Positions 1-64,000 of a stretch of DNA of 64,000 nucleotides are shown here, in pieces; the stretch's first letter is position 1, and the number at the start of each line of letters is the position of its first letter. Made by a program: the position numbers and the translations under genes. The stretch is from Aurantiochytrium sp. KH105 (taxonomy: Eukaryota; Sar; Bigyra; Thraustochytrida; Thraustochytriidae). Location: NCBI GenBank assembly GCA_003116975.1, contig BGKB01000013.1, forward strand, positions 186,001-250,000, given 5' to 3'. The notes below the pieces were generated by a model, which was not told where the DNA came from, did not search any database, and saw only the letters and a list, made by a program, of their open reading frames with translations.

Positions 1-1627
1 CCGTCCACGTGCTCGTTCCCAGGAAGGACGCCGCGTCCTCCGGCGCCTTCCTCGACCGCGACTCCCGGCGCGAGCAGGACACGCACGCCGCAGCCGCCAC
101 GCCACGTGCGGCGCGTGCACGTGTCGCTCTCGCCACCGTGAGTGGTCAGACAGAGCCTTCGCGCGTGTGTGCGTGCGTGCGTGCGTGCGTGCGTCGCGCT
201 CCTTCTCCACGCCTGGCCGTCTGTCCTTGCGCAGCGGCCACTGCATGCGTTGCAGGCTGGCTGGCGCTTGACGGCCCTCGCTTGCTCGGTTGAAGGTACG
301 CCTCCGAGCAGCAGTGCAGGCCTCGCAGCGTCCAAGAGCTAAAGCGCCTTGGCCTCTCGTGGCAACTCACGTCGCCCCGTCCCGCCCTTTCGAGCGACCG
401 AACGTCCGCTCGCTCGCTCGGGACTTCAGCTTCGCGCGTGGCGGTCGCGTCTCGCCCCCGTCCCCGCCTCCGCCTCCGTCTGCGCCCGCTCCGCTGCCGC
501 GTGTCGCGTGTGAGTTGTCGCAGCAGCAGAGGCAGCTTGGGACGCGGCGTGCATCTGCGTCTCGCTCTTGCGATCGATCAATCGTCCCCGGGCGGCTCGC
601 CACCCTCGCGATCGTTGCCCGCAGCGGGACAGCCTGATCGACCACTTCGCGGCAGCTGGGTGACGCGCCCTCCCGCGCAACGCCAGGAACGCGCAGCCGC
701 GAGCGAGCGCAGCCGCGCCGCGCCAGCCGCACTCGCGGTCGTGGCGAGCGCGAGCAACGAGCAGTATCTATCTCTCTGCCTGTGTCTGTGTCTCCCACCA
801 CCCTCTGCGAGAGTGTGCGCCCGTGCACGCGCCGCGCACTTTGGCTGCTTGGCGGCCGCTCCAAAATGCGTTGCGCAGCCCCGCGGTCCCGCCCCGGACC
901 GCCTCGCAGCTCCGGCCGGAACGCGCGCGCACCCCGCGCGCCTCCGCGCGTGCCCGCGGCGGCCTGCAGCTGCAGCTGCTCCTGCTGCAGCTGCTCCTGC
1001 TGCGTGCGACAGCGGCCGGGCGACGGCGGCGCGAGCGGCTGCGGCTGCGGCTGCGGCAGCGAAGGGGGCAGCTGCGCGCGGAGGAGGAGCGGCGAGGAGG
1101 AGCGACCGAGGTCGATGCGAGCGGCACGTGCAGCGACTCTTTCTTTCACTTTCCCGTCTTCTTTCCTCTCGCCCTCTTTCTTTCCTTCTTTCTTTCTTTC
1201 TTTTACCCTTTCACTTTCTTTCTTTCTCCTTCACGGTCTTCCTGTTTCCTTGAATGGCTGCTATCTTTCGGCAACTCGTGCGCGATCGATCGTCGCCGTC
1301 ACCGCGAGCGCCATCACAGGCTGCGGCCGCGACGCAGGAAGTTGAGGCGAGACGGACGGCCGACCGACCGACCGGCCGACCGACCGACAGACCGAGCGAG
1401 CGAGAGTCTGACAGAGACGGGAAGCGCGCGAGCAGACCTGCAACTCGCGACGCGCGCCGGAGGGAGGCGGAGCTCGGACGCTCCGACGCAAGGCGCAGCG
1501 GGCGGCTGCGGCGCGTCGTCGCAAGAGGTGCTCCGAGGCGGAGCGGGACGCGCGCGGGCGGGCGACAAGGGCGCTCGCGGCCGGCGCATAGCTTGACTGT
1601 ACTAGAGAGAGAGAGAGAGCGAGGACG
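1..1627. other. Upstream non-coding region, GC-rich, with pyrimidine tract
   Basis: I find no supportable gene here; open frames overlap on both strands and translate to low-complexity Arg/Ala/Ser-rich strings. It holds a TGCG repeat near 164-193, CTG/CAG-like repeats near 960-1015, a ~110-nt pyrimidine-rich tract of CTTT units (about 1137-1245), a GACC tandem repeat (about 1360-1395) and a short GA repeat (about 1603-1620) just before the first ATG of the next gene. This is probably the promoter and 5' leader of the LRR-Roc-COR-TIR gene. Confidence 0.5.
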
Positions 1628-4600
1628 ATGGGCTTCTTCTCTTCTGTCGACAGCCAGGTCGTCAAGGCGATCAAGAGCATCAAGACGGGCGCAAAGTATA
1701 TCGTGTACGTAGCGTCGCGAGGCAAAGGCGAGTCAGCGTGTCGTCGTCTCCTGCGTGACTTTCTAATCTCGCCAATCTGAACGACGGAAGGACTGACGGA
1801 CTAACTGGCTGACCATAGCCTGGTGAACGAGAATGTTGGCGACTCGGGAGCCAAGGCACTCGCAGGTGCGCTCGAAGGCAACAACACGCTGCTGGATCTC
1901 GAGTAAGTCTTCCCAGCAGCACGAGCATCTACTGATGACCACCTCGACTCACGTGCGTCTAACCTCTCTGCTTCTCTAGTCTTGGGCGAGACAACGTCGG
2001 CGCAGTGTAAGTTGACAAACCTTATTCTCGTTCACCCGCGCTTGTAGATAGCTCACACATCAAGCCCCAACAGAATCTTTCTCGACAGCATCGGCGCCTC
2101 CGGCACCAAGGCTCTGGCCAAGGCGCTCGAGACCAATTACACCTTGAGATCGCTCAGGTACGTTCACAACATTCTCTTGCAACGCACGACCGCAAACAAT
2201 TAAAGAAGGCAAGCCCAAAAACTTACCATCTTCGCTTCGTCCTGTAGTCTTCACGGCAACATGATTGGCGCATCAGGTGCAAAGGCCATGGCCAACGCCT
2301 TAAAAACCAGCACATCTCTCCAAACGCTCGAGTAAGTGGCTCTTTTACATTCGCTTTTCATTCTTGCAACACATACTCACTCACATGTACAACGCGAACT
2401 CTACGTAGCCTCGGGGCAACTGGACTCGGCGACGCTGATATCAAGCTCATTGCTGGCTCATTGCAGCAAAATGGAAGCCTTCACACACTCCTGTAAGTAC
2501 ATTTGCATCACTCCGCATCATCACATCGTGACTGACGTACCAACTTCACAATGCACATATGCAGCATCCAATCAAATGCAATCTCGAACAAGGGCGCGAC
2601 CTCGCTCGCGCAATCGATGGAAATGAACCTGGCGCTTCAAAAGATCAAGTAAGTCATGCTACAATCGCACCACAAAGAAAAAATCAAAAAAGGGGGGCAA
2701 CACCAAGTCTGACAATCGCACAGTCTCAGCGACAACCCGATCACGGACAATGCTCTCGTTGACCAAATCATGGCTGCCGCAAAGCGCAACAAGGAAAACC
2801 CAAGCATGAAGATCGACGCGAGGTGGCTCGAGGCGGTCAATGCCAGCATTCTTCAAGGCGATGAGCATGCCTGGGGGCGCGCCAAACTCATGATCGTGGG
2901 CCAAGGCGCCGCAGGAAAGACCTCGACCGTGCGTTCGCTTCTGGGTCTCGAACCTGTCGCAACGCACGAATCCACTGAAGTCGCTGACGTGCATCGCACG
3001 CGTGCAATCGACTGGCAAGAAATTGCCGGCTATGATGGCGAGTTCGACATGCAAGTCCGCAAGGCCGCAAGACGCCGTCTCCGGCCCGACAAACCCCGCG
3101 TCAAAAGTCTGCCCCGCCGCGCATTGGACGCCTTGCGCCGCCGCACTTCGCGCGCGTCAACGGCGACCTCGGTACTCACCTTGTCAGATTCCGAAGACGC
3201 CCCCGATGTCACGCCTCTCGTCCCGCAAGACGAATTGGCACAGCGATTCGCGCTGACCGAGGCCGACCAGTTCGTTCTCCGCCAAGCCGCAGGCAGCGAT
3301 GCCGACGCGCTTCAGTTCGATCTGAGCTTTACCATCTGGGACTATGGTGGCCAGGAAGTCTTTTATGCGCTGCATCACATCTTCCTCACCGACAAGGGGA
3401 TCTACCTTGTCGTCTTTGACATGCGCGAGCTTGCGGCTCTTTCCTCGCGCCCTAAGGCTCTGGCCAACCTTCGCTTTTGGCTCAACAGCATCAAACTCCA
3501 TGCGCCAGAAGCCCCCATCCTCATCGTTGGCACCCACTTTGACAAGGTTCACGCTGGCGTTTTCCAAGCCGAAGGCTTCATCCAGGAAGCCTTGCCGCTC
3601 GCGGAATCGTATCCGCAGGTCGTACGCTCGGGTCCAGGTCGTTATGTACACGCCATTGACAATATGTCTGCTTCGCCTGATCGCGCCGAGGCGCTACGCA
3701 CGGCCATTGCAGGCATCGCCGTCACGCAAGATTACGTCTTGCAGCAAGTTCCCCTCGCATGGCTCAAGGTTCACGAGGATCTACTGCACATGAACGAGCC
3801 CTACATCTTCTACGATCAGGTGGTCGAAATGGCTACCGCCTACGGGCGCTCAAGACGCGATGCGGACGCCATGCTTGCGTACTTTAACGGACTTGGCGTC
3901 GTCGTTCATCTCACAAGCTCAGAGACGTTGTCCCGGGTCGTGGTCGTCGATCCGCAGTGGCTTCTCGACAAGCTCTCTCGTGTCATTGCTGACGATGTGC
4001 ACGCGTCCCGCATTTCCGCATCCGTGGAACTTCAAGAAGCCGGGATCGTCGATGCCTTTCAACGGCTGCGACAAGAGGCCGTTGCGACACGTTCGCTGCT
4101 CGAATTTCTTTGGCACGGTGAGGAGGTCGACTACCTTGTGGCGTTCATGGATGCCAATCTGCTTTTGTGCAATTGGACCTTTGCTCCGGACGCTGAAGAG
4201 GACGAGTATCTCGTCTCGGGCCTCCTTTCCACGTCTATTCCTGATGTGGAAGTGGACGACTTCGAGCCCGGCCTCTCGTGCATCTTGGACTTCTCCGTCA
4301 GCTCTTTGCCCAATGGTGTCTTTCACCGTCTCGTCGCGCAATGTATTGCGTACGGGAGCCGTCCCGAAGTCCTGGGGGATGCAGAGCCGGTCGCCCCGAA
4401 GCTGGATCGAACCAAGGCGCTGCTCGCCTTTGGCCCAAACGAGTTTCTTATCCGCGCCGATGGCGACGTGCTCGAGGTCTCGATTTCCCAAAACGCAGAG
4501 CGTCCAGCCATGGTCGCTTGTGTCCTCCAAGACATGGTGAGCGAGCAAGAGGAAACTGTGTTTCCCAACCTTCCGTGTACCCTGCTTCTCGTTAGTCCCG

Positions 4601-5196
4601 TGACTGGGGCTGTCGTTTCGTATGCAGACGTCGCCAGCGCTTTCATGAGCGGAGAAGACATGGACCTCGTGGGTCGCAATGGAGAGGAGGACTCCTCTGC
4701 TAGCTTTGCGCCGTTTTTCGCCGAGGATCACGCTGATATCCCCGACTATTCTATTCCAGACTTGTGCGATGGCGAAACAACCCATGTCTTCCTCAGCTAC
4801 GAGCCGACCCTGGGAGGAGAGCTTGCCGAAAACCTCAAGCTCAAGCTCGAGGACCGTGGTCTGACCGTTCTGCCAGCCGAGGGCGACGACGCAGATGCTC
4901 AGCTCGAAGCTATTTCGCATGCCCGCGCCTACATTCTTGTGCTGACCAAGGGCGTTTTTGCCCTCGGTGCAGTAAAGCAGCAGCTAAAGTGCGCGCTCGA
5001 CGCCAACACACGAATTGTTGTCGTGCGCGAGGCTGATGCTGCCCGCGCGTCGTACGCGCCAACGTGCGATTATATCGACACCGCACCAAGCTTCTTTCGA
5101 GATCAGTTCGCACCTTCAGAGTCTCTCGCGATGCAGCGAAAGCAGCATCGCGAGGAGGCCTTTTACGGCGAGCTCATTCGCCGGAGTATTGGGTAG
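1628..5196 (+). CDS. LRR-Roc-COR-TIR protein (ROCO-type GTPase receptor)
   Basis: Multi-exon gene: 1628-1704, 1819-1902, (1980-2006), 2074-2157, 2248-2331, 2409-2492, 2565-2648 and 2724-5196. All introns are phase 2 with GT-AG ends. It encodes 998 aa with the 27-nt third exon, or 989 aa without it; both keep frame. The N-terminus MGFFSS fits an N-myristoylation signal. Each 84-nt exon encodes one 28-residue RNI-type LRR (L..N.IG..GA.ALA.AL..N.TL..L). The last exon carries a Ras-of-complex GTPase: P-loop GQGAAGKTS (about residue 234), G3 as WDYGGQE, G4 as GTHFDK. A COR-like region follows, then a C-terminal TIR-like domain starting THVFLSY (about residue 861). LRR-Roc-COR architecture is that of ROCO proteins; the TIR tail suggests signalling or NAD+ cleavage. 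The position where NADase TIRs carry Glu appears to be Gln (VKQQL), so catalysis is doubtful. Alternative: simply a ROCO protein with a Rossmann-like tail. Confidence 0.85.
1980..2006 (+). other. 27-nt microexon, a truncated LRR unit
   Basis: A nine-codon segment flanked by CTCTAG (1974-1979) and GTAAGT (2007-2012). It encodes only the start of an LRR (LGRDNVGA). Both inclusion and skipping preserve the phase-2 frame. Skipping joins two full 28-residue repeats cleanly, whereas inclusion inserts a partial repeat. It may be an alternatively spliced microexon or the remnant of a deleted repeat exon. Confidence 0.55.
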
Positions 5197-6081
5197 AACG
5201 TTAAAAATCCCAAGCGTCAAGTATTGTTCCTGTTTATTCTTTTTCCGTAATTTTCACTTGAGTCGTTCAACTTTATCGTCGTGTTTTCAGGCCGCATCAT
5301 TTGCTCATTTACTGTTAGGTAAATGCCACTCTCAAGAACAGTGACGGAAGGATTCATTGGCCTACCGAACCCTATCCAAAAATTTTGGTTGACGGCCAAA
5401 TTATAGACGCCCTACTACCACCATGCGATGCCGATTTTTTTCATTGATTTTTTTTTCAAAGCGACACCTCAGCGTGTATTATTCAAACACCTGCACGCCT
5501 TTGTATTGTATAAAGAGGTTGATTGACGAGAGGCAGATAACCAGGCTGATAGCTTCGTTCTTTCCTGTCTGTCGAATTGATCGCTGGCACTGCACTGGAC
5601 TGCACTGCATCCCCTCCCAATCACAGTTCTTTATCCGTTCTTAAATTTCACCTTTAGAACGATTCCTATCCGTTGAATGCTAAGAATTTCTACTACTACT
5701 ATCTAGAAAGAACATTTCAACCGAGCAGTAGTGCAGTACATTACATTGAGCTCGAAGCGGACTTGGAAAGCTACACTCGTGCCAGACGGACTACTAGTGA
5801 AGTTGCAGAGGAAAGGCCATAAAAATTCGGGCTTAATTTGTCCATGACAGCCTGAGGAAAAGATGCAATGAATGTCTTCTGCTTCTCGAACAACCTAAAG
5901 CAACGCCTGGTGTCCCAGCCATTGCCTCGAAAGGGTTGCGAGACACACTCGCACACTTCAGCACGGCGTATGCGGGTCCGCATACGCTTGCGGGAGTTGT
6001 TCTTATTGGTGGTTTGTCGCAACAGAGGCTGCCGTAGGTTTAGCCCGTCGAGGTAAACAACCCAATTGAGCGACATAATCA
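5197..6081. other. Intergenic region, AT-richer
   Basis: 885 bp between two genes on the same strand. Base composition is clearly more AT-rich than the flanking coding sequence. It should hold the 3' UTR of the LRR-Roc-COR-TIR gene and the promoter of the 731-aa gene. I see no RNA gene, no long open frame with protein-like composition, and no strong repeat. Confidence 0.5.
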
Positions 6082-8277
6082 ATGCCGACCGCGAGCGAAC
6101 GTGCGCGACGCGCAAAGCACCTCGAGACCTTTGAGGTATTTAATAAGGCCTTTACGCGATCAAAAGCCGTACGGCGCGCACTACGAGACGGATATTTAAG
6201 CGTAGAGCATCCTGCGCGAGCACTTCAATCACTTCGCGACGAGGAACTCGCCGTGTTACGTAGCCAAAAACGCGAGGCAGAGGAAGCCATAGTTAGCGGT
6301 GTACCTCCAGAGTTGCTCGAACTCGTCAGCAAACAACGCAAGGAAGATGGCAAGTGGCCAGTCGATGATACGCGGCTCGAGGAAATCCTTGGCAGCGGGC
6401 ATGGCGTGCCGGACCCTCCAGACGGGATCGTTCGCTGGAAATGGACACTTGCTCTGTGTGTTGCATACCTTCGCCGTCATGCGGCTCATTTCGATCATGT
6501 ACACGATGCACATGAGCGCGCCATGTTTTATCTGAGCGATCATACCCTGTTAGAAAAGGCAAAGGCGATGTTACCTCCAAAGGAACTCAAGGTAACCATC
6601 GACAAAGAGCTTGTGCGACAAGGCCGCTGGCGCGATGCTGTCGAGCAACTACTCAGCAGGCGCGGACACGAGGCCTTTATAAGTGTCGAAGATGCACTGC
6701 ACGATCCATGTCCTGCAGAAGATCCGGGAGTTGTACAATCAAACGTTCGCCAGAACCGGTCTCATCAGCGCCAGCTCTCCAGCGAGACTATTCAACGAAC
6801 TCTATTTCGCGCCACCACGCTCCATGAAATAGGCATGGCCAGGTTTCTGACATCCGAGGCGCCAGACTTTCGTAGTGGCCAAGACACCGCAGTGCTCAAT
6901 GCCCACGCCCCACTCGCCGAGGCGCTTCCTCTTTATTCTAATCTTGCAGATCAGCTCTCAATCGACAATGAGCGCGATTTGCGCGCAATTCAGGCTGAAC
7001 AGGAGCAGCTTTCTCCAAGGCGAACGGAGAATGCTGAAACAAAAGAGACACAACCTCAAACACTCTTTGCTCGACCTCAAACGCCAAAGGTGACAGGCAA
7101 TCCGCTTGTAGACGCTGACGAAGAACTTCGCGCGTCAATGCAAAGTCTTATCGCATCAGGTGCAGAAAGCGAGGATGGTCTTGTGGACGCCTTGGTGCGT
7201 CACGAAGAGTCTTTGGCCAAGGAACTCGATCTTTTAAGACGGCGAGATCACCTCGGCGCGGTTGCAGCGGCCGCAAAGCTTCAGAAACAGTGGAACAAAC
7301 CTCTTCGGCAAAAGGCAGAGCTCCGTCGCCTTGGCCGAGCAACGCAACCGGTTCCGCGGCCCGAATGGTCCTTTCGTCATTTAGGAGCGCTTGGAAACCA
7401 GCGCACCGTTACTCGTTCATCCAAGAAGCAGCTGCAGCAGCAAAAAGCAAAGGCGGATCGAGCCAGAGCAAGCTTGCAGAGAGACCTCGGCCTTGATGCC
7501 AAGGCAGAGCTAGCGAGTACCGTGCCATCTGCATCGACCGCGGCACATCATGGAGACGTGCCGCTCAATGTAAGACTCCGTCAAGAAAGACTTCACGACC
7601 AAGTGCAGCGCAAGCTGCATACAGCCATCAAGCGTGCCATTTTGTACACACGTCTTGTTGATGCTCTTAAGACAGTATCCCAGGCCAACGCACTTCGCTA
7701 TCGCAACGCCGAGACACACGCAGCGCGAAACCACGCTTTTGATCAGACAACCAAGCTTGTTGTTGAGATTCGTCTTGCTACGTGCTCACTTCTCGAAGGC
7801 ATTACGCAATGGAGACAGGCGCGAAACGAGCTCACACAAAGCACTGACGCATCGCACGTTCCACAAATGTATCCCTTTATTTGGGACGGAGGCAATCTTA
7901 TTGTGCGCATGCAGAGACGACTTGATTTCTTGCGCGAAAATAAAGAGCTGTCGCATTGGTACGGAGACGCCATGCCACTCGAGGAGAACCCCTTTATGCT
8001 TGCCGTACCGATCCGGGAACGTCCCGAGTCACCTCGACAGGCAACCCGTCGCGTGTTAGTGGACGGCAAGCAAGTTTTACGTGTTTCTGAGAAGCTTGCT
8101 GCGCTTCGCGAGCAGGATGTGGCTCGAATGAACGCAGCCTGGGCTCGCGTCAGTGGCGGCCCGCTCTGGTGGCCACGCTGCAGCAATGACGAATGGATCC
8201 GGGTTCGCGCTGCTGAAAAAGTGATTCGTTCCGAAATGGAGAGGCACGATCAATTACGTGCAAAGCTTTGTGAATGA
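6082..8277 (+). CDS. Uncharacterised 731-aa basic, helix-rich protein
   Basis: Single-exon ATG-to-TGA frame of 731 aa that I do not recognise. The sequence is rich in Arg, Lys, Glu, Gln and Ala, with long amphipathic, probably coiled-coil stretches (for example residues 365-480), an Arg-rich N-terminus, and a conserved-looking Trp/His block around residues 110-165. There is no signal peptide, membrane segment or catalytic motif that I can name. It reads as a real gene because the frame is long, uses a non-repetitive amino-acid mix, and begins 886 bp after the previous stop in an AT-rich spacer. A cytoskeletal or ciliary role is possible given its helical make-up and the presence of BBS2 in this genome, but that is speculation. 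Confidence 0.75.
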   Translation: MPTASERARRAKHLETFEVFNKAFTRSKAVRRALRDGYLSVEHPARALQSLRDEELAVLRSQKREAEEAIVSGVPPELLELVSKQRKEDGKWPVDDTRLEEILGSGHGVPDPPDGIVRWKWTLALCVAYLRRHAAHFDHVHDAHERAMFYLSDHTLLEKAKAMLPPKELKVTIDKELVRQGRWRDAVEQLLSRRGHEAFISVEDALHDPCPAEDPGVVQSNVRQNRSHQRQLSSETIQRTLFRATTLHEIGMARFLTSEAPDFRSGQDTAVLNAHAPLAEALPLYSNLADQLSIDNERDLRAIQAEQEQLSPRRTENAETKETQPQTLFARPQTPKVTGNPLVDADEELRASMQSLIASGAESEDGLVDALVRHEESLAKELDLLRRRDHLGAVAAAAKLQKQWNKPLRQKAELRRLGRATQPVPRPEWSFRHLGALGNQRTVTRSSKKQLQQQKAKADRARASLQRDLGLDAKAELASTVPSASTAAHHGDVPLNVRLRQERLHDQVQRKLHTAIKRAILYTRLVDALKTVSQANALRYRNAETHAARNHAFDQTTKLVVEIRLATCSLLEGITQWRQARNELTQSTDASHVPQMYPFIWDGGNLIVRMQRRLDFLRENKELSHWYGDAMPLEENPFMLAVPIRERPESPRQATRRVLVDGKQVLRVSEKLAALREQDVARMNAAWARVSGGPLWWPRCSNDEWIRVRAAEKVIRSEMERHDQLRAKLCE

Positions 8278-8542
8278 AAGGGGGGGGGGGAGAGAGAGAA
8301 AAAGTTATAGCCTAAAAGAAAGACTGCCTGCGGTCCGTCACACCGCGCTTCATTTTCGACATCATCACATGAAGAACAGAATTGCCCAGAGGCTTCTTCT
8401 CATGGGGTTGGGTCCAGGGACGGGCCCCATCATCCCCTTGGGTGAGCAAGGTTCTTTCATTATTATAAAAAGGAAAATAATCAGTTGTTAAGTCAGATTG
8501 TCTTGCAGACAAAATCGCCTCGACGTGCTCCGGCGAGAAGCA

Positions 8543-11125
8543 CTAGATCTCGTCAACCAAAGGCGCCCGCGAAATGCCCATCGGCGAGGCATTTCCTGCC
8601 GATACATCACGTTCGCAAGCGCGCTGCAGCGCATCGTAGAGAGGCTGCGCAGCCTTGGGCCGAGGAATGCGGCAGGCCAAAATCTCCTTCGGGTCGTGAG
8701 GGCGACCGTAGAATCGCTCATTTACGTCAGCGCGTTCACGAATGACGGCGCCCTCGAGGCTGATGCCAACGAAGAGGCCCTTGGACTGGGAGTATGTGTA
8801 CGAGGGCGCGAAACGGGCTTCGGTACCTACGCTCACGTTGACCGAGGCCTCGCCCGTGCGCCCAAGCGGTCCGGCAGCCAGGCTCAGTTGCGAGCCGAGG
8901 GCCACTTGATTCTTCCCGCTAAAGGCATCCACAGCGCTTTCGGTGTTGAGAATGATGACAAAGTCGGTAACCTCGCCTCCCATTTGCGCGCCCCATCCCA
9001 AGCCAGCAAGACCGATGGCAGTGGGGGCGGTCCACGAACCTTGTCGATCGCGTCCGACCACGATGCCGGTTCCGAATCGTGTCGTGACGACGAAGCCTAC
9101 CTTGACCACGGTGAGGAATGCAATGCCTTTGGCTTGCTTGAGGAGCATGGCAGGAATATACTCGTCGCGAATCACCGACTGATGCGAGGTGCCGAAAAAG
9201 TTGTCCACGGCCGCAGCTGCCTTGAGAATCTCCGCCGACATGGAGAAGCTGACCGGAGACGAAATGTTGACGCGCGCCGCCAGCGGCCCGGCAAACGATG
9301 AAACGACCGACGCCGCACCCGTCTGCGCGCTTGCTTGCGGGCTCGCGGTGGGGGATGCGCTTCCACCACCGCCAATGCTGCTATAAGTGCTTGCAAAGTT
9401 GCTGGATGTATCGCTGCCACCACCGCTGCTGCCATCGTTGCCAGGGCCGAGCTCGCGCGTGGCGTTGCTGATGGTCGCAGCCAGTTCATCCTGCATTGGG
9501 TCCAACGTCACACAGCATTTCTTGCATACTCGCTGTGGCTCGCGCACGCCAAACTGAGCGGGCAAAAGACGGAACTCGTTGCAGCATGTTTTGCAGTAAA
9601 TCTTGCCGTCCATTCGGCAATGATGACGTCTCCGGAAAAAGTCAAACTTGTTGTGGCACAACGTGCACTCGGACTTTGACGCGTCTGGCTCCCACGCAGG
9701 AGCTCCAGATGCTCCTGTGGTATCTACAGTTCCGCGACCGAACATGTACCACGGCTTGGCGGAATCGAACTGAAAGTGCAGAGATGACGAGGGTGCCGTC
9801 GTTGAGGATGCCACAGACTCTGTGGCGGATTCGCGGCTTGGCGCAGATTCTGTCGCAGCCGTCATCGCAGATGTCGACACAGTTGCAGCTGTCGTCACGG
9901 TCGCCGTAGCACCAGTAACAGGTGCCACTGGAGCTGCAAGAGGTGCCGCAAGCGGTGTCGCGAGAGGTGATGTCGAGTGCACAGGAGTTTTTGCTTCTGC
10001 TACGCTTTTGCCATTGTCGTCGTTTTCGGATTCTGTACACTTTGATTCCGACGCAAATGGTTGCGCTTCGTCCGATGCAGAGGTCTCAGTTGTCTCATGG
10101 TCGTTGAAAAAACCCATTCGGACGTCAGGGTCCAGTGGTGCGTCCTTTGGTACGTCCTGCGTCTTGACGTCTTCCTGATCATTTTCGGCGGAAACAGCAT
10201 TTGATTCATCGCGTGCTCGCGTCCCCGGGACGTCGTCGGGAGCGGGGGACGCGGGCAGCACGGGGGCCGCCTTTGCGTCCATGTCGGCGTCAGCATCACC
10301 CTGGGCGCCGACGGAGTCGATGTTGCGATAGTCGTCGTGGCTGCGTTCCGAGGATCCCGTGGGTGAGTCTAGCTGCATGGTGACGAGGCCGTCTGCAAGG
10401 TCCTCTTCTTGACCGTCCCAGGCGTTCACATTGTTTTCTTCAATATCAATGCGAACCTTTGGGGAGGCTCGCGGCGAGTTCCTCGGCGACGGCGAACCCG
10501 ACGAAATCGCCTCATCTTGGGCATCATGGAACTGAGAAAAGTCGCCATCGTCGTTTGCATCGGCGGAGCTTTCGCTTGCATCGTCCGCTCCGCCTTTATT
10601 CGTCGTATCCTCTTCGCTCACCTCGTTGTCCTCGTTCCCATTTTCATTTTCATTTTCATTCTCATTCTCATTCTCATTCTCGCCCTGGTCCAGGCCTGCT
10701 TCTTCGTCGCTCGCCGTGTTTTGGCAGGCCTGGGCAGCGAGGTCCTGAGCTCGATCTTTCCCGCCAATCTCTTCGTCGGCTTCGTCTTCTGCCTCTTCAC
10801 CCCGGCCCTCCTCGGCTCGGTCTTGGGCTTGTTCCTCGTCTTGCCGGTTATCTTCTCTGCGGACATTTCCCGCGTTCTCGACGCCCTTCGCGGACCCGCT
10901 CTCCGGCTCCACCTCGCGGGCGTCCGGCTCGCGGCCGCGCTCCCGCTGCGCCTGGCCTTGCGCCTCCGCCGCCGCCTGGCCCTCCTGCTGCTGCTGCTGC
11001 TGCTCCCCGTCGCCGTCCTCGTCGCGGTCCTCGGCGGCGGCGTGGACGTCGGGCTCGCGCTGCGCCATGTCGCCCATCATCCCGCGCATCGCCCCGTCCT
11101 CGCTCCCGGCCGCGGCGCGCTCCAT
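8543..11125 (-). CDS. FYVE zinc finger-SYLF domain protein
   Basis: About 860 aa from the ATG at 11125. The N-terminal ~450 residues are acidic and low complexity (Gln run, Glu-Asn hexanucleotide-coded repeat near 10636-10680, Ala/Thr-rich segment). A FYVE-type finger follows (about residues 485-540; CTLC, RRRHHCRMDG, YCKTCC, RVCKKCC), then a SYLF (Ysc84/DUF500) domain (about 628-815) with the GIAFLTVVKVGF and GLAGLGWGAQMGG signatures. FYVE fingers bind phosphatidylinositol 3-phosphate; SYLF domains bind phosphoinositides and actin. FYVE-SYLF fusions are known in plants, so an endosomal membrane-actin role is likely. In the usual HHCRxCG motif the second Cys is Asp here, so one zinc ligand may be lost. 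The frame stays open upstream to about 11758, but that stretch is Arg-Ala repeat-like and probably 5' UTR; an ATG at 11719 is an alternative start. Confidence 0.82.
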   Translation of the reverse strand: MERAAAGSEDGAMRGMMGDMAQREPDVHAAAEDRDEDGDGEQQQQQQEGQAAAEAQGQAQRERGREPDAREVEPESGSAKGVENAGNVRREDNRQDEEQAQDRAEEGRGEEAEDEADEEIGGKDRAQDLAAQACQNTASDEEAGLDQGENENENENENENENGNEDNEVSEEDTTNKGGADDASESSADANDDGDFSQFHDAQDEAISSGSPSPRNSPRASPKVRIDIEENNVNAWDGQEEDLADGLVTMQLDSPTGSSERSHDDYRNIDSVGAQGDADADMDAKAAPVLPASPAPDDVPGTRARDESNAVSAENDQEDVKTQDVPKDAPLDPDVRMGFFNDHETTETSASDEAQPFASESKCTESENDDNGKSVAEAKTPVHSTSPLATPLAAPLAAPVAPVTGATATVTTAATVSTSAMTAATESAPSRESATESVASSTTAPSSSLHFQFDSAKPWYMFGRGTVDTTGASGAPAWEPDASKSECTLCHNKFDFFRRRHHCRMDGKIYCKTCCNEFRLLPAQFGVREPQRVCKKCCVTLDPMQDELAATISNATRELGPGNDGSSGGGSDTSSNFASTYSSIGGGGSASPTASPQASAQTGAASVVSSFAGPLAARVNISSPVSFSMSAEILKAAAAVDNFFGTSHQSVIRDEYIPAMLLKQAKGIAFLTVVKVGFVVTTRFGTGIVVGRDRQGSWTAPTAIGLAGLGWGAQMGGEVTDFVIILNTESAVDAFSGKNQVALGSQLSLAAGPLGRTGEASVNVSVGTEARFAPSYTYSQSKGLFVGISLEGAVIRERADVNERFYGRPHDPKEILACRIPRPKAAQPLYDALQRACERDVSAGNASPMGISRAPLVDEI
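10636..10680 (-). repeat. Hexanucleotide repeat coding Glu-Asn
   Basis: A tandem array of CATTTT/CATTCT units on the plus strand, which is read on the minus strand as alternating Glu-Asn inside the acidic N-terminal half of the FYVE-SYLF protein. It is in frame and likely length-variable between strains. Confidence 0.8.
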
Positions 11126-12870
11126 GGCTCGCGCGCGCGCGGCGCGGGCGCGGGCGCGGGCGCGGGCGCGTGCGCGTGCGCGGTCTGCCTCGCGGCGGCT
11201 CGCGCGGCCTCGCCGGCCTGGCCTCGGGAGGTTTCTTTCCCGCTCTGCCTTGCTTCGCTCTGCCTTGCTTCGCTCTGCCTTGCTTCGCTCTGCCTGCTTG
11301 CCTTCGAGGCCTCGCCGGCGCGGCGCGGGCCTGCTACGAGAGGCCAGGCCCGCGCAGCTTGGGTAGTAGTCGGCGGCCCCGCGCAGGGCCAACAGACAGC
11401 CAGACGCAGGTGGAGGGGCGGAGTTTCCGAGACCGGAGAGATGGAGGTGGAGAAGTTGGGGATGGAGGTGGAGGTGGGGGTGGAGACGGAGGCGAGGACG
11501 GGAGAGGAGAGGAGGACGAACAGCATGGCGGCGGCCGGGGGAACAACGTGGTGATGGGTGAACGAAATGACCCGGGGGAGCGGGAACTCCGAGGAGTTGA
11601 TGGGAGACGACGACTTGGAGCGGAAACTGTTTGCGGTGGGAGGGGAGAGAGGCACGATCGGGATAGATGTGTTGAGCGTGACAAGTTGCAGGGCTGATTG
11701 CAAGGTACGTGAGCTGCATTTGATCTAAATGATGTGTATCACATGGGAGCGGGTGCAAGCTTGGAGAGGTTTCGGGTCGAGGCGGCCAGCGAAACTCGAG
11801 CGGTGGTGGTTGAACAAAATCTTGCTTCCATTGTCAAGGATCGCGCAAGAGTCATCTTTGACGAAAGAGAAGGATCTCAATTACAATCTCGAGCCTTGAG
11901 TTGCTCTCTCCAATTTGGGAAACGTCGCTCCTACGTGACGAAGATCACCGTTATGTGCATGTGCAAAGATGAAGATGGCCAAGGGAAAACATTTTCCACC
12001 TGGCTCAAAAATGTCCGCACAGCGCAAGAAGAGCCAACTTTGGTCCCCGCCCGCGCCGCGGCGCGGTCTCCCACGTCAGCGCGGTCTTCCTCGTCCAAGC
12101 TCGCGCTCTGTCCTCCTCCCCTCCCTCCTCAGCTCCGTCCTCGTCCCATCGTTCCGCCTCCGTTCCGCCTCCGTTCCCCCCTTCGTAACATCGTCGTCCC
12201 GCTCCGACGGTCCTCGCTCCCAAGCACGCCTACACACACTCAAGCGAGCCAGCCAGCACGCGAGCAAACCGGGCGACCAGCCAGCGCGCAGACCTCGCGC
12301 CTCGCGACGGGCCCTCCCCGCGCCCCGCGCGCCCTGCAGGGCGTCGCGGGCGCGGCAGCGCGAGGCCGGGCGCCGCGGTGTGCGCCGCGCTCGATCGCGG
12401 CACGTGCAGGCGTGACAGAGAAGAGCAACAGACACAAGCAACAAGCAGGCAGAGAGACTGACTGACAGACAGGGAGAGCGCGCAGACCCCGAACGAGCGA
12501 GGGCGGCGGGCGGGCGGGCGTGCGAGCGGGCGCGGCGCGGGAGCGAGCGGCGGGAGACCGAGCTTGCGCTCGCGGGCGAGCTCGGGGCGAGCCGGCGAAG
12601 GGGCTGGAAGGGGATTTGCGTCGAGCGAGCTTGAGTGAGTGAGGGAGCGATTGTTGATCGAACGACCCGCCAGCACGTGCACGCGACGCGACGCGGGGCG
12701 GCGCGGGGAGGGACGCGGAAGGGGGGGAGAGGAGGACCCGTGCGCGGGGCCGGGCGGGGACTGGGGAGAGGAGCTGCGCGCGACGCAACTCTTGCTGTTG
12801 CGCGGAGAGACGAGCTCGCGCGGGGAAGAAATTCGCTCCTGAGAGAGGGAAGGAGAAGTTGCGGGAAAAG
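11126..12870. promoter_or_regulatory. Divergent intergenic region between FYVE-SYLF and NEL genes
   Basis: 1.75 kb lying between two divergent start codons. It contains a GC-alternating tract just upstream of the FYVE-SYLF start (about 11130-11185), four copies of a 15-bp unit (about 11241-11300), an AT-richer island (about 11700-12000) and a pyrimidine-rich stretch (about 12110-12180). Open frames exist on both strands but give only low-complexity translations. It most likely holds two promoters and 5' leaders; no individual promoter element can be assigned. Confidence 0.5.
11241..11300. repeat. 15-bp tandem repeat, four copies
   Basis: Three perfect copies of CGCTCTGCCTTGCTT followed by a diverged fourth. 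The unit is a multiple of three, so the upstream open frame on the minus strand continues through it as repeated Lys-Ala-Glu-Arg-Ser, but this lies upstream of the preferred start. Confidence 0.85.
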
Positions 12871-15800
12871 ATGGTCGTTCGCAAGCTTATGTGCGCAGCG
12901 AACCTGCTGCATCGTCGAGGCTCCCATGAGGAAGAGGGCTTCGATGGCAGTAGTCTTGGAAATCAGAGACTTCAAGTTGCCGTTCGCGAGGCTCGGACCT
13001 CGAGGACAAGGTCCGCATCATCACGCAGATCGTCGGCTTCACGTCGGTCGCGAGCTTCGTCCTCACGTCGATCCTCCAGACTTCGGGGTGCAGACAGCAC
13101 GCAGCATGTAGACGCTCTCGACCAGGATGACGTAGACGCTCTCGACCAAAATGATATGGATGATCGCAATGACGCGATCAACAACGAAGATGCCACTCAG
13201 GAGGCTAATCTTGCAGAAGAAGAAGAAGAAGAAGAAGAAGAAGAAGAAGAAGATTTCCTGGAAGGCCTGGTGGAGGACCAAGACCAAAACGAAGAAGAAG
13301 AAGAAGAAGAAGAAGAAGAAGACAATGATGTCGCGGAGGAGCTGGCAAACTTGGTCGACAGAAATGCGGCAAACGTCTCCGGAGAAACGATCGGAGACTT
13401 GGAGGCGCAGATCCGAGCCCTTGCGGAAATCCAGAGCGCGCAGGCCGGAGAAGTGAGTAGTCTCGAGGAACAATTTGGCCTTCTCGAAGGGGGTCTAGAC
13501 CCTGAGGAGATGGACCACCTTCTCGCCCTGAGTCTGGAGTACGAGATGGAACAGGCAATGAACCAAGAAAGACTTGCGCTCGACAACGAGCAAGAGTCCG
13601 AAAATCTCGACCTTGGCCTGCGCATGTCCAACGAGCTGCAAGTATACCTTGAAAATTGGGCAAGCAGCGTAGCGACGGGCGACCTTTACACGATGGAGCG
13701 GATCTTTCACGAATTTGGTCAGCAAAATGCGCGCCTGGTGGAGGCGGAAGACGGCACGCAGTCAATCGCCGTGGAGGGCAATCTATCCTTCCAAGATCTC
13801 ACCATTCCTGCGCTTCCACCGCGGGTCATCATCAGCGGAAACCTCTCCTTTCGCTCCTGCTCGCTTCCCGACGACGACACAGCGCACTGGACATGCAGCC
13901 GTCTTTCACTTGTAAATTGTCATGGGGATACGCGCACTCTCATGGAGAACATTGAGTCTGCGCACAAATCCGCGAGCGGCGTGCTCGGCCTTCAGGGCCT
14001 TGCGCTGGACGCTATGTCCTCGAGCGAGAAGCCTCTCTCGCTTGAACTTGACAATTGCCAAGATCTAACGCACTTGGAAATTGCAGGCGACGAAGCCGTC
14101 GTCATGAACAAACTTAAAGTTAAGAGCTGCCCCGCTTTGGTGGCCGGGCCGGCAAAGCTCAAGGTACTTCAAACCATGGAACTCTCGAATCTGCCGCGCT
14201 TAGAGTCCTTTGGGCGCTCTAACCTGCATCTTGGCGAGCTGACGCGCATCCATCGCTGTCCGTCTCTCAACACTCTCTGTGACGATGATCTTCTCATCGC
14301 TGGCGTGCTCAGAATCGAAGATGGGAAAATTGAGCGTATCTGCGAGGGCGCTCTCCGCTATGTGCCTGCGATCGAGAACGATGCGGCGAGTCGAGGCGAG
14401 ACCTCTCCGAGCGTGACCATCGAGTGCATTGAGACGGACACACCACTTGCGGCCCGCATCGATAGTCCTGAAATGGACGTGCATTTCGCTGGCAACAAAC
14501 TCCCAGCCAAACTCTGCGAAGGTTCCATCATCGTGCGTTCCTTCTCTGTGAGCGGGCCCTGGTCTTTTCACCAGCGACTCATGGAGCAATATGGCACCGA
14601 AGCCGAGCAATCCGGGACAGGCCGAGGTTCGCGCAGATCGCACCGCGGCCCCAGCAGAGATGCTGGGCCTCTTGGCATCGTCGTAGACGAACTTGAATCG
14701 GAGGAGCGTTTCCACGACGAGGATTCGGGGCGATCGTCGCGAGCTTCGCAACAAGCAGCAGCGCCAACACCGTCTCCGGAACCACTGGGGCTGCGCAACT
14801 GGCTCGACGATGTACAAGCAACTATGTCGATTCACGTGAAGCGCCTTCCCGTGAAGGATTTCCGCGGCAAACTTTCCTCGCCCTTGCTTCATTTGGAGAG
14901 CCTTCCGATGGAGGACTTTCCCGATTGGAAGTGCGAGGCGGAAAAGGGTTCACTCCAGTTGGTGAGCTGCCCGTTGCTGGAGGTGGTTTGGCCGGATGAC
15001 GCACCGTCGGTTCCAATTTCCATTAATGTAGAAGAATGCGCAGCCCTGGAGAGACTTTCGGACGAAGAAGTGCAACTGGGAAGCTTTCGCATCTCGCGAG
15101 CTCCACAGATGCAGCGGCTGGCGCGGTCCATCGTGTTTACCGGACAGGAGTCAATCTCCATTGTTGATTTGCCGTCGCTGACAAGGCTTTCCGACGATCT
15201 GGCTTTCTTCAAAGATGATGTTACACCGCAACTGTTCTTGCGCAGTGTCGGTATCAAAAGCCTTTCGGATATCGAAGGCAGCGGGTTCACTCAGCTTCGT
15301 GTGGAATCCTGCGACAAGCTCGAGGATGCGAGTCTTCGGGGCTTGTGGCAGTCTGTGGAAATCGTATCTTGCGACAAGGTAGCACGCGTCGAGGTTGGCC
15401 TGACAACTCGCGGGGGTTCTGGCGAGCTCACACTGAAAAAGCTTCCTCTCTTGCGAGACATTAAGCTTCGCACGGGATGTCTCAGGCTCAACATATCTGA
15501 CTGTCCCGAGTTCGTTGGTGAGACGATCACAGGTGACCATGATAGCGATGCCGAAGACGACAGTGGGAGTTATAGTGGTTCGTCAATGAGAAAGCCTCTG
15601 GACATTGGTCTGCTGTCAGGTTTACGCTTTCTATCGTTGGCCGGAAGTTCAGGGCTCCGCACGATTCCCGGTCCCTTGCCGCATACTTTACGGAACCTCG
15701 ACCTCTCGAACTGCCCCAACCTGGTTCACATCCCAGACGATGTGTTCAACGCCGCTCCCGGACGTGTCATACTCCGATTAGATCGCTGCGCATCGTTGCA

Positions 15801-18800
15801 AGGCATTCCTCCAATTCACGTTGCGTCGCTGAGCGCCGAGGGCTGCGTGGGCCTGCGCGAGGTTGGCGCTGGGTTCCGGGCGGGTTTGGTGTCTCGCGTC
15901 CGTGAAGATGGCTACATTGTGCGACTTTCTAGCGCACTGGGCGATGTCAACTTTCGCGGATGCGTAGCTTTGGAAAAGTTCGAGATGAAGTTTGTCTTGG
16001 GTGATCTCGACCTTTCTGGAACTGCCGTACGGGAACTACAGGCGATGCGCGTCTTGGGAAACCTGAGTTGCACGCACATGGGCAACTTGGAGATTGTCCA
16101 CGCGGGGTCTCTGGTTGGTCAACAACAGCCAGGAATTCGGCGTTTGCCAATCAATGCGGAGGTGCGCTTTCGGTATTGCCCTCGTCTGAAGTCGATCTCC
16201 ATGGAGCGTGTCTTTGGCATGCTTGACATTTCGCACTGCATGAGTCTTGAAGAGCTCGCGGGCCCGCGCATGGAGGTCGGCGTCGACTTGCCGCTGGTAA
16301 CAACGTGGGACACCAAGCCACTGTTGGACTCCTCGTATGACATGCTCAAGCCCGGGATGCTGCGGCTGCGCAACTGTCCATCGCTCCGCAAGCTACCGAG
16401 CCATTTGATTTGCAGAGGCGGACTTGATGTGCGCTATTGCATGGGCTTGGAAGATATGTCAGGAGTCAAGCTGGAAGTTGGTTTTCCGGCGCTCGGGTCT
16501 CTTAGTCGCTCGCGGCAGAACGACACTACCCGCGCGGAGGCGTTTGCGTCGACAACGATTATCGGGTGTCCAATGCTCGAGGCCCTTCCATCGCGAATGG
16601 TCATTTACGGAGACTGCATCTTTGCCTTTCTCGATGGTCTCAAGGGTCTTCCCTCGGAGGCACTTTATTATGGCCATCTCATTGTGTCGTCGTGCCGTGG
16701 GTTCACAGCTGTTCCGTCGCGTATGCGCGTTCGAGATACTTTTGCAATTCATAGCTGTGAAACCTTTGAGGGCGTTCCGGCAGGATGGCACCATGAGAAT
16801 CCTCCGGCGCTCCTGACGATTGCCGCGGCGCGTCGTCTTTTACGCAGACGCAAGAGCGTGCAGCAGGCGGAGAGACGTTTAGACCGTACAATTCCGTCGC
16901 AATGGCGTGCCAATTCAGCTCAGCTTGAGATGTGTTTGCTCGAGCATGCGGCCGAGCAGCTGCGGCAGCGGCAGCGTGCGTGGACGGCAAATTCAAAGCC
17001 GGTGGACTACCAATGGCTTCGAAGGAACACCTTTTTGGGCGGGGCGCGACGCTCGATCACTCGCATGCGGGACCGACGGCTTGGGTCGTCTTCAGGAGCC
17101 CGGTCGGCGCGAGAGGGGTCGTTTTCGTCGTCGGACGATCTGGACGTGCCAGATTCCTCCTCGATGGTCTTGCTTCCTCGCGAACAGGAGGAGTTGGCAC
17201 GGCTTGAAGAGGAGACTCTGCGCGAGGAGGCCAACGCAAGCAGGAGTTATCACACAGAAGGAGGCAGCGACAACGCGGGACAAGACGAAGACGGTGGCGG
17301 TGGCAACGACGATGAAGTATACATGCGCGAGTTCACATCAGAATCCAACCTCTTTCGTGAGGACGACGAATCCAGTCAAGATCTTGCAGCGCAAGACCTC
17401 GCAGACGAGGACTACGATTCAGACGACGCTGAAGAGCTTCGCGAAGACGACGAAGTCGCCACTACGGATCCGTGGAGCGGCAATGTTTCCAAGTGGGAGC
17501 GAACGCGGCTATTGCATCGAACTGTTATTTCCTTGTGCCCTGGCGTGAAGCGTATTCCCGAAGGCGTCGAGGCACAGTCCCTAGCCTTGGTGAATCTCAC
17601 TGAGCTTGTGGATGTGAGTGAAGATCTCCGGGTCGAGGTCAATCTTTGGGTCAATTCGGCGCCGAAGCTAGAGCAATTCCCGGCGACGGTCATTGCACGC
17701 CTCGCACAGTTTGGTGCCGAGGCGAGGCTCCAGATGGCGAGGTTCAACGAGTACTGCAGCTCGAATCCGGAAGCGGTCGTGCGACGGCCGTCGAACTGGC
17801 TTGCACGCGTGCGAAGACGCACGGGTGTCCCTCCAGAGCGACCGATCACGTCGCGTGCTACGATGATGCTGAACGCGACGGGCATTGATGCGGAGGAGCT
17901 TCGTTCGATGCGCGAAGTGTCTCTGCAGGATGCCGGCGATGCGCTGGAGTGGGTCACGTGGATGGCTGACGATCTCTTTCAAGGTGACCTCGGGACTTCA
18001 GATGCACTGTTTGATCGCGAGGAGGAGGAAGAGGAGGATTTGGCGGAGGATGACTGGGATGGGGGCGATGCAGATGCGCTCAACGGCAATGGCAACGGGA
18101 GCCTGGGCGGCGAGTTCGAGGACTTTCGCACGGCCGTGTTGTTTTGGAAGGCTGCTGCAACGGGTCGCCCACCGCGTCTGATGCGCATGCTCTTTGAGAC
18201 GGAAGACGACTATGAAGTGCTTTCTTGTCTTGACCGCGTCGTGGACGCGGCGTATCGGGGCAGCGTGCTGACATTTCTGGACATGCTGCGCAGATCGCGT
18301 GAGTACCGCAATCCTACGACACGACGCGGGCTTGCCGAGCGTGTCGTGGAGGTCCTGCATAATGTTTCTCAGGACGAGGAGGCTCGCGATGAGCTTTCTG
18401 CCCGCATGGCGGATGCGATTGACGCTTGTGAGGACAAACCGATTTGGGCGTTGAACCAGATGGAGGTGGTGGGGCTGATCGCACATGCACGGGGAGATCG
18501 CGAGGCGTTGCGAGCGCTGGGGAGGCGCCTGGTGAATCTTGACATTGTGCACGAGGCGGCACGGAAACGCATCGAGCAACGAGGCGGTTTTCTTGATGTC
18601 GACGATGTTTGCGTGTATTTGCAGTACGAGATCCAGTTCCGACTTCCGCTGAACCTCCCTGTATCATCACATTTCATGGTGTATGGCAGCACGATTCCCG
18701 GCGAAGAGGTCATTCGCGTGTCGCGTGCAGCCTTGAATTTGTCTGACGAAGACTTTGAGGCATGGCTTTCTCGATGGCCCGAGTGGACGCGTCAGGATCG

Positions 18801-19080
18801 TTTTGAGTATGCTCGTTCTTTACAGTGGGAAGACCTGCCACGGAACGGGAAGCGTGTGAGCCTTGGTCGCTCGACCCTGCTTGGTGATGATATTCCAGAT
18901 CCTGTTCGGTTGAGTGGGGCGACCTACTCGATGGAGGAATTGCTCACGCATTGGGTGCGCACAGGCATGGACTTTAGCAACGTTCGGCACTCGGTGCAAG
19001 AGATGGCCAAAGGTTTGTCGCGATGTGACATCGTGTTTGAGGATGACGAAGATGTGGTCGTACCAGTGAGCAAAAGATAA
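12871..19080 (+). CDS. Giant LRR protein with C-terminal NEL-type E3 ubiquitin ligase domain
   Basis: One open exon of about 2069 aa from the ATG at 12871. The N-terminus is Arg/Ser-rich, then strongly acidic with two poly-Glu runs (13216-13251, 13291-13320). From about residue 300 to 1300 there are irregular leucine-rich units with a recurring C-P-x-L and LP pattern. Acidic linkers follow, then a second short LRR patch (about 1545-1600). The C-terminal ~300 residues (from about 1750) match the novel E3 ligase (NEL) domain of IpaH/SspH/SlrP bacterial effectors: FLDMLRRSREYRNP, then the catalytic Cys-Glu-Asp (Cys about 1853, codon 18427-18429), the WALNQMEVVGLIAHA helix, the DVDDVCVYLQYEIQFR segment and FEAWLSRWPEW. 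In bacteria the LRR selects the substrate and the NEL Cys takes ubiquitin from E2. Here it is in a eukaryotic gene with host-like composition, so transfer is probably old. Alternative: a structurally similar but inactive helical domain. Confidence 0.85.
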   Translation: MVVRKLMCAANLLHRRGSHEEEGFDGSSLGNQRLQVAVREARTSRTRSASSRRSSASRRSRASSSRRSSRLRGADSTQHVDALDQDDVDALDQNDMDDRNDAINNEDATQEANLAEEEEEEEEEEEEDFLEGLVEDQDQNEEEEEEEEEEDNDVAEELANLVDRNAANVSGETIGDLEAQIRALAEIQSAQAGEVSSLEEQFGLLEGGLDPEEMDHLLALSLEYEMEQAMNQERLALDNEQESENLDLGLRMSNELQVYLENWASSVATGDLYTMERIFHEFGQQNARLVEAEDGTQSIAVEGNLSFQDLTIPALPPRVIISGNLSFRSCSLPDDDTAHWTCSRLSLVNCHGDTRTLMENIESAHKSASGVLGLQGLALDAMSSSEKPLSLELDNCQDLTHLEIAGDEAVVMNKLKVKSCPALVAGPAKLKVLQTMELSNLPRLESFGRSNLHLGELTRIHRCPSLNTLCDDDLLIAGVLRIEDGKIERICEGALRYVPAIENDAASRGETSPSVTIECIETDTPLAARIDSPEMDVHFAGNKLPAKLCEGSIIVRSFSVSGPWSFHQRLMEQYGTEAEQSGTGRGSRRSHRGPSRDAGPLGIVVDELESEERFHDEDSGRSSRASQQAAAPTPSPEPLGLRNWLDDVQATMSIHVKRLPVKDFRGKLSSPLLHLESLPMEDFPDWKCEAEKGSLQLVSCPLLEVVWPDDAPSVPISINVEECAALERLSDEEVQLGSFRISRAPQMQRLARSIVFTGQESISIVDLPSLTRLSDDLAFFKDDVTPQLFLRSVGIKSLSDIEGSGFTQLRVESCDKLEDASLRGLWQSVEIVSCDKVARVEVGLTTRGGSGELTLKKLPLLRDIKLRTGCLRLNISDCPEFVGETITGDHDSDAEDDSGSYSGSSMRKPLDIGLLSGLRFLSLAGSSGLRTIPGPLPHTLRNLDLSNCPNLVHIPDDVFNAAPGRVILRLDRCASLQGIPPIHVASLSAEGCVGLREVGAGFRAGLVSRVREDGYIVRLSSALGDVNFRGCVALEKFEMKFVLGDLDLSGTAVRELQAMRVLGNLSCTHMGNLEIVHAGSLVGQQQPGIRRLPINAEVRFRYCPRLKSISMERVFGMLDISHCMSLEELAGPRMEVGVDLPLVTTWDTKPLLDSSYDMLKPGMLRLRNCPSLRKLPSHLICRGGLDVRYCMGLEDMSGVKLEVGFPALGSLSRSRQNDTTRAEAFASTTIIGCPMLEALPSRMVIYGDCIFAFLDGLKGLPSEALYYGHLIVSSCRGFTAVPSRMRVRDTFAIHSCETFEGVPAGWHHENPPALLTIAAARRLLRRRKSVQQAERRLDRTIPSQWRANSAQLEMCLLEHAAEQLRQRQRAWTANSKPVDYQWLRRNTFLGGARRSITRMRDRRLGSSSGARSAREGSFSSSDDLDVPDSSSMVLLPREQEELARLEEETLREEANASRSYHTEGGSDNAGQDEDGGGGNDDEVYMREFTSESNLFREDDESSQDLAAQDLADEDYDSDDAEELREDDEVATTDPWSGNVSKWERTRLLHRTVISLCPGVKRIPEGVEAQSLALVNLTELVDVSEDLRVEVNLWVNSAPKLEQFPATVIARLAQFGAEARLQMARFNEYCSSNPEAVVRRPSNWLARVRRRTGVPPERPITSRATMMLNATGIDAEELRSMREVSLQDAGDALEWVTWMADDLFQGDLGTSDALFDREEEEEEDLAEDDWDGGDADALNGNGNGSLGGEFEDFRTAVLFWKAAATGRPPRLMRMLFETEDDYEVLSCLDRVVDAAYRGSVLTFLDMLRRSREYRNPTTRRGLAERVVEVLHNVSQDEEARDELSARMADAIDACEDKPIWALNQMEVVGLIAHARGDREALRALGRRLVNLDIVHEAARKRIEQRGGFLDVDDVCVYLQYEIQFRLPLNLPVSSHFMVYGSTIPGEEVIRVSRAALNLSDEDFEAWLSRWPEWTRQDRFEYARSLQWEDLPRNGKRVSLGRSTLLGDDIPDPVRLSGATYSMEELLTHWVRTGMDFSNVRHSVQEMAKGLSRCDIVFEDDEDVVVPVSKR
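18100..19050 (+). other. NEL E3 ligase catalytic domain coding segment
   Basis: This segment encodes the candidate NEL domain. The thiol-ester cysteine sits in ACEDK, equivalent by eye to the SCEDR-type motif of bacterial NEL enzymes. Helical segments before and after it are spaced as in that family, and the domain ends in the typical WP-x-W block. It forms the C-terminus of the protein, the same LRR-then-NEL order as in bacterial effectors. Confidence 0.8.
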
Positions 19081-19884
19081 TCTAATTTCCGGGGTCACCC
19101 GAGCAGCTTTGCATCTTTGTCTTTTGTGAACGAAGACATTTGATGTGAAGCGAAGCTGTTGATAGCGTATATATGATGAAGAAATAATTGTTTTGATGAT
19201 GAGCAGGGCGCCCGCAAGAGCAAAATTTTGTTTGTGAACGAAGGCAATCGCTTACGTAAAGAAAAATATCGGGTTAAAACTGCGTTCTTTTGTCGGTTTC
19301 GCCGTCACTTTGCAGTATGCAGTGAAAATGGCTTTTTTGCCTCTCAAACTTCGCGTCTGATTGGAATTTGTTGGAGAACGCAGATCTATTGTGCACGTTT
19401 CAATATTTCCGCAGTCGGTCAATCCAACTGTGCAGTTTTCAGAGTGCATAGACTCCTAAAGCCAAAAGCTAAACAATGGAGGAAGTGAAGGACATTGGAA
19501 ATCAAGGACAGATAAGCCTTAAGACGTCTGTAGTCGGGGTGAAGACCCCAAAAAGAGGACATTTGCAACAGGGCGCAGTCCACGGTCTCCCATCGTTCAA
19601 GGCAAAGAACAAAATGATGCATGAAGCGCGACTTTGGCAAACAAGGGAGGCTTGCACCCAGAAGCAAGCGACAGAGAGAAAGAAAGAACGGAAGGAGACG
19701 TTTGGTCCGTATGCAAACAGAGGAAACAGATTTTGTAGGACTACGACTCTAGGAGAAGAATGACGCAGGCTGCATGCAGGAGCACAAGTGCATGGACATT
19801 ATTGTGAAATTGAGGAAAAGCCGCTTGTACAGATCACACCGGTGGTGATATGCTTGTACGCTCCGGGATTTCGATCAGACTGAT
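19081..19884. other. Convergent intergenic region
   Basis: 804 bp between the stop of the NEL gene and the stop of the NDPK-like gene. It is AT-richer than the coding flanks and should contain both 3' UTRs and polyadenylation sites. I see no RNA gene or convincing open frame. Confidence 0.5.
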
Positions 19885-20958
19885 TTAAAGTTTGGCAGCC
19901 TTGGAAGCCTGAACAGCGAGCTGGATGCCAGTGCTTGAGTCGATTTCCTCGAGAAGATCGAATGCGTGATCCGTTTCACCATTAATGTCAACAATTTCGT
20001 TGTTGAGCCAGGAGTCGAGGACGGACCGCTTGACGCCAGCCTCGAGAAGGGATTTTCCAAAGGCATCAGTTTCGACCTTGGCGCCCGTCCAGACCATACG
20101 CTCCTTGAGACCCTCGAAGGGGCCAGCGCTGGCGTGGACGCCATTCTCGCTGACATTTGGTACCTTTCCAAGGTCCAGAGACTTGTACTCGGTGCACATG
20201 GCAGCGCGGAGCGAACCAGGCGCAGCCTTTGTAGGGTCGGTGGCTCCGATGACTTTTGTCCGAAAATCCTTCCATGAGATTTGCTCCTCCGGGAAACGAA
20301 CCACGTAATAGGTAACGCGAGCATCGGAAGAGGTGTACACGGCCCGCATGCTGGCGTAAAAAGGGTTCATGACGAAGCGGTCTTGGTCGGCAAAGTAGCC
20401 GACGTAGGTGCCGGGGGCGAGTTTGAGCTTGACAAGGTCAGCGCTTTGCCACATGCGGTCAATGTCGGCAAGAGAGATTTCGTCAAAGTCCTCCTCGAAG
20501 GTCTTGAGATTGACGAGTTTGCCATCCTCGATGGCTTCCTCCCACGACTCGCCAAAGGTTGATGTAAATGCGTCCTTTTTGTCGTCGCTGATGGGAATGT
20601 CCGCGGGTGCAAGGCGCAAGGCGACCTTGGCGATGTGAGCGTAGTGTTCGTCAATGATGCCGCGCTTGTCGATTTCGCTGCCGGTGAGGTCACCCTCTGA
20701 GAGGATCTCAATGTTCTTTTCGGCGAGAAAGTCCTCTACAAAGACTTTGGCCTTGGGGGTGTCGGCGTGCGGCTTGATGAAGATAAGCGCCTCGTTGAAC
20801 CGCGTGGCGGTGCCGTCCTCTGCGACCTCTGTTTCGTGCGGGGCGGTCTTCATGACGGGCTCGGGGCCACCCTCCTCGGCGACACCCTCTGGGTCTTGGT
20901 CGTCAAGGTGCTTGGCCGTAAGCGCGCCGGCCTGGCCCTTGCTCACGACGCAGCCCAT
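19885..20958 (-). CDS. NDPK-like protein with N-myristoylation motif and internal insertion
   Basis: 357 aa from the ATG at 20958. It begins MGCVVSKG, a classic myristoylation plus palmitoylation signal (Gly2, Cys3, Ser6), so membrane attachment is expected. After an acidic linker comes a nucleoside diphosphate kinase fold: FIKPHAD (family KPD), IDEHYAHIAK (family EEHY), GATDPTKAAPGSLRA (family GATNP...PGTIR) and the active-site block NGVHASAGPFEGLKE with the phospho-acceptor His at residue 275. Between the EEHY-like helix and the GATDP-like segment sits about 75 extra residues that ordinary ~150-aa NDPKs lack. NDPKs transfer phosphate from NTP to NDP through phosphohistidine. Retention of His suggests activity, but KPH in place of KPD leaves it uncertain. 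The frame remains open upstream to 21288, but that sequence is repeat-like and precedes the ideal MGC start. Confidence 0.72.
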   Translation of the reverse strand: MGCVVSKGQAGALTAKHLDDQDPEGVAEEGGPEPVMKTAPHETEVAEDGTATRFNEALIFIKPHADTPKAKVFVEDFLAEKNIEILSEGDLTGSEIDKRGIIDEHYAHIAKVALRLAPADIPISDDKKDAFTSTFGESWEEAIEDGKLVNLKTFEEDFDEISLADIDRMWQSADLVKLKLAPGTYVGYFADQDRFVMNPFYASMRAVYTSSDARVTYYVVRFPEEQISWKDFRTKVIGATDPTKAAPGSLRAAMCTEYKSLDLGKVPNVSENGVHASAGPFEGLKERMVWTGAKVETDAFGKSLLEAGVKRSVLDSWLNNEIVDINGETDHAFDLLEEIDSSTGIQLAVQASKAAKL

Positions 20959-21304
20959 TGGGGACGGAGATGAACGAACGGAGGTGACGCGGCTCGGTCC
21001 AGGAAGGAAGACGATATGGATGGGGCTGCGCGCGCGTGCGCGGGCCGCGAGTGAGGTTGCTCTGCTCGGTCGGCCCCTGTGCTGCGAGAGGCGTCGCGGG
21101 GAGGGGAGGGAAGGAGGAGGGAAGGTCGGGTCGGAGGACGTACGAACGTGAGCACGTGCAGGCGAGGGCTCAAAGCTGGTTTGTTTGCCGGGCCGCAATT
21201 CCTGGATGCATGCACGCTGGGCGTAAGGTACGCCAGCAAGCAATAAAGGGTGCACACGCGCCAGACCAACACGTGCCAAGCCGAACACATCACTAGTTTG
21301 GAGA

Positions 21305-21345
21305 ACTAGTATCTCGACCGCAACTATAACTACTCTGATACTAGT
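21305..21345. repeat. 9-bp inverted repeat, 23-nt loop
   Basis: ACTAGTATC at 21305-21313 is matched by its reverse complement GATACTAGT at 21337-21345. It lies about 350 bp upstream of the NDPK-like start in an AT-rich pocket. It could be a dyad protein-binding site; function unknown. Confidence 0.7.
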
Positions 21346-22429
21346 AATATCTAGTTTTGCACTGTTCTACGTGGGGATACACCTCCGCCCCGCGGGGTAA
21401 ACAAAGTCTCATATAGACCTGTTTTCCCGTAGATGATAGGTTCAATTGAAATGCTCGCGGCAGCTGTCGCTCGACTCGACCTCGACAGCGACAGCGACTC
21501 GCGCGGCGGCAGGCCGCTTCCGTCACGCGGCCAAGGTCCGCCCTTGCGCGCGCGCGCGCGCGCACAAGGGCAGGAGGATCCGCGAGGGAGCTTCATGGCG
21601 CGCGCGCGCGTGCGCGAAGTCCGTGCAGCCGGCAGCGGGGAGCTCGCTGTCTCTGGCTGGCTGAGCTCGCTGTGGCAGCGCGCAGTCGACTTGTTAGGCG
21701 GCAAGAGCCGGAGAGCAGGGTCAGCGCAAGCTCGCGCCGCAAAAGCCGGAGCGCTCTCGCGGCGTACAGCCGTTGTGGGGGCGGTACAAGCTGTAAAGGA
21801 AGCTGCTTGCTTTCGTTTGATGCAGGTTCGCCGAAACACTGGCTTTTTCCTGGTTCCAACTTGGAGCAGTCTAGCTTTGGGGACATTGCAAGCCACGATG
21901 CTACAGGTTCTGCCTGCGAGCGCCTGCCGCTGACTGCCGTGCACGGCTTCGCGGGGCGAGGCGCAAGGCGCGCGCGCGCGCGGCGGCTCGAGTGGTCTGT
22001 CTGCCCAGGACGCGCGCGACTCGTGGCTCGCTCGCGCGCGCGGCTTCTGGGCCGTCCGTTGGATTTTTTTTTTGCGGCCGATCGCGCTTCCGACTGGCTA
22101 ATCGATCGATCGATTGGATGGTGGTTGGTCTCCGGGGGCCAGAACTCGCCGTCTTCCCGAGTAGTACTACTGTGCCACTGGCCACTATTGCTGCACTGAC
22201 AGCGGCTTTTCGTTACGGCTGGTTCCCGCACTCGCCTTGGTGGTTGCTTTCCCTGTTCAAGCTAGCCGGCTCAGCGCACTAGGCACGAGTGGCGACTGTG
22301 GCACTGCAAGCGGCAACTTCGCATCAAAACTGAAAGCAGAGAAAAGAACCAGCAACTACCAAAATTAACTGCCTGGCTAGCTGAAATTATATTTTTCTTT
22401 CAAGCACCCACCTCCAGGAAAATGAAAAG

Positions 22430-22495
22430 GAAAAAGAAAAAGAAAAAGAAAAGAAAAGAAACCAAATCAAATCAAATCAAATCAAATCAAACGAA
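22430..22495. repeat. Purine-rich GAAAA units followed by CAAAT pentamers
   Basis: Several AAAGG/AAAAG units run into five to six tandem copies of CAAAT. A degenerate version of the same CAAAT-type pentamer recurs near 25795-25862, suggesting a shared unit within this non-coding island. Confidence 0.75.
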
Positions 22496-22575
22496 TTCGA
22501 GGTGCTGAGAGCGAGCGCTTCGCTCGGACGTCCGTATGCCGGCCGGTCGATAACAGGAAGCTCCCGCGGTAAATT

Positions 22576-22601
22576 GCGCGCGCGCGCGCGCGCGCGCGCG
22601 C
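22576..22601. repeat. Alternating GC dinucleotide tract, 26 nt
   Basis: An uninterrupted GC alternation of 26 nt. Such tracts are strong candidates for left-handed (Z) DNA under negative supercoiling. It lies in the middle of the gene-free region. Confidence 0.9.
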
Positions 22602-24304
22602 TCCTACGCCAATACCAAAGGGTGGGTTAAATCGTGATTTTTCCAGCGCGCACGCAAGTCTTACTACCCACCCCTTCCGATCCATTCCACCAATGCATTG
22701 CACGGATCTAGCTATAGGCCTATAGTATTCAGACACTACAATGAAAGTTTTTTTCTCCACTTTCAAAAAAGATAAATATTTTTTCAAGGAGTTGTTCTGT
22801 CATGTCCGCTTTTCGCGTGCGCCGCGCGCGCCGTGGCGCCAATTCCAAGAAGATACGAGGAGAGGCAATCGATTTCTCCTCGGCTCCACCTAATTTAGCT
22901 TGATTCCTTCCCGAGCGCTTGCTCACCGGCCGCCTCGCGCGCAAGCGCCTCTGCTGGGGCCGCACGACGGACGGCTCCGGCTCTTGCAGCCGGCTAGCAC
23001 TAGTTCCAGATAGATCCCCCCTTCGTTCAAGACGCACAGAAGGCCTCAGCCCCCCGCAGTGGTAGCCTTTGCGTGCAAGCGGTAGTTTTCTCTGCGGGGT
23101 CAACTGAGGGTCAGGGAGTTTTAAGCTGTGGGAAATCGACCCCAATTCTGAAACGAGACCCGACCAGACCTGGCAGACATGTGCGAAGCTGTGGGAGGGA
23201 ATGAAAGCTCCGGGGTTTATCTTCGTTTAACACATTCGTGCCGCGGCAGCGCTGCGCCAACTCGAACCAAGGCAGCGGCCAACGAAAGCCTCGACAGCCA
23301 GGTGAATAGACGGATGCATGGACGAATGGATGGATCGACGAACCGACCGGTGGACGCAGGTCGCTGTCGCCAGGACACGACGCGCAGCAGGGCATGGCAT
23401 GGCCCCGAACGTGCGACGCGAAAGCGCCTGGCGCGCTCGTTTTACGCGCCCGTCGTGTTCGCGGCCCGTCTGTACGAGGCCAGTGGCAGCTGGCATGGCT
23501 GCTCGTTGCGCGTACCGGATCGATGGGAGGATACGCGGGAGGGAGGGTGTGCGCAAGGTGTTGTTCTTGCTGTCGCTTGGTTGCTGTCGCTTGCTTCGCC
23601 TGGCCAGTCAGCACCCCAAAGCGGGCCAGGAGGCAAAACGAGCGAGACGCGACTCGCTCGACTCGGCTCGACTCGACTTGACGCGACTCGGCACGACTCG
23701 ACTCGGGCCAGTCACCCTCCGACCCAACCACACAGGCAGGCAGGCAGGCAGCCAGCCAGCCAGCCAGCCAGAATCCTGGAATGGCCTGTGCACGTACGTG
23801 AATGTATACGCGTGTTGCGCTCCCTGCCTTCTTTATCAAGTTGCTCCCGGCATTGCTACCCCGCGTTCTTTGCTCGCTGCGGCTGGCCTACGCGATCGAG
23901 TCCCGTCGTGCGGCTTCGCGCGGGCCTCGCCCGATCTTGCTTGGCCTCTTTCTTGTCTTTTCCGGGGCGTAGAAAGCAGGCAGGGAGGGAGGGTTGCAAG
24001 GGAGGGCTCTTACTGACGGTTGAAAGCGAGTTCTCTTTCATCCGTGTCGTGAACGCGTGTCAGTCAGCCAGGAGGGTACGATGACTGACTGGCGCGCTGC
24101 AGCTTTGCTCGGCGCGCTGGCGGTGGCTGGCTGGTTGTCTGGCTGGCAGCAAATAGTTGGTTTTTGGTTGTTTGGTTGATTGATTGGACTTGTTTTATTG
24201 TTTGTTTGTTTATTTGTTTGTTTGTTTGTTGGTTGGTTGGCGCATCCAACGTGCCAGCTGCGCCATACCATGTCACGACGGAGGAGGGTCGAAAAGGCCA
24301 TGAG

Positions 24305-24305
24305 C

Positions 24306-24346
<41 letters not shown>

Positions 24347-24348
24347 CT
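24305..24348. repeat. CTG trinucleotide repeat
   Basis: About 14 CTG units with one TTG interruption, in non-coding sequence. It lies 1 kb from a CAG array in opposite orientation. Confidence 0.9.
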
Positions 24349-25345
24349 TCTGCCTGTTTCGTACCACGAAGCGCTGCGTGTGATTTCAACGAGCATAAGC
24401 ATCATCACGGCCACCTGCACCGGTGATCACGTGGGGGAGACAAGGCGCTGGAACCGCGCGATGGTAGGCTGTGCGTGGAATCACGGACGCACGGAGCCTC
24501 GGATGCGCCCGCGTCGACTCGAGCCTTTGAAAAAAAAAAATCGAGCCTTTGCCATTTTTTTTTGTTTTTGTACATCGTGGCTTCTCGGGCCCAACTTCGA
24601 CGACCCTTAAGCGAGCTTGGCAAGCACGAGCTAGGAAGAGCAAGCACACGACGGCCCACCGATCGAAGTTGTCTGCGCGTCGCTGCTGCAGACGAGCGCA
24701 TAATTTTCACCTTTTCCATGGCTTCTAAAAAGATCTTCACTCGTCAAAATTTCAGTGCTGCGACACATTCTTTCGCTGCCCAGGCGCACGTGAAGCGCGG
24801 TCAGAGCAGCAGCCAGCCGCGCAGAGCGTCCACCCGACTGCATAGATCGAGCCCGGCGCGCCAGCAAGGGGTGGGCGTTGGCTGCAGGGCAGGGAGCCGG
24901 ACCAAGCGCTTCAACGAGATTTTCGCACACCTGCATCCACCAGTGGCGGTTCGTGGTTCAGAGCGCAGCGGGCGGTCCTTCAATCATTTCCTTCAAATCG
25001 TTCGTCCAACCGTTCACCCCCTCGGATTTCCATTCGCCACGGCAGTAAAAGTGTTGTTTGCAGATGCTTGCTCGTGCCGCCAGCCGGGTGCGGGCGCAGC
25101 GCGGTCTGCCTCACCAGATTGATCGATCGGATCGAGTCCTCTCGAGCAAGCTTTAGCTTTCTTCGATCGCTTCTGCTGGTCACCAGCTGCGGTTCATTGG
25201 GGCAGCTAACGACGCAAGCCGCAGCGGCGCCGTGTCGTGACGGTGACGTTTCCTCTTCCTCGAAGCGCGGCGGCGACGGACTCGCTCGTGCGGAACCGGC
25301 GTCGAACGAGCGTGCACTAACGCTCGACGGTGAGGCGGTCGGGCA

Positions 25346-25346
<1 letters not shown>

Positions 25347-25380
<34 letters not shown>

Positions 25381-25410
25381 CAGCAGCAGCAGCAGCAGCA
25401 GCAAGCAGGC
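25347..25410. repeat. CAG trinucleotide repeat
   Basis: About 20 CAG units interrupted by one GAG, followed by two AGGCAAGAAAGC units. It is non-coding as far as I can tell. Together with the CTG array at 24305 it forms an inverted pair. Confidence 0.9.
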
Positions 25411-25687
25411 AAGAAAGCAGGCAAGAAAGCAGTCGGGTCGCAGTCGGTCGGCACGGGAAGCGCAGCAAACAATCTCGGATTCCGAGTAGCCCGGCGCGCT
25501 TTTCTCGAGACGAATTTCGCAAACGCCAGCAGCCAGCAGGCCGTCTGCACTGCGCGCACCCACTCGCTCTACGCTGCCGCCGCGACCAGGCCCGCGGGGC
25601 GCTTATGGGGCTCGCCCATCTCGGCCCTCCCCCGCGTGCCGGGGGTGCAGGCAGTTAGTTGCAGGCAGCACAGCGAGCGGGCCAGGT

Positions 25688-25689
25688 GA

Positions 25690-25745
<56 letters not shown>

Positions 25746-25748
25746 ACG
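25688..25748. repeat. GAAA tetranucleotide repeat
   Basis: About 15 perfect GAAA units giving a 60-nt pure-purine strand. Its perfection points to recent expansion. Confidence 0.95.
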
Positions 25749-27118
25749 AAAGGCGCAGGTCAATCAATCATGTCCAACAAATTCACAAAAATCAACTCAC
25801 AAAAATCAATGCAAATCGGTTCAAACCAATTCAAAGCAATTCAAATCAGAACAAATCAAATCTTCGGAGCCATCCTCGATGCACGAAAGATGCACAGAAA
25901 CACACACAGCGGGCCAAGGTCTTCGCGAGCTTTCTCAAGCGAAGCGAGCCTTCTTGAGAAAGCTGGCGCCCGCCAGCTTCGCAGCTAGCTCGCTGCAGCT
26001 GGCGAGGCCGCGCGGCTTTGCTCGCGACGCCTTCGCCTGCCTGCAGCTGTAGCTGCCTGCCTCTCTGCCTGGCACAGGCCGCAGCCGCTGCGCTCGAACG
26101 CGCAGAACGAACGGGCAGAGGAATGCGTGGCGGCCGTGCCGTGCTGTGCTGTGCTGCGCTGCGCACGTTCGCGACGACGTCGACGCGTGCGGCTTCGCGG
26201 TGCGGGTGCGGGTGCCGGAGCGGAACGGGCCCGCGCAGGGCAGGGCGTCATGGCGCAGGCTTCGGAAATGGAGCAGGGCCAAGGCAAGGCAAGGCAAGGC
26301 GATGGAGCAAGGAAAGCAACATCTGCCATGGCTGCAGCGCCCGGCCCCAAGAAAGCGTGCAAACAACTCGTGGCGACACGCCGAACGAGCAAACCAGGAA
26401 AGGAACAAGGCAGGGAAGAAGAACGGCAGCGGCGTCGTGATCTCGTCCCCCGCGCCTCTGCAGGCGTCCCGGGAGGGGCGGGAGGCGGCGGAGGGGTCCC
26501 GGGGAGGCGGCGCGAGTTACTTTACCTCATCCCTCGCGATCGAGTCTCGCGGGCCGAAGAACGGTGGCGGTGCCGGTGCCCGGCCGGTGCCGGTGCCAGG
26601 TAGGGCGAAGTAACAGGAGGCAGCGGGGCAGGGGGGGAGAGGGGGAGAGAAAGAAACAGAGAAGGAAACGGAGGGCAAGTGAAAGAAAGGGGGCAGGCAG
26701 TGTGGCCCCGTCCGAAACGCGGAGCGCCGGAAACAGGTGTGGGGCCGCCCCGTGCAAGCGAGTGCGCTCGCGGCCTGGCTCGGCGCGGCCCGCGTCTGCG
26801 TCGACTCCTCCTTTCTTTCCTTGCTTTCTTACTCCAAACTTCTTTATTTCTCTGGCTGATCTATTCATTGCTGCACTGCTGGGCTTCTGCGTGGCATCGG
26901 TCTGTTTGTCTGTCTGTCTGTCTGTCTGTGTGTCTGTCGGCGAGCTCGCAGCCTTACTTTGCTCTGCGCTGCTCTGCTTCGCTCGGCTCGGCTCGGCTCG
27001 GCTCCGCTTTATTTTTCTCCGCCCCAACCAACACGGCCCCGGTGCTAGACAGGCACAGCGGATAGAACGCTGTCACTGACCTCGCCCTAGGCTACGACTC
27101 GTCTGTGAGTATACGTAT

Positions 27119-27139
27119 AGTGAATACTCGCTATTCACT
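27119..27139. repeat. 8-bp hairpin next to a palindrome
   Basis: AGTGAATA and TATTCACT are separated by five bases (CTCGC), directly after the palindrome ATACGTAT (27111-27118). No gene flanks it closely; it may be a binding site or small structured transcript element. Confidence 0.65.
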
Positions 27140-28426
27140 TGTCGGACCAATAGCGCCGGAGTTTTGGCCTGCACACCGTCGCTGCGGAGGTTGCTGATTT
27201 TAATCTCACCCATCTGCCCTGCTCCGGCCCCTTGCGCGCGGGCTTGCGGGCTGCGGCGGCGGGGCTGCGGGGCGCTGCCTGAGCTGCATAAGAGCTGCCG
27301 CAGATCTCCGCAGCGGCTGCGGGGCTTCCCGGCCTCGCTCGGCCCGCCTCCCGGCCATGCTCCCCGCTCGGCATTTGTCTCCCGGAGATTTGGGCTCCCT
27401 CACGCGCCTACTTATCAAGGAGCCAACCAACCAGAAGCAGACGCGAAGACGCGGTCTGGCCGCCCGCCGCCCGCCCGGGCCAGCGATTAATGAAGCACGC
27501 ATGCACGCACGCTTGCACGCACGCACGCAACCAGGCAGACATGCAGGCCGGCAGGCAGGCAGGCCAACGCCCGCCCCAACGCCCCCCGCCGGCCCTGCCT
27601 ACCGCGGCGAGGCGGGGCGAGGCGGCGAGCGAGACGAATGTGCTGGGCTGAGCTGGCCTCGTGGCCGGCTGGCTGGCTGGCTGGCTGGCGGCTGGCGGCC
27701 TGACCCTGCCTGCGGAGGCAGGGCCTGGCTGCCTCTACGTCCAGCGGATGGACGGCGGGTGCGATGCATGATGGATGGATGGATGGAGAGATGGATGGAT
27801 GGATCGAGGGATGCGGGGAGGGAGGAGAAGAACGGCTCGAGGCTAACCCAGGGTCGAGGCCTCGGTGCTTCCAGAAAGCACCGCCACAGCGGACGCGCTG
27901 CGGGATGTGGGGCGGGGCGGGAAAGCGGCGGCGAACAAGTCGAACAAGGCGGCGGCCGCGGGAGAGGGAGAGAGAGAAAAAGAGACGAATAGGGAAAAGA
28001 AAGAGCGGGGGAACAGAAACGAGCGCTCAATGCCCCAGATGGATAGATGGATGGTTGGATAGATACGAGCAGTGCGTGCAAGCAAGGCTAATGCCGCCAC
28101 CGATGCCCATGTCCATGTCCATGTCTGCCCTTCCCCTCGCGCGCGCACGACCGGTCTGATCTGGGCTGGTCTGCGCTCGCTCGCGTGCTTGTCGCGCGCT
28201 GTGCTCGCTGCGTGCGGCGCCACGTGCTTGTTTGCCAGTCAGCCGGCACGCGACGAGAGCCAGCCGGCCTGCCCTGGCCTCTTTCTTTCCCCTTTCTTTT
28301 CTTTCCTTTTCTTTTCATGATTTCCTGATAATTTCCTTCTTCTTTCATTCTTTCTCTCTCTCTCTCTCTCCCTCGCGAGGCTCCGCCTGCCGTCTTTTAC
28401 CCGGTGCCTTCCGCCGGTCAAGCGCG

Positions 28427-28454
28427 CTGTGGTAGTCTGTGGCAGCTACCACAG
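28427..28454. repeat. 9-bp stem, 10-nt loop inverted repeat
   Basis: CTGTGGTAG (28427-28435) pairs perfectly with CTACCACAG (28446-28454). No poly-T follows, so it does not look like a Pol III terminator. A second hairpin (ATTGTGC/GCACAAT, 28751-28774) lies 300 bp downstream. Confidence 0.7.
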
Positions 28455-28967
28455 TCACACAGTCAGTATGCAGACTGACTGACCGACAGACACAGACAGA
28501 CTGGGTACGCAGAGGGGCTAGAGAGACAGGCGGAAAAGCCGGCCGGGCAGCCAGTCCTACGCCCTTCATGCCTGTCTGCCTGCCTCCCTCCCCTCGCCCC
28601 GCGTGTCTGCGTCTGCCTTAAGGGGCCGCCGCGCGTGTTCCCGGGCGCGCGGAGGGACGCCTGCGGCGGCCCGCGCGGCGGCAGCGGTACGTACGCACGA
28701 GAGGAGCATCCCGTCCGCTGAGGACGGATATTTATTTTACTGTTAGATGTATTGTGCGTGCGTGCATGCACAATGCATGCATACGACTGTTACGAGGAAA
28801 CCAACCGGACAAGCAGCGCCCCGAGTCTTCCGCGTTTCCGCAGCAGGCAGGGCCTCCGCTTCTCACTCTGCGCTCTTGTCTGCCTGTCTGTCGAGCGATT
28901 ACTGTCCGGCCGGCGGTTAGTCAGCGCGGGGAAGAAGACGCAGCGGCATCAGGGATGTCACGGCGAG

Positions 28968-29115
28968 ACGGAAACGAAAGAAAAAGAAAACGAAAATGGA
29001 AAAACAAGAAACTTGGAAAAAGAAAAGAAAATTGGAAGGAAGGATAGAAAAAGAAAAGAAAAAGAAAAAGAAAAAGAAAAAGAAAAAGAAAAAGAAGATG
29101 AAGAAGGACAAGGAA
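28968..29115. repeat. ~145-nt nearly pure purine tract (AAAAAG-type units)
   Basis: An almost uninterrupted run of A and G built from GAAAAA and GAAAAG units, followed at once by CTGT and AGTC tetranucleotide repeats. Long homopurine tracts can form triplex (H-) DNA. Non-coding by position and composition. Confidence 0.85.
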
Positions 29116-29963
29116 AGTTGTCTGTTTGTCTGTCTGTCTGTCTGTTAGTCAGTCAGTCAGTCAGTCTGACTCTGTTCAAAAAAGAAAACCAGGAAGAAGA
29201 GGGGCAACGATAAGCAGAAAGAGCGGGCGGGCGGAGACGGCGAATCGACCGCCGGCAGACACCCAACGTGAACGCCGCGCAAACAGCGCAGCGCACCGCC
29301 CGCGCCCTCGCCCTCGCCTCGCCCTCGCCCTCGCCCCAACCCGCACCGCCTCGAGCACGCACGCGCGCGCCGCACCGCGCCGCCGCCGCGCCGCGCCGCA
29401 CCGCGCCGCACCGCCGCACCGCCGCAGGCGAGCGCCGCGAGCTGAGCGGATTCGAGCCGGGAAAGAAGGAGAAAAGGCGACGAGAGGTCGGCGAGGACGA
29501 AAGGGGGCGCAGACGGACCGCCCGTCGCGCACGCCTTCCGCGCACGCCTTCCGCGCACGCGCGCAGGCCACAAGACAAGACAAGACAAGATAACCAGCTA
29601 ACGAGCTCACCGCCCGCTCGTGCCCGCACGAGCAGATTGGCAGGAGCCACAACTGGAAAGGTGAACGCCTAAGCAGGCGCGATCACCGGTACATTAGTCT
29701 GCGGAGCCCTCGCTCTCGCAGACACGTGCACTACCAACCCACCTTTTTTTTCTACACTTCTTTTTCTTTTTTACCCAACCCAAGCCACAGAATTCTAGCC
29801 TCGCGCGATCTCCTCGCAACGCACCGCCACGCAACGCGATATCTCCGTGAGTTTTCTCTTACCTGCGCGCATTTTACGGAGTTCTTTGCTCCATTACCCC
29901 CCATCCCTCCCTCTCTCTTTTTTGGGGGAACCCGCCGTCGCTCGTGACACACCGGTTGCACGC

Positions 29964-30929
29964 ATGCGTGTGGAGGTTCCCGCGAACATTTTTGACGCCG
30001 CCCCCGTTGGTGAGCCTGCCGGCCCCTTCTTCCACGAGCACGATTACTACGAGCACGATTTGGACACTGACGAGGACGAGGCCTGCTTCCCCATGATGCA
30101 CTATGACGACAAACAGCAGCCCTACTACTCTGACGTCACGCTCTCCGGCGCACCCAGTGCTGCTGCCCACTCTGACTTTGCTGCCGCAAACCAGTACCAC
30201 CAGCAGCCCTACCACCAGCAACATCTGCAACCTCAACCCCAAGCTCACCATGCGCAACATTTGCCGCCGCAATTTGCGCACGAGCATGGCCTCTACGCCC
30301 CTCCTCCCATGCCGACGGTGGCTCCCATGCATCACCAGCTGCACGAGGGAAACATGCATCATCACGACCACTACGAACGGGCTCAGGCCCAAGCTCATTC
30401 GCAGGCGCCTCCACTCCCGCAGCTGCCCTTCATCCCCACGGCTGACGCTTACCCGTCCCGTGCAGAAGCTGCAGCAGCTGCAAACCCGCCCCACCCAGGC
30501 ATGGAGGTAGTCCACGATGACTACGTCGACGTGTGGGATGCCATGTCTGCCCCGACGCCGGCCATCAAAGCCAACCAGCCTCTTCCTGCCCATAACAACA
30601 ATGTGTACGCGACCTCGCCCGCCAGCTCGGCCGCCTTCACGCCCAACTCGTCCTCCTCGGCATACACAACTGCGGCCCCCAGCCCCAACTGTGTACCCCC
30701 TCCTCCTCTCGCATACCACCCGGACGGCGCCAAACTTCGCAAGTTTCCCGCTGACCAAGAGGTTGCTGGCCTCTTCATGAACGAACCTTTTCACGAGGGC
30801 ATGCCTGCCCACGAGGAAAAGAGTCTCCCTGCCACGCACATGGATCTCGCCGCCGCCGGTCCTCCTGCGCCCATGGCACCCAAGATGGTCACCGCCTCCC
30901 GGCACCGCGCCACCACCGCCGCCGCTACT

Positions 30930-30964
<35 letters not shown>

Positions 30965-31631
30965 ACCCGCCGTCGCAAAGACCGAGTCCAGGTCCAGAAA
31001 GCAAAAGGCCAATCCGAACTGGCAGCTCCCCGACATCTCGGCCAAGCGCGTCAAGGTCTCCAGCACCAAATCCTCCTCCGACCTTGAACGCTTTTCCTCA
31101 AACGGTTCGGGTGCCTCTGGCAACTCGGCCGCCAGCGGCGAGCTCAACAAAAAAATCTACTACCGCCGGAGCTGGACGCCCGAGGAGGACGAGCGCCTTC
31201 TCCAGCTCGTCAAGGAGCACGGGGCCATGCGCTGGGCTCGCATCGCCGAGCACATGCCCAACAAGACGGGCAACCAGTGCTCCCAGCGCTGGCACAAGGC
31301 TCTCGACCCCACCATTGTCAAGGGCAAGTGGTCCGATGCCGAGGACGACCTCCTCGTCAAGCTTGTCGAGCAGAAAGGGAAAAAATGGAAGGAAATCTCT
31401 TTTTCCATCCCCGGACGTACTGGCAAGCAGTGCCGCGATCGCTACACGGCGCGCCTTAACCCCAATCTCCGCACTGGAAAGTGGTCTCACGAAGAAGAGC
31501 AAATTGCCCTCGAGGCTCACAAGCGTCTCGGCAACCGCTGGGCAGCCATTCAAAAGCTTCTCCCGCATCGTTCCTGGTACACAATCAAGTGGAAAATCGA
31601 GAGCTTTGCAAAGCAGTCTTCGGCCGAGTAA
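29964..31631 (+). CDS. Myb-family transcription factor with three Myb repeats
   Basis: 555 aa from the ATG at 29964, single exon. The N-terminal ~390 residues are His/Gln/Pro/Ala-rich and probably a disordered activation region, including an 11-residue Ser run (AGC repeat, 30929-30962) and a basic KQKANPNWQLPDISAKRVK stretch that could serve as nuclear signal. From about residue 398 to the end come three tandem Myb/SANT repeats: SWTPEEDERLLQLV...QCSQRWHKALDP, then KWSDAEDDLLVKLV...QCRDRYTARLNP, then KWSHEEEQIALEAH...IKWKIESF. The regularly spaced Trp residues are conserved except that the first and second repeats use Tyr or Trp variants typical of R2R3-like proteins. It should bind DNA as an animal c-Myb-like three-repeat factor. 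The frame is open upstream through a GTG at 29847, but that stretch looks like 5' UTR. Confidence 0.88.
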
Positions 31632-32415
31632 ATCTTCTCTTGACAGGCACACAGCCAGCCAGCCAGCCAGCCAGCCAGCTAACCCCGGCCCTAAGTCACG
31701 AAGATCTCGCCTCTGCTGTTGCCGCTTCGTCGGATCTCCCTTTCTCCCTCTGGGTTTATTCCCTTTGTTCATGCCCTTCCCTTTCTCATTTCATCTGCGC
31801 CCTCCTCAGCTTTCTCCATTTTCCTTTCGAGAGACTGATGCGATCGCAATTTTTGACAACTATTCAGTCGTGCCTCGACTGTTCTCCTTTTTCCTTCTCT
31901 TTTCTTTTTCACTAGCTTCTGCTGGCTGGGCTGCCGCCTTTCCAAGCAGGACCACTAAAATTCAAGACATTTGTCATTCCTTTGCAACATTTCATTTTTT
32001 TCGTCATCTTTCTCTCATTCACTCATTCGTTCATTCATTTATTTATTGCCTCTCTTTCTCTCCATCTATGTGCGAAATACGAGCTAAACATCCTTTTCGA
32101 TCTTTTCTCAAGAAACCGCAGGCCTCACGAAGCCCTCCTCGCATTGCTGCTTTCATGCTCGACCCACCATTGTTTCGTTGTTTGTCATGAGGAGATATCA
32201 ATTCTAAGGCTCGCTCGCGCGCCAGCCCACCTAAATGTTGAGTCGTCCCCAGCCAACCACAATCTCTCTTTGGACACACGCCAGCGCGCTCTTGCGCAGA
32301 CTCGCACAAAGACTCGCGCAGAGGAGACTCGCGCAGAGAGACTGGCGCTAGGGAAACACAAGCAGCCAACCCAAACGCTCCCAGTCCGCGAACGCGTGCG
32401 TGGCTGCAGTTAGGC
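31632..32415. other. Intergenic region between Myb and TRM1 genes
   Basis: 784 bp, pyrimidine-rich. It starts with a CCAG tandem repeat (about 31654-31679) in the probable Myb 3' UTR and ends with several GACTCGCGCA-like units (about 32298-32345) upstream of TRM1. No gene seen. Confidence 0.5.
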
Positions 32416-34599
32416 ATGCAAAGAGCCCTTGTACAGACTTTTGCAACATCGTTCTGTCCAAGACTTGCAGCAACTTGCCCCCCACCTCGAGGCGCGCGGC
32501 ACCTTCGAGCGCTGCATCACCGCGACTTTGCGTGCTTTGCTAGCGGTTCCAAAGAAAAAAGGCTTTCAAAGGCAACCATGGCCGACGCAGCTTCCGGACA
32601 GGAGGCCAAGGCCACCTCCCCGGCCGAGAACAACGCTGCGCCCGCTCCTGCCGCTGATAATGCTGATGCGAGCGCCATCAAGGCCGGCAAGGTCCCGGAA
32701 GGCTACACCACAGTCACCGAAGGTGCAGCAAGCATCCTCTTCAAGCGAGATGAGGTCTTTTACAACGAAGTCCAAATCAAGAACCGCGATCTCTCCGTGC
32801 TCGTGCTCAACGAATACGCCACGCAGCTCGAGCACGAAGCCAACGAACAATACTCTCGCAGATCGAAAAATCTCTCGTGGCGCAAACTTCCGCCCACAGA
32901 ACAGACATGGGGGCCCGATTTCGCGCGTGATGCCCCGGCTCTGGTCAACAACAAAGCGGCTCAGCGAGCAATCAAAGCCAAGGCCAATGCTGACTCGCAA
33001 GCGGAAGCAGACACTGCAGCGACCGATGCCAAGGCCACAGAAACCAAAGACGCCGCGGAAGCCGTCAAGGACGCTGCAAAGACCGAGGACCGCGGTTCCC
33101 TGACTGGCCTTCGCATCCTCGAGGCCCTCAGTGCCTCCGGACTTCGCAGCATTCGCTACGCCAAGGAAATCTCAGATGGCGTCGGCGTGGACAAGATCAT
33201 CGCAAACGACCTTGAGACGCATGCTGTCAATGCCATCCGCCTCAATCTTTCCCTCAACGGCCTAAAAGACGGCGAAGTCGTCACGGCCAACGAGGCTGAC
33301 GCGAACATGTACATGTACCACCATCGTACTGACGCAAAGTCCAGCACTGAACACACTCGCATTGAAAAGTTTATTCCCAAGGCGAGCCGTCCATTCGACG
33401 CGGCAAAGGATCCTTTCGACGTCATCGACCTTGACCCCTACGGACCGCCTACGCCCTTTCTCGATGCAAGCGTGCAGAGCGTGCGCGAGGGTGGTCTCCT
33501 CTGTATCACGGCCACTGACCTGCCCACGCTCTGCGGCAAGAGCTTTGAAACGTGCTTTTCGCGTTATAAGGCACAGCCTCTGCGCAGCGGCAACTACCCA
33601 CACGAAATGGCACTCCGCATCCTCCTTGCATGCATCGAAATGACTGCCAATACACATGGCAAAAACATTGTGCCCCTTCTTTCTGTCCACATGGACTTTT
33701 ACATTCGCGTCTTTGTCCGCGTCTATAGCAACAAGAATGAGGTCAAACAGGCCCCCACAAAGCTTGGCCTCGTACTCCAGTCTCGTGGATGCGACAGCTT
33801 TTACATCCAGCCCTTTGCGTCTTCTTACACGTCCAAGTCCGGCAACTCCGAGACCGTGCGGCCCGCGGCGTTCAAGGCCCCCAATGTGTGCCCCGAGACG
33901 GGTGCCGACATGGCCATCGGTGGACCCATCTGGATCAAGCCAATGCACAATGCCGAGTTCGTCAAGAGCCTGCTCTCCCGATTCAGCAACCAATACACGC
34001 CCAAGTCCGCCTTTGACGCACGCGAGCTCGGTGGCGCCTCCCTTGTCCACCCTGTCGTCGCGAACGTGGCCGACGAACTCATCGACACCCCTCTTCACTA
34101 CTCTCTCCCGCACCTTTGCAGTAAGCTTCATTGCGAGGTCCCCACCACGGAAGTCTTCCACTCCGCCTTGGCCAACGCTGGATACAAGGTTTCCAAGACG
34201 CACTCGAGCCCTCAGCATGTCAAGACGAATGCCCCGCCTGAATTTATCTGGGATGTGCTTCGCGTCTGGGTCAAGGAGCGTAGTCCTGTGAATAGCAAGC
34301 ATCTTCAAGACCCGGAATCGATTGCGTCCAAGATCCTCGCAAAAGAGCCAACGCACAAGGTCGACCTTTCCATCAATTCGGAAATCCGCAAGCGCGGCCA
34401 TCGCGATCGCGCCATCTCTCGCTACAAGGGCAACCCCAAGCCCAACTGGGGACCCAAACCCGCTGCAGCAGGATCCAAGTCTCAGCAAACCCATCGCAGG
34501 AGGAACCGTGGTGCCAACGATCAGCCCGCAGGTGACAATTCCTTCCCAACCTCCAAGCGCTCGCGGCCCAATCCCGAGCCTGACTGGAAGTCGTTTTAA
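32416..34599 (+). CDS. TRM1: tRNA (guanine26-N2)-dimethyltransferase Trm1
   Basis: 727 aa, single exon. Trm1 uses S-adenosylmethionine to dimethylate G26 of tRNAs. Visible family features are the AdoMet motif LRILEALSASGLRSIRYA, the acidic IANDLETHAVNAI segment, the catalytic-loop DLDPYGPP, and the TATDLPTLCGK and YPHEMALRILL blocks, followed by the C-terminal Trm1 domain (IWDVLRVWVK...). The C-terminus is basic with KRSRP, a likely nuclear signal. The first 54 residues are Arg-rich, nearly free of acids and resemble a mitochondrial presequence. A second in-frame ATG at 32578 sits in a good context (CAACCATGG) and would give a 673-aa protein without it. Yeast Trm1 likewise uses alternative starts to serve mitochondria and nucleus, so dual targeting is plausible. 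A 110-residue acidic/Ala-rich insert interrupts the N-terminal half. Confidence 0.95.
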   Translation: MQRALVQTFATSFCPRLAATCPPPRGARHLRALHHRDFACFASGSKEKRLSKATMADAASGQEAKATSPAENNAAPAPAADNADASAIKAGKVPEGYTTVTEGAASILFKRDEVFYNEVQIKNRDLSVLVLNEYATQLEHEANEQYSRRSKNLSWRKLPPTEQTWGPDFARDAPALVNNKAAQRAIKAKANADSQAEADTAATDAKATETKDAAEAVKDAAKTEDRGSLTGLRILEALSASGLRSIRYAKEISDGVGVDKIIANDLETHAVNAIRLNLSLNGLKDGEVVTANEADANMYMYHHRTDAKSSTEHTRIEKFIPKASRPFDAAKDPFDVIDLDPYGPPTPFLDASVQSVREGGLLCITATDLPTLCGKSFETCFSRYKAQPLRSGNYPHEMALRILLACIEMTANTHGKNIVPLLSVHMDFYIRVFVRVYSNKNEVKQAPTKLGLVLQSRGCDSFYIQPFASSYTSKSGNSETVRPAAFKAPNVCPETGADMAIGGPIWIKPMHNAEFVKSLLSRFSNQYTPKSAFDARELGGASLVHPVVANVADELIDTPLHYSLPHLCSKLHCEVPTTEVFHSALANAGYKVSKTHSSPQHVKTNAPPEFIWDVLRVWVKERSPVNSKHLQDPESIASKILAKEPTHKVDLSINSEIRKRGHRDRAISRYKGNPKPNWGPKPAAAGSKSQQTHRRRNRGANDQPAGDNSFPTSKRSRPNPEPDWKSF

Positions 34600-34872
34600 T
34601 CGTCTCTGTCGCTCCGGCATTTCATCTCATTCCATCCAATCGCCTTCCTTTTGGATGCCTCGACTTTGCGTGTTTGTTTGATACATGCAAACCGAAAGTG
34701 CCAGTATCTATCTCGCTACTTTCTAGATAAATAACATGATTCTTTTTGCGCTCCTGATGAATGACACACGTCTCCATTGAAGTTGTACGTGCTCTGTGGT
34801 TCCTGTGCCAAAGATGTTTGGGATCTTTTCTCTGTAGGCCTGTACCCACTCATTTTGTTGCCACAGACACAA

Positions 34873-34910
<38 letters not shown>

Positions 34911-35086
34911 TGAATTTCTTTCAAGTTCAGTGGTTCTTGGCAATAACTTTCCGGCGACACTTCACCATCTTTCGATCTTCTCCAAATAACATAGGCCTAA
35001 TCGTTTCATTCGTTTGTAACATGTAATCAAGCGTTTCTGGCATGTTTTCAAGCTGTCTTTTTCTTGATCTTGTTTATATAGTACTT
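34600..35086. other. Convergent intergenic region with CA repeat
   Basis: 487 bp between the TRM1 stop and the NOP14 stop. It contains a CA dinucleotide repeat (about 34873-34906) and AT-rich sequence expected of two 3' UTRs. No gene seen. Confidence 0.55.
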
Positions 35087-38000
35087 TTAGCTGCGTGTCT
35101 GCCGCCTCCGGCCACGCATATCAACATTGCGCGAACCACCGCCCGTGGCCCCAAACGAGCGCACCGCCTTGTTCATCTCGCCAGCTTGCGTGTTGAGCTG
35201 CTCAAAGTTGCGATGCCGCGCCGCACGCAAAGCCGAGGACTTGGCCTGCTTCTCCATTTCACGCTGCTCCGCAAGAAATTGGGCATCCTTGCGCAGCTCG
35301 CGCGCCACACCCTTGCGTTCGCGATGCGCCTGTCGCTTGAGCTTCTTAAGCTCTGCCCGATCGCGATCCGGATCATGACCATCCTTGGTCCACTTGTAGT
35401 TCTCATTGTAAAGCGGTCGAATCGACTGAATCGCGCGCGCCTTAACGTCCAGGAGACGCATCGGCTTGCGCGCACGTTGCACGCTCTCAATGCCACGCTG
35501 CACAGCCTGCAGAGCAGACTTGCCAGCTGACGAGCTCGCACGTGCCAGAGCGCTCTCGATGCCTTGCAAGAGAACGTCTCCGCTCGGCGAGGAGGCCCCG
35601 ACGTCGCCAAGCTGGGACGCCAGAGACAAAAGTGCAACAACGATGGCTTCGCAGTTCACATGAGAAACATCGTGTGTGTCCTCTTCCATGTAACGAAGGG
35701 ATTGCAGCGAGAGCATTGCTGACTCGCTCGCTGTGCGAGCTTTGCGCAGCCACGCGAGATGCTTTACGCGCACGCCCATTCGACCAGCGCGCACCAGCTG
35801 CGGGCACACCCGCTTCTTGGCTAAGCTAGCCTCTTCGTCGCCCCCAAGTTCGGTATTCGCGCGCTTTGGAACAAACGTTTGGTTCAAGAGAGCATCCACG
35901 ACGAGAAAGGCCTCTGCCGGAAGACGCTCTGCGCCCTTGCAAAAGTCCACCAATACCTGAGCCGTGCATACACACGCGGCCGCGTCCCTAGGGCCTCGCA
36001 CAGGGCACTGCGCCAGGTACTGGCCCAAGAGAAGCTGCGTCGGTGACACCACCCCATGTCGAAAGTCTGTCACAGGAAAGACAGATTGGACGATACGGAA
36101 GAAGCCAAGATCGCCTGGGGATGGCCAGCACCTGCAATCACTTGCGCGAACTCCACCACCAAAGAGAGCGAGCTCCTGCTCCAATTCGTCCTTTTCTTGT
36201 TCCATTGCAGCGCGACCTTTTGAACCCTGTGAAATTGGGCGCGTTCCAAACAAAGGTGGTTCAACCACACACAGAATGCGCGACGATGTCAGTTTACTGT
36301 TTTCTTCTCTTTTCAAGTGGCGACGACTCCTTCGTTCCCCTCCTCTGTCCCTTCTCTTTCTCATTTCTTATTCCTTTCCTTTCCTTTGCGTAGGATTTCG
36401 GCATGCTATTTGAGTGCGCTAGCTGCTAAAGACCCTCTTCCGAAGAACAGGTTTGGTCAGCCCAATGGGACTGACCTGCAACAAGGACCTGGTAAACCGC
36501 CGTCGACCCCGAAAGATCGATCGCGTTTTCCAGCTCGTTGGCCCCTGGCAGTAGAGGAGTGAACTGCCTGGGAATTTGACTGGAGCTGGGACCTCTTCCT
36601 CTCTTCCACTCTCTCTGTTTCCTTCTCCAATTTTACGATTCCCTTCACCCAATCCGCCAGCTCATCCGGTTCTGGCTCTTATTCCTTTGTGCCAGCGTTC
36701 GCCGGATAGTAGACAATTGCACTTACCTTGTGGCCTCCGCGCTTGCGTCGAAACAAAGAGCCTCCCTTTGTCAAATGCGTGGATTCGCAACCATAATCGC
36801 CACCGGCTGAAGCACCGAAAGCAGCCGCATTTGCAAGTTGTTTACCGAGTGTCAATTGCATACGAGAAAGACGATTGCAAAAGATCTGGCCTGCAGATTC
36901 TGGAATCTCGTGGCACACCTCGTAAATGCCTGCCAAACAGGCATCGAGAACTTCCTTGTAGGTCTTGTTCCCTTCCATTCCGGCATCCTCATCATCCTCT
37001 TCGCCAAAATCATTTGCCTGCGCAGCATGACGCTCGACAAGCCACACATAATGATCAATGAGAATCTCGAGAAACATCCTCATCTTGCCGCGGTTTTCGG
37101 CCAAAAGGTGGATCGAGTTAGACTTGCGAATCCGAGTCACGACCTCTGCGATCTTGGTTGCACCTTGGTACTTGTCGAGAAACTCGAGAAAATCTGCGTG
37201 CGATTCCGGCGCCGCAATCACAAAAGGGAGCTCTTCCTTGGCCTCAGCAATCAGATCAGCGCGGCGGTCAATGCTCACGCCCTTGCGTGTACGCTGCTTT
37301 GCCTTATTTTTGCTCTCTTCTTCCTTCGTTCGACGTGCCATCTCCTCCAGGAGGTGCCTCTCAAGCTCATCGTCGGCGTCTTCGTCGTCGTCGTCGTCGT
37401 CATCTTCCTCGTCGACTTCATTCTCCTCCTCCTCGTCGTCGTCGTCCTCATCTTCCTCGTCCTCCTTGGCGTCTTCGGCACCTTCACCGAAAAAGGCATC
37501 TGCTGAACCCGCATTGCCCTTCTTCTTGCGCCGCGATTTCTTGCCGCGGCCCTCATCGAGGTCGTCGTCGGCGAGGGACTCTTCGTCAGAGAATTGACCC
37601 TTCATACGGCGTTCCAAAGCTTCTTGCTGTTCCTTCAGCTTTTCAAGTTCTCGCTTAGCCTTTTCCTCTGGTTTGAGTGAGCGGTCCGAAGCTGCTGCGC
37701 GCGCCTCAAAGACAAGACCGCGAACAGTCTTGTCGAACTCATCCTCTTCGTCGTCATCGTCATCATTGTCTCCAGCGCCGTTGCTCTTGGTTTGCTTCTT
37801 GCCGTTTTCTGCTGCAGTGTCGCCCTCAGCCGCAGCTTCTTGTGTCCCCCCCTCCGCAGCAGCTGCCTTTGCTTGCTTTGCCTTTTGCAGACGCGCAAGC
37901 ATGTCATCCATCTCCTTCTGCTGACGCTCCTTACGAGTAGGACGCATGTGAAAGAGTCCATCCTTCATAAGACCCTTGAAAGCGTCATCGAGTCGCTCGC

Positions 38001-38754
38001 GCTCCTCTTCGTCTTGCTCCTTTTCCTTTTGCCGGGTGAGTTTGAACATTTTCGCCTTGGCAATAACCTCTTGCATGACATCCTTTTTGCTCTTGGATCG
38101 ATCGTCATTATTCGATGAAGCCTTGATCTGCTCCATGAGCGCATTAGCATCGAGCTTTTCGCGAGGATCGTCGTCCTCGTCCTCGTCGAGACCCTCGGCG
38201 CGCAGCATGCGCTGGAGTTCCTCCTCCATTTCCATGTCTGCGCCATCGCCCTCGGCCAACGACTGACCAAGATGCGTGAGCTGCATGCGCGCGCGCTTAC
38301 GAGCCTCAGCGGCGGCGTCTGTGTCACTCAGGTCATACAACTGGCGCTTCGACCGCAATCTCTTGAAGCGCTCCAAGACCTTCTCCTCCTCGGTAAGACT
38401 TTCATTTTGCTCGCCAAAGCGTCGATCCTGGAAAGAGTTCGCCTTTTGCATGTCCTTAAACTCTCCCAGAAGAGTACGTTTGCGCTTCTCGTGCGCCAGG
38501 CTGCGCGCCAGGGCCACGTTGCGCTTGGCGCCCTTGAGGTTGCGATTGAGCACATTGCGCTTTTGTCTGCGGTTGTCGCGCTCCTCAAACGGGTTGCTAA
38601 GCGCCGCGGCCTTGGCAGCCACCGCCTTGCCGGCCTTCTTGCCAAGCGCAGCCTTGCCGTTTTGTCGCATATTGTTTTTCTTGAGCTGGTTCTTGGCGTT
38701 GAAGGCGCCGCTCAGGTCCTTGCGGGCCTTGCCGCCGCGCCCTGCGCGTCCCAT
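35087..38754 (-). CDS. NOP14: Nop14, small-subunit processome protein
   Basis: Two exons, 36727-38754 and 35087-36226, joined in phase 0 across a 500-nt intron (donor GTAAGT at 36726-36721, acceptor TTTCACAG ending at 36227), giving 1055 aa. Nop14 is a nucleolar protein needed for 18S rRNA processing and 40S assembly. The N-terminus is the family's basic block (NPFEERDNRRQ, RNLKGAKRNVALARSLAHEKR, then LLGEFKDMQKANSFQDRRFGE). The middle has long acidic runs (Glu/Asp, about residues 470-535). The C-terminal half has the family signature FPVTDFRHGVVSPTQLLLGQYL and ends with the highly basic tail typical of Nop14, including RPLYNENYKWTKDGHDPDRDRAELKKL. The start at 38754 gives MGRAGRGGKARK; the frame is open further upstream but there runs through a GATGC repeat. 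Confidence 0.93.
36227..36726 (-). other. NOP14 intron
   Basis: A 500-nt GT-AG intron in phase 0. It is one of only two introns I find outside the LRR arrays. The donor is CACAAG|GTAAGT and the acceptor ATTTCACAG|GGT; other AG sites nearby would break frame. Confidence 0.75.
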
Positions 38755-39631
38755 GGTCGCTGCTGCCCGTGCCCTCGCCCTCTTGCCGTCGCTGGAGAAA
38801 CAACTGGTGCACCGCGACGCGACGCGAATGCGATACGATGCGATGCGATGCGATGCGATGCGATGCGATGCGATGCGATGTGCCGCCGCACCTCCTCCGC
38901 CGCCAATGAAGTCTGCTGCCTCTCTCCCTCGCCGCGCAAGCAAGCACGCAGAGCAAAGCCGCTCATCCACCACCCAATCAATGGTAGCGCCATGGAGGGC
39001 CACCCACTTCTCGGCGCGTCCCCGCGCACACCCAGTGTGCACACCTCGCGCACCCGGTGTGCGCTTCGCCCCAGCAGTTACTCACTTTGCGACCGCGAAG
39101 GGCGCAAAGATGGGGGTGGGTGGAGCCGACCGTGTGCAGGCTGCTGCGCGGGGGAGGCGCGCTGCAAGTGAAGTATCCGCAGCGCAAGTGGCGCAAACGG
39201 TGTATATTCCACTTGCGCGGGGCCCAGATCTTCCTGCCTGCATTTCAACCCGCGGGAGGAAAGAGAGCGGGCAAGCAAGCAAGCGAGCAAGGCGGCTGAC
39301 TGCATAACTCCTACCCGGCCGCCCGCCTCGCGCCCGCCTGGCCGCCCGGTCGCCGCGACCCGCGCACGTACGTTTCGCCCTCTTGCCCTCTTGCCCGCGA
39401 GCCCGCGCCCCCCCCGCGCGCGCCCGCGCGTCGCGCGAAGCACGCGTAGGCCGCCGGGCTGGCCGCCTGTAGACGGCGGTTGACTGACACGTCACCTCTT
39501 CTCCCCTATCCATCGACAGGGACGATATCGAGCAGCAGGAGGAGCAGCTCGAGAGCAGCAGCAAAACCAAGACCAAGAGCAGCAGCAGCAGCAACAGCAG
39601 GTTGTTGCGTAAACAAAGGACACGAAAGAAG
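38755..39631. promoter_or_regulatory. Divergent promoter region of NOP14 and TM9SF genes
   Basis: 877 bp between two divergent starts. It includes a perfect GATGC pentamer array (about 38832-38880), which lies within the probable NOP14 5' leader, a short inverted GTGTGCAC-like cluster (about 39030-39062), and very GC-rich sequence next to the TM9SF start. Individual promoter elements cannot be named. Confidence 0.55.
38832..38880. repeat. GATGC pentanucleotide repeat
   Basis: About nine perfect tandem copies of GATGC, located 80-125 bp upstream of the NOP14 start codon. Because the unit is five bases, length changes would shift any reading frame, which supports a non-coding 5' leader. Confidence 0.9.
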
Positions 39632-41608
39632 ATGCAGCAGCATGTGATGCAGGCGGCTGTCGTGCTGGCCGCCGTGCTGGCCAGCGCCGAGGGCTTCTAC
39701 CTGCCGGGAGTGGCCCCGCACGAGTACCAGGAAGGCGAAGCCGTGGCCGTCAAGGTGAATGCCATGACGAGCATGCGTACCCACCTCGACTACAGCTACT
39801 ACTCGCTCCCGCACTGCGAGCCTGAGGGCGGCGTCAAGGACGCACCAGAAAACCTCGGCGAGCACCTCACGGGCAACCTCGTGCAAAACTCCCCGTACGA
39901 GATTAAAATGTACGAATCCATCGAGTGCCCTCGCAAGCTCTGCGTCAAGGACTACACGCCCAAGGAAGTCGCTGCCTTTGTTGAAAAGATCGAGGAGCAA
40001 TACCTTGTAAACTGGATCGTTGATAACCTCCCCGTCGCATACCGTACCCTCAACGAGGAACACACCAAGCAGCTCGACTACTTTTCGCACGGCTTTCCTC
40101 TGGGCGGCACCATGGTGTCTCCCAAGATGCCAACGGTGCAAAAGTATTTCCTGCACAACCACGTCAAGATCGTCCTTCAGTACCACGTGCCCGAGTTCGA
40201 GCTCGCCTCCCAGAACACTGCGAGCTTCAACGAGCTTCCGGGTCGCATTGTCGGCGCTTTTGCAGAGCCGTACTCTGTGAACCATCAGCTCAAGGCCGAT
40301 GGAAGCATCAAGGAGCAGTTCAACTGCGACTTTGCCAATGCGGAGCGCGCGGACACCAAGTTCGGTCTCATCCTCGATGAGAAGAAGAAGGGCAACACCC
40401 GCGTCGTTTGGTCCTACAGCGTCGCCTGGGAAGAGTCCAATGTCAAGTGGGCCTCCCGCTGGGACGTTTACCTTACCTCCAAGAACAAGCGTAGCGACGA
40501 GGTGCACTGGTTCTCCATCATCAACTCGCTCCTTATCGACGTCTTCCTGACCGGCATGGTGGCGATGATTCTCATGCGTACCGTCTACCGCGACCTCAAC
40601 CGCTACAACCGCGTGCCCACCGAGGAGGAGCGCATGGAAGAGCGCGACGAGAGCGGCTGGAAGCTCGTGCACGGTGACGTCCTGCGCCCGCCCACGGCCC
40701 CCATGCTCTTTTCTGTCACTGTCGGCACGGGTGTCCAGGTGCTCGGCATGGCCATTGCCACCATTGTTTTTGCCGCTGTCGGATTTCTCAGCCCGGCGTA
40801 CCGCGGTTCGCTTATGACCGGCCTGCTCCTGCTTTTCCTCTTTATGGGCATTGCGGCCGGCTACTTTTCGGCGCGCACCTACAAGGAGTTCGCCGGCGTC
40901 GAGTGGCAGCGCTGCACCCTTCTTACTGCCACGCTTTACCCGGGAATCATCAGCGCGGTTCTCTTCATCCTCAACCTCATTGTTTGGGCCGAGGGCTCCA
41001 CGACGGCCATTCCCTTTGGCTCTATCATCGCCGTCCTCCTCCTCTACTTTTGCATTAGCGTGCCTCTCACCTTTTTTGGTGCCTACCTTGGATACAAGAA
41101 GGACCTGGAGAAGCCCCCGGTTGTCACCCAGGATATTCCTCGCGCCATTCCCGAGCAGCCCTGGTTCATGCACCCTGTGCTCACCGTGCTCATTGGCGGT
41201 ATTCTTCCCTTTGGTGCCATCTTCGTGGAGCTCTTCTTCGTCTTGTCTTCGCTCTGGCTTGACCAGTTCTTTAGCCTCTTTGGCTTCCTCTTTATCGTCT
41301 TTATGATTCTCATCGTCACCTGCGCCGAGATCACCGTTGTGCTCACTTACTTTGCACTTTGCGGCGAGGACTACCGCTGGCGCTGGCGTGCCTTCTTCAC
41401 CTCGGGTTCTTCGGCACTCTACCTTTTTCTCTACAGCGTCTTTTACTTTTCGAGCCGCCTCAAGATGGACCTTCTTGCAAGTGCTGTCCTCTACTTTGGT
41501 TACATGGCCATCATCTCGCTCCTCTTCTTCCTTGCCACTGGTGTCGTCGGCTACTTTGCCTCGCGCAAGTTCATCTATAAGATTTACGAGCTCGTCAAGC
41601 TTGACTGA
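39632..41608 (+). CDS. TM9SF nonaspanin (transmembrane 9 superfamily)
   Basis: 658 aa from the ATG at 39632, single exon. TM9SF proteins are Golgi/endosomal membrane proteins that help sort membrane cargo. The N-terminus has a cleavable signal peptide (hydrophobic AAVVLAAVLA, cleavage near ASAEG) followed by FYLPGVAPHEYQEG, a hallmark of the family. A ~270-residue lumenal domain follows with the typical LPHCEPEGG, EDWRV-like and YSVAWEES segments. Then come nine membrane segments, starting with the helix IINSLLIDVFLTGMVAMIL and including the conserved GTGVQVLGM and PLTFFGAYLGY. The protein ends KIYELVKLD, a KxD/E-type signal used by this family for COPI binding and Golgi retention. Codons are strongly C/G-ending, which creates a long antisense frame that I treat as an artefact. 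Confidence 0.96.
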   Translation: MQQHVMQAAVVLAAVLASAEGFYLPGVAPHEYQEGEAVAVKVNAMTSMRTHLDYSYYSLPHCEPEGGVKDAPENLGEHLTGNLVQNSPYEIKMYESIECPRKLCVKDYTPKEVAAFVEKIEEQYLVNWIVDNLPVAYRTLNEEHTKQLDYFSHGFPLGGTMVSPKMPTVQKYFLHNHVKIVLQYHVPEFELASQNTASFNELPGRIVGAFAEPYSVNHQLKADGSIKEQFNCDFANAERADTKFGLILDEKKKGNTRVVWSYSVAWEESNVKWASRWDVYLTSKNKRSDEVHWFSIINSLLIDVFLTGMVAMILMRTVYRDLNRYNRVPTEEERMEERDESGWKLVHGDVLRPPTAPMLFSVTVGTGVQVLGMAIATIVFAAVGFLSPAYRGSLMTGLLLLFLFMGIAAGYFSARTYKEFAGVEWQRCTLLTATLYPGIISAVLFILNLIVWAEGSTTAIPFGSIIAVLLLYFCISVPLTFFGAYLGYKKDLEKPPVVTQDIPRAIPEQPWFMHPVLTVLIGGILPFGAIFVELFFVLSSLWLDQFFSLFGFLFIVFMILIVTCAEITVVLTYFALCGEDYRWRWRAFFTSGSSALYLFLYSVFYFSSRLKMDLLASAVLYFGYMAIISLLFFLATGVVGYFASRKFIYKIYELVKLD

Positions 41609-42218
41609 TTTACGCATCGGTCTTGATATGCACCGCACGAGGCGACTTTACCATGAGCGCTGTCAACCTTGCGGACGCGCTGCTTGCATAGGATGCCATT
41701 ATATTATACTGACATGCCCGAGCAAACGCGTTACAACTCTTTATAGGCAAGAATGAAAAATGTGCGCCTGGTCAATCATTGTGCTTTTCAAGGAGAGTGT
41801 GTGTGTGTGGGGGGGGGGGGAGGGAGGGTGATAAGTCATGTTGTCAGGCTTTCGTGTATGCAATGTGCTGTTTAGCGTCGCCATCGAGCGCTGTAGAATG
41901 ACGAAGTTGCGCTTGGTCCGCTTCTGCCATCCCATTTCCCCTCTTCCTCTTCTCCCGAGACACGTGCAACCCCCGTTGTCCCTGGTCATTCTTCCCTTTC
42001 CCTTGCCATCGTCTTTCGCACCCTCCCTCCTCCAGGCCAATCTATGCACCGCATTGGCGCGCTCTCTGTCACCCAGTCCAACTCAACTCACTGTCATCAA
42101 TCTCTATCTTGGCAGTTGCCGGCGACGACGCGTCGCGGCGGCTCAAGGCTCGCGCAAGCAACGGGACGCGGGGTCGCGCGGGCCCCGCCAGGAGCACTCC
42201 TTCGTTGCGCGAGGAGAA
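41609..42218. other. Intergenic region before the RING-like gene
   Basis: 610 bp with a TG then G-run (about 41796-41822) and a pyrimidine-rich stretch. An in-frame ATG at 41838 extends the RING-like frame by 127 codons, but that segment reads as UTR-like Leu/Pro/Arg-rich sequence, so I start the gene downstream. Confidence 0.45.
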
Positions 42219-42239
42219 ATGCTGCGCGCGGGCAAGAAC

Positions 42240-42296
<57 letters not shown>

Positions 42297-43703
42297 TCCT
42301 CGTCATCGAGCAGCAGCGCCACGAGTAGCAGCAGAGCTCCGTCCTCCGTACAAAGAGACAGCAGCGGACGCCAACAGGGCGCAGGGGCATCGCAAGGTGC
42401 ACGCGAGGGTCGAGCACCACCTCTGCTCAGACGATACCGCACGGATTCAGAAGAGGGCGAGTACGAGAAAGAAATTCGCGAGATGGAGCAGCAGCGGCAG
42501 GTTCACAAAGACTCGCTCCTGCGCTTTGACCCAATCAACCTGGAGGAAAAACCGAGGTGTCCAATTTGCCAGGACATGCCCGTAAGACCCGTCGTTCTAC
42601 CATGTCGCTGCCGCATTCAATCGCCAATATGTTTCAAGGAATGGCAAGACTATTATGAGCAATATGGGCGCAAATGCCCGATTTGCTCCACGAGCATTAC
42701 TCGCGCCTTCATTCGTCGCGTAGGAGGCATGGAAGCCTTTATCCACGTTGAGCTTTGGAATCACATTCAGAAAACATACCCACAAGATCTCCAAGCCAAC
42801 ATTGAAGATGACGCTGCCGATGCCGCCGCCATTGCATTAGCGCGTGAGTCAGGGCAGGTTGGCGGGGGAGAAGCTTCGCCACGTCGAATCATTGCACCAG
42901 AAGAAGGAGAACTTCGCGCTGAGCTCGAAAAACTCGAGTCCTCGCGAGTCGCAGCCCGCAACGCTGAAATTGCAGAGAATGAGCGCAAACTTGAAGTTTT
43001 CTTGCGCGCCGCAGGAATGGACGAAGAAGCCGACCTCATCCGACAGCGCCTCATCGACGAAGAGCTTGCCAAAAAAATGCAATCAGAGATTAACGATACC
43101 GAAAACGAAGCTGCGGAATACGCCGGACGAAAACGCTCTACAAGGTCGTCGCCCCCAGGCCATTCAGTCAACCCCAAATCGACGACCAATATCAAAAAAG
43201 GGTCATGCAAAAGTGCTTTGTCGCGCAAACGTAGCAGTCAGAAAAAGGATACCATTGAGCCGAACAATAGTGGAGCGGCCTCTGGTGAAGATTACGACGA
43301 TAACATTGACGATGATGAAGACGACGACGACGACGACGATGAAGACTTTGAGATGAGGCATGCCCGAGGACGATCGACTGCAAGTCATTCGAGAAATGGC
43401 CACAGTAGCGTGCGCCAAAGTCGTGGTGCGACATCATGTGCAAGAGGCCGAAGTGTGGCCACTTCAAGCGCAGGTAACACTGATCATAGAAGGCCGCAAC
43501 GAATCGGATACCACGCACAAGGTATGCAAGAACGTGTTATTCAGAGTGAAGCCGAGCTAGAGAATTCCGTGCAAGATCCACGCCCGCGAGCCAAGCGCCC
43601 TCGTATGGATTCAAACGAGAGCGATGTTTCAGAGAACTCAGGGTCATCATCAGAATCGTCATCATCAGCAACATCTTCAGCTTCATCTACATCATCAACC
43701 TGA
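42219..43703 (+). CDS. RING-like zinc finger protein with poly-Ser tract
   Basis: 494 aa from the ATG at 42219 (621 aa if the ATG at 41838 is used). A long Ser run coded by AGC repeats (42240-42294) opens the protein. A cysteine cluster at about residues 113-160 reads CPIC...PCRC...C...CPIC, which resembles a RING finger rich in Cys where the usual His may be missing. RING fingers recruit ubiquitin-charged E2 enzymes, so a ubiquitin-ligase role is possible. A coiled-coil, Glu-rich segment follows (about 215-290), then a Ser/Asp-rich disordered tail with basic patches and a Ser-rich end. I cannot assign an orthologue. Its stop overlaps the last codons of the convergent amine oxidase gene by nine bases. 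Confidence 0.78.
42240..42294 (+). repeat. AGC repeat coding poly-Ser
   Basis: About 18 pure AGC units in frame as serine near the start of the RING-like protein. The same unit recurs as poly-Ser in the Myb gene and as CAG/CTG in non-coding DNA elsewhere in the window. Confidence 0.9.
43695..43703. other. 9-bp overlap of two convergent coding ends
   Basis: The RING-like gene stops with TGA at 43701-43703 on the plus strand while the amine oxidase stops with TGA read on the minus strand from 43697 to 43695. Each 3' UTR must run into the other gene's coding sequence. Confidence 0.85.
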
Positions 43704-45299
43704 AATCTCATCCGCAGCGCGAACACCTGTGCGCATTGCCGCGTGCATGGTCATGTACGACTCACTCGCATCAGTAGCTTCGCCAGCAAAATGGAGGCGT
43801 CCACCATATTCGGCACGCGCAATTAGACTTCGCGAGTCAACCTCTTCGTGAATGCTCGGAAACGAGTACCCTCCGCGAATGTAGGCCTCCTTCGACCAAT
43901 CGAGCACAAAGCCGTTTTGAAAGTTCTGCGTTGCACAGTTTTGACCAAAAATCTCGTCCAGCTGCCGCACGAAGATTTCCAGCACCTGGGCTTCCTGGAA
44001 GCATGCAAGGTTCGCTGCTGCCCCGGCCATTGCAAAGCCAACGAGCACGTGGCACCCTTCGTTCTCGGCAGTCTGCGCAGCAACGTTATCTCGCGCGTCG
44101 CCGTCAGGGCCAACCAGAGCACCTGCGCCATGCACCCAAAGCTCGGGAACATGGCAGTCTGAGCATACCATGCCATGCATGTCATCCGGCCAGAACTTTT
44201 CACGAAAGCGGGCCACGATCTTCATGGCGCCGCGTACGCACAAGGCGTCGATTGCAGAGCGTTTCTCTTGTGGAAGCTCTGGTGCAAAGATAATACCTTC
44301 CCGCTCAATCTGGTTCTGTAAGATAGGAACCGGCACCGACACCACCACGTGCCGTGCTTCCACAATTTTCTTCCTCATATTCTTTGTCTGTGTTTGCTTC
44401 TCTTCCCCCTCGCTCTTGCTAGTACCATCCTCGGACTCCATCATCGAATACTCGACGAAGAGATGATCGTCGACGCCATGACTCTCGTCGTTGCTGGCGC
44501 TCGTCGTTCCAATCCGAGCTACGGGGCTCCCAAGTTGAATGGATACACCTTCTTCCGCGCGCAAACGCCTCGTAAGCCTTTCCAATAGACGCCGCGTTGA
44601 TGGAACGATTCGAAAGTCTACGTCTCCGCCGTCGTTATCCCACAGGTGCTCGATGCGACGTGTCAGACCGAGCGAAAGATGTTCCAAGGACGCGCCGAGC
44701 GTGTTGGCATATCCGGCTTCAGCCATTGCGATGGCTCGTCGTGACACGCCCTCGCTAAAGAGGTGCTCTTTCAAAGTTGTTCGCCGCTCGCTCACGCTCA
44801 TGGATTTGCCGCCGTCAGCGGCGTGAGCTTCGCCATCCTCGCCGAGTTTATCGAGCACATCGGACAGATGCTCAAAGTCAGGATCGAGGGCGTCGAACCG
44901 CATGAGCTTTCGATCGAGACCAGCGTAATAATACCCTGCGCCGCCGTCAGGTGCTTCTTCTTCGGCGGGCCCGCCATCGCCGTGAGCCCAAATGAAAATC
45001 TGCCGCAGCGTCCAGTCTTCCTCGCGCGCGATCTTGTGCAGCACTGTGCCGTCCCCGTGCACAAACTCTGCGCCAAGATCGAACTCTAGGTCTGCAGGGA
45101 ATCCTGCCACGTCCCTGACCGATCGCACACGTCCTCCGACGCGGTCCTTGGCTTCGAGCACGAGCACGCGCAGCTTGCCCTCGCCCGCCTCCACCAGCTT
45201 GTCGGCACAGGCGAGACCCGAGAGCCCGCCACCGACGATCACCACGTCGAAGATCTCCGCGTCCTTGCTGTCCGCGTCCTTCTCGCGAAAACCCGCCAT
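43695..45299 (-). CDS. FAD-dependent amine oxidase (polyamine/monoamine oxidase-like)
   Basis: 534 aa from the ATG at 45299 (568 aa from 45401). The N-terminus has the dinucleotide-binding motif VVIVGGGLSGLACADKL, then the acidic end of beta-2 (VLEAKDRVGGRVRS, the GG motif of flavin amine oxidases) and DLGAEFVHG. The C-terminus has GGRLHFAGEATDASESYMTMHAAMRTG, the second FAD-contact block. Such enzymes oxidise polyamines or monoamines with O2 to give aldehyde and H2O2; histone demethylases of the LSD1 type share the fold but carry a SWIRM domain, which is absent here. Substrate cannot be told from sequence. No signal peptide is visible. It is divergent from BBS2 with 488 bp between starts. 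Confidence 0.9.
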   Translation of the reverse strand: MAGFREKDADSKDAEIFDVVIVGGGLSGLACADKLVEAGEGKLRVLVLEAKDRVGGRVRSVRDVAGFPADLEFDLGAEFVHGDGTVLHKIAREEDWTLRQIFIWAHGDGGPAEEEAPDGGAGYYYAGLDRKLMRFDALDPDFEHLSDVLDKLGEDGEAHAADGGKSMSVSERRTTLKEHLFSEGVSRRAIAMAEAGYANTLGASLEHLSLGLTRRIEHLWDNDGGDVDFRIVPSTRRLLERLTRRLRAEEGVSIQLGSPVARIGTTSASNDESHGVDDHLFVEYSMMESEDGTSKSEGEEKQTQTKNMRKKIVEARHVVVSVPVPILQNQIEREGIIFAPELPQEKRSAIDALCVRGAMKIVARFREKFWPDDMHGMVCSDCHVPELWVHGAGALVGPDGDARDNVAAQTAENEGCHVLVGFAMAGAAANLACFQEAQVLEIFVRQLDEIFGQNCATQNFQNGFVLDWSKEAYIRGGYSFPSIHEEVDSRSLIARAEYGGRLHFAGEATDASESYMTMHAAMRTGVRAADEISG

Positions 45300-45787
45300 C
45301 GTGCGAGCCCAGGCTTCGCCACGCCGCTCCGTCCCGCCGCGTCGAGGCTCCTCCCGCGCGCCAAAGCAGAATGCATGCCATGCCGTGCCGCGCCGTGCCA
45401 TGCCATGCCGTCCCTCTTGGCCGCGTCTCTCTCATCTCTTGCGAGGCCAAATGGGCGGACGCCGCTGGCGGGGCTATCCCGGGACTTTCGCGCTGTTTCG
45501 CGCCAGGCGGCACGCCTTGGGAGCGGCCCTGGCGAGCTCGGGTCGCACACCCTGCCCCCCCCCCCGGCGCCCCAACGGTCTTCTCGCAAAAGCAGCACGG
45601 GCGGCGAGCAATCCCACTTCTGCCAGCCTCCGGCGCGCAGAGCCTCCGCGCGCGAGAGACCTGCGCGGGACGGCCGCGGCTGCTGGCGGGAGGAGGGGAC
45701 GCGAGGAAAACGGCGCGTGGAAGTGAAGGGAGCGCGGCGCGGCGAGAGGCAAGCAAGCAGGCAGGCAAGCAGCGCGAGCGCGACGCG
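45300..45787. promoter_or_regulatory. Divergent promoter of amine oxidase and BBS2 genes
   Basis: 488 bp between divergent starts, GC-rich, with repeated CCATGCCGTG-like units (about 45375-45412) and a C-run (about 45555-45566). Open frames from both genes extend into it but lack protein-like composition. It most likely acts as a bidirectional promoter. Confidence 0.5.
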
Positions 45788-48190
45788 ATGCTGGCGCCTA
45801 GCTTTAGGACCAAGCTCAACACGCCGATACAGCCGGGCCTCGCGTGCCTTGGACACTTTGAGGGCGACGCGGACGCCGTTTACGATGAGCAGGGGGAAGG
45901 GCGACGAAGGGGCGCGACGCTGGCCATTGCAACAAGTGGCAATCGCGTACTCCTGCACAGCTCCTCAGACACGGCCGCAGCACGAGGAGGACACGATGAA
46001 AGGGGCGGCGCAAGGTATCTGAACCTCAATCGTCAAGTGAGTGCACTCAGCTGCGGCCGCTTCAAAGGAGATTCGAGGGATACGTTGCTGGTTGGTTCGA
46101 CGAGCAGTCTGCTCGCGTACGATGTGCACGATAATTCAGATAAGTTCTTCGCCGAGGTTCCCGAGGGTGTGAGATCGCTGCGCTTCGGAAACCTTCATGG
46201 CATTAGAGAGCCCTTGATTTTTGTCGGAGGAGACTGCTCGCTGCAGGGCTTTGATCGTTCTGGCACCGAGCAATTTTGGACCGTCGTTGGTGGCTGCGCA
46301 ACATCGATGATCCTCGCAGACGTCGATCGGGATGGCAAGGACGAGCTGGTCGTGGGCAGCGACGACTTTGAGATTCGCGCTTTCCAAAATGAACAAAGTC
46401 TCTTCGAGATCACGGAGACAGAAAGCGTGCAACACCTTTGCCCGCTGGAAACCAACGAGGCACACAGTTCGCGCTTTGCATATGGCTTGCGTAACGGGAC
46501 CATTGGTGTGTACGATGGCAAGACGCGAGTCTGGCGCGTCAAAGCAAAAGATGATGTTCAGGCTATGGTTGCATACGATATCGATGGCGACGGCGTCCAG
46601 GAAATCATCTCAGGATGGTCAAACGGCAAACTTGAAGCCCGGCGTCACGAGGATGGAAGCGTCGTTTATCGCGAAACGCTCGACTCACCCATCACCGCAT
46701 TGTTTACAGGCGACTTTCGTGGCACTGGCAGCGAAGAGCTAATTTGCTGTACACTCAGCGGGGAGGTACGAGGCTACGATGGACATTCGCAGGACGCGGC
46801 CAACTTGAGGACATTTGCTGGCGCCGACGCCTACAACTTTGGCGAGACAACGTCGGGCATGGACGCTCTTGCAGCCGGGCGCTTTTCGGGTGACGAAGTC
46901 ATGCAAGCCTTGCGCGGAGATCTTGCGATAGAAAATGACGCTGGTGACCAAGCAATTGCGTCATCTTTGATGCATCAACAGCAAGATCTACGCGCTCGCG
47001 TTAGTACGCACAATGCCGAGCTTGCGCAGTTGCAAGAGCAGTTGACCCTAAAAACCATGGAACTTCGCTCCCTGGAAGATAATCTGAAGCATGCCGACGC
47101 CGGAAACATGCACGAGTCCCTTGGCTCGCTTCCCGCTCATGCAGGCGTGGACGTCACGCTTTCACAGAACTTGGAAGCGAGCTGTCTTGATCTCTGTGTG
47201 CAGGCTTCCGAGGGATGTCTCGTGCACAGCGTCTTAATTTTTTCGCTCGATGCGGGTCTCTTTACCGAGGGCGAATGCGTGGCTGGAATGAATTCAGCGG
47301 GCACTGGCGCGGCAAGCGGAAGACTCGTTGTTTCTCTGCGGCCCTTAAAGAATGCAGCCACCAAGCTTCGCGTACAAGCCATGGTGTCGGCTCGTGGTGC
47401 GTCAGAATTCTTGCACATTTTTGAGCTGGAACAGCCTCTGCGCAGGTTCTCTATGTTTGCACCGGCGCAGGATACCTCTGACCGCAACAGATCTCTGGGG
47501 AATGCTTCGTTCTTCGTGCCGAATCAGACCCTCGAAGCCGTTCGATCCGCGTCAGATAGACTTTTTGAAGAGAATACGGTACCCAAAGAGCATGTTTCGC
47601 ATGAGCTTTGCTTCGAGCTGGCCAGTCTACGTGACGATTCTTTGTTACGAATTACTGCTGCCGAGGAACCTAACGGAGGGGTTCGGATGAAAGTAGAAAG
47701 CACGACTCTGGAGATTGTTTCCGAATTCGTCCAGGCCTTGGCTCGTGAGCTCGATCTGCAGCGTCTTGAGGCCTGTCTCGACTTTCCTACTGTACTCCAT
47801 CACCTAGAGGGGCTTTTGGCGCGCGTCGCTGAGCTGCGAAGTCTCCGTCAACGTCTCAATGCCGAAATGGCAGACGAGTCAAATTACATCAAGAGTCTTG
47901 TGGTCCGCGCCGAGGATGCGCGGGTATTGCAAGATGTAACCAACTTGACGTCCACGTACGCGGACCTCACGTCGGTGAATTTGCAACTCATTGGCGAATA
48001 CAACAAGCGATCCAACAATCAGGCTGAACTTCTCTCTGCGCTGCGCGAGGTCAATCAGATTATTCAACGTGCCTCGCAAGCTCGTGTGGGCGCGCCGCAA
48101 GCCGCAGTGGTATCAGCCTGCCGCAAGGCTCTCAAATCGCAAAGCATACCCGCTCTATTTCACGCCATTACCTCCATGAAATCAAGCTAA
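45788..48190 (+). CDS. BBS2: BBS2, BBSome subunit
   Basis: 800 aa from the ATG at 45788, single exon. BBS2 is a core subunit of the BBSome, which carries membrane proteins in and out of cilia with IFT. The N-terminal beta-propeller (about residues 1-350) shows the family's blocks: FRTKLNTPIQPGLACLGHFEG, TLLVGSTSSLLAYDV, SMILADVDRDGKDELVVGSDDFEIRAF, ITETESVQHLCPL, and DIDGDGVQEIISGWSNGKLEARR. A coiled-coil follows (about 375-430), then the GAE-like and platform regions, then a C-terminal helical part. Length is slightly above the ~720 aa of animal BBS2 because of Gly/Arg-rich loops. Its presence shows the organism builds or recently built motile or sensory cilia. Confidence 0.95.
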   Translation: MLAPSFRTKLNTPIQPGLACLGHFEGDADAVYDEQGEGRRRGATLAIATSGNRVLLHSSSDTAAARGGHDERGGARYLNLNRQVSALSCGRFKGDSRDTLLVGSTSSLLAYDVHDNSDKFFAEVPEGVRSLRFGNLHGIREPLIFVGGDCSLQGFDRSGTEQFWTVVGGCATSMILADVDRDGKDELVVGSDDFEIRAFQNEQSLFEITETESVQHLCPLETNEAHSSRFAYGLRNGTIGVYDGKTRVWRVKAKDDVQAMVAYDIDGDGVQEIISGWSNGKLEARRHEDGSVVYRETLDSPITALFTGDFRGTGSEELICCTLSGEVRGYDGHSQDAANLRTFAGADAYNFGETTSGMDALAAGRFSGDEVMQALRGDLAIENDAGDQAIASSLMHQQQDLRARVSTHNAELAQLQEQLTLKTMELRSLEDNLKHADAGNMHESLGSLPAHAGVDVTLSQNLEASCLDLCVQASEGCLVHSVLIFSLDAGLFTEGECVAGMNSAGTGAASGRLVVSLRPLKNAATKLRVQAMVSARGASEFLHIFELEQPLRRFSMFAPAQDTSDRNRSLGNASFFVPNQTLEAVRSASDRLFEENTVPKEHVSHELCFELASLRDDSLLRITAAEEPNGGVRMKVESTTLEIVSEFVQALARELDLQRLEACLDFPTVLHHLEGLLARVAELRSLRQRLNAEMADESNYIKSLVVRAEDARVLQDVTNLTSTYADLTSVNLQLIGEYNKRSNNQAELLSALREVNQIIQRASQARVGAPQAAVVSACRKALKSQSIPALFHAITSMKSS

Positions 48191-48356
48191 ATTTATTCTT
48201 TGGCACAAGAGACTTGAAAAGAAAAAGAAGAAGAAGAAGGATATTTCCTTGTTTAAAAAACAAGCGTAGTAGGCCAAGATGCAAGACAGGTCTCTTTGCT
48301 TTTACGAGTAAGAATATGATCAAAACTGCTTTATTTTTTAACCCCATTCTCGGGGA

Positions 48357-51300
48357 CTATTCATCTATCGAGGCCACAAGGCTGTGGGCCCGTAGCTGAA
48401 GCTCGACAATGAGCGACTCGAGTTCGTGCTCTTTCGTATAATTCCGTGGCGGACTCGTCTTGCTGTTAACCGACACCGTCTTGTAGGTGCGCTTCTTCGT
48501 CGCCAAAGAGCTATGCCGTTTACTTTTGGCCGGCGAATCTTCTTCTTGCTCCCGCCATGAAAGGACTTCGAGGTGATCAAAGATCTTCCTCTGTAAATCC
48601 TCATGGAATCTTTCCTTCTCTTTGCCTCGAAAGTTCCAGCCATTTTCCACCGCAAGAAATTGCTTGCCTTCCGGTAATTGATTGCCACCATCGGCTATCG
48701 TCCCTGAGCTTTCATTTTCAGCATAGTCTTCCGATGAATCAGCACCTTCATCACCAGATGCGGGTTGTATTCCCAATGCTGCGTGCACCGCGGAGCAACA
48801 GCCAGGTTCCAGTACGACGATGATGACTCTGGCTTCCCCGATCGACGACACGCTGCCGAGCTGCCGCTTGAGCTCTGCTACTACCGAGGAGTCCTCCTTT
48901 CCGATAACGCACATGGAGGGAACTCGGCGCGGCTCCTCGGGTTCCCGGGTGTGGAAGCCCGCGAGCGTGGCTAGCTTACGAATCATGGCCTCTTCTTCAA
49001 AGTGACGACGGCGATACGGGATGATGCGGCAGACCTTGAGTGCCTCCTGGGCGGCTTCAAAATACTCTTTATAGTTGTCCGCATACTTGACTTCGGACTC
49101 CTCATGCTCGTCTGCGCCACCCACGCTAGTTCTGAAAAGGTGACCAGAGAGGTCTTTCTCAAGGTTGCGGCGAGCGATTCTGCATCTGTACTCTTTGGCT
49201 TTGCGCCTGACCTCGCTTGCCTCGGACTGGTAGGACCTTGCAAGTTCCTCTTCATCAGTCTCGTTCGCCAGGTCTTCCAGCGTAGCCGCTTTGTCCATTT
49301 CGGCTCTCGCTTGCGCTCGGAGAGTCTTTACGTCGTCGTTTCCTGAATCGTCCCACGTCCATGGCTCATCTTCAATTGCTCGCCACGGACTGAAGCGTCC
49401 ATCTTCCTCGGCAAGGAAGAAGATATGCTTCTCCAAAGGCACGCTCATGCAACTGAAATGATCCACAGCAAACTTGAGTTCGGCGAGACAAAAAGGGCGA
49501 AAGAGAACATCCGTCGTCAGCACCATCACAAAGCACTGCGAAGCCAAAACGCCCCGCTGCATCGTTTCCAAGGTGATCTCCGCTGCGCGCATGTCGACCC
49601 ACGCCGTCATCTGACTGCGCTCGAGGCCAGCAGCCAGGTCTTTGACAATGCCCGCCGCCTGCTGCTGCATGTGCGAGAGGAAAAAGTGGTACGTTGGCAG
49701 CGCAGTAAGTTCGTTGCTCAGGGCAGGTTCGTGATACCATTTGGGGTATTTCTCTTTGTCTCTTCGAGACAATCTCAGCGTCTGTTCGATCGGCTCGAAA
49801 CGCGACTTCAATCCCTTGATACTTCTGTGCAAGCTCAGAATGCGACCCTTCACGGGTCCGGGCACCTTGTCATACAGGGACTTCCGCTTTGAGGAGCTTG
49901 AACGGTCACTCCCGGACATGCGAGTCGATTTGCGGCTCGACTTCCGGCTCGATCTACGGCTCGACCTACGCCTGTTTCCGGACTCTCGCGAACCGAGGTT
50001 CTCTTCAATTTGGCTCGAGGGCTCGCTCTCGGAAGCAAGGATTTTGTCGAAGAACGGATGACGCAGAAGATCGTCGAGGCTGATCCGCTCGTCGGGTTTG
50101 CCACGAAGACACAGGCGAACCAGATCGCGGGCAGCCTCAATTTCATCTTCGCTTCCGCGCAGCCCGTCCTCCCCTGTACCAACACGTTCCTCTTCATTGA
50201 CTGACTGTGACTCACCGCTCTTCGGTCTGAGCTTGATACGGTCCATGCGCTCTTCATCCAGCGCGAGCCAGTTCATGAGCTCCAACTTGTCTCCATTGTG
50301 CACCAGATTATCATCGGACTCGTCGACCATGAAGAGCTTGGTGCCCGAGAGAAGCTGGTACAACAGCGCGCCAAAGCCCCAAATATCCTGGGAAGCGTCC
50401 CCCTTTGGCTTTTTCGCACCATCAAAGATCGATCGTGCTACTTCGGGTGCCACGTAGCCGGTACTTGCTTTCTCGCTCACCTCCGTCTCAAACTCCACAG
50501 AGGCGTCGAGATCGATCAGCAGCCACTCCTCTTGTCGATTGAGACCCTCCCCGGTCGGCGATTCGCGCCAGGCTTTAGACACCATCTGGCCCCCCTCGGT
50601 GTTGTCGAGGAACGTGTTTGCGCTCGACTTGCTGGTGCGGACCGCATTACGTGGCTTGATATCACCATGAATGCGATTGCTTTCGTGGAGGTGATGCAAG
50701 GCCAGGGCAAGCTGGTGCGAGATCTCCCGAACTTTATCCAGATCGCGACCTGCGAATCGTTCGGTGTTGATGGCCTCGAATAGCGACCGAGAGCCTCGTG
50801 GCATGACCAGGCACTTCTCCTTGTCTAGAAGGCGACGATCGGCCTCAGTCTCGCGATCCAACAGTTCCAAGCACCCGAGGAGGCTCTTCCCGTTGTTGAC
50901 CTTCCGCGCCTCGATTTCGCGGATATATTGTTCTTTCTTACGCATGATCTTGAGCGCCACAGGTGTATTGGTGCGGATGTCTGTTGCAAAATGCACAGCG
51001 CAGGTTTTGGATTCGTGAATTGGCGGCCCCTCGGCAATGTTGTAACGGTTGAGGTATGTACCATAGGTCTTGGCCCACTCTTTGGAGTTCTTGTTTGCAA
51101 GCGCAAGCGAACGAACTGAGCGCCCAATTTTGTCTTCCGTGCCCATCAAGAGCAGACCGTCTTCGAGAGGCAGCTTGCCATTGATAAATTCCTGGCAGAA
51201 GCGCTCGGGAAGTGCGTACGTCCGGCCCGCTGGGCGACAATCCAGCAGAGCATGGAATATCTGGACTGCGTCTTCATCGCCTTCATCGCGGTCAGACTGG

Positions 51301-54300
51301 AGCCAAAGATGATAATCGGTGAAAGGTGCTGCAGTCGGAGCATGCTCAGCGAGGATCGACACGAAAACCGCAAAGATGTGAGCGTTTTCGCTTGCCAGCT
51401 GATGAGCAGCTGGCGTCCAATAAGAACCGGAGGCATCGAGAAGGTACTTGCCAATGGCTTCTACGCGCTCCGAACGTGATAGAGGGTTGAGAACCGGCAT
51501 TCCTTCCTCATCTTTTCCGACCTGCTTGGACCAGAGCTCCGAAAAACTGAGGGGCTCTGGGATGTATGGCATGCCACTATGGAAGAGAGAGAGTTGTTAG
51601 CTTTTCGTCAACAAAGTGTCACGGACAAGTGTAAATGTAATTAAAGAGACTTACACAACTGAAGTCAGCGTAAAATTCGCGTCAAGCAGACGGGCAAGAC
51701 GCTCATAAATGACCACGTCTAGTCTACTGTTGTAGCTGATTCTAGGTATGTCGAAATATTGATTGCGTAGATGAGTTTTCGACGGGACGATACGGCAAGC
51801 GTGAGATGATGTTCGTCAGCTGTGTTCGATCAGACAAGTACAGTCACATGCATGTATAGTTGCGCTGTCAGAAAATCGAAACCTCCGACTTACATAAGTC
51901 TCGTTATGGACTCGTTCTTGGTCAATAGTGTACAGAGCGCTTCGGCGCCCTTCAGACCGAACTTAGTATTGTCCAGACTATTTGCATGCCAATTTTCAGA
52001 GAGTAAGCGATATTGAAATCGCAAGCGCGAGAAGAATAATTCAGCTTCAATCTCATTTGCGTCGGACTTCGTGCCCTTATACATCTCATAACTTACTTAA
52101 GCGTTGTCAGTGTGCTGGTCGCAGCCAGCGAAGCGCACAGTGCCTCAACACCGGCGTCCTTGATCGAGTTGTCTTCTAAACTATATATGGAGACACGATC
52201 AAAGCGGAAAGAAAAGAAAAGGAAACAAAAGGTAGTTAATGCAGGCAAAGATCATCTATCGTCAGACATGACCGTTGTTGCCAATACGAAAGGAAGTATT
52301 CAAGAAAACTTCAAACTTACGAAAGCGTTGTGAGGGTCCCATTCTTGCTCAGACCATAGCTGAGAGCCTTTGCGCCCGTAACACCAATCTTGTTGAGTCT
52401 CAGACTGTAAAGAATCAAAGTATTGTAAAATGAAAAAAAGCAAAGATCATCGTCCATCAGTCATACATGCCAGCTGAAGACTTTCGAGCTCTTCAAGGTC
52501 ACACTGCGAGCGTCCGCTCCCATCAACGAGCATCTGTCCTCCTTAAGTGTATGGAAAGACCTTCTTGAGGATCTCAAACTCACATCAGCATCGACAGCGA
52601 CTTGCTGGCCGCCAGCCCTTTACCCAAGAATTTGGCTCCCTCATCACCAATGCCGTTGCCACCGAGGCTGCGCGTGAAAATGTATCATCGAATTGAGCAC
52701 GCAATGAGGCAGCAGACCCGTCCATAACTCGTCAGTTAAGGTCTGTTGACCGTGGTACAGTAATCGAACTTTTTCATTTGTGCCATCCCAAGTCCACATA
52801 CGACTACCGGCACAGCTTAATGCAGTGCATGAGGAGCCTTCACGAGGTCTTTGAACTTACTCAAGCTCTGTTAGCGTGCTGCTGACCGCCAGTACTTCGC
52901 CCAAACATTTGGCGCCCATATCGTCGATTTTGTTGGCGCTCAGGCTGCGCGTGTCGTGCCATAATCGGACGAAGTACACAAGGAAATACGTACGCACGTC
53001 CGAACAATCGTCCATTAGTTGTGATCATCAGCGATGTCAGGTCAAGATGAAGCGTCGCGACCATCATACAGACATGCGTTGACAATTGCCCACGATGCCA
53101 AGATGGGCCTTCCAGAAAGGACCTTTCGAACTTACTTCAGCTCCGCGAGCGAGCTGCTCGCCGCTAGTACTTCACTCAGCGCCTTGACACCTTCGAAACC
53201 AATGTTATTGTCGTTAAGACTGTATGTAGAAGAGCAGCAGCAAGTGGGCACGCGAGAAGCCACGCAGGTCAGTGCAGTTCTCTATCAGTTGAGTGTGTTG
53301 ATCATACCAAGACAATTAAAGGGCTTCATCGCCGCCCATTGCAACGCCTTCTCAGCTACACGTTTACGTGCGGTGCACGTTCGGGCTTTCCTAAAAACGT
53401 TCAACTTACGTCAGCGTCGCCAACGTGCTGCTGGCCGCCAGCCCTTTACCCAGCGCCTGGACACCGTCCTCGCCGATATTGTTACGTCCAAGGCTACAGG
53501 TTTTGCACCACAATTGCGTATAGCGCACAAGAAAGAATAAGAACGGTCTTTCGTTAGTCGTGTATGTCGATCAAGTCCAGGTAAGTCAAAGAATCGCTGC
53601 CACCACACACTCATGCACAGCCACCCGGCTGTGCGACTGTGAGAGCCTTCCCGAGAATTTTGAACCTACTCGAGCGTCGCCAGCGTGCTGCTGGCCGCCA
53701 ATACTTCGCACAACACCTTGGCACCCTCAATGCCAATCTTGTTACCCACGAGACTAAGCGATTTTTACCACCATTGCGCAAAGGAAACAAACAAGCGCGC
53801 AAGTAAGAACGATCGTTTGTCAGCTGTGTCTGTCGATCAAATCTGGACAAATTGAGGCATCGCTGCTGCCACACCTTCATGGACAGCCACACAGTCGTGT
53901 GAGTGCGTACGAGAGCCTTCTACGAGGACGTTGAACTTACTCAAGCGTCACTAGCGTGCCGTTGACCGCCAGTCCTTCACCGAGCGCCCTGACACCCTCA
54001 TCTCCAATGTTGTTGTCTCCAAGGCTGCGCGTAAAATGATAACATCGCGCAAAGCATGCGAGGAAGAATGCAGGTCATCATGAAATTTTTCAAGCAAGCA
54101 CGCAAGCCAGTAGTAATAATTTGTTAGTTGCGACTCTTCATTAAGGCAATGCCATGCAATTCAAGACTCAGTTCCGCCACCGCACCTTCATTCATAGCTA
54201 CACAAATGGATGCAGTGCATGCAAGAGCTTTGCTCAAGAAAGGTGAACTTACTCAAGCGTCGTCAGCGTGCTGCTGGCCGCCAGCCCATCACGCAGCGCC

Positions 54301-56061
54301 TTGGCACCCTCCATACCAATCTTGCTACGTGCAAGGCTGCGCGTTTTGCACCACAATTGTGCCGAGCATTCAAGTGAGCACGCAAATCAGAGCGGCCGTT
54401 GGTTAGTCGTGCGACCCTTTATCGAGGCAATACAGTTAAAGTCGTTGCCGCCACCACACCTTCATGAACATTAACAAAGTTGAATACAGTGCGTACGAGA
54501 GCCTTTCACGAGGATGTTAAACTTACCCAAGCGTCGTCAGCGTGCTGTTGGCCGCCAGCCCATCACCCAGCGCCTTGGCACCTTCACCGCCAATGTCATT
54601 CTCGCCAAGGCTGCACATTTTGTACCAACATTGCGCAAAGCACAAAAGCACGCAAGCCACAGCAATTGTCCGTCAGTGGAGTCTGTAGATTAAGCCAGTG
54701 CAAGTCAAGTCATCGCTGCAAGACTCTCTGCGATCTGCATGAGTGCGAAACTTACAAAAGAGTCTCAAGTGCGTTGTTGGCCGCCAGCATGTCCCCAATT
54801 GTCTTTGCGCCATCGGCGTTGATGTTATTTTTCCGGAGGCTTTATAGAACGTGCAGAAAGAGCATGATTAGTTTGATCTGTGGCGCCATTGTCTCTTCTA
54901 CACGTGCACGAGCATGATTGTGCGCTACGCAAGAGAAGCAAAAACTTACTCGAGAGATTTGAGCGTGATGTTCCCGGAGACGGCCTTTGTGAGAGCCTCC
55001 AGGCCATCGAAGCCAAATTCGTTGTCGTAGAGACTGAGTCGGGTCTACATTAGCATATTCCCACTATGCGGAGCATTGAGACGTGATACTCCCTCCATTC
55101 GCAGCATACTACGAACACAATAAGGGGAACTTACTTCAGCACGGTAATTGTCGTGTTGTTTGCAAGAACTTGCGCAAGCTCTTTCGCGGACTCGTCTTTG
55201 ATGTAGTTGTAGGCGAGCCTATCTCTTGCTGTCAGTTCTCCCTCCAATGCTTCGCATCGTGAGACCACTCGTGAACACTTACTTGAGCCTCGTGATCGAT
55301 TTGCTTGTGGCAATCGCATCAATCAGAGCTATAGCGCCAACATCGTGAATTTGGTTGCCCTCCAGACTATGGACATTTTGAGAATGTTGAGAATGTAAAG
55401 GCGAAGGTCAGATGTCCGCCCTGCTGCTTTCATCCTTGAAGGGACATAAATAAACTCACTTCAGAGCCTCGAGCGTGCTACTAAGAGAAATTGCTTTCGC
55501 CAACACCTTGGCGCCAATATCGCGGATTGAGGCCCTTGGAAGGCTTTGATAGGCGAAGTGCAAGTCCATCAGAACAAAAGTTAGGGATTCTTCTCGCATT
55601 GCATGAAGTTCCCCAGTAACGTACTCGATCTCCTTGGCGCCCTCAGCGATCTCGCGAAGGGCTTTGCGCAGTCGCTTTCTGGACTCGACGTCAAGCTCAC
55701 TCAGCTCCTCGTCGTCAGCGTCTTCTTCTTCTTTGTCTCCGTCCTGTGTGCCTTCGCTTCCGTCATCGTCCTCTTCATCGTCATGATTGTCTTCATCACC
55801 GCCCCCTTCGCCACCGTCTCCATCGTCGATCGCATCGTCCTCGATCTCGTCGATACCTCCTTCGTCATCATCTTCTTCGTACCCGTGCTCGTCTTGCTCA
55901 TTCTCGCTGAGGTGCGCGAACACTTCTTCATCAAGGACTTCGTCCTCGAAACGATCTCCGTCATCGAAGAGCACCTCCTCCTCGGTCACAAGTTCGGGCG
56001 CCGCCGAGGCCTTACGCCCGGCCGTCGTGGCCTTCTTCATGCGCGCGGCGATCTTCCTCAT
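48357..56061 (-). CDS. LRR-protein kinase-TIR receptor-like protein, 18 exons
   Basis: Exons on the minus strand: 55460-56061; fifteen 84-nt exons at 55283, 55135, 54950, 54756, 54527, 54253, 53941, 53670, 53410, 53136, 52861, 52584, 52321, 52097 and 51894 (left ends); 51655-51741 (87 nt); and 48357-51576. All introns are phase 2, and the joined frame of 5169 nt codes 1722 aa without a stop. Order: basic then very acidic N-terminus with the first LRR; sixteen exon-coded RNI-type LRRs (to about residue 650); an unknown ~190-aa spacer; a protein kinase (about 840-1150) with VALK lysine, IHGDIKPRNAV (HGD for HRD), LIDLD (for DFG) and GYVAPEV; Arg/Ser-rich linker; a TIR domain (about 1275-1400, HFFLSH ... 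FCLAEL with the putative catalytic Glu, codon 49481-49479); and a second alpha/beta tail. No membrane segment is seen, so it is probably cytosolic. Kinase plus TIR after LRRs suggests a danger sensor; ligand unknown. Start could lie further upstream. Confidence 0.82.
51894..54839 (-). repeat. Tandem exon-intron LRR units
   Basis: Fourteen consecutive 84-nt LRR exons spaced at roughly 200-310 bp. In the core (about 52584-54610) the introns are themselves homologous: each carries a GAGAGCCTT...GAGG..TTGAACTTAC-like block next to the donor (minus-strand sense) and TTTTGCACCACAATTG-like sequence after the acceptor. The spacing is ~260-312 bp there. This shows repeated duplication of whole exon-plus-intron units, most recent near exons 6-10. 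Confidence 0.85.
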
Positions 56062-57709
56062 CTTTTCCTTGGCGATCTTCTCCTTTCTTTTCAAGCGTGC
56101 CTGAGGCGAATCTCTCGTTCCCAGTTTTTCTCTTTCGCGCGTGCACGTGCTGCGTGCGTCTCTAAGAGCTCCAACTCGTTTTGGCCGGCCGCTCGCCTCC
56201 CTTCAGCAGCGGGTTTCCCCCTCTCCCGCCTGCGCTCGTCCGCCGCTCCCGCTCGCACGCCGCTCCCGCTCGCACGCCGCTCCCGCTCCACGTAGAAGTT
56301 GTCGCGCGTGCACGTTGCTGGTCTGCCAGTGCACCCAAATTCACTGCCTCGTTGTCAGAGCCAAACCAAGCTCAAAAGAGTGACATTCGCGGCCACAACA
56401 AGAACGACGGAAAAGTGAGGGGCCCACTGATGGTGTGCGCATGTCGTCCCGCGCGCGGCGCTCGTCTACGCTGGACACAGCATAACAAGCCTGCTAGGCT
56501 GCCGGGCTGCTCGGCGTCCTACCCCCCCCTCCCCCGGAATGGGAAGAGCGCCTTCACAGTCAGAGCTCCGTGCACGCCCGGCTATAGCACGTATGGTACT
56601 GATCAAAGAAAGATCTTCTCTCGTTGCCTCATCAGCTGCGGCTGACGTGTTGACGGCTAGAGATTCCATGCGCCAGAAAGTATGTAAGAGAGCGTGAAGG
56701 GCGAAGAGCGCCTTTGCTGCGTTGCAGAAGAGCTGAGCGCAGCTTGGACTGCGGCTCACTCATCCAATGTGATCTACCTACGCGGTTATAAAATATAGTA
56801 GCCTCATGGTACGACTTCTAAAAACACGCAAGGCAGCAGCAGCAGAAAGGTGGTACTCATGATGGCTGCTCGCCATCGGCCCACCTTTCAGCAATGGCGG
56901 CACGAGGTGAAGAACGAGAACGAAACATGGAGAGAGAGTCCTTTTTTATACCAGGACACGCTTCCGGGGCACTTTAGCGCCGAAGTATTCATAACTCTGT
57001 AAAAATAGTTTCATCCTTATCATCGCTACAACATCACCTCTAATAACTTTGCTGCAATAGTTACATACGAATGGGCGGTAGCGAGCGCGCGAGTGGCGCC
57101 TCTTAATCTCTTTGCGATGTGCTGCTGCTCTCGCTCGATCTAAGTCCTCGCCAGGTCTTTCTTTCTCTCTTGCGCGCGCCAAGCTCCGGCCTCGCTCTCG
57201 CCGCGACGCCGCAGCCCGCGCCGGCCGCGCGCGCAGGTTCCCTGCCTTTCCCCCTGCCTTTCCCCCTGCCTGCCTGCCTGCCTGGGCTGGCATGGATCGC
57301 TCGGTCGCTCGGTCGCCCAATCGCGCTCGGAAAAGCAGTGGCTCCGAAGGGCGGTTTGCGGCACTGTGAGGCGGCGGTTTGCGGCACTTGCGGCGGCGGT
57401 TTGCGGCACTGTGGCCTGCGTTTCTGCACTTGCGCGGGCCCGCCTCTCTCTCTCTGCCTGCCTGTCTCTCTGTCTGTCTGGCCGATGGCTGACGGCGGCA
57501 GAGCGAGACGCGGCGCAGAGACGCGCGACGCAGACTCGCACGCAGACAGACGCGCACGCGAGCGGAGGACACGCGGACGGGAGAAGGCGCGAGGCAGGCC
57601 AGCGTAAAGCGCCGTAGCGCGCCGTAGCGCGGCGAGCGAGCGAGCGAGCGAGCGAGCCGGAAGGAGAGCAGCGGCGACGCCCACGGACGGCGCCAACCAC
57701 GAGGGGAAG
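56062..57709. promoter_or_regulatory. Divergent region between LRR-kinase-TIR and eIF3b genes
   Basis: 1.65 kb between two divergent starts. It contains a tandem CTCGCACGCCGCTCCCG-like unit (about 56246-56285), GGTTTGCGGCACT-like repeats (about 57351-57411), CCTG and TCTG repeats (about 57265-57282, 57460-57480) and GAGC units (about 57637-57656) just before eIF3b. Open frames here translate to repeats and are not supported. Confidence 0.5.
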
Positions 57710-60214
57710 ATGCCCATCGACTTCGACTACTCGAACCTGGACGTGGACCTGGACGAGCTGGACCTCCTCGAGGAGTACATTAGCGACGGTGATGTAGACA
57801 CCGACCGCGTCTTCGAAGAGGAGGAGGGCGAGGGTGCCGATCTCAAGAAGAACTTTGACAAGGTGGTCGTTGTGGACAACCTGCCCAAGGGCGTGCCCCA
57901 GGAGAAGCATGAGAAGCTCCAGGCGGTGATTCGCAAGCTCTTCACCAGCAAGGTCGGTGACCTTCAGGAGGATGGCCTCTTCCTCCCCGCCGACGGCGAT
58001 AACAAGACTCTTGGTTTCGCCTTTCTTGCGTATAAGACGGTGGACAGCGCTCTTCAGGCCATCAAGGTTCTTGACGGCATCAAGCTCGACTCCAAGCACA
58101 CCTGCAAGGTCTTTCCCTACACGGACCTCGAAAAGTTCGCCACCTGGCCCGAGGAGTACCAGGAGCCCGAACTGCCCGAGTACAAGCCGATGCCCAACGT
58201 CAACGAATGGCTCATGCACCCGGCTGTGCGGGACCAGTACCTGCTGCGCCACGGCAACAACACCGAGATTTACTGGTGCGAGAACGCCGTCATGAAGGCA
58301 CAGGCTACCCTTGCTTATGACGGCGAGCGCGAGCGCCAGAACGGCAAGATCTGGTGCGAAATGTACACGGCATGGTCCCCGCAGGGCTCCTACCTTGCGA
58401 CCTTTCACAGGCAAGGTATCGTCCTTTGGGGCGGCGACGAATTCCAGCGTATCCGCCGCTTCGCACACCCGGGCGTGCAGCACATTCTCTTTTCGCCCAA
58501 CGAAAAGTATTTGCTCACGTGGAACGGTGTCGATGACAACATGAATGCTCGTGCGCTCATCCTCTGGGACCTCCGCACTGGCCGCGAGATCAAGTGCTTC
58601 AAGGTTGACAAGCAGCCGGACGGCGAGCCTGCCGTCTGGCCCGTCATGAAGTGGAGCCCCGATGACCAATTCTTTGCCCGCCAGATCCGCGACGGTATCA
58701 GTGTCTTTGACTCGTCCACCGGCCGTCTTTTGGAAAAGAAGCCCATCAAGGCCAAGTCCATCCGCGAATTCTATTGGTCTCCGAGCGACAACATTATTGC
58801 CTACTGGGCCCCGGAGGCTGATAACTTTCCCGCGCGCGTCGTGCTTCTCGACCCCGAGACCCGCGAGGAGAGGAGATCGAAGAACCTCTTTAACGTGCGC
58901 GAGGTCAAGCTCCACTGGCAAAACAGCGGTGACTTTCTTTGCGCCCAGGTCCTCCGCCACACCAAGAGCGGCAAGACCACCTTTACGAACTTTGAAATCT
59001 TCCGCATGCGTGACGCCAACATTCCCAACGAGATTCTCACCATGAAGGACATGGTCGAGCACTTTTCGTGGGAGCCTTCGCGCGAGCGCTTCGGTATCAT
59101 TCATGGCGAGAACCAGCACCGTCTTGGAATTTCCTTTTACTCTGCGGGCTCTGTTGAGGGAGGCAAGTCGATCGAGTTGCTCTACAACCTTCCCAACAAG
59201 GCCTTTAACAACCTGCACTGGTCTCCGGCGGGCAACAACGTTATCTTCGCTGGCAGTGCCATCTCTGGTGAAATTGAGTTCTGGGATGTCGACGAGGAGG
59301 TCATGACTGCTGCCGAGGAGCACTTTATGTGCAACGAAATCTCGTGGGACCCCTCGGGCCGCATGGTCGCCACCATTGTCACGCAGCCCATGTTTGGCTC
59401 CGTGGCCATGAAGTATCAGCTTGAGAACGGCTACAACATGTGGAGCTTCCAGGGTGATTCTCTCCGCAAGGAAAAGATGGAACACTTTTATCAGGTACGT
59501 GAATGCAATGCAAGGAGGAGAAAAGGGGAGATTGTGTTTGGAGCAAGGCTGCGGGCACAGCAGCAGCAGCAGCAGCAAAAAGTGTGCGTCTCAACAGCTT
59601 GTGATGTAGTCTGCCACTCATCACGGGTATAGAAGGTCGCGTAGATTGATGGAGCGCCGCTTCGTTTTGCCGAACGGGTATTGCGCCTGTGGTTGCGACT
59701 CGGTGTGCGCGTGGCCTGCGAAGCAAGGCATTAAGCCTTGGATTCTGTTGCCACTTGCACGCGGCAGGTGCCAACATCATGAGCAACTTTGTTATAATAC
59801 CAAAAAGAGAGAGAGAGAGAGAGATGAGGGCATGAGAGGGCAACTTAAACTAACAAAACACACTGCCGGACGATTGATTCATACAAACAGTTTCTCTGGC
59901 GTCCTCGCCCCAAGTCGCTCCTCGACGAGTCCGAGAAGCAAAAGGTGGAGCGCTCGCTCAAGAACTACATGGCTCGCTACACCAAGGAGGACGAGGTGCG
60001 CCGCAAGCGCCTCGAAGCATCCGCGAACAAGGAGAAGATCAGCGCGCTGCAAGAGTTCCGCGATCTCTGCGCAGAGCGCCACGAGATCTTTGTGCAGCAG
60101 CAGCAGGAGCGCGAACGCCTTGGTCTCGTTGTCCCGGACAACGACGAGGAGTTCGATGTCATGGATACCGAAGAGGAGGTCCTCGTTAGCGAAAAGGTCG
60201 AGCCCTACCCGTAA
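57710..60214 (+). CDS. EIF3B: Eukaryotic translation initiation factor 3 subunit b
   Basis: Two exons, 57710-59494 and 59891-60214, joined in phase 0 (CAG|GTACGT ... AAACAG|TTT), 702 aa. eIF3b is the scaffold of the eIF3 complex on the 40S subunit during start-site scanning. After an acidic N-terminus comes an RRM (about residues 45-130; VVVVDNLPKG and LGFAFLAYKT as RNP-like strands), which in other species binds eIF3j and eIF3a. The rest is the nine-bladed WD-like beta-propeller, recognisable from MYTAWSPQGSYLATFHRQGIVLWGG, FSPNEKYLLTWNG, FYWSPSDNIIAYWAPE and ISWDPSGRMVATIV. The second exon gives FLWRPRPKSLL and the helical C-terminus that contacts eIF3g/i. Codon choice is strongly C/G-ending, consistent with high expression. 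Confidence 0.97.
59495..59890 (+). other. eIF3b intron with microsatellites
   Basis: A 396-nt phase-0 GT-AG intron. It contains a CAG repeat (about 59558-59576) and a GA dinucleotide repeat (about 59806-59822). Its removal is needed to join the conserved YQ|FLWRPRP junction of eIF3b. Confidence 0.9.
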
Positions 60215-60408
60215 ACAACGAAACTTTGAACTCTTCAGACCTGTACGCGAGGCAAGCTTCACTTTTCTATTTCTTTTGATTCAACCTCATTTTCAAAAAC
60301 AGTCGCAAGGCATTCTTTTTTTTTTTTACATGCTTGTATACTTTGTGGCCATTTGCTTTTGTGAGCGACACTTCGAGCTCTCATGGGGTCAGTCATTGCG
60401 CGGACTTG

Positions 60409-63400
60409 TCATTGGCTTTCCTGTCTCACACGCACTACAGCAGACATGCTCGTCATGTCGACACCAACAACCTCGTACGCGTCCTGTGTCTCGGCGAAGA
60501 ATCGATCAAGCTTGACGCGAAACCATCGTCGCCACACAGAAGTGTTCGACATTGTAACAGACACATTAAGAGCCTCGCAGAGCCGCGCCTGGATCTCTGC
60601 GTAGGTTCGTGTCACACCCTCCGATTCATTGTTTGCGGCATCGTGCCCAGAAGTCAAGCCAAAGAGAGAAGCAATCTCCTGCGCAAAAAGCTTGAAAATC
60701 TCCTGCGTCTTGTCTTCCTCCGACATCGGGTTCACACCGATCGGACCTTGCAGCCGGACGCGGACCCACACTCCCTCGGGAATGACCTGAATGGCTGCAA
60801 TGACGTCTTCGGGTCTTTGTACAGCATAGTCGCCCACGGAGAGAATGCGGTCGCCAATGCAAGGCGTCTCGCCGCCGTCACGGAATTGCGCGTGTACATC
60901 GACCTTGCTCAGGACGGTGTGTCCTGTTGCGGCATCCTGGCCAATGCAGAGCCCAAGGCCACTTGCTTGTCGCATGAAATACACAGAGCGCGTCGTCTTG
61001 GCCATTGGCGCTCGACTCTGAAAGGCAAGGTCGTTGTAGTTTTCGCTCAGACTTGCTTTGGAGGCGTCGGTGGCAGCAAGGCCTCCTGGGTCCATCGTAC
61101 TCAGAGCATCAAACCGATGAGCTCTCAGAGATCCGTACATGGACCCAATGATACGCCCTTCTGCGCCATGCAAGGGGCTCGTCGTTCCCGAGCTCATGCT
61201 CTCTGCGTCCTGATCAAGGTCATCCCCACGCGACTCGCTTCGTAATTCGACACTTTGACGATCCTCAAAGGACGCGTCTTCATTGCTTCGAAATGAATAG
61301 GGCGAAGCGCGATCTGTCTGAAAGCGCCGCAACCGGAGTGCGTTCAGGTCGAGAGGCGGGAGCATGGGAAAAGCGCTCATGTCAGTTGCTGCAGAGGGTG
61401 AACCGCTCGACTTGGCCTCCGATTCGACCAGAGAAAAGGATCTCTGCAAGTGCGGATGTTTCGGAGACCAACGAAACGTGCTGCTCTCCGCAGCCGCATA
61501 CTGGGCAGACACATCAATACATCTTCCCTCCGACCCAGGCTTGCGATGCAGCGCAGGTTGCGCTTTTTGTAGTGATGTTTTGATTTTGCGTCCAAAGGTC
61601 TTCATGCGCCCGCGCGTCTGCGCGTTGGACTGTAACGTATCGTCACTTGTTGGCAAGAGTGAGCTTGCCGTGGCGGAGGCGGAGTTGACAGTTGTACTGA
61701 GGGACCTTGTCAGAGCTTGGCCCATGTCCGAGGAGAGTTGTCGCGCAAGTGCCTTGGTTCCCGGCCCTGTAATTCTTGCCGGCTTGTTCGTTCCTCCAGC
61801 ACTAAAGATCGCAGCAGAGGTGCTTCGCCGCATGCCCAAGCCTGGGCCTCCCGGCAAGAGCCCCGAAGTGGGCGACGATGACAATGGTGAGGATCCCGCT
61901 GTGGATTTGGAACGAAGCATTCGACGAGAAAACGACTTGGATGGTGGCTGCGCTTCGTTTTCAGTCGTCGACACCATCGACGATAAGCTCGTATTGCTTG
62001 CACTGCTTCTCATATGGATTCCCAAGGGCGGCGAGGCCGTCCCTGCAGGCCCACTTGGCAAGAGAGAGGGTTCAGGAAATTCGTTGGCCCCAATTGGCGA
62101 TGTGTGCTGTGCATCCTCCTCTGTCGGGCTCGTCTCGGATGTGTCCACGCCAAGAATTAGAGGCGTTCTGGGCGCATGTTTGGCGACGGATGGATTAGAA
62201 GAGCGGAATGTTAGTGCATGTTTCGTCTGCGGGCGACGCACAACCGCTTTGGCGCTCGAAGACGGATTCATTGCCGCAACCACTCGCTGCAAGGCATCAA
62301 CCCAGGCAAGCCGTTGGGCTGAAGTCCTTGCATTCAGCACATGGACATTTTTACGCGACAAGTGAACAGCAAAGTACCCAGGATTCTCTGCCGAGGCAAT
62401 GGTATCATCAACGATGGAGGATGGACTGAGCGTGAACACGCGAGGATCGCAGCTCTGTTCCACACTTTCTGCCGGCGTCAATATCTGCGCGTCTCCATCT
62501 TCAACGCGCTGCGTGTTTGTGTTGCTCCTTCGCCGCGTAGTATTCTGTGGAGTCGTTGATTGCTGCTGCCGGCGCTGTTCGCTTTTGATCAGGTCCATTC
62601 GCGAGACCTCGCCGGCACGCTGAGGCGAAGAAAAATGAACCCAGAGGGGGTCATGGGCAAAATTGCTCTCCTCCTGCGCAGCGTGCCTCGTCTTTGCGCG
62701 CTGAACGACCTTATCGCGCTGGCGGCGGTACGTGCTCTTGAGACGGGGACGGAGGCCCGTTGTCGACGATGACCCAGTGTCTCCACTTTCGGTGCTTACG
62801 TTCCACGCAGGGGTCGTTTGCGACTCAGAAGCGTTGGCAAAAGTGTTGTCAGTCTCCAAAGACTCGGCGGATCCCGATCCCAGTGTGATCGCCTCGGTAT
62901 CCAGCTGCGGGTCCTCCAGACTCGCCTCACTGAGGCCCTCCCTTGAACCGGCGCCATGCGTTGGGTCCGTCGCGTTTGTCTGCGACGACCAAAGAACACA
63001 GTAAAAGGACTTCCACTCGCTACGGCCAACGCGCTTTTTACTTGCGAGCTTCACGCCAAGCCATCCTTGGCAAAGTGGAGCTTTGGCGGCGTTTTGCGCG
63101 CTTTGCGCGCTTTCTCTCGTGGGCTCATCCGTGGCGTTCTCTGGTGTTCGTTCAAGCTCGCGAACCCAGCGTCTCCTGCGGTACAATGAGCGGGCGCGCT
63201 CGTCGTACCGACACGTCCCGCGCGCGAAATCACTGTCAAGACCTGCAAAAGAGGTATTGTACGCCCAACCCTCGATCTTGATATCGCGTGCAATATTGGT
63301 GTCGAAGTTTGTGTTTTCCTCGCCCCCGTCGCTTCCTTTGTCGAGGACGAAGGGCCCGCACGCACGCCATCCGGGAGGCGGTGGCATTTCCTCTGGATGT

Positions 63401-63636
63401 AGCAATGTTTCTTCGCCGAGACGATCCGAAAAGGCCGGTCGTTGCGGCGTGCTTGCAGTCCAGACCTTGTTGCCCGCCAGCGCCAATTCGTTCGCATCGT
63501 TTTCACTGCTGGCAATGTCAGCAGCTGCATTCGCCCGCGAGCCGATCCCTGGCGTCGCGCCTGCGATCCCTCCGCTTTTCCGCTGCGCATTCGTCGTTTC
63601 TCGTTCGTTAGTGCATGTGTGCGTGTGCGTGCGCAT
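60409..63636 (-). CDS. DysF (dysferlin/peroxin)-PH-PDZ protein
   Basis: 1075 aa from the ATG at 63636, single exon; an alternative ATG at 63387 (MPPPPGWRACG) would drop the first 83 residues, which are compositionally poorer. Residues about 110-165 match a DysF module (IEGWAYNTSFAG ... RRRRWVRELE) found in dysferlin, peroxins Pex30-like and related membrane-contact proteins. A PH domain follows but appears split: CQGWLGVKLASKK...EWKSFYCVLW (about 185-215) and the later FTLSP...YFAVHLSRKNVHVLNARTSAQRLAWVDALQRVV (about 400-460) are separated by a ~170-residue Ser/Thr-rich insert. A long disordered Ser-rich region comes next, then a PDZ-like domain (about 885-965; SGLGLCIGQ, GGETPCIGDRILSVGDYAV). 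The combination suggests a membrane-associated scaffold binding phosphoinositides. No membrane segment is seen. Confidence 0.8.
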   Translation of the reverse strand: MRTHTHTCTNERETTNAQRKSGGIAGATPGIGSRANAAADIASSENDANELALAGNKVWTASTPQRPAFSDRLGEETLLHPEEMPPPPGWRACGPFVLDKGSDGGEENTNFDTNIARDIKIEGWAYNTSFAGLDSDFARGTCRYDERARSLYRRRRWVRELERTPENATDEPTRESAQSAQNAAKAPLCQGWLGVKLASKKRVGRSEWKSFYCVLWSSQTNATDPTHGAGSREGLSEASLEDPQLDTEAITLGSGSAESLETDNTFANASESQTTPAWNVSTESGDTGSSSTTGLRPRLKSTYRRQRDKVVQRAKTRHAAQEESNFAHDPLWVHFSSPQRAGEVSRMDLIKSEQRRQQQSTTPQNTTRRRSNTNTQRVEDGDAQILTPAESVEQSCDPRVFTLSPSSIVDDTIASAENPGYFAVHLSRKNVHVLNARTSAQRLAWVDALQRVVAAMNPSSSAKAVVRRPQTKHALTFRSSNPSVAKHAPRTPLILGVDTSETSPTEEDAQHTSPIGANEFPEPSLLPSGPAGTASPPLGIHMRSSASNTSLSSMVSTTENEAQPPSKSFSRRMLRSKSTAGSSPLSSSPTSGLLPGGPGLGMRRSTSAAIFSAGGTNKPARITGPGTKALARQLSSDMGQALTRSLSTTVNSASATASSLLPTSDDTLQSNAQTRGRMKTFGRKIKTSLQKAQPALHRKPGSEGRCIDVSAQYAAAESSTFRWSPKHPHLQRSFSLVESEAKSSGSPSAATDMSAFPMLPPLDLNALRLRRFQTDRASPYSFRSNEDASFEDRQSVELRSESRGDDLDQDAESMSSGTTSPLHGAEGRIIGSMYGSLRAHRFDALSTMDPGGLAATDASKASLSENYNDLAFQSRAPMAKTTRSVYFMRQASGLGLCIGQDAATGHTVLSKVDVHAQFRDGGETPCIGDRILSVGDYAVQRPEDVIAAIQVIPEGVWVRVRLQGPIGVNPMSEEDKTQEIFKLFAQEIASLFGLTSGHDAANNESEGVTRTYAEIQARLCEALNVSVTMSNTSVWRRWFRVKLDRFFAETQDAYEVVGVDMTSMSAVVRVRQESQ

Positions 63637-64000
63637 GTGTTTTCGTGGTCGGCCTCGAAGTCGTTATTCGAGCGAGGGACGCGCGCACCGAGATCTCCCT
63701 CCCTCCCGCCCGCCCGAAAGTCAACCTACCGTCGCGACCTGGTTCTCCCAGACCTCCTGCTCCACGCGCGCGTCTGCGCAGCGCAGCGCCGCGGCGGGCA
63801 CGCCCGCGCCCGCGCCCGCGACGCCCATCGCGGCCCGAGCTGCCGCCGCCGCTGCTGCTGCTGAGGTACGGGCCGCCGCCGCTCGCGCCGCCCCGCCGCG
63901 CTCGCGCCGCCCGTGGCGCCACGCGCGGCACCGCGCTCGGGGCCGCTCCCCGCCCGCCGCGTCCTCGCGCCGCGCAGCCTCGCCGCGGCCGCGCGCGATG
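63637..64000. other. GC-rich window edge
   Basis: Upstream of the DysF-PH-PDZ gene. It holds a TG repeat (about 63614-63640) and Gly/Arg/Ala-type low-complexity frames on both strands. A divergent gene may begin beyond the edge, but nothing here can be supported. Confidence 0.4.

Follow-up and report, generated by a model that had tools for sequence, protein, structure and literature searches.

A host-encoded family of LRR-NEL proteins, probably ubiquitin ligases of old common ancestry with bacterial effectors, in Aurantiochytrium

Introduction

The closest described systems are IpaH, SspH and SlrP of Shigella and Salmonella, in which N-terminal leucine-rich repeats (LRRs) are followed by a NEL ubiquitin ligase domain. 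E2 and ubiquitin, which NEL chemistry requires, are eukaryotic. NEL has been treated in the literature as a bacterial family whose members act inside foreign cells; the two-step cysteine mechanism of these enzymes is described in PMC9320238 and PMC12506513, and the role of Asp397 of IpaH9.8 in the former. RING-between-RING and HECT ligases likewise pass ubiquitin from E2 to a cysteine of the E3 and on to the substrate, the route proposed here.

We have analysed an LRR-NEL gene in a window of 64,000 nucleotides of contig BGKB01000013.1 from the thraustochytrid Aurantiochytrium sp. KH105. The gene probably belongs to a family of LRR-NEL ubiquitin ligases that the host encodes at 16 nuclear loci and that shares its ancestry with the bacterial NEL effectors, the split between the two being old.

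Results

Gene and domain organisation

The mapped parts of the gene are collected in Table 1. Fifteen strict LRR units of the C type were counted in the protein, whereas 500 shuffles averaged 0.33 and never exceeded 3. The units lie ahead of the PF14496 match, which bears out the LRR-then-NEL order proposed in an earlier note on this DNA. A Pfam LRR_EndoS match (E 0.00023) is under the family cut-off. The LRR array is presumed to be the substrate-binding part. A ubiquitin-interacting motif (UIM) guessed by eye near residue 215 receives no support from Pfam.

Table 1. Features of the LRR-NEL gene, in window positions
Feature	Position	Strand	Remarks
LRR-NEL gene	12871..19080	+	intronless standard-code ORF, 2069 aa; predicted start is the first ATG in the open frame (12871); stop 19078-19080
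Poly-Glu acidic low-complexity stretches, close to the N-terminus	13219..13330 (end approximate)	+	
Leucine-rich repeats LxLxxCxxLxxLP	14041..16779	+	15 strict units, residues 391 to about 1303
Extra LRR-like units ahead of the NEL region	17536..17682	+	residues 1556-1604, by eye
NEL catalytic domain (PF14496)	18265..18792	+	Pfam match, residues 1799-1974
CxD catalytic motif Cys1853-Glu-Asp1855	18427..18435	+	Cys1853 codon TGT at 18427-18429
Asp1911	18601..18603	+	from alignment with bacterial domains
C-terminal module, LLGDDIPDPVRL..TYSMEELLTHWVRTGMDFSN	18865..19029	+	approx. residues 1999-2053; where the bacterial helical E2-binding thumb sits

The NEL domain

The Pfam NEL profile matches the domain with an E-value of 4.8e-25 and 88.7 bits, well over the cut-off of 24, and the conserved blocks listed in the earlier note are present. 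In a phmmer search of PDB sequences, all 11 distinct sequences found up to E 1 were IpaH or SspH, counting entries named 'invasion plasmid antigen' as IpaH (best E 3.5e-11). The AlphaFold2 model, calculated from an alignment whose bacterial rows were 29 of 42 chosen relatives, has pLDDT values near or above 90 across most of the NEL core, and NEL structures fill the top 9 of 145 Foldseek matches. The catalytic core is thus predicted to adopt the all-helical NEL fold, and by profile score and CxD motif the domain is assigned to PF14496. The C-terminal NEL domain read by eye in the earlier note is upheld by two of the checks suggested there, profile and structure prediction, and the catalytic cysteine that it placed at about residue 1853 is Cys1853 of the CxD motif. 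The domain matched no RING-between-RING or HECT ligase among Pfam and PDB sequences, and none occurs among the Foldseek matches listed for its model.

The CxD motif is present in all 32 copies in this genome and in 42/42 bacterial relatives examined. Asp1911 is invariant across the window domain and 29 bacterial domains and conserved in at least 90% of the 16 paralogs, and we infer that it is the counterpart of IpaH9.8 Asp397. NopM and other rhizobial, Pseudomonas and Burkholderiales NELs share with the window protein the CxD motif and, in the D-D/E-V.VYL block, the Asp, at 20-25% identity to the window protein over the aligned region and 24-35% to the paralog L009 over best segments.

A family of 16 loci

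The genome holds 32 NEL places, every one above the Pfam cut-off, on 29 contigs of 86 kb to 1.14 Mb. They form 16 pairs with NEL identities of 96.8-100% within pairs, whereas different loci are 34-75% identical to one another. The earlier note had envisaged that the host encodes one copy, which would be an E3 domesticated in an unusual way; host encoding stands, the single copy does not. The partner of the window gene (G000:C24, L030) is 100% identical in its NEL domain, and the NEL parts of this pair differ by seven synonymous and no nonsynonymous changes. Pooled dN/dS is 0.064 for NEL versus 0.172 upstream. We conclude that the NEL domains are under strong purifying selection.

Three other family members carry eukaryotic domains, namely SPRY in two (E 1.1e-15 and 2.2e-12) and SAM in one (E 8.4e-17). 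SPRY and SAM domains are usually intracellular, and TRIM proteins are SPRY-bearing animal E3s. TRIM proteins thus combine E3 and SPRY in one chain, as do two of the paralogs, but here NEL replaces RING and LRRs are added. The window gene is surrounded by the eukaryotic genes TRM1, EMP70 and one for an eIF-type WD40 protein. Its codon usage correlates with that of the pooled window housekeeping genes at 0.72, equal to Sda1; the 176-codon NEL domain by itself reaches only 0.27. By eye, the start of the protein shows no obvious signal peptide.

Unlike IpaH, SspH and SlrP, these are nuclear genes of a eukaryote with no type III secretion context. The window protein is very long and its LRRs are of the Cys type, different from those of the bacterial proteins. 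The genome also contains fragments resembling an omega-3 PUFA synthase, in line with a thraustochytrid; the best reaches 930 bits against a family cut-off of 1010, and because 11 of 14 control genomes likewise give matches under the cut-off, this is no more than suggestive.

The C-terminal module

The interval 18100-19050 that had been marked as NEL does contain the domain; it also takes in about 86 residues past the profile match, at the place of the bacterial thumb. That this part appears to depart from the bacterial one had been overlooked. Family members have in common a C-terminal module where the bacterial proteins have their helical E2-binding thumb. The module profile was found in none of the 42 bacterial ORFs examined, NopM-type proteins included. 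Compared with bacterial tails (Bradyrhizobium, Paraburkholderia and Herbaspirillum rows only), it gave P 0.47, and P 0.032 over 20 columns once the W..W start was added. SspH1 and SspH2 fit the model over chain ranges that extend into their thumbs, and the tail of the model has low confidence. As judged from sequence, the bacterial thumb of two long helices is not recognisable in the protist module.

The tail pattern L.G...DPV...W...TG appears U-box-like by eye, an idea picked only after the motif had been noticed. Pfam U-box matches neither the 16 tails nor their consensus; a U-box search of the genome gives 24 matches, no NEL gene among them; a PDB profile search with the module returns no U-box, and a fold search with its single-sequence model (pLDDT 47) no match. 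In hhalign, probabilities for module against U-boxes are 24-38% with the own-genome set and 4.1% and 9.8% with other sets, versus 89-99% for true U-boxes. The first comparison with own-genome U-boxes scored 24-26 (maximum 12.4 in 60 shuffles), against 37-105 for true U-boxes; when only the four best U-boxes of the genome are used, it falls to 17.7. Adding three plant U-boxes gave 19.6, reached by 1 of 200 shuffles (19.9), with 15.2 for the best of 72 decoy windows; global alignment scored 13.3. The resemblance appears faint, and we hold the U-box reading as speculation only, because the Pfam, PDB and fold searches are negative and true U-boxes score higher.

Bacterial relatives

A scan of genome contigs, with a query alignment headed by L009 and a pattern step that may miss relatives, matched 250 stretches, 138 of which encode a relative. 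The best 80 of the 138 prokaryote loci have best-segment identities of 24-35% and come from 11 genera; by name, 79 are Pseudomonadota and one is labelled Mycobacterium. From those 80 loci, 42 were hand-picked for spread, with the Salmonella locus deliberately omitted, and these served for the tree, the CxD count and the tail scan. The tree has no usable root, holds a single eukaryote and includes its long rows, and the program cautions about long branches meeting in it. It shows one deep branch with the 16 own loci on one side; neither side nests in the other, and the bacterial side is deep too. None of seven stretches from the viral-contig scan was confirmed, all 150 plasmid records are below 60% identity, and the single phage match is an E. 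coli phage record at 30.2%. No recent bacterial donor was found in the genome-contig, viral-contig, plasmid and phage searches.

Discussion

In the mechanism that we propose, the LRRs (or SPRY/SAM) would hold a protein of the own cell while a charged E2 docks either on the C-terminal module or on the NEL core. Ubiquitin would then move to Cys1853 as a thioester, aided by Asp1855 and Asp1911, and from there to a lysine on the bound target. E2 docking is left without explanation because the bacterial thumb is not recognisable.

The lack of a recognisable thumb would also suit inactive scaffolds that keep the NEL fold for binding instead of catalysis. We regard this as quite unlikely, given CxD in all 32 copies of paralogs as low as 34% in identity, the invariance of Asp1911 with 29 bacterial domains and the low dN/dS. 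Still less probable is that a parasitic protist secretes these proteins as effectors against another organism; bacterial relatives do work in foreign cells, but the window protein has no obvious signal peptide by eye and three relatives bear the usually intracellular SPRY or SAM. Least of all do we credit contamination or a recent insertion from bacteria, even though NEL is presented in the literature as a bacterial family and the domain's own codon usage correlates poorly. Contamination is ruled out by the paired copies across 29 large contigs and by the eukaryotic genes in the window, and the whole-gene codon correlation, bacterial identities of 24-35% and fused SPRY/SAM domains argue against either event.

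On the origin of a host-encoded family, for which the earlier note inferred transfer, we give an even chance to an ancient acquisition from a proteobacterium with later expansion. The Pseudomonadota names of 79 of the best 80 prokaryote loci, the common LRR-NEL order and the position of the 16 loci on one side of one branch are consistent with it, but no donor lineage emerges and neither side of the tree is nested. The reverse, a NEL ligase of eukaryotic origin whose catalytic core proteobacteria took as an injected effector, seems to us somewhat unlikely. In its favour are the deep diversity (34-75%) of loci within one genome, a chemistry that depends on eukaryotic E2 and ubiquitin, and the spread of the best 80 of 138 bacterial loci over 11 genera; against it, the tree holds one eukaryote without a usable root and its bacterial side is deep as well. 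Bolder, and unlikely, is the proposal that eukaryotes have a further class of cysteine E3s, combining NEL core, C-terminal U-box-like E2-docking module and LRR/SPRY/SAM, with bacterial effectors as stolen cores whose module was swapped for a helical thumb.

Under the host-encoded ligase reading, an enzyme known as an injected bacterial weapon is here a well-kept gene family of a single-celled eukaryote, and its apparently different docking end could help explain the weapon's origin. Sixteen loci with intact CxD open tests of where the NEL fold arose and of its use on the cell's own proteins, and the apparently different module serves as a natural experiment in the transfer of ubiquitin from E2 to NEL cores. 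In the parts available, a Giardia inventory (PMC7029713) names PF14496 solely among RING-type search terms. Should the LRR/SPRY/SAM-NEL proteins prove to be regulators or receptors, they would represent a ligase class easily overlooked in eukaryotic ubiquitin inventories.

A NEL domain in a eukaryotic gene

The window gene encodes a protein with an acidic N-terminal region followed by an array of LRRs and, at its C-terminus, the NEL domain proposed in the earlier note. That proposal was borne out by an HMM search, in which the Pfam NEL profile matched residues 1799–1974 with an E-value of 4.8e-25, and the catalytic cysteine said to be retained is indeed present, as Cys1853 within Cys-Glu-Asp. 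The LRRs have the form LxLxxCxxLxxLP, and 15 units fit it strictly, where 500 shuffled versions average 0.33. Under a looser pattern, residues 300–1700 hold 31 units and 200 shuffles average 7.15. Pfam detects these repeats weakly, its LRR_EndoS match (E 0.00023) falling under the cut-off.

The contig carrying the gene (C13) is 752 kb long, in an assembly of 76 Mb and 367 contigs. The neighbours of the gene are eukaryotic, including by Pfam match TRM1, EMP70 and an eIF2A-domain WD40 protein. Codon usage over the whole gene resembles that of the host (correlation 0.72, with Sda1 at 0.72 and other window genes at 0.62–0.94). The NEL domain alone (176 codons) gives 0.27, which we take, short of proof, to reflect small-sample noise.

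Features of the window and of two further contigs of the same assembly (G000)
Feature	Location	Strand	Remarks
LRR-NEL ORF	12871–19080	+	2069 residues, intronless
Roc-COR GTPase	2770–5196	+	E 8.4e-18, 1.8e-13; 7.7 kb from NEL gene; sub-threshold TIR_2 match at the C-terminus (E 3e-5)
ORF of 731 aa	6082–8277	+	No Pfam hit at E 0.01
Protein kinase (E 1.9e-22) fused to TIR_2 (E 1.3e-7, over cut-off)	48357–51572	-	Second TIR protein within window
Two divergent NEL genes, within ~5 kb	C31 323992–329179		One copy
Two divergent NEL genes, within ~5 kb	C93 135042–140343		Other copy

The NEL family of the genome

A PF14496 profile search of the organism's own genome found 32 places, all over the cut-off, and there were no matches in 14 control genomes. 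Pairwise identity sorts the 32 into 16 pairs (NEL domains 96.8–100% identical within a pair and 34–75% between loci), which on these sequence grounds we read as two haplotypes; the partner of the window gene, with a 100% identical NEL domain, lies on contig C24. The two neighbouring NEL genes on C31, and likewise on C93, are a local cluster.

CxD is kept in all 32 copies. Across all 16 pairs, 154.5 synonymous and 32.5 nonsynonymous changes fall in the NEL domain, a dN/dS of 0.064. The ratio is higher in the C-terminal module (0.117) and in an upstream stretch of at most 360 residues (0.172), so constraint is strongest on the catalytic part. A domain scan of the 15 other loci, one per pair, revealed SPRY domains in two (E 1.1e-15 and 2.2e-12), a SAM domain in one (E 8.4e-17) and a sub-threshold Arm repeat match in one. 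The SPRY and SAM fusions show that the NEL domain belongs to eukaryotic proteins.

Elsewhere in the assembly, omega-3 PUFA synthase-like fragments occur on C72, C155, C61 and C290. They are the one pointer to a thraustochytrid as the source, and a suggestive one, since family matches below cut-off also occur in 11 of the 14 control genomes. The C61 fragment starts 32 bases from the contig start, where tandem ACP repeats perhaps broke the assembly.

Relation to bacterial NEL proteins

A GTDB scan found 138 relatives. The best 80 of these were kept; their best segments are 24–35% identical to the own-genome paralog L009, and 79 of the best 80 are Pseudomonadota by name. The best by E-value is from Paraburkholderia madseniana (E 1e-16, 29% identity to L009). 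Twenty-nine bacterial alignment rows are 20–25% identical to the window domain, and eight residues, Cys1853, Asp1855 and Asp1911 among them, are invariant throughout. Spacing from Cys337 of IpaH9.8, together with the conserved block, suggests that Asp1911 is the counterpart of Asp397 of that protein. Catalysis has been tied to the Asp of CxD and to a second Asp, Asp397 of IpaH9.8 (PMC9320238).

In a tree of 42 bacterial domains and 16 protist domains, the latter all from one eukaryotic genome, the two groups lie on opposite sides of a single branch (support 100/98). The parts of this branch on either side of the drawn root measure 1.21 and 0.17 changes per column; the root is a midpoint root only, and the program warns of long branches meeting. 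The tree fits a single common origin of the 16 protist loci, with transfer in either direction.

Among the bacteria, one NEL ORF (L078) groups with rhizobial ones and continues for ~413 residues after the domain; its contig, labelled as the actinobacterium Mycobacterium sp. KBS0706, is possibly mislabelled or contaminating. Pseudomonas loci such as L049, L050 and L066 have very large ORFs (at least ~1280–1300 aa, running off the locus edge) and a divergent NEL that has a CADAG motif and sits on a long branch (1.55).

The C-terminal module

In SspH1, the NEL core is followed by a thumb of two long helices (residues 623–697) that binds E2-ubiquitin (PMC12506513), whereas the protist proteins share a module at that place. 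Alignment of 16 tails gives the pattern L.G....DPV.L......WS...LL.HWV.TG.DF.N, part of which is missing in paralog L017. One tail, searched against the genome, returned 30 matches, all in NEL genes, the L017/L018 pair not among them. No match to the module profile appeared in 42 bacterial ORFs (best E 0.46, filters off), and comparison with a set of bacterial tails revealed no similarity (P 0.47); adding the W..W start gives P 0.032 over 20 columns, which correspond to the end of the NEL core that both sides have in common. In structure fits, the stretches of SspH1 and SspH2 that are matched extend into their thumbs, with the protist tail poorly modelled, so that part of the thumb may be retained. 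On sequence grounds, we claim that the protist module differs from the bacterial one.

By eye, the module looks U-box-like. Against own-genome U-boxes its profile score is 24–26, where 60 shuffles reach at most 12.4 and NEL-alignment windows before the module at most 13.1 (windows overlapping it rise, as expected); real U-boxes score higher, at 37–105. With other U-box sets the score is 17.7–19.6, and one of 200 shuffles reached 19.9. No U-box was named among the Pfam and PDB search matches of the module. Modelled alone, the window module has short strands (21–23, 29–30, 38–39 and 44–46) and then helices (47–57 and 61–72), an arrangement compatible with a U-box in what is a low-confidence model (pLDDT 47) with no fold match. 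We offer the U-box reading purely as a hypothesis.

Proposed function

Among the PMC papers listed by our searches we found no description of a NEL ligase from a thraustochytrid or other protist; automatic NEL labels for protists may exist in other databases. PF14496 features in three papers, one of which, a plant NLR paper, refers to NEL in an NLR gene of a green alga (PMC7145615), seemingly via an LRR superfamily match. A figure legend in an Aurantiochytrium transcriptome study labels a gene 'sspH1: nuclease' (PMC12028430), which hints that such genes are present, transcribed and unrecognised in a thraustochytrid; the label could rest on LRRs alone.

Homology, predicted fold, catalytic residues, selection and fusions rest on data; recruitment, E2 docking and ubiquitin transfer we infer. 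A cell protein would be recruited by the LRR, SPRY or SAM part, a charged E2 would dock on the NEL core or the C-terminal module, and ubiquitin would pass to Cys1853 and on to the target, the working mode of the bacterial NEL effectors, with a ubiquitin thioester as in HECT and RBR enzymes. The natural setting of these ligases would be regulation or defence within the protist itself. A defence role is a guess, with the Roc-COR protein, which has a weak TIR match, and the kinase-TIR protein lying in the window too.
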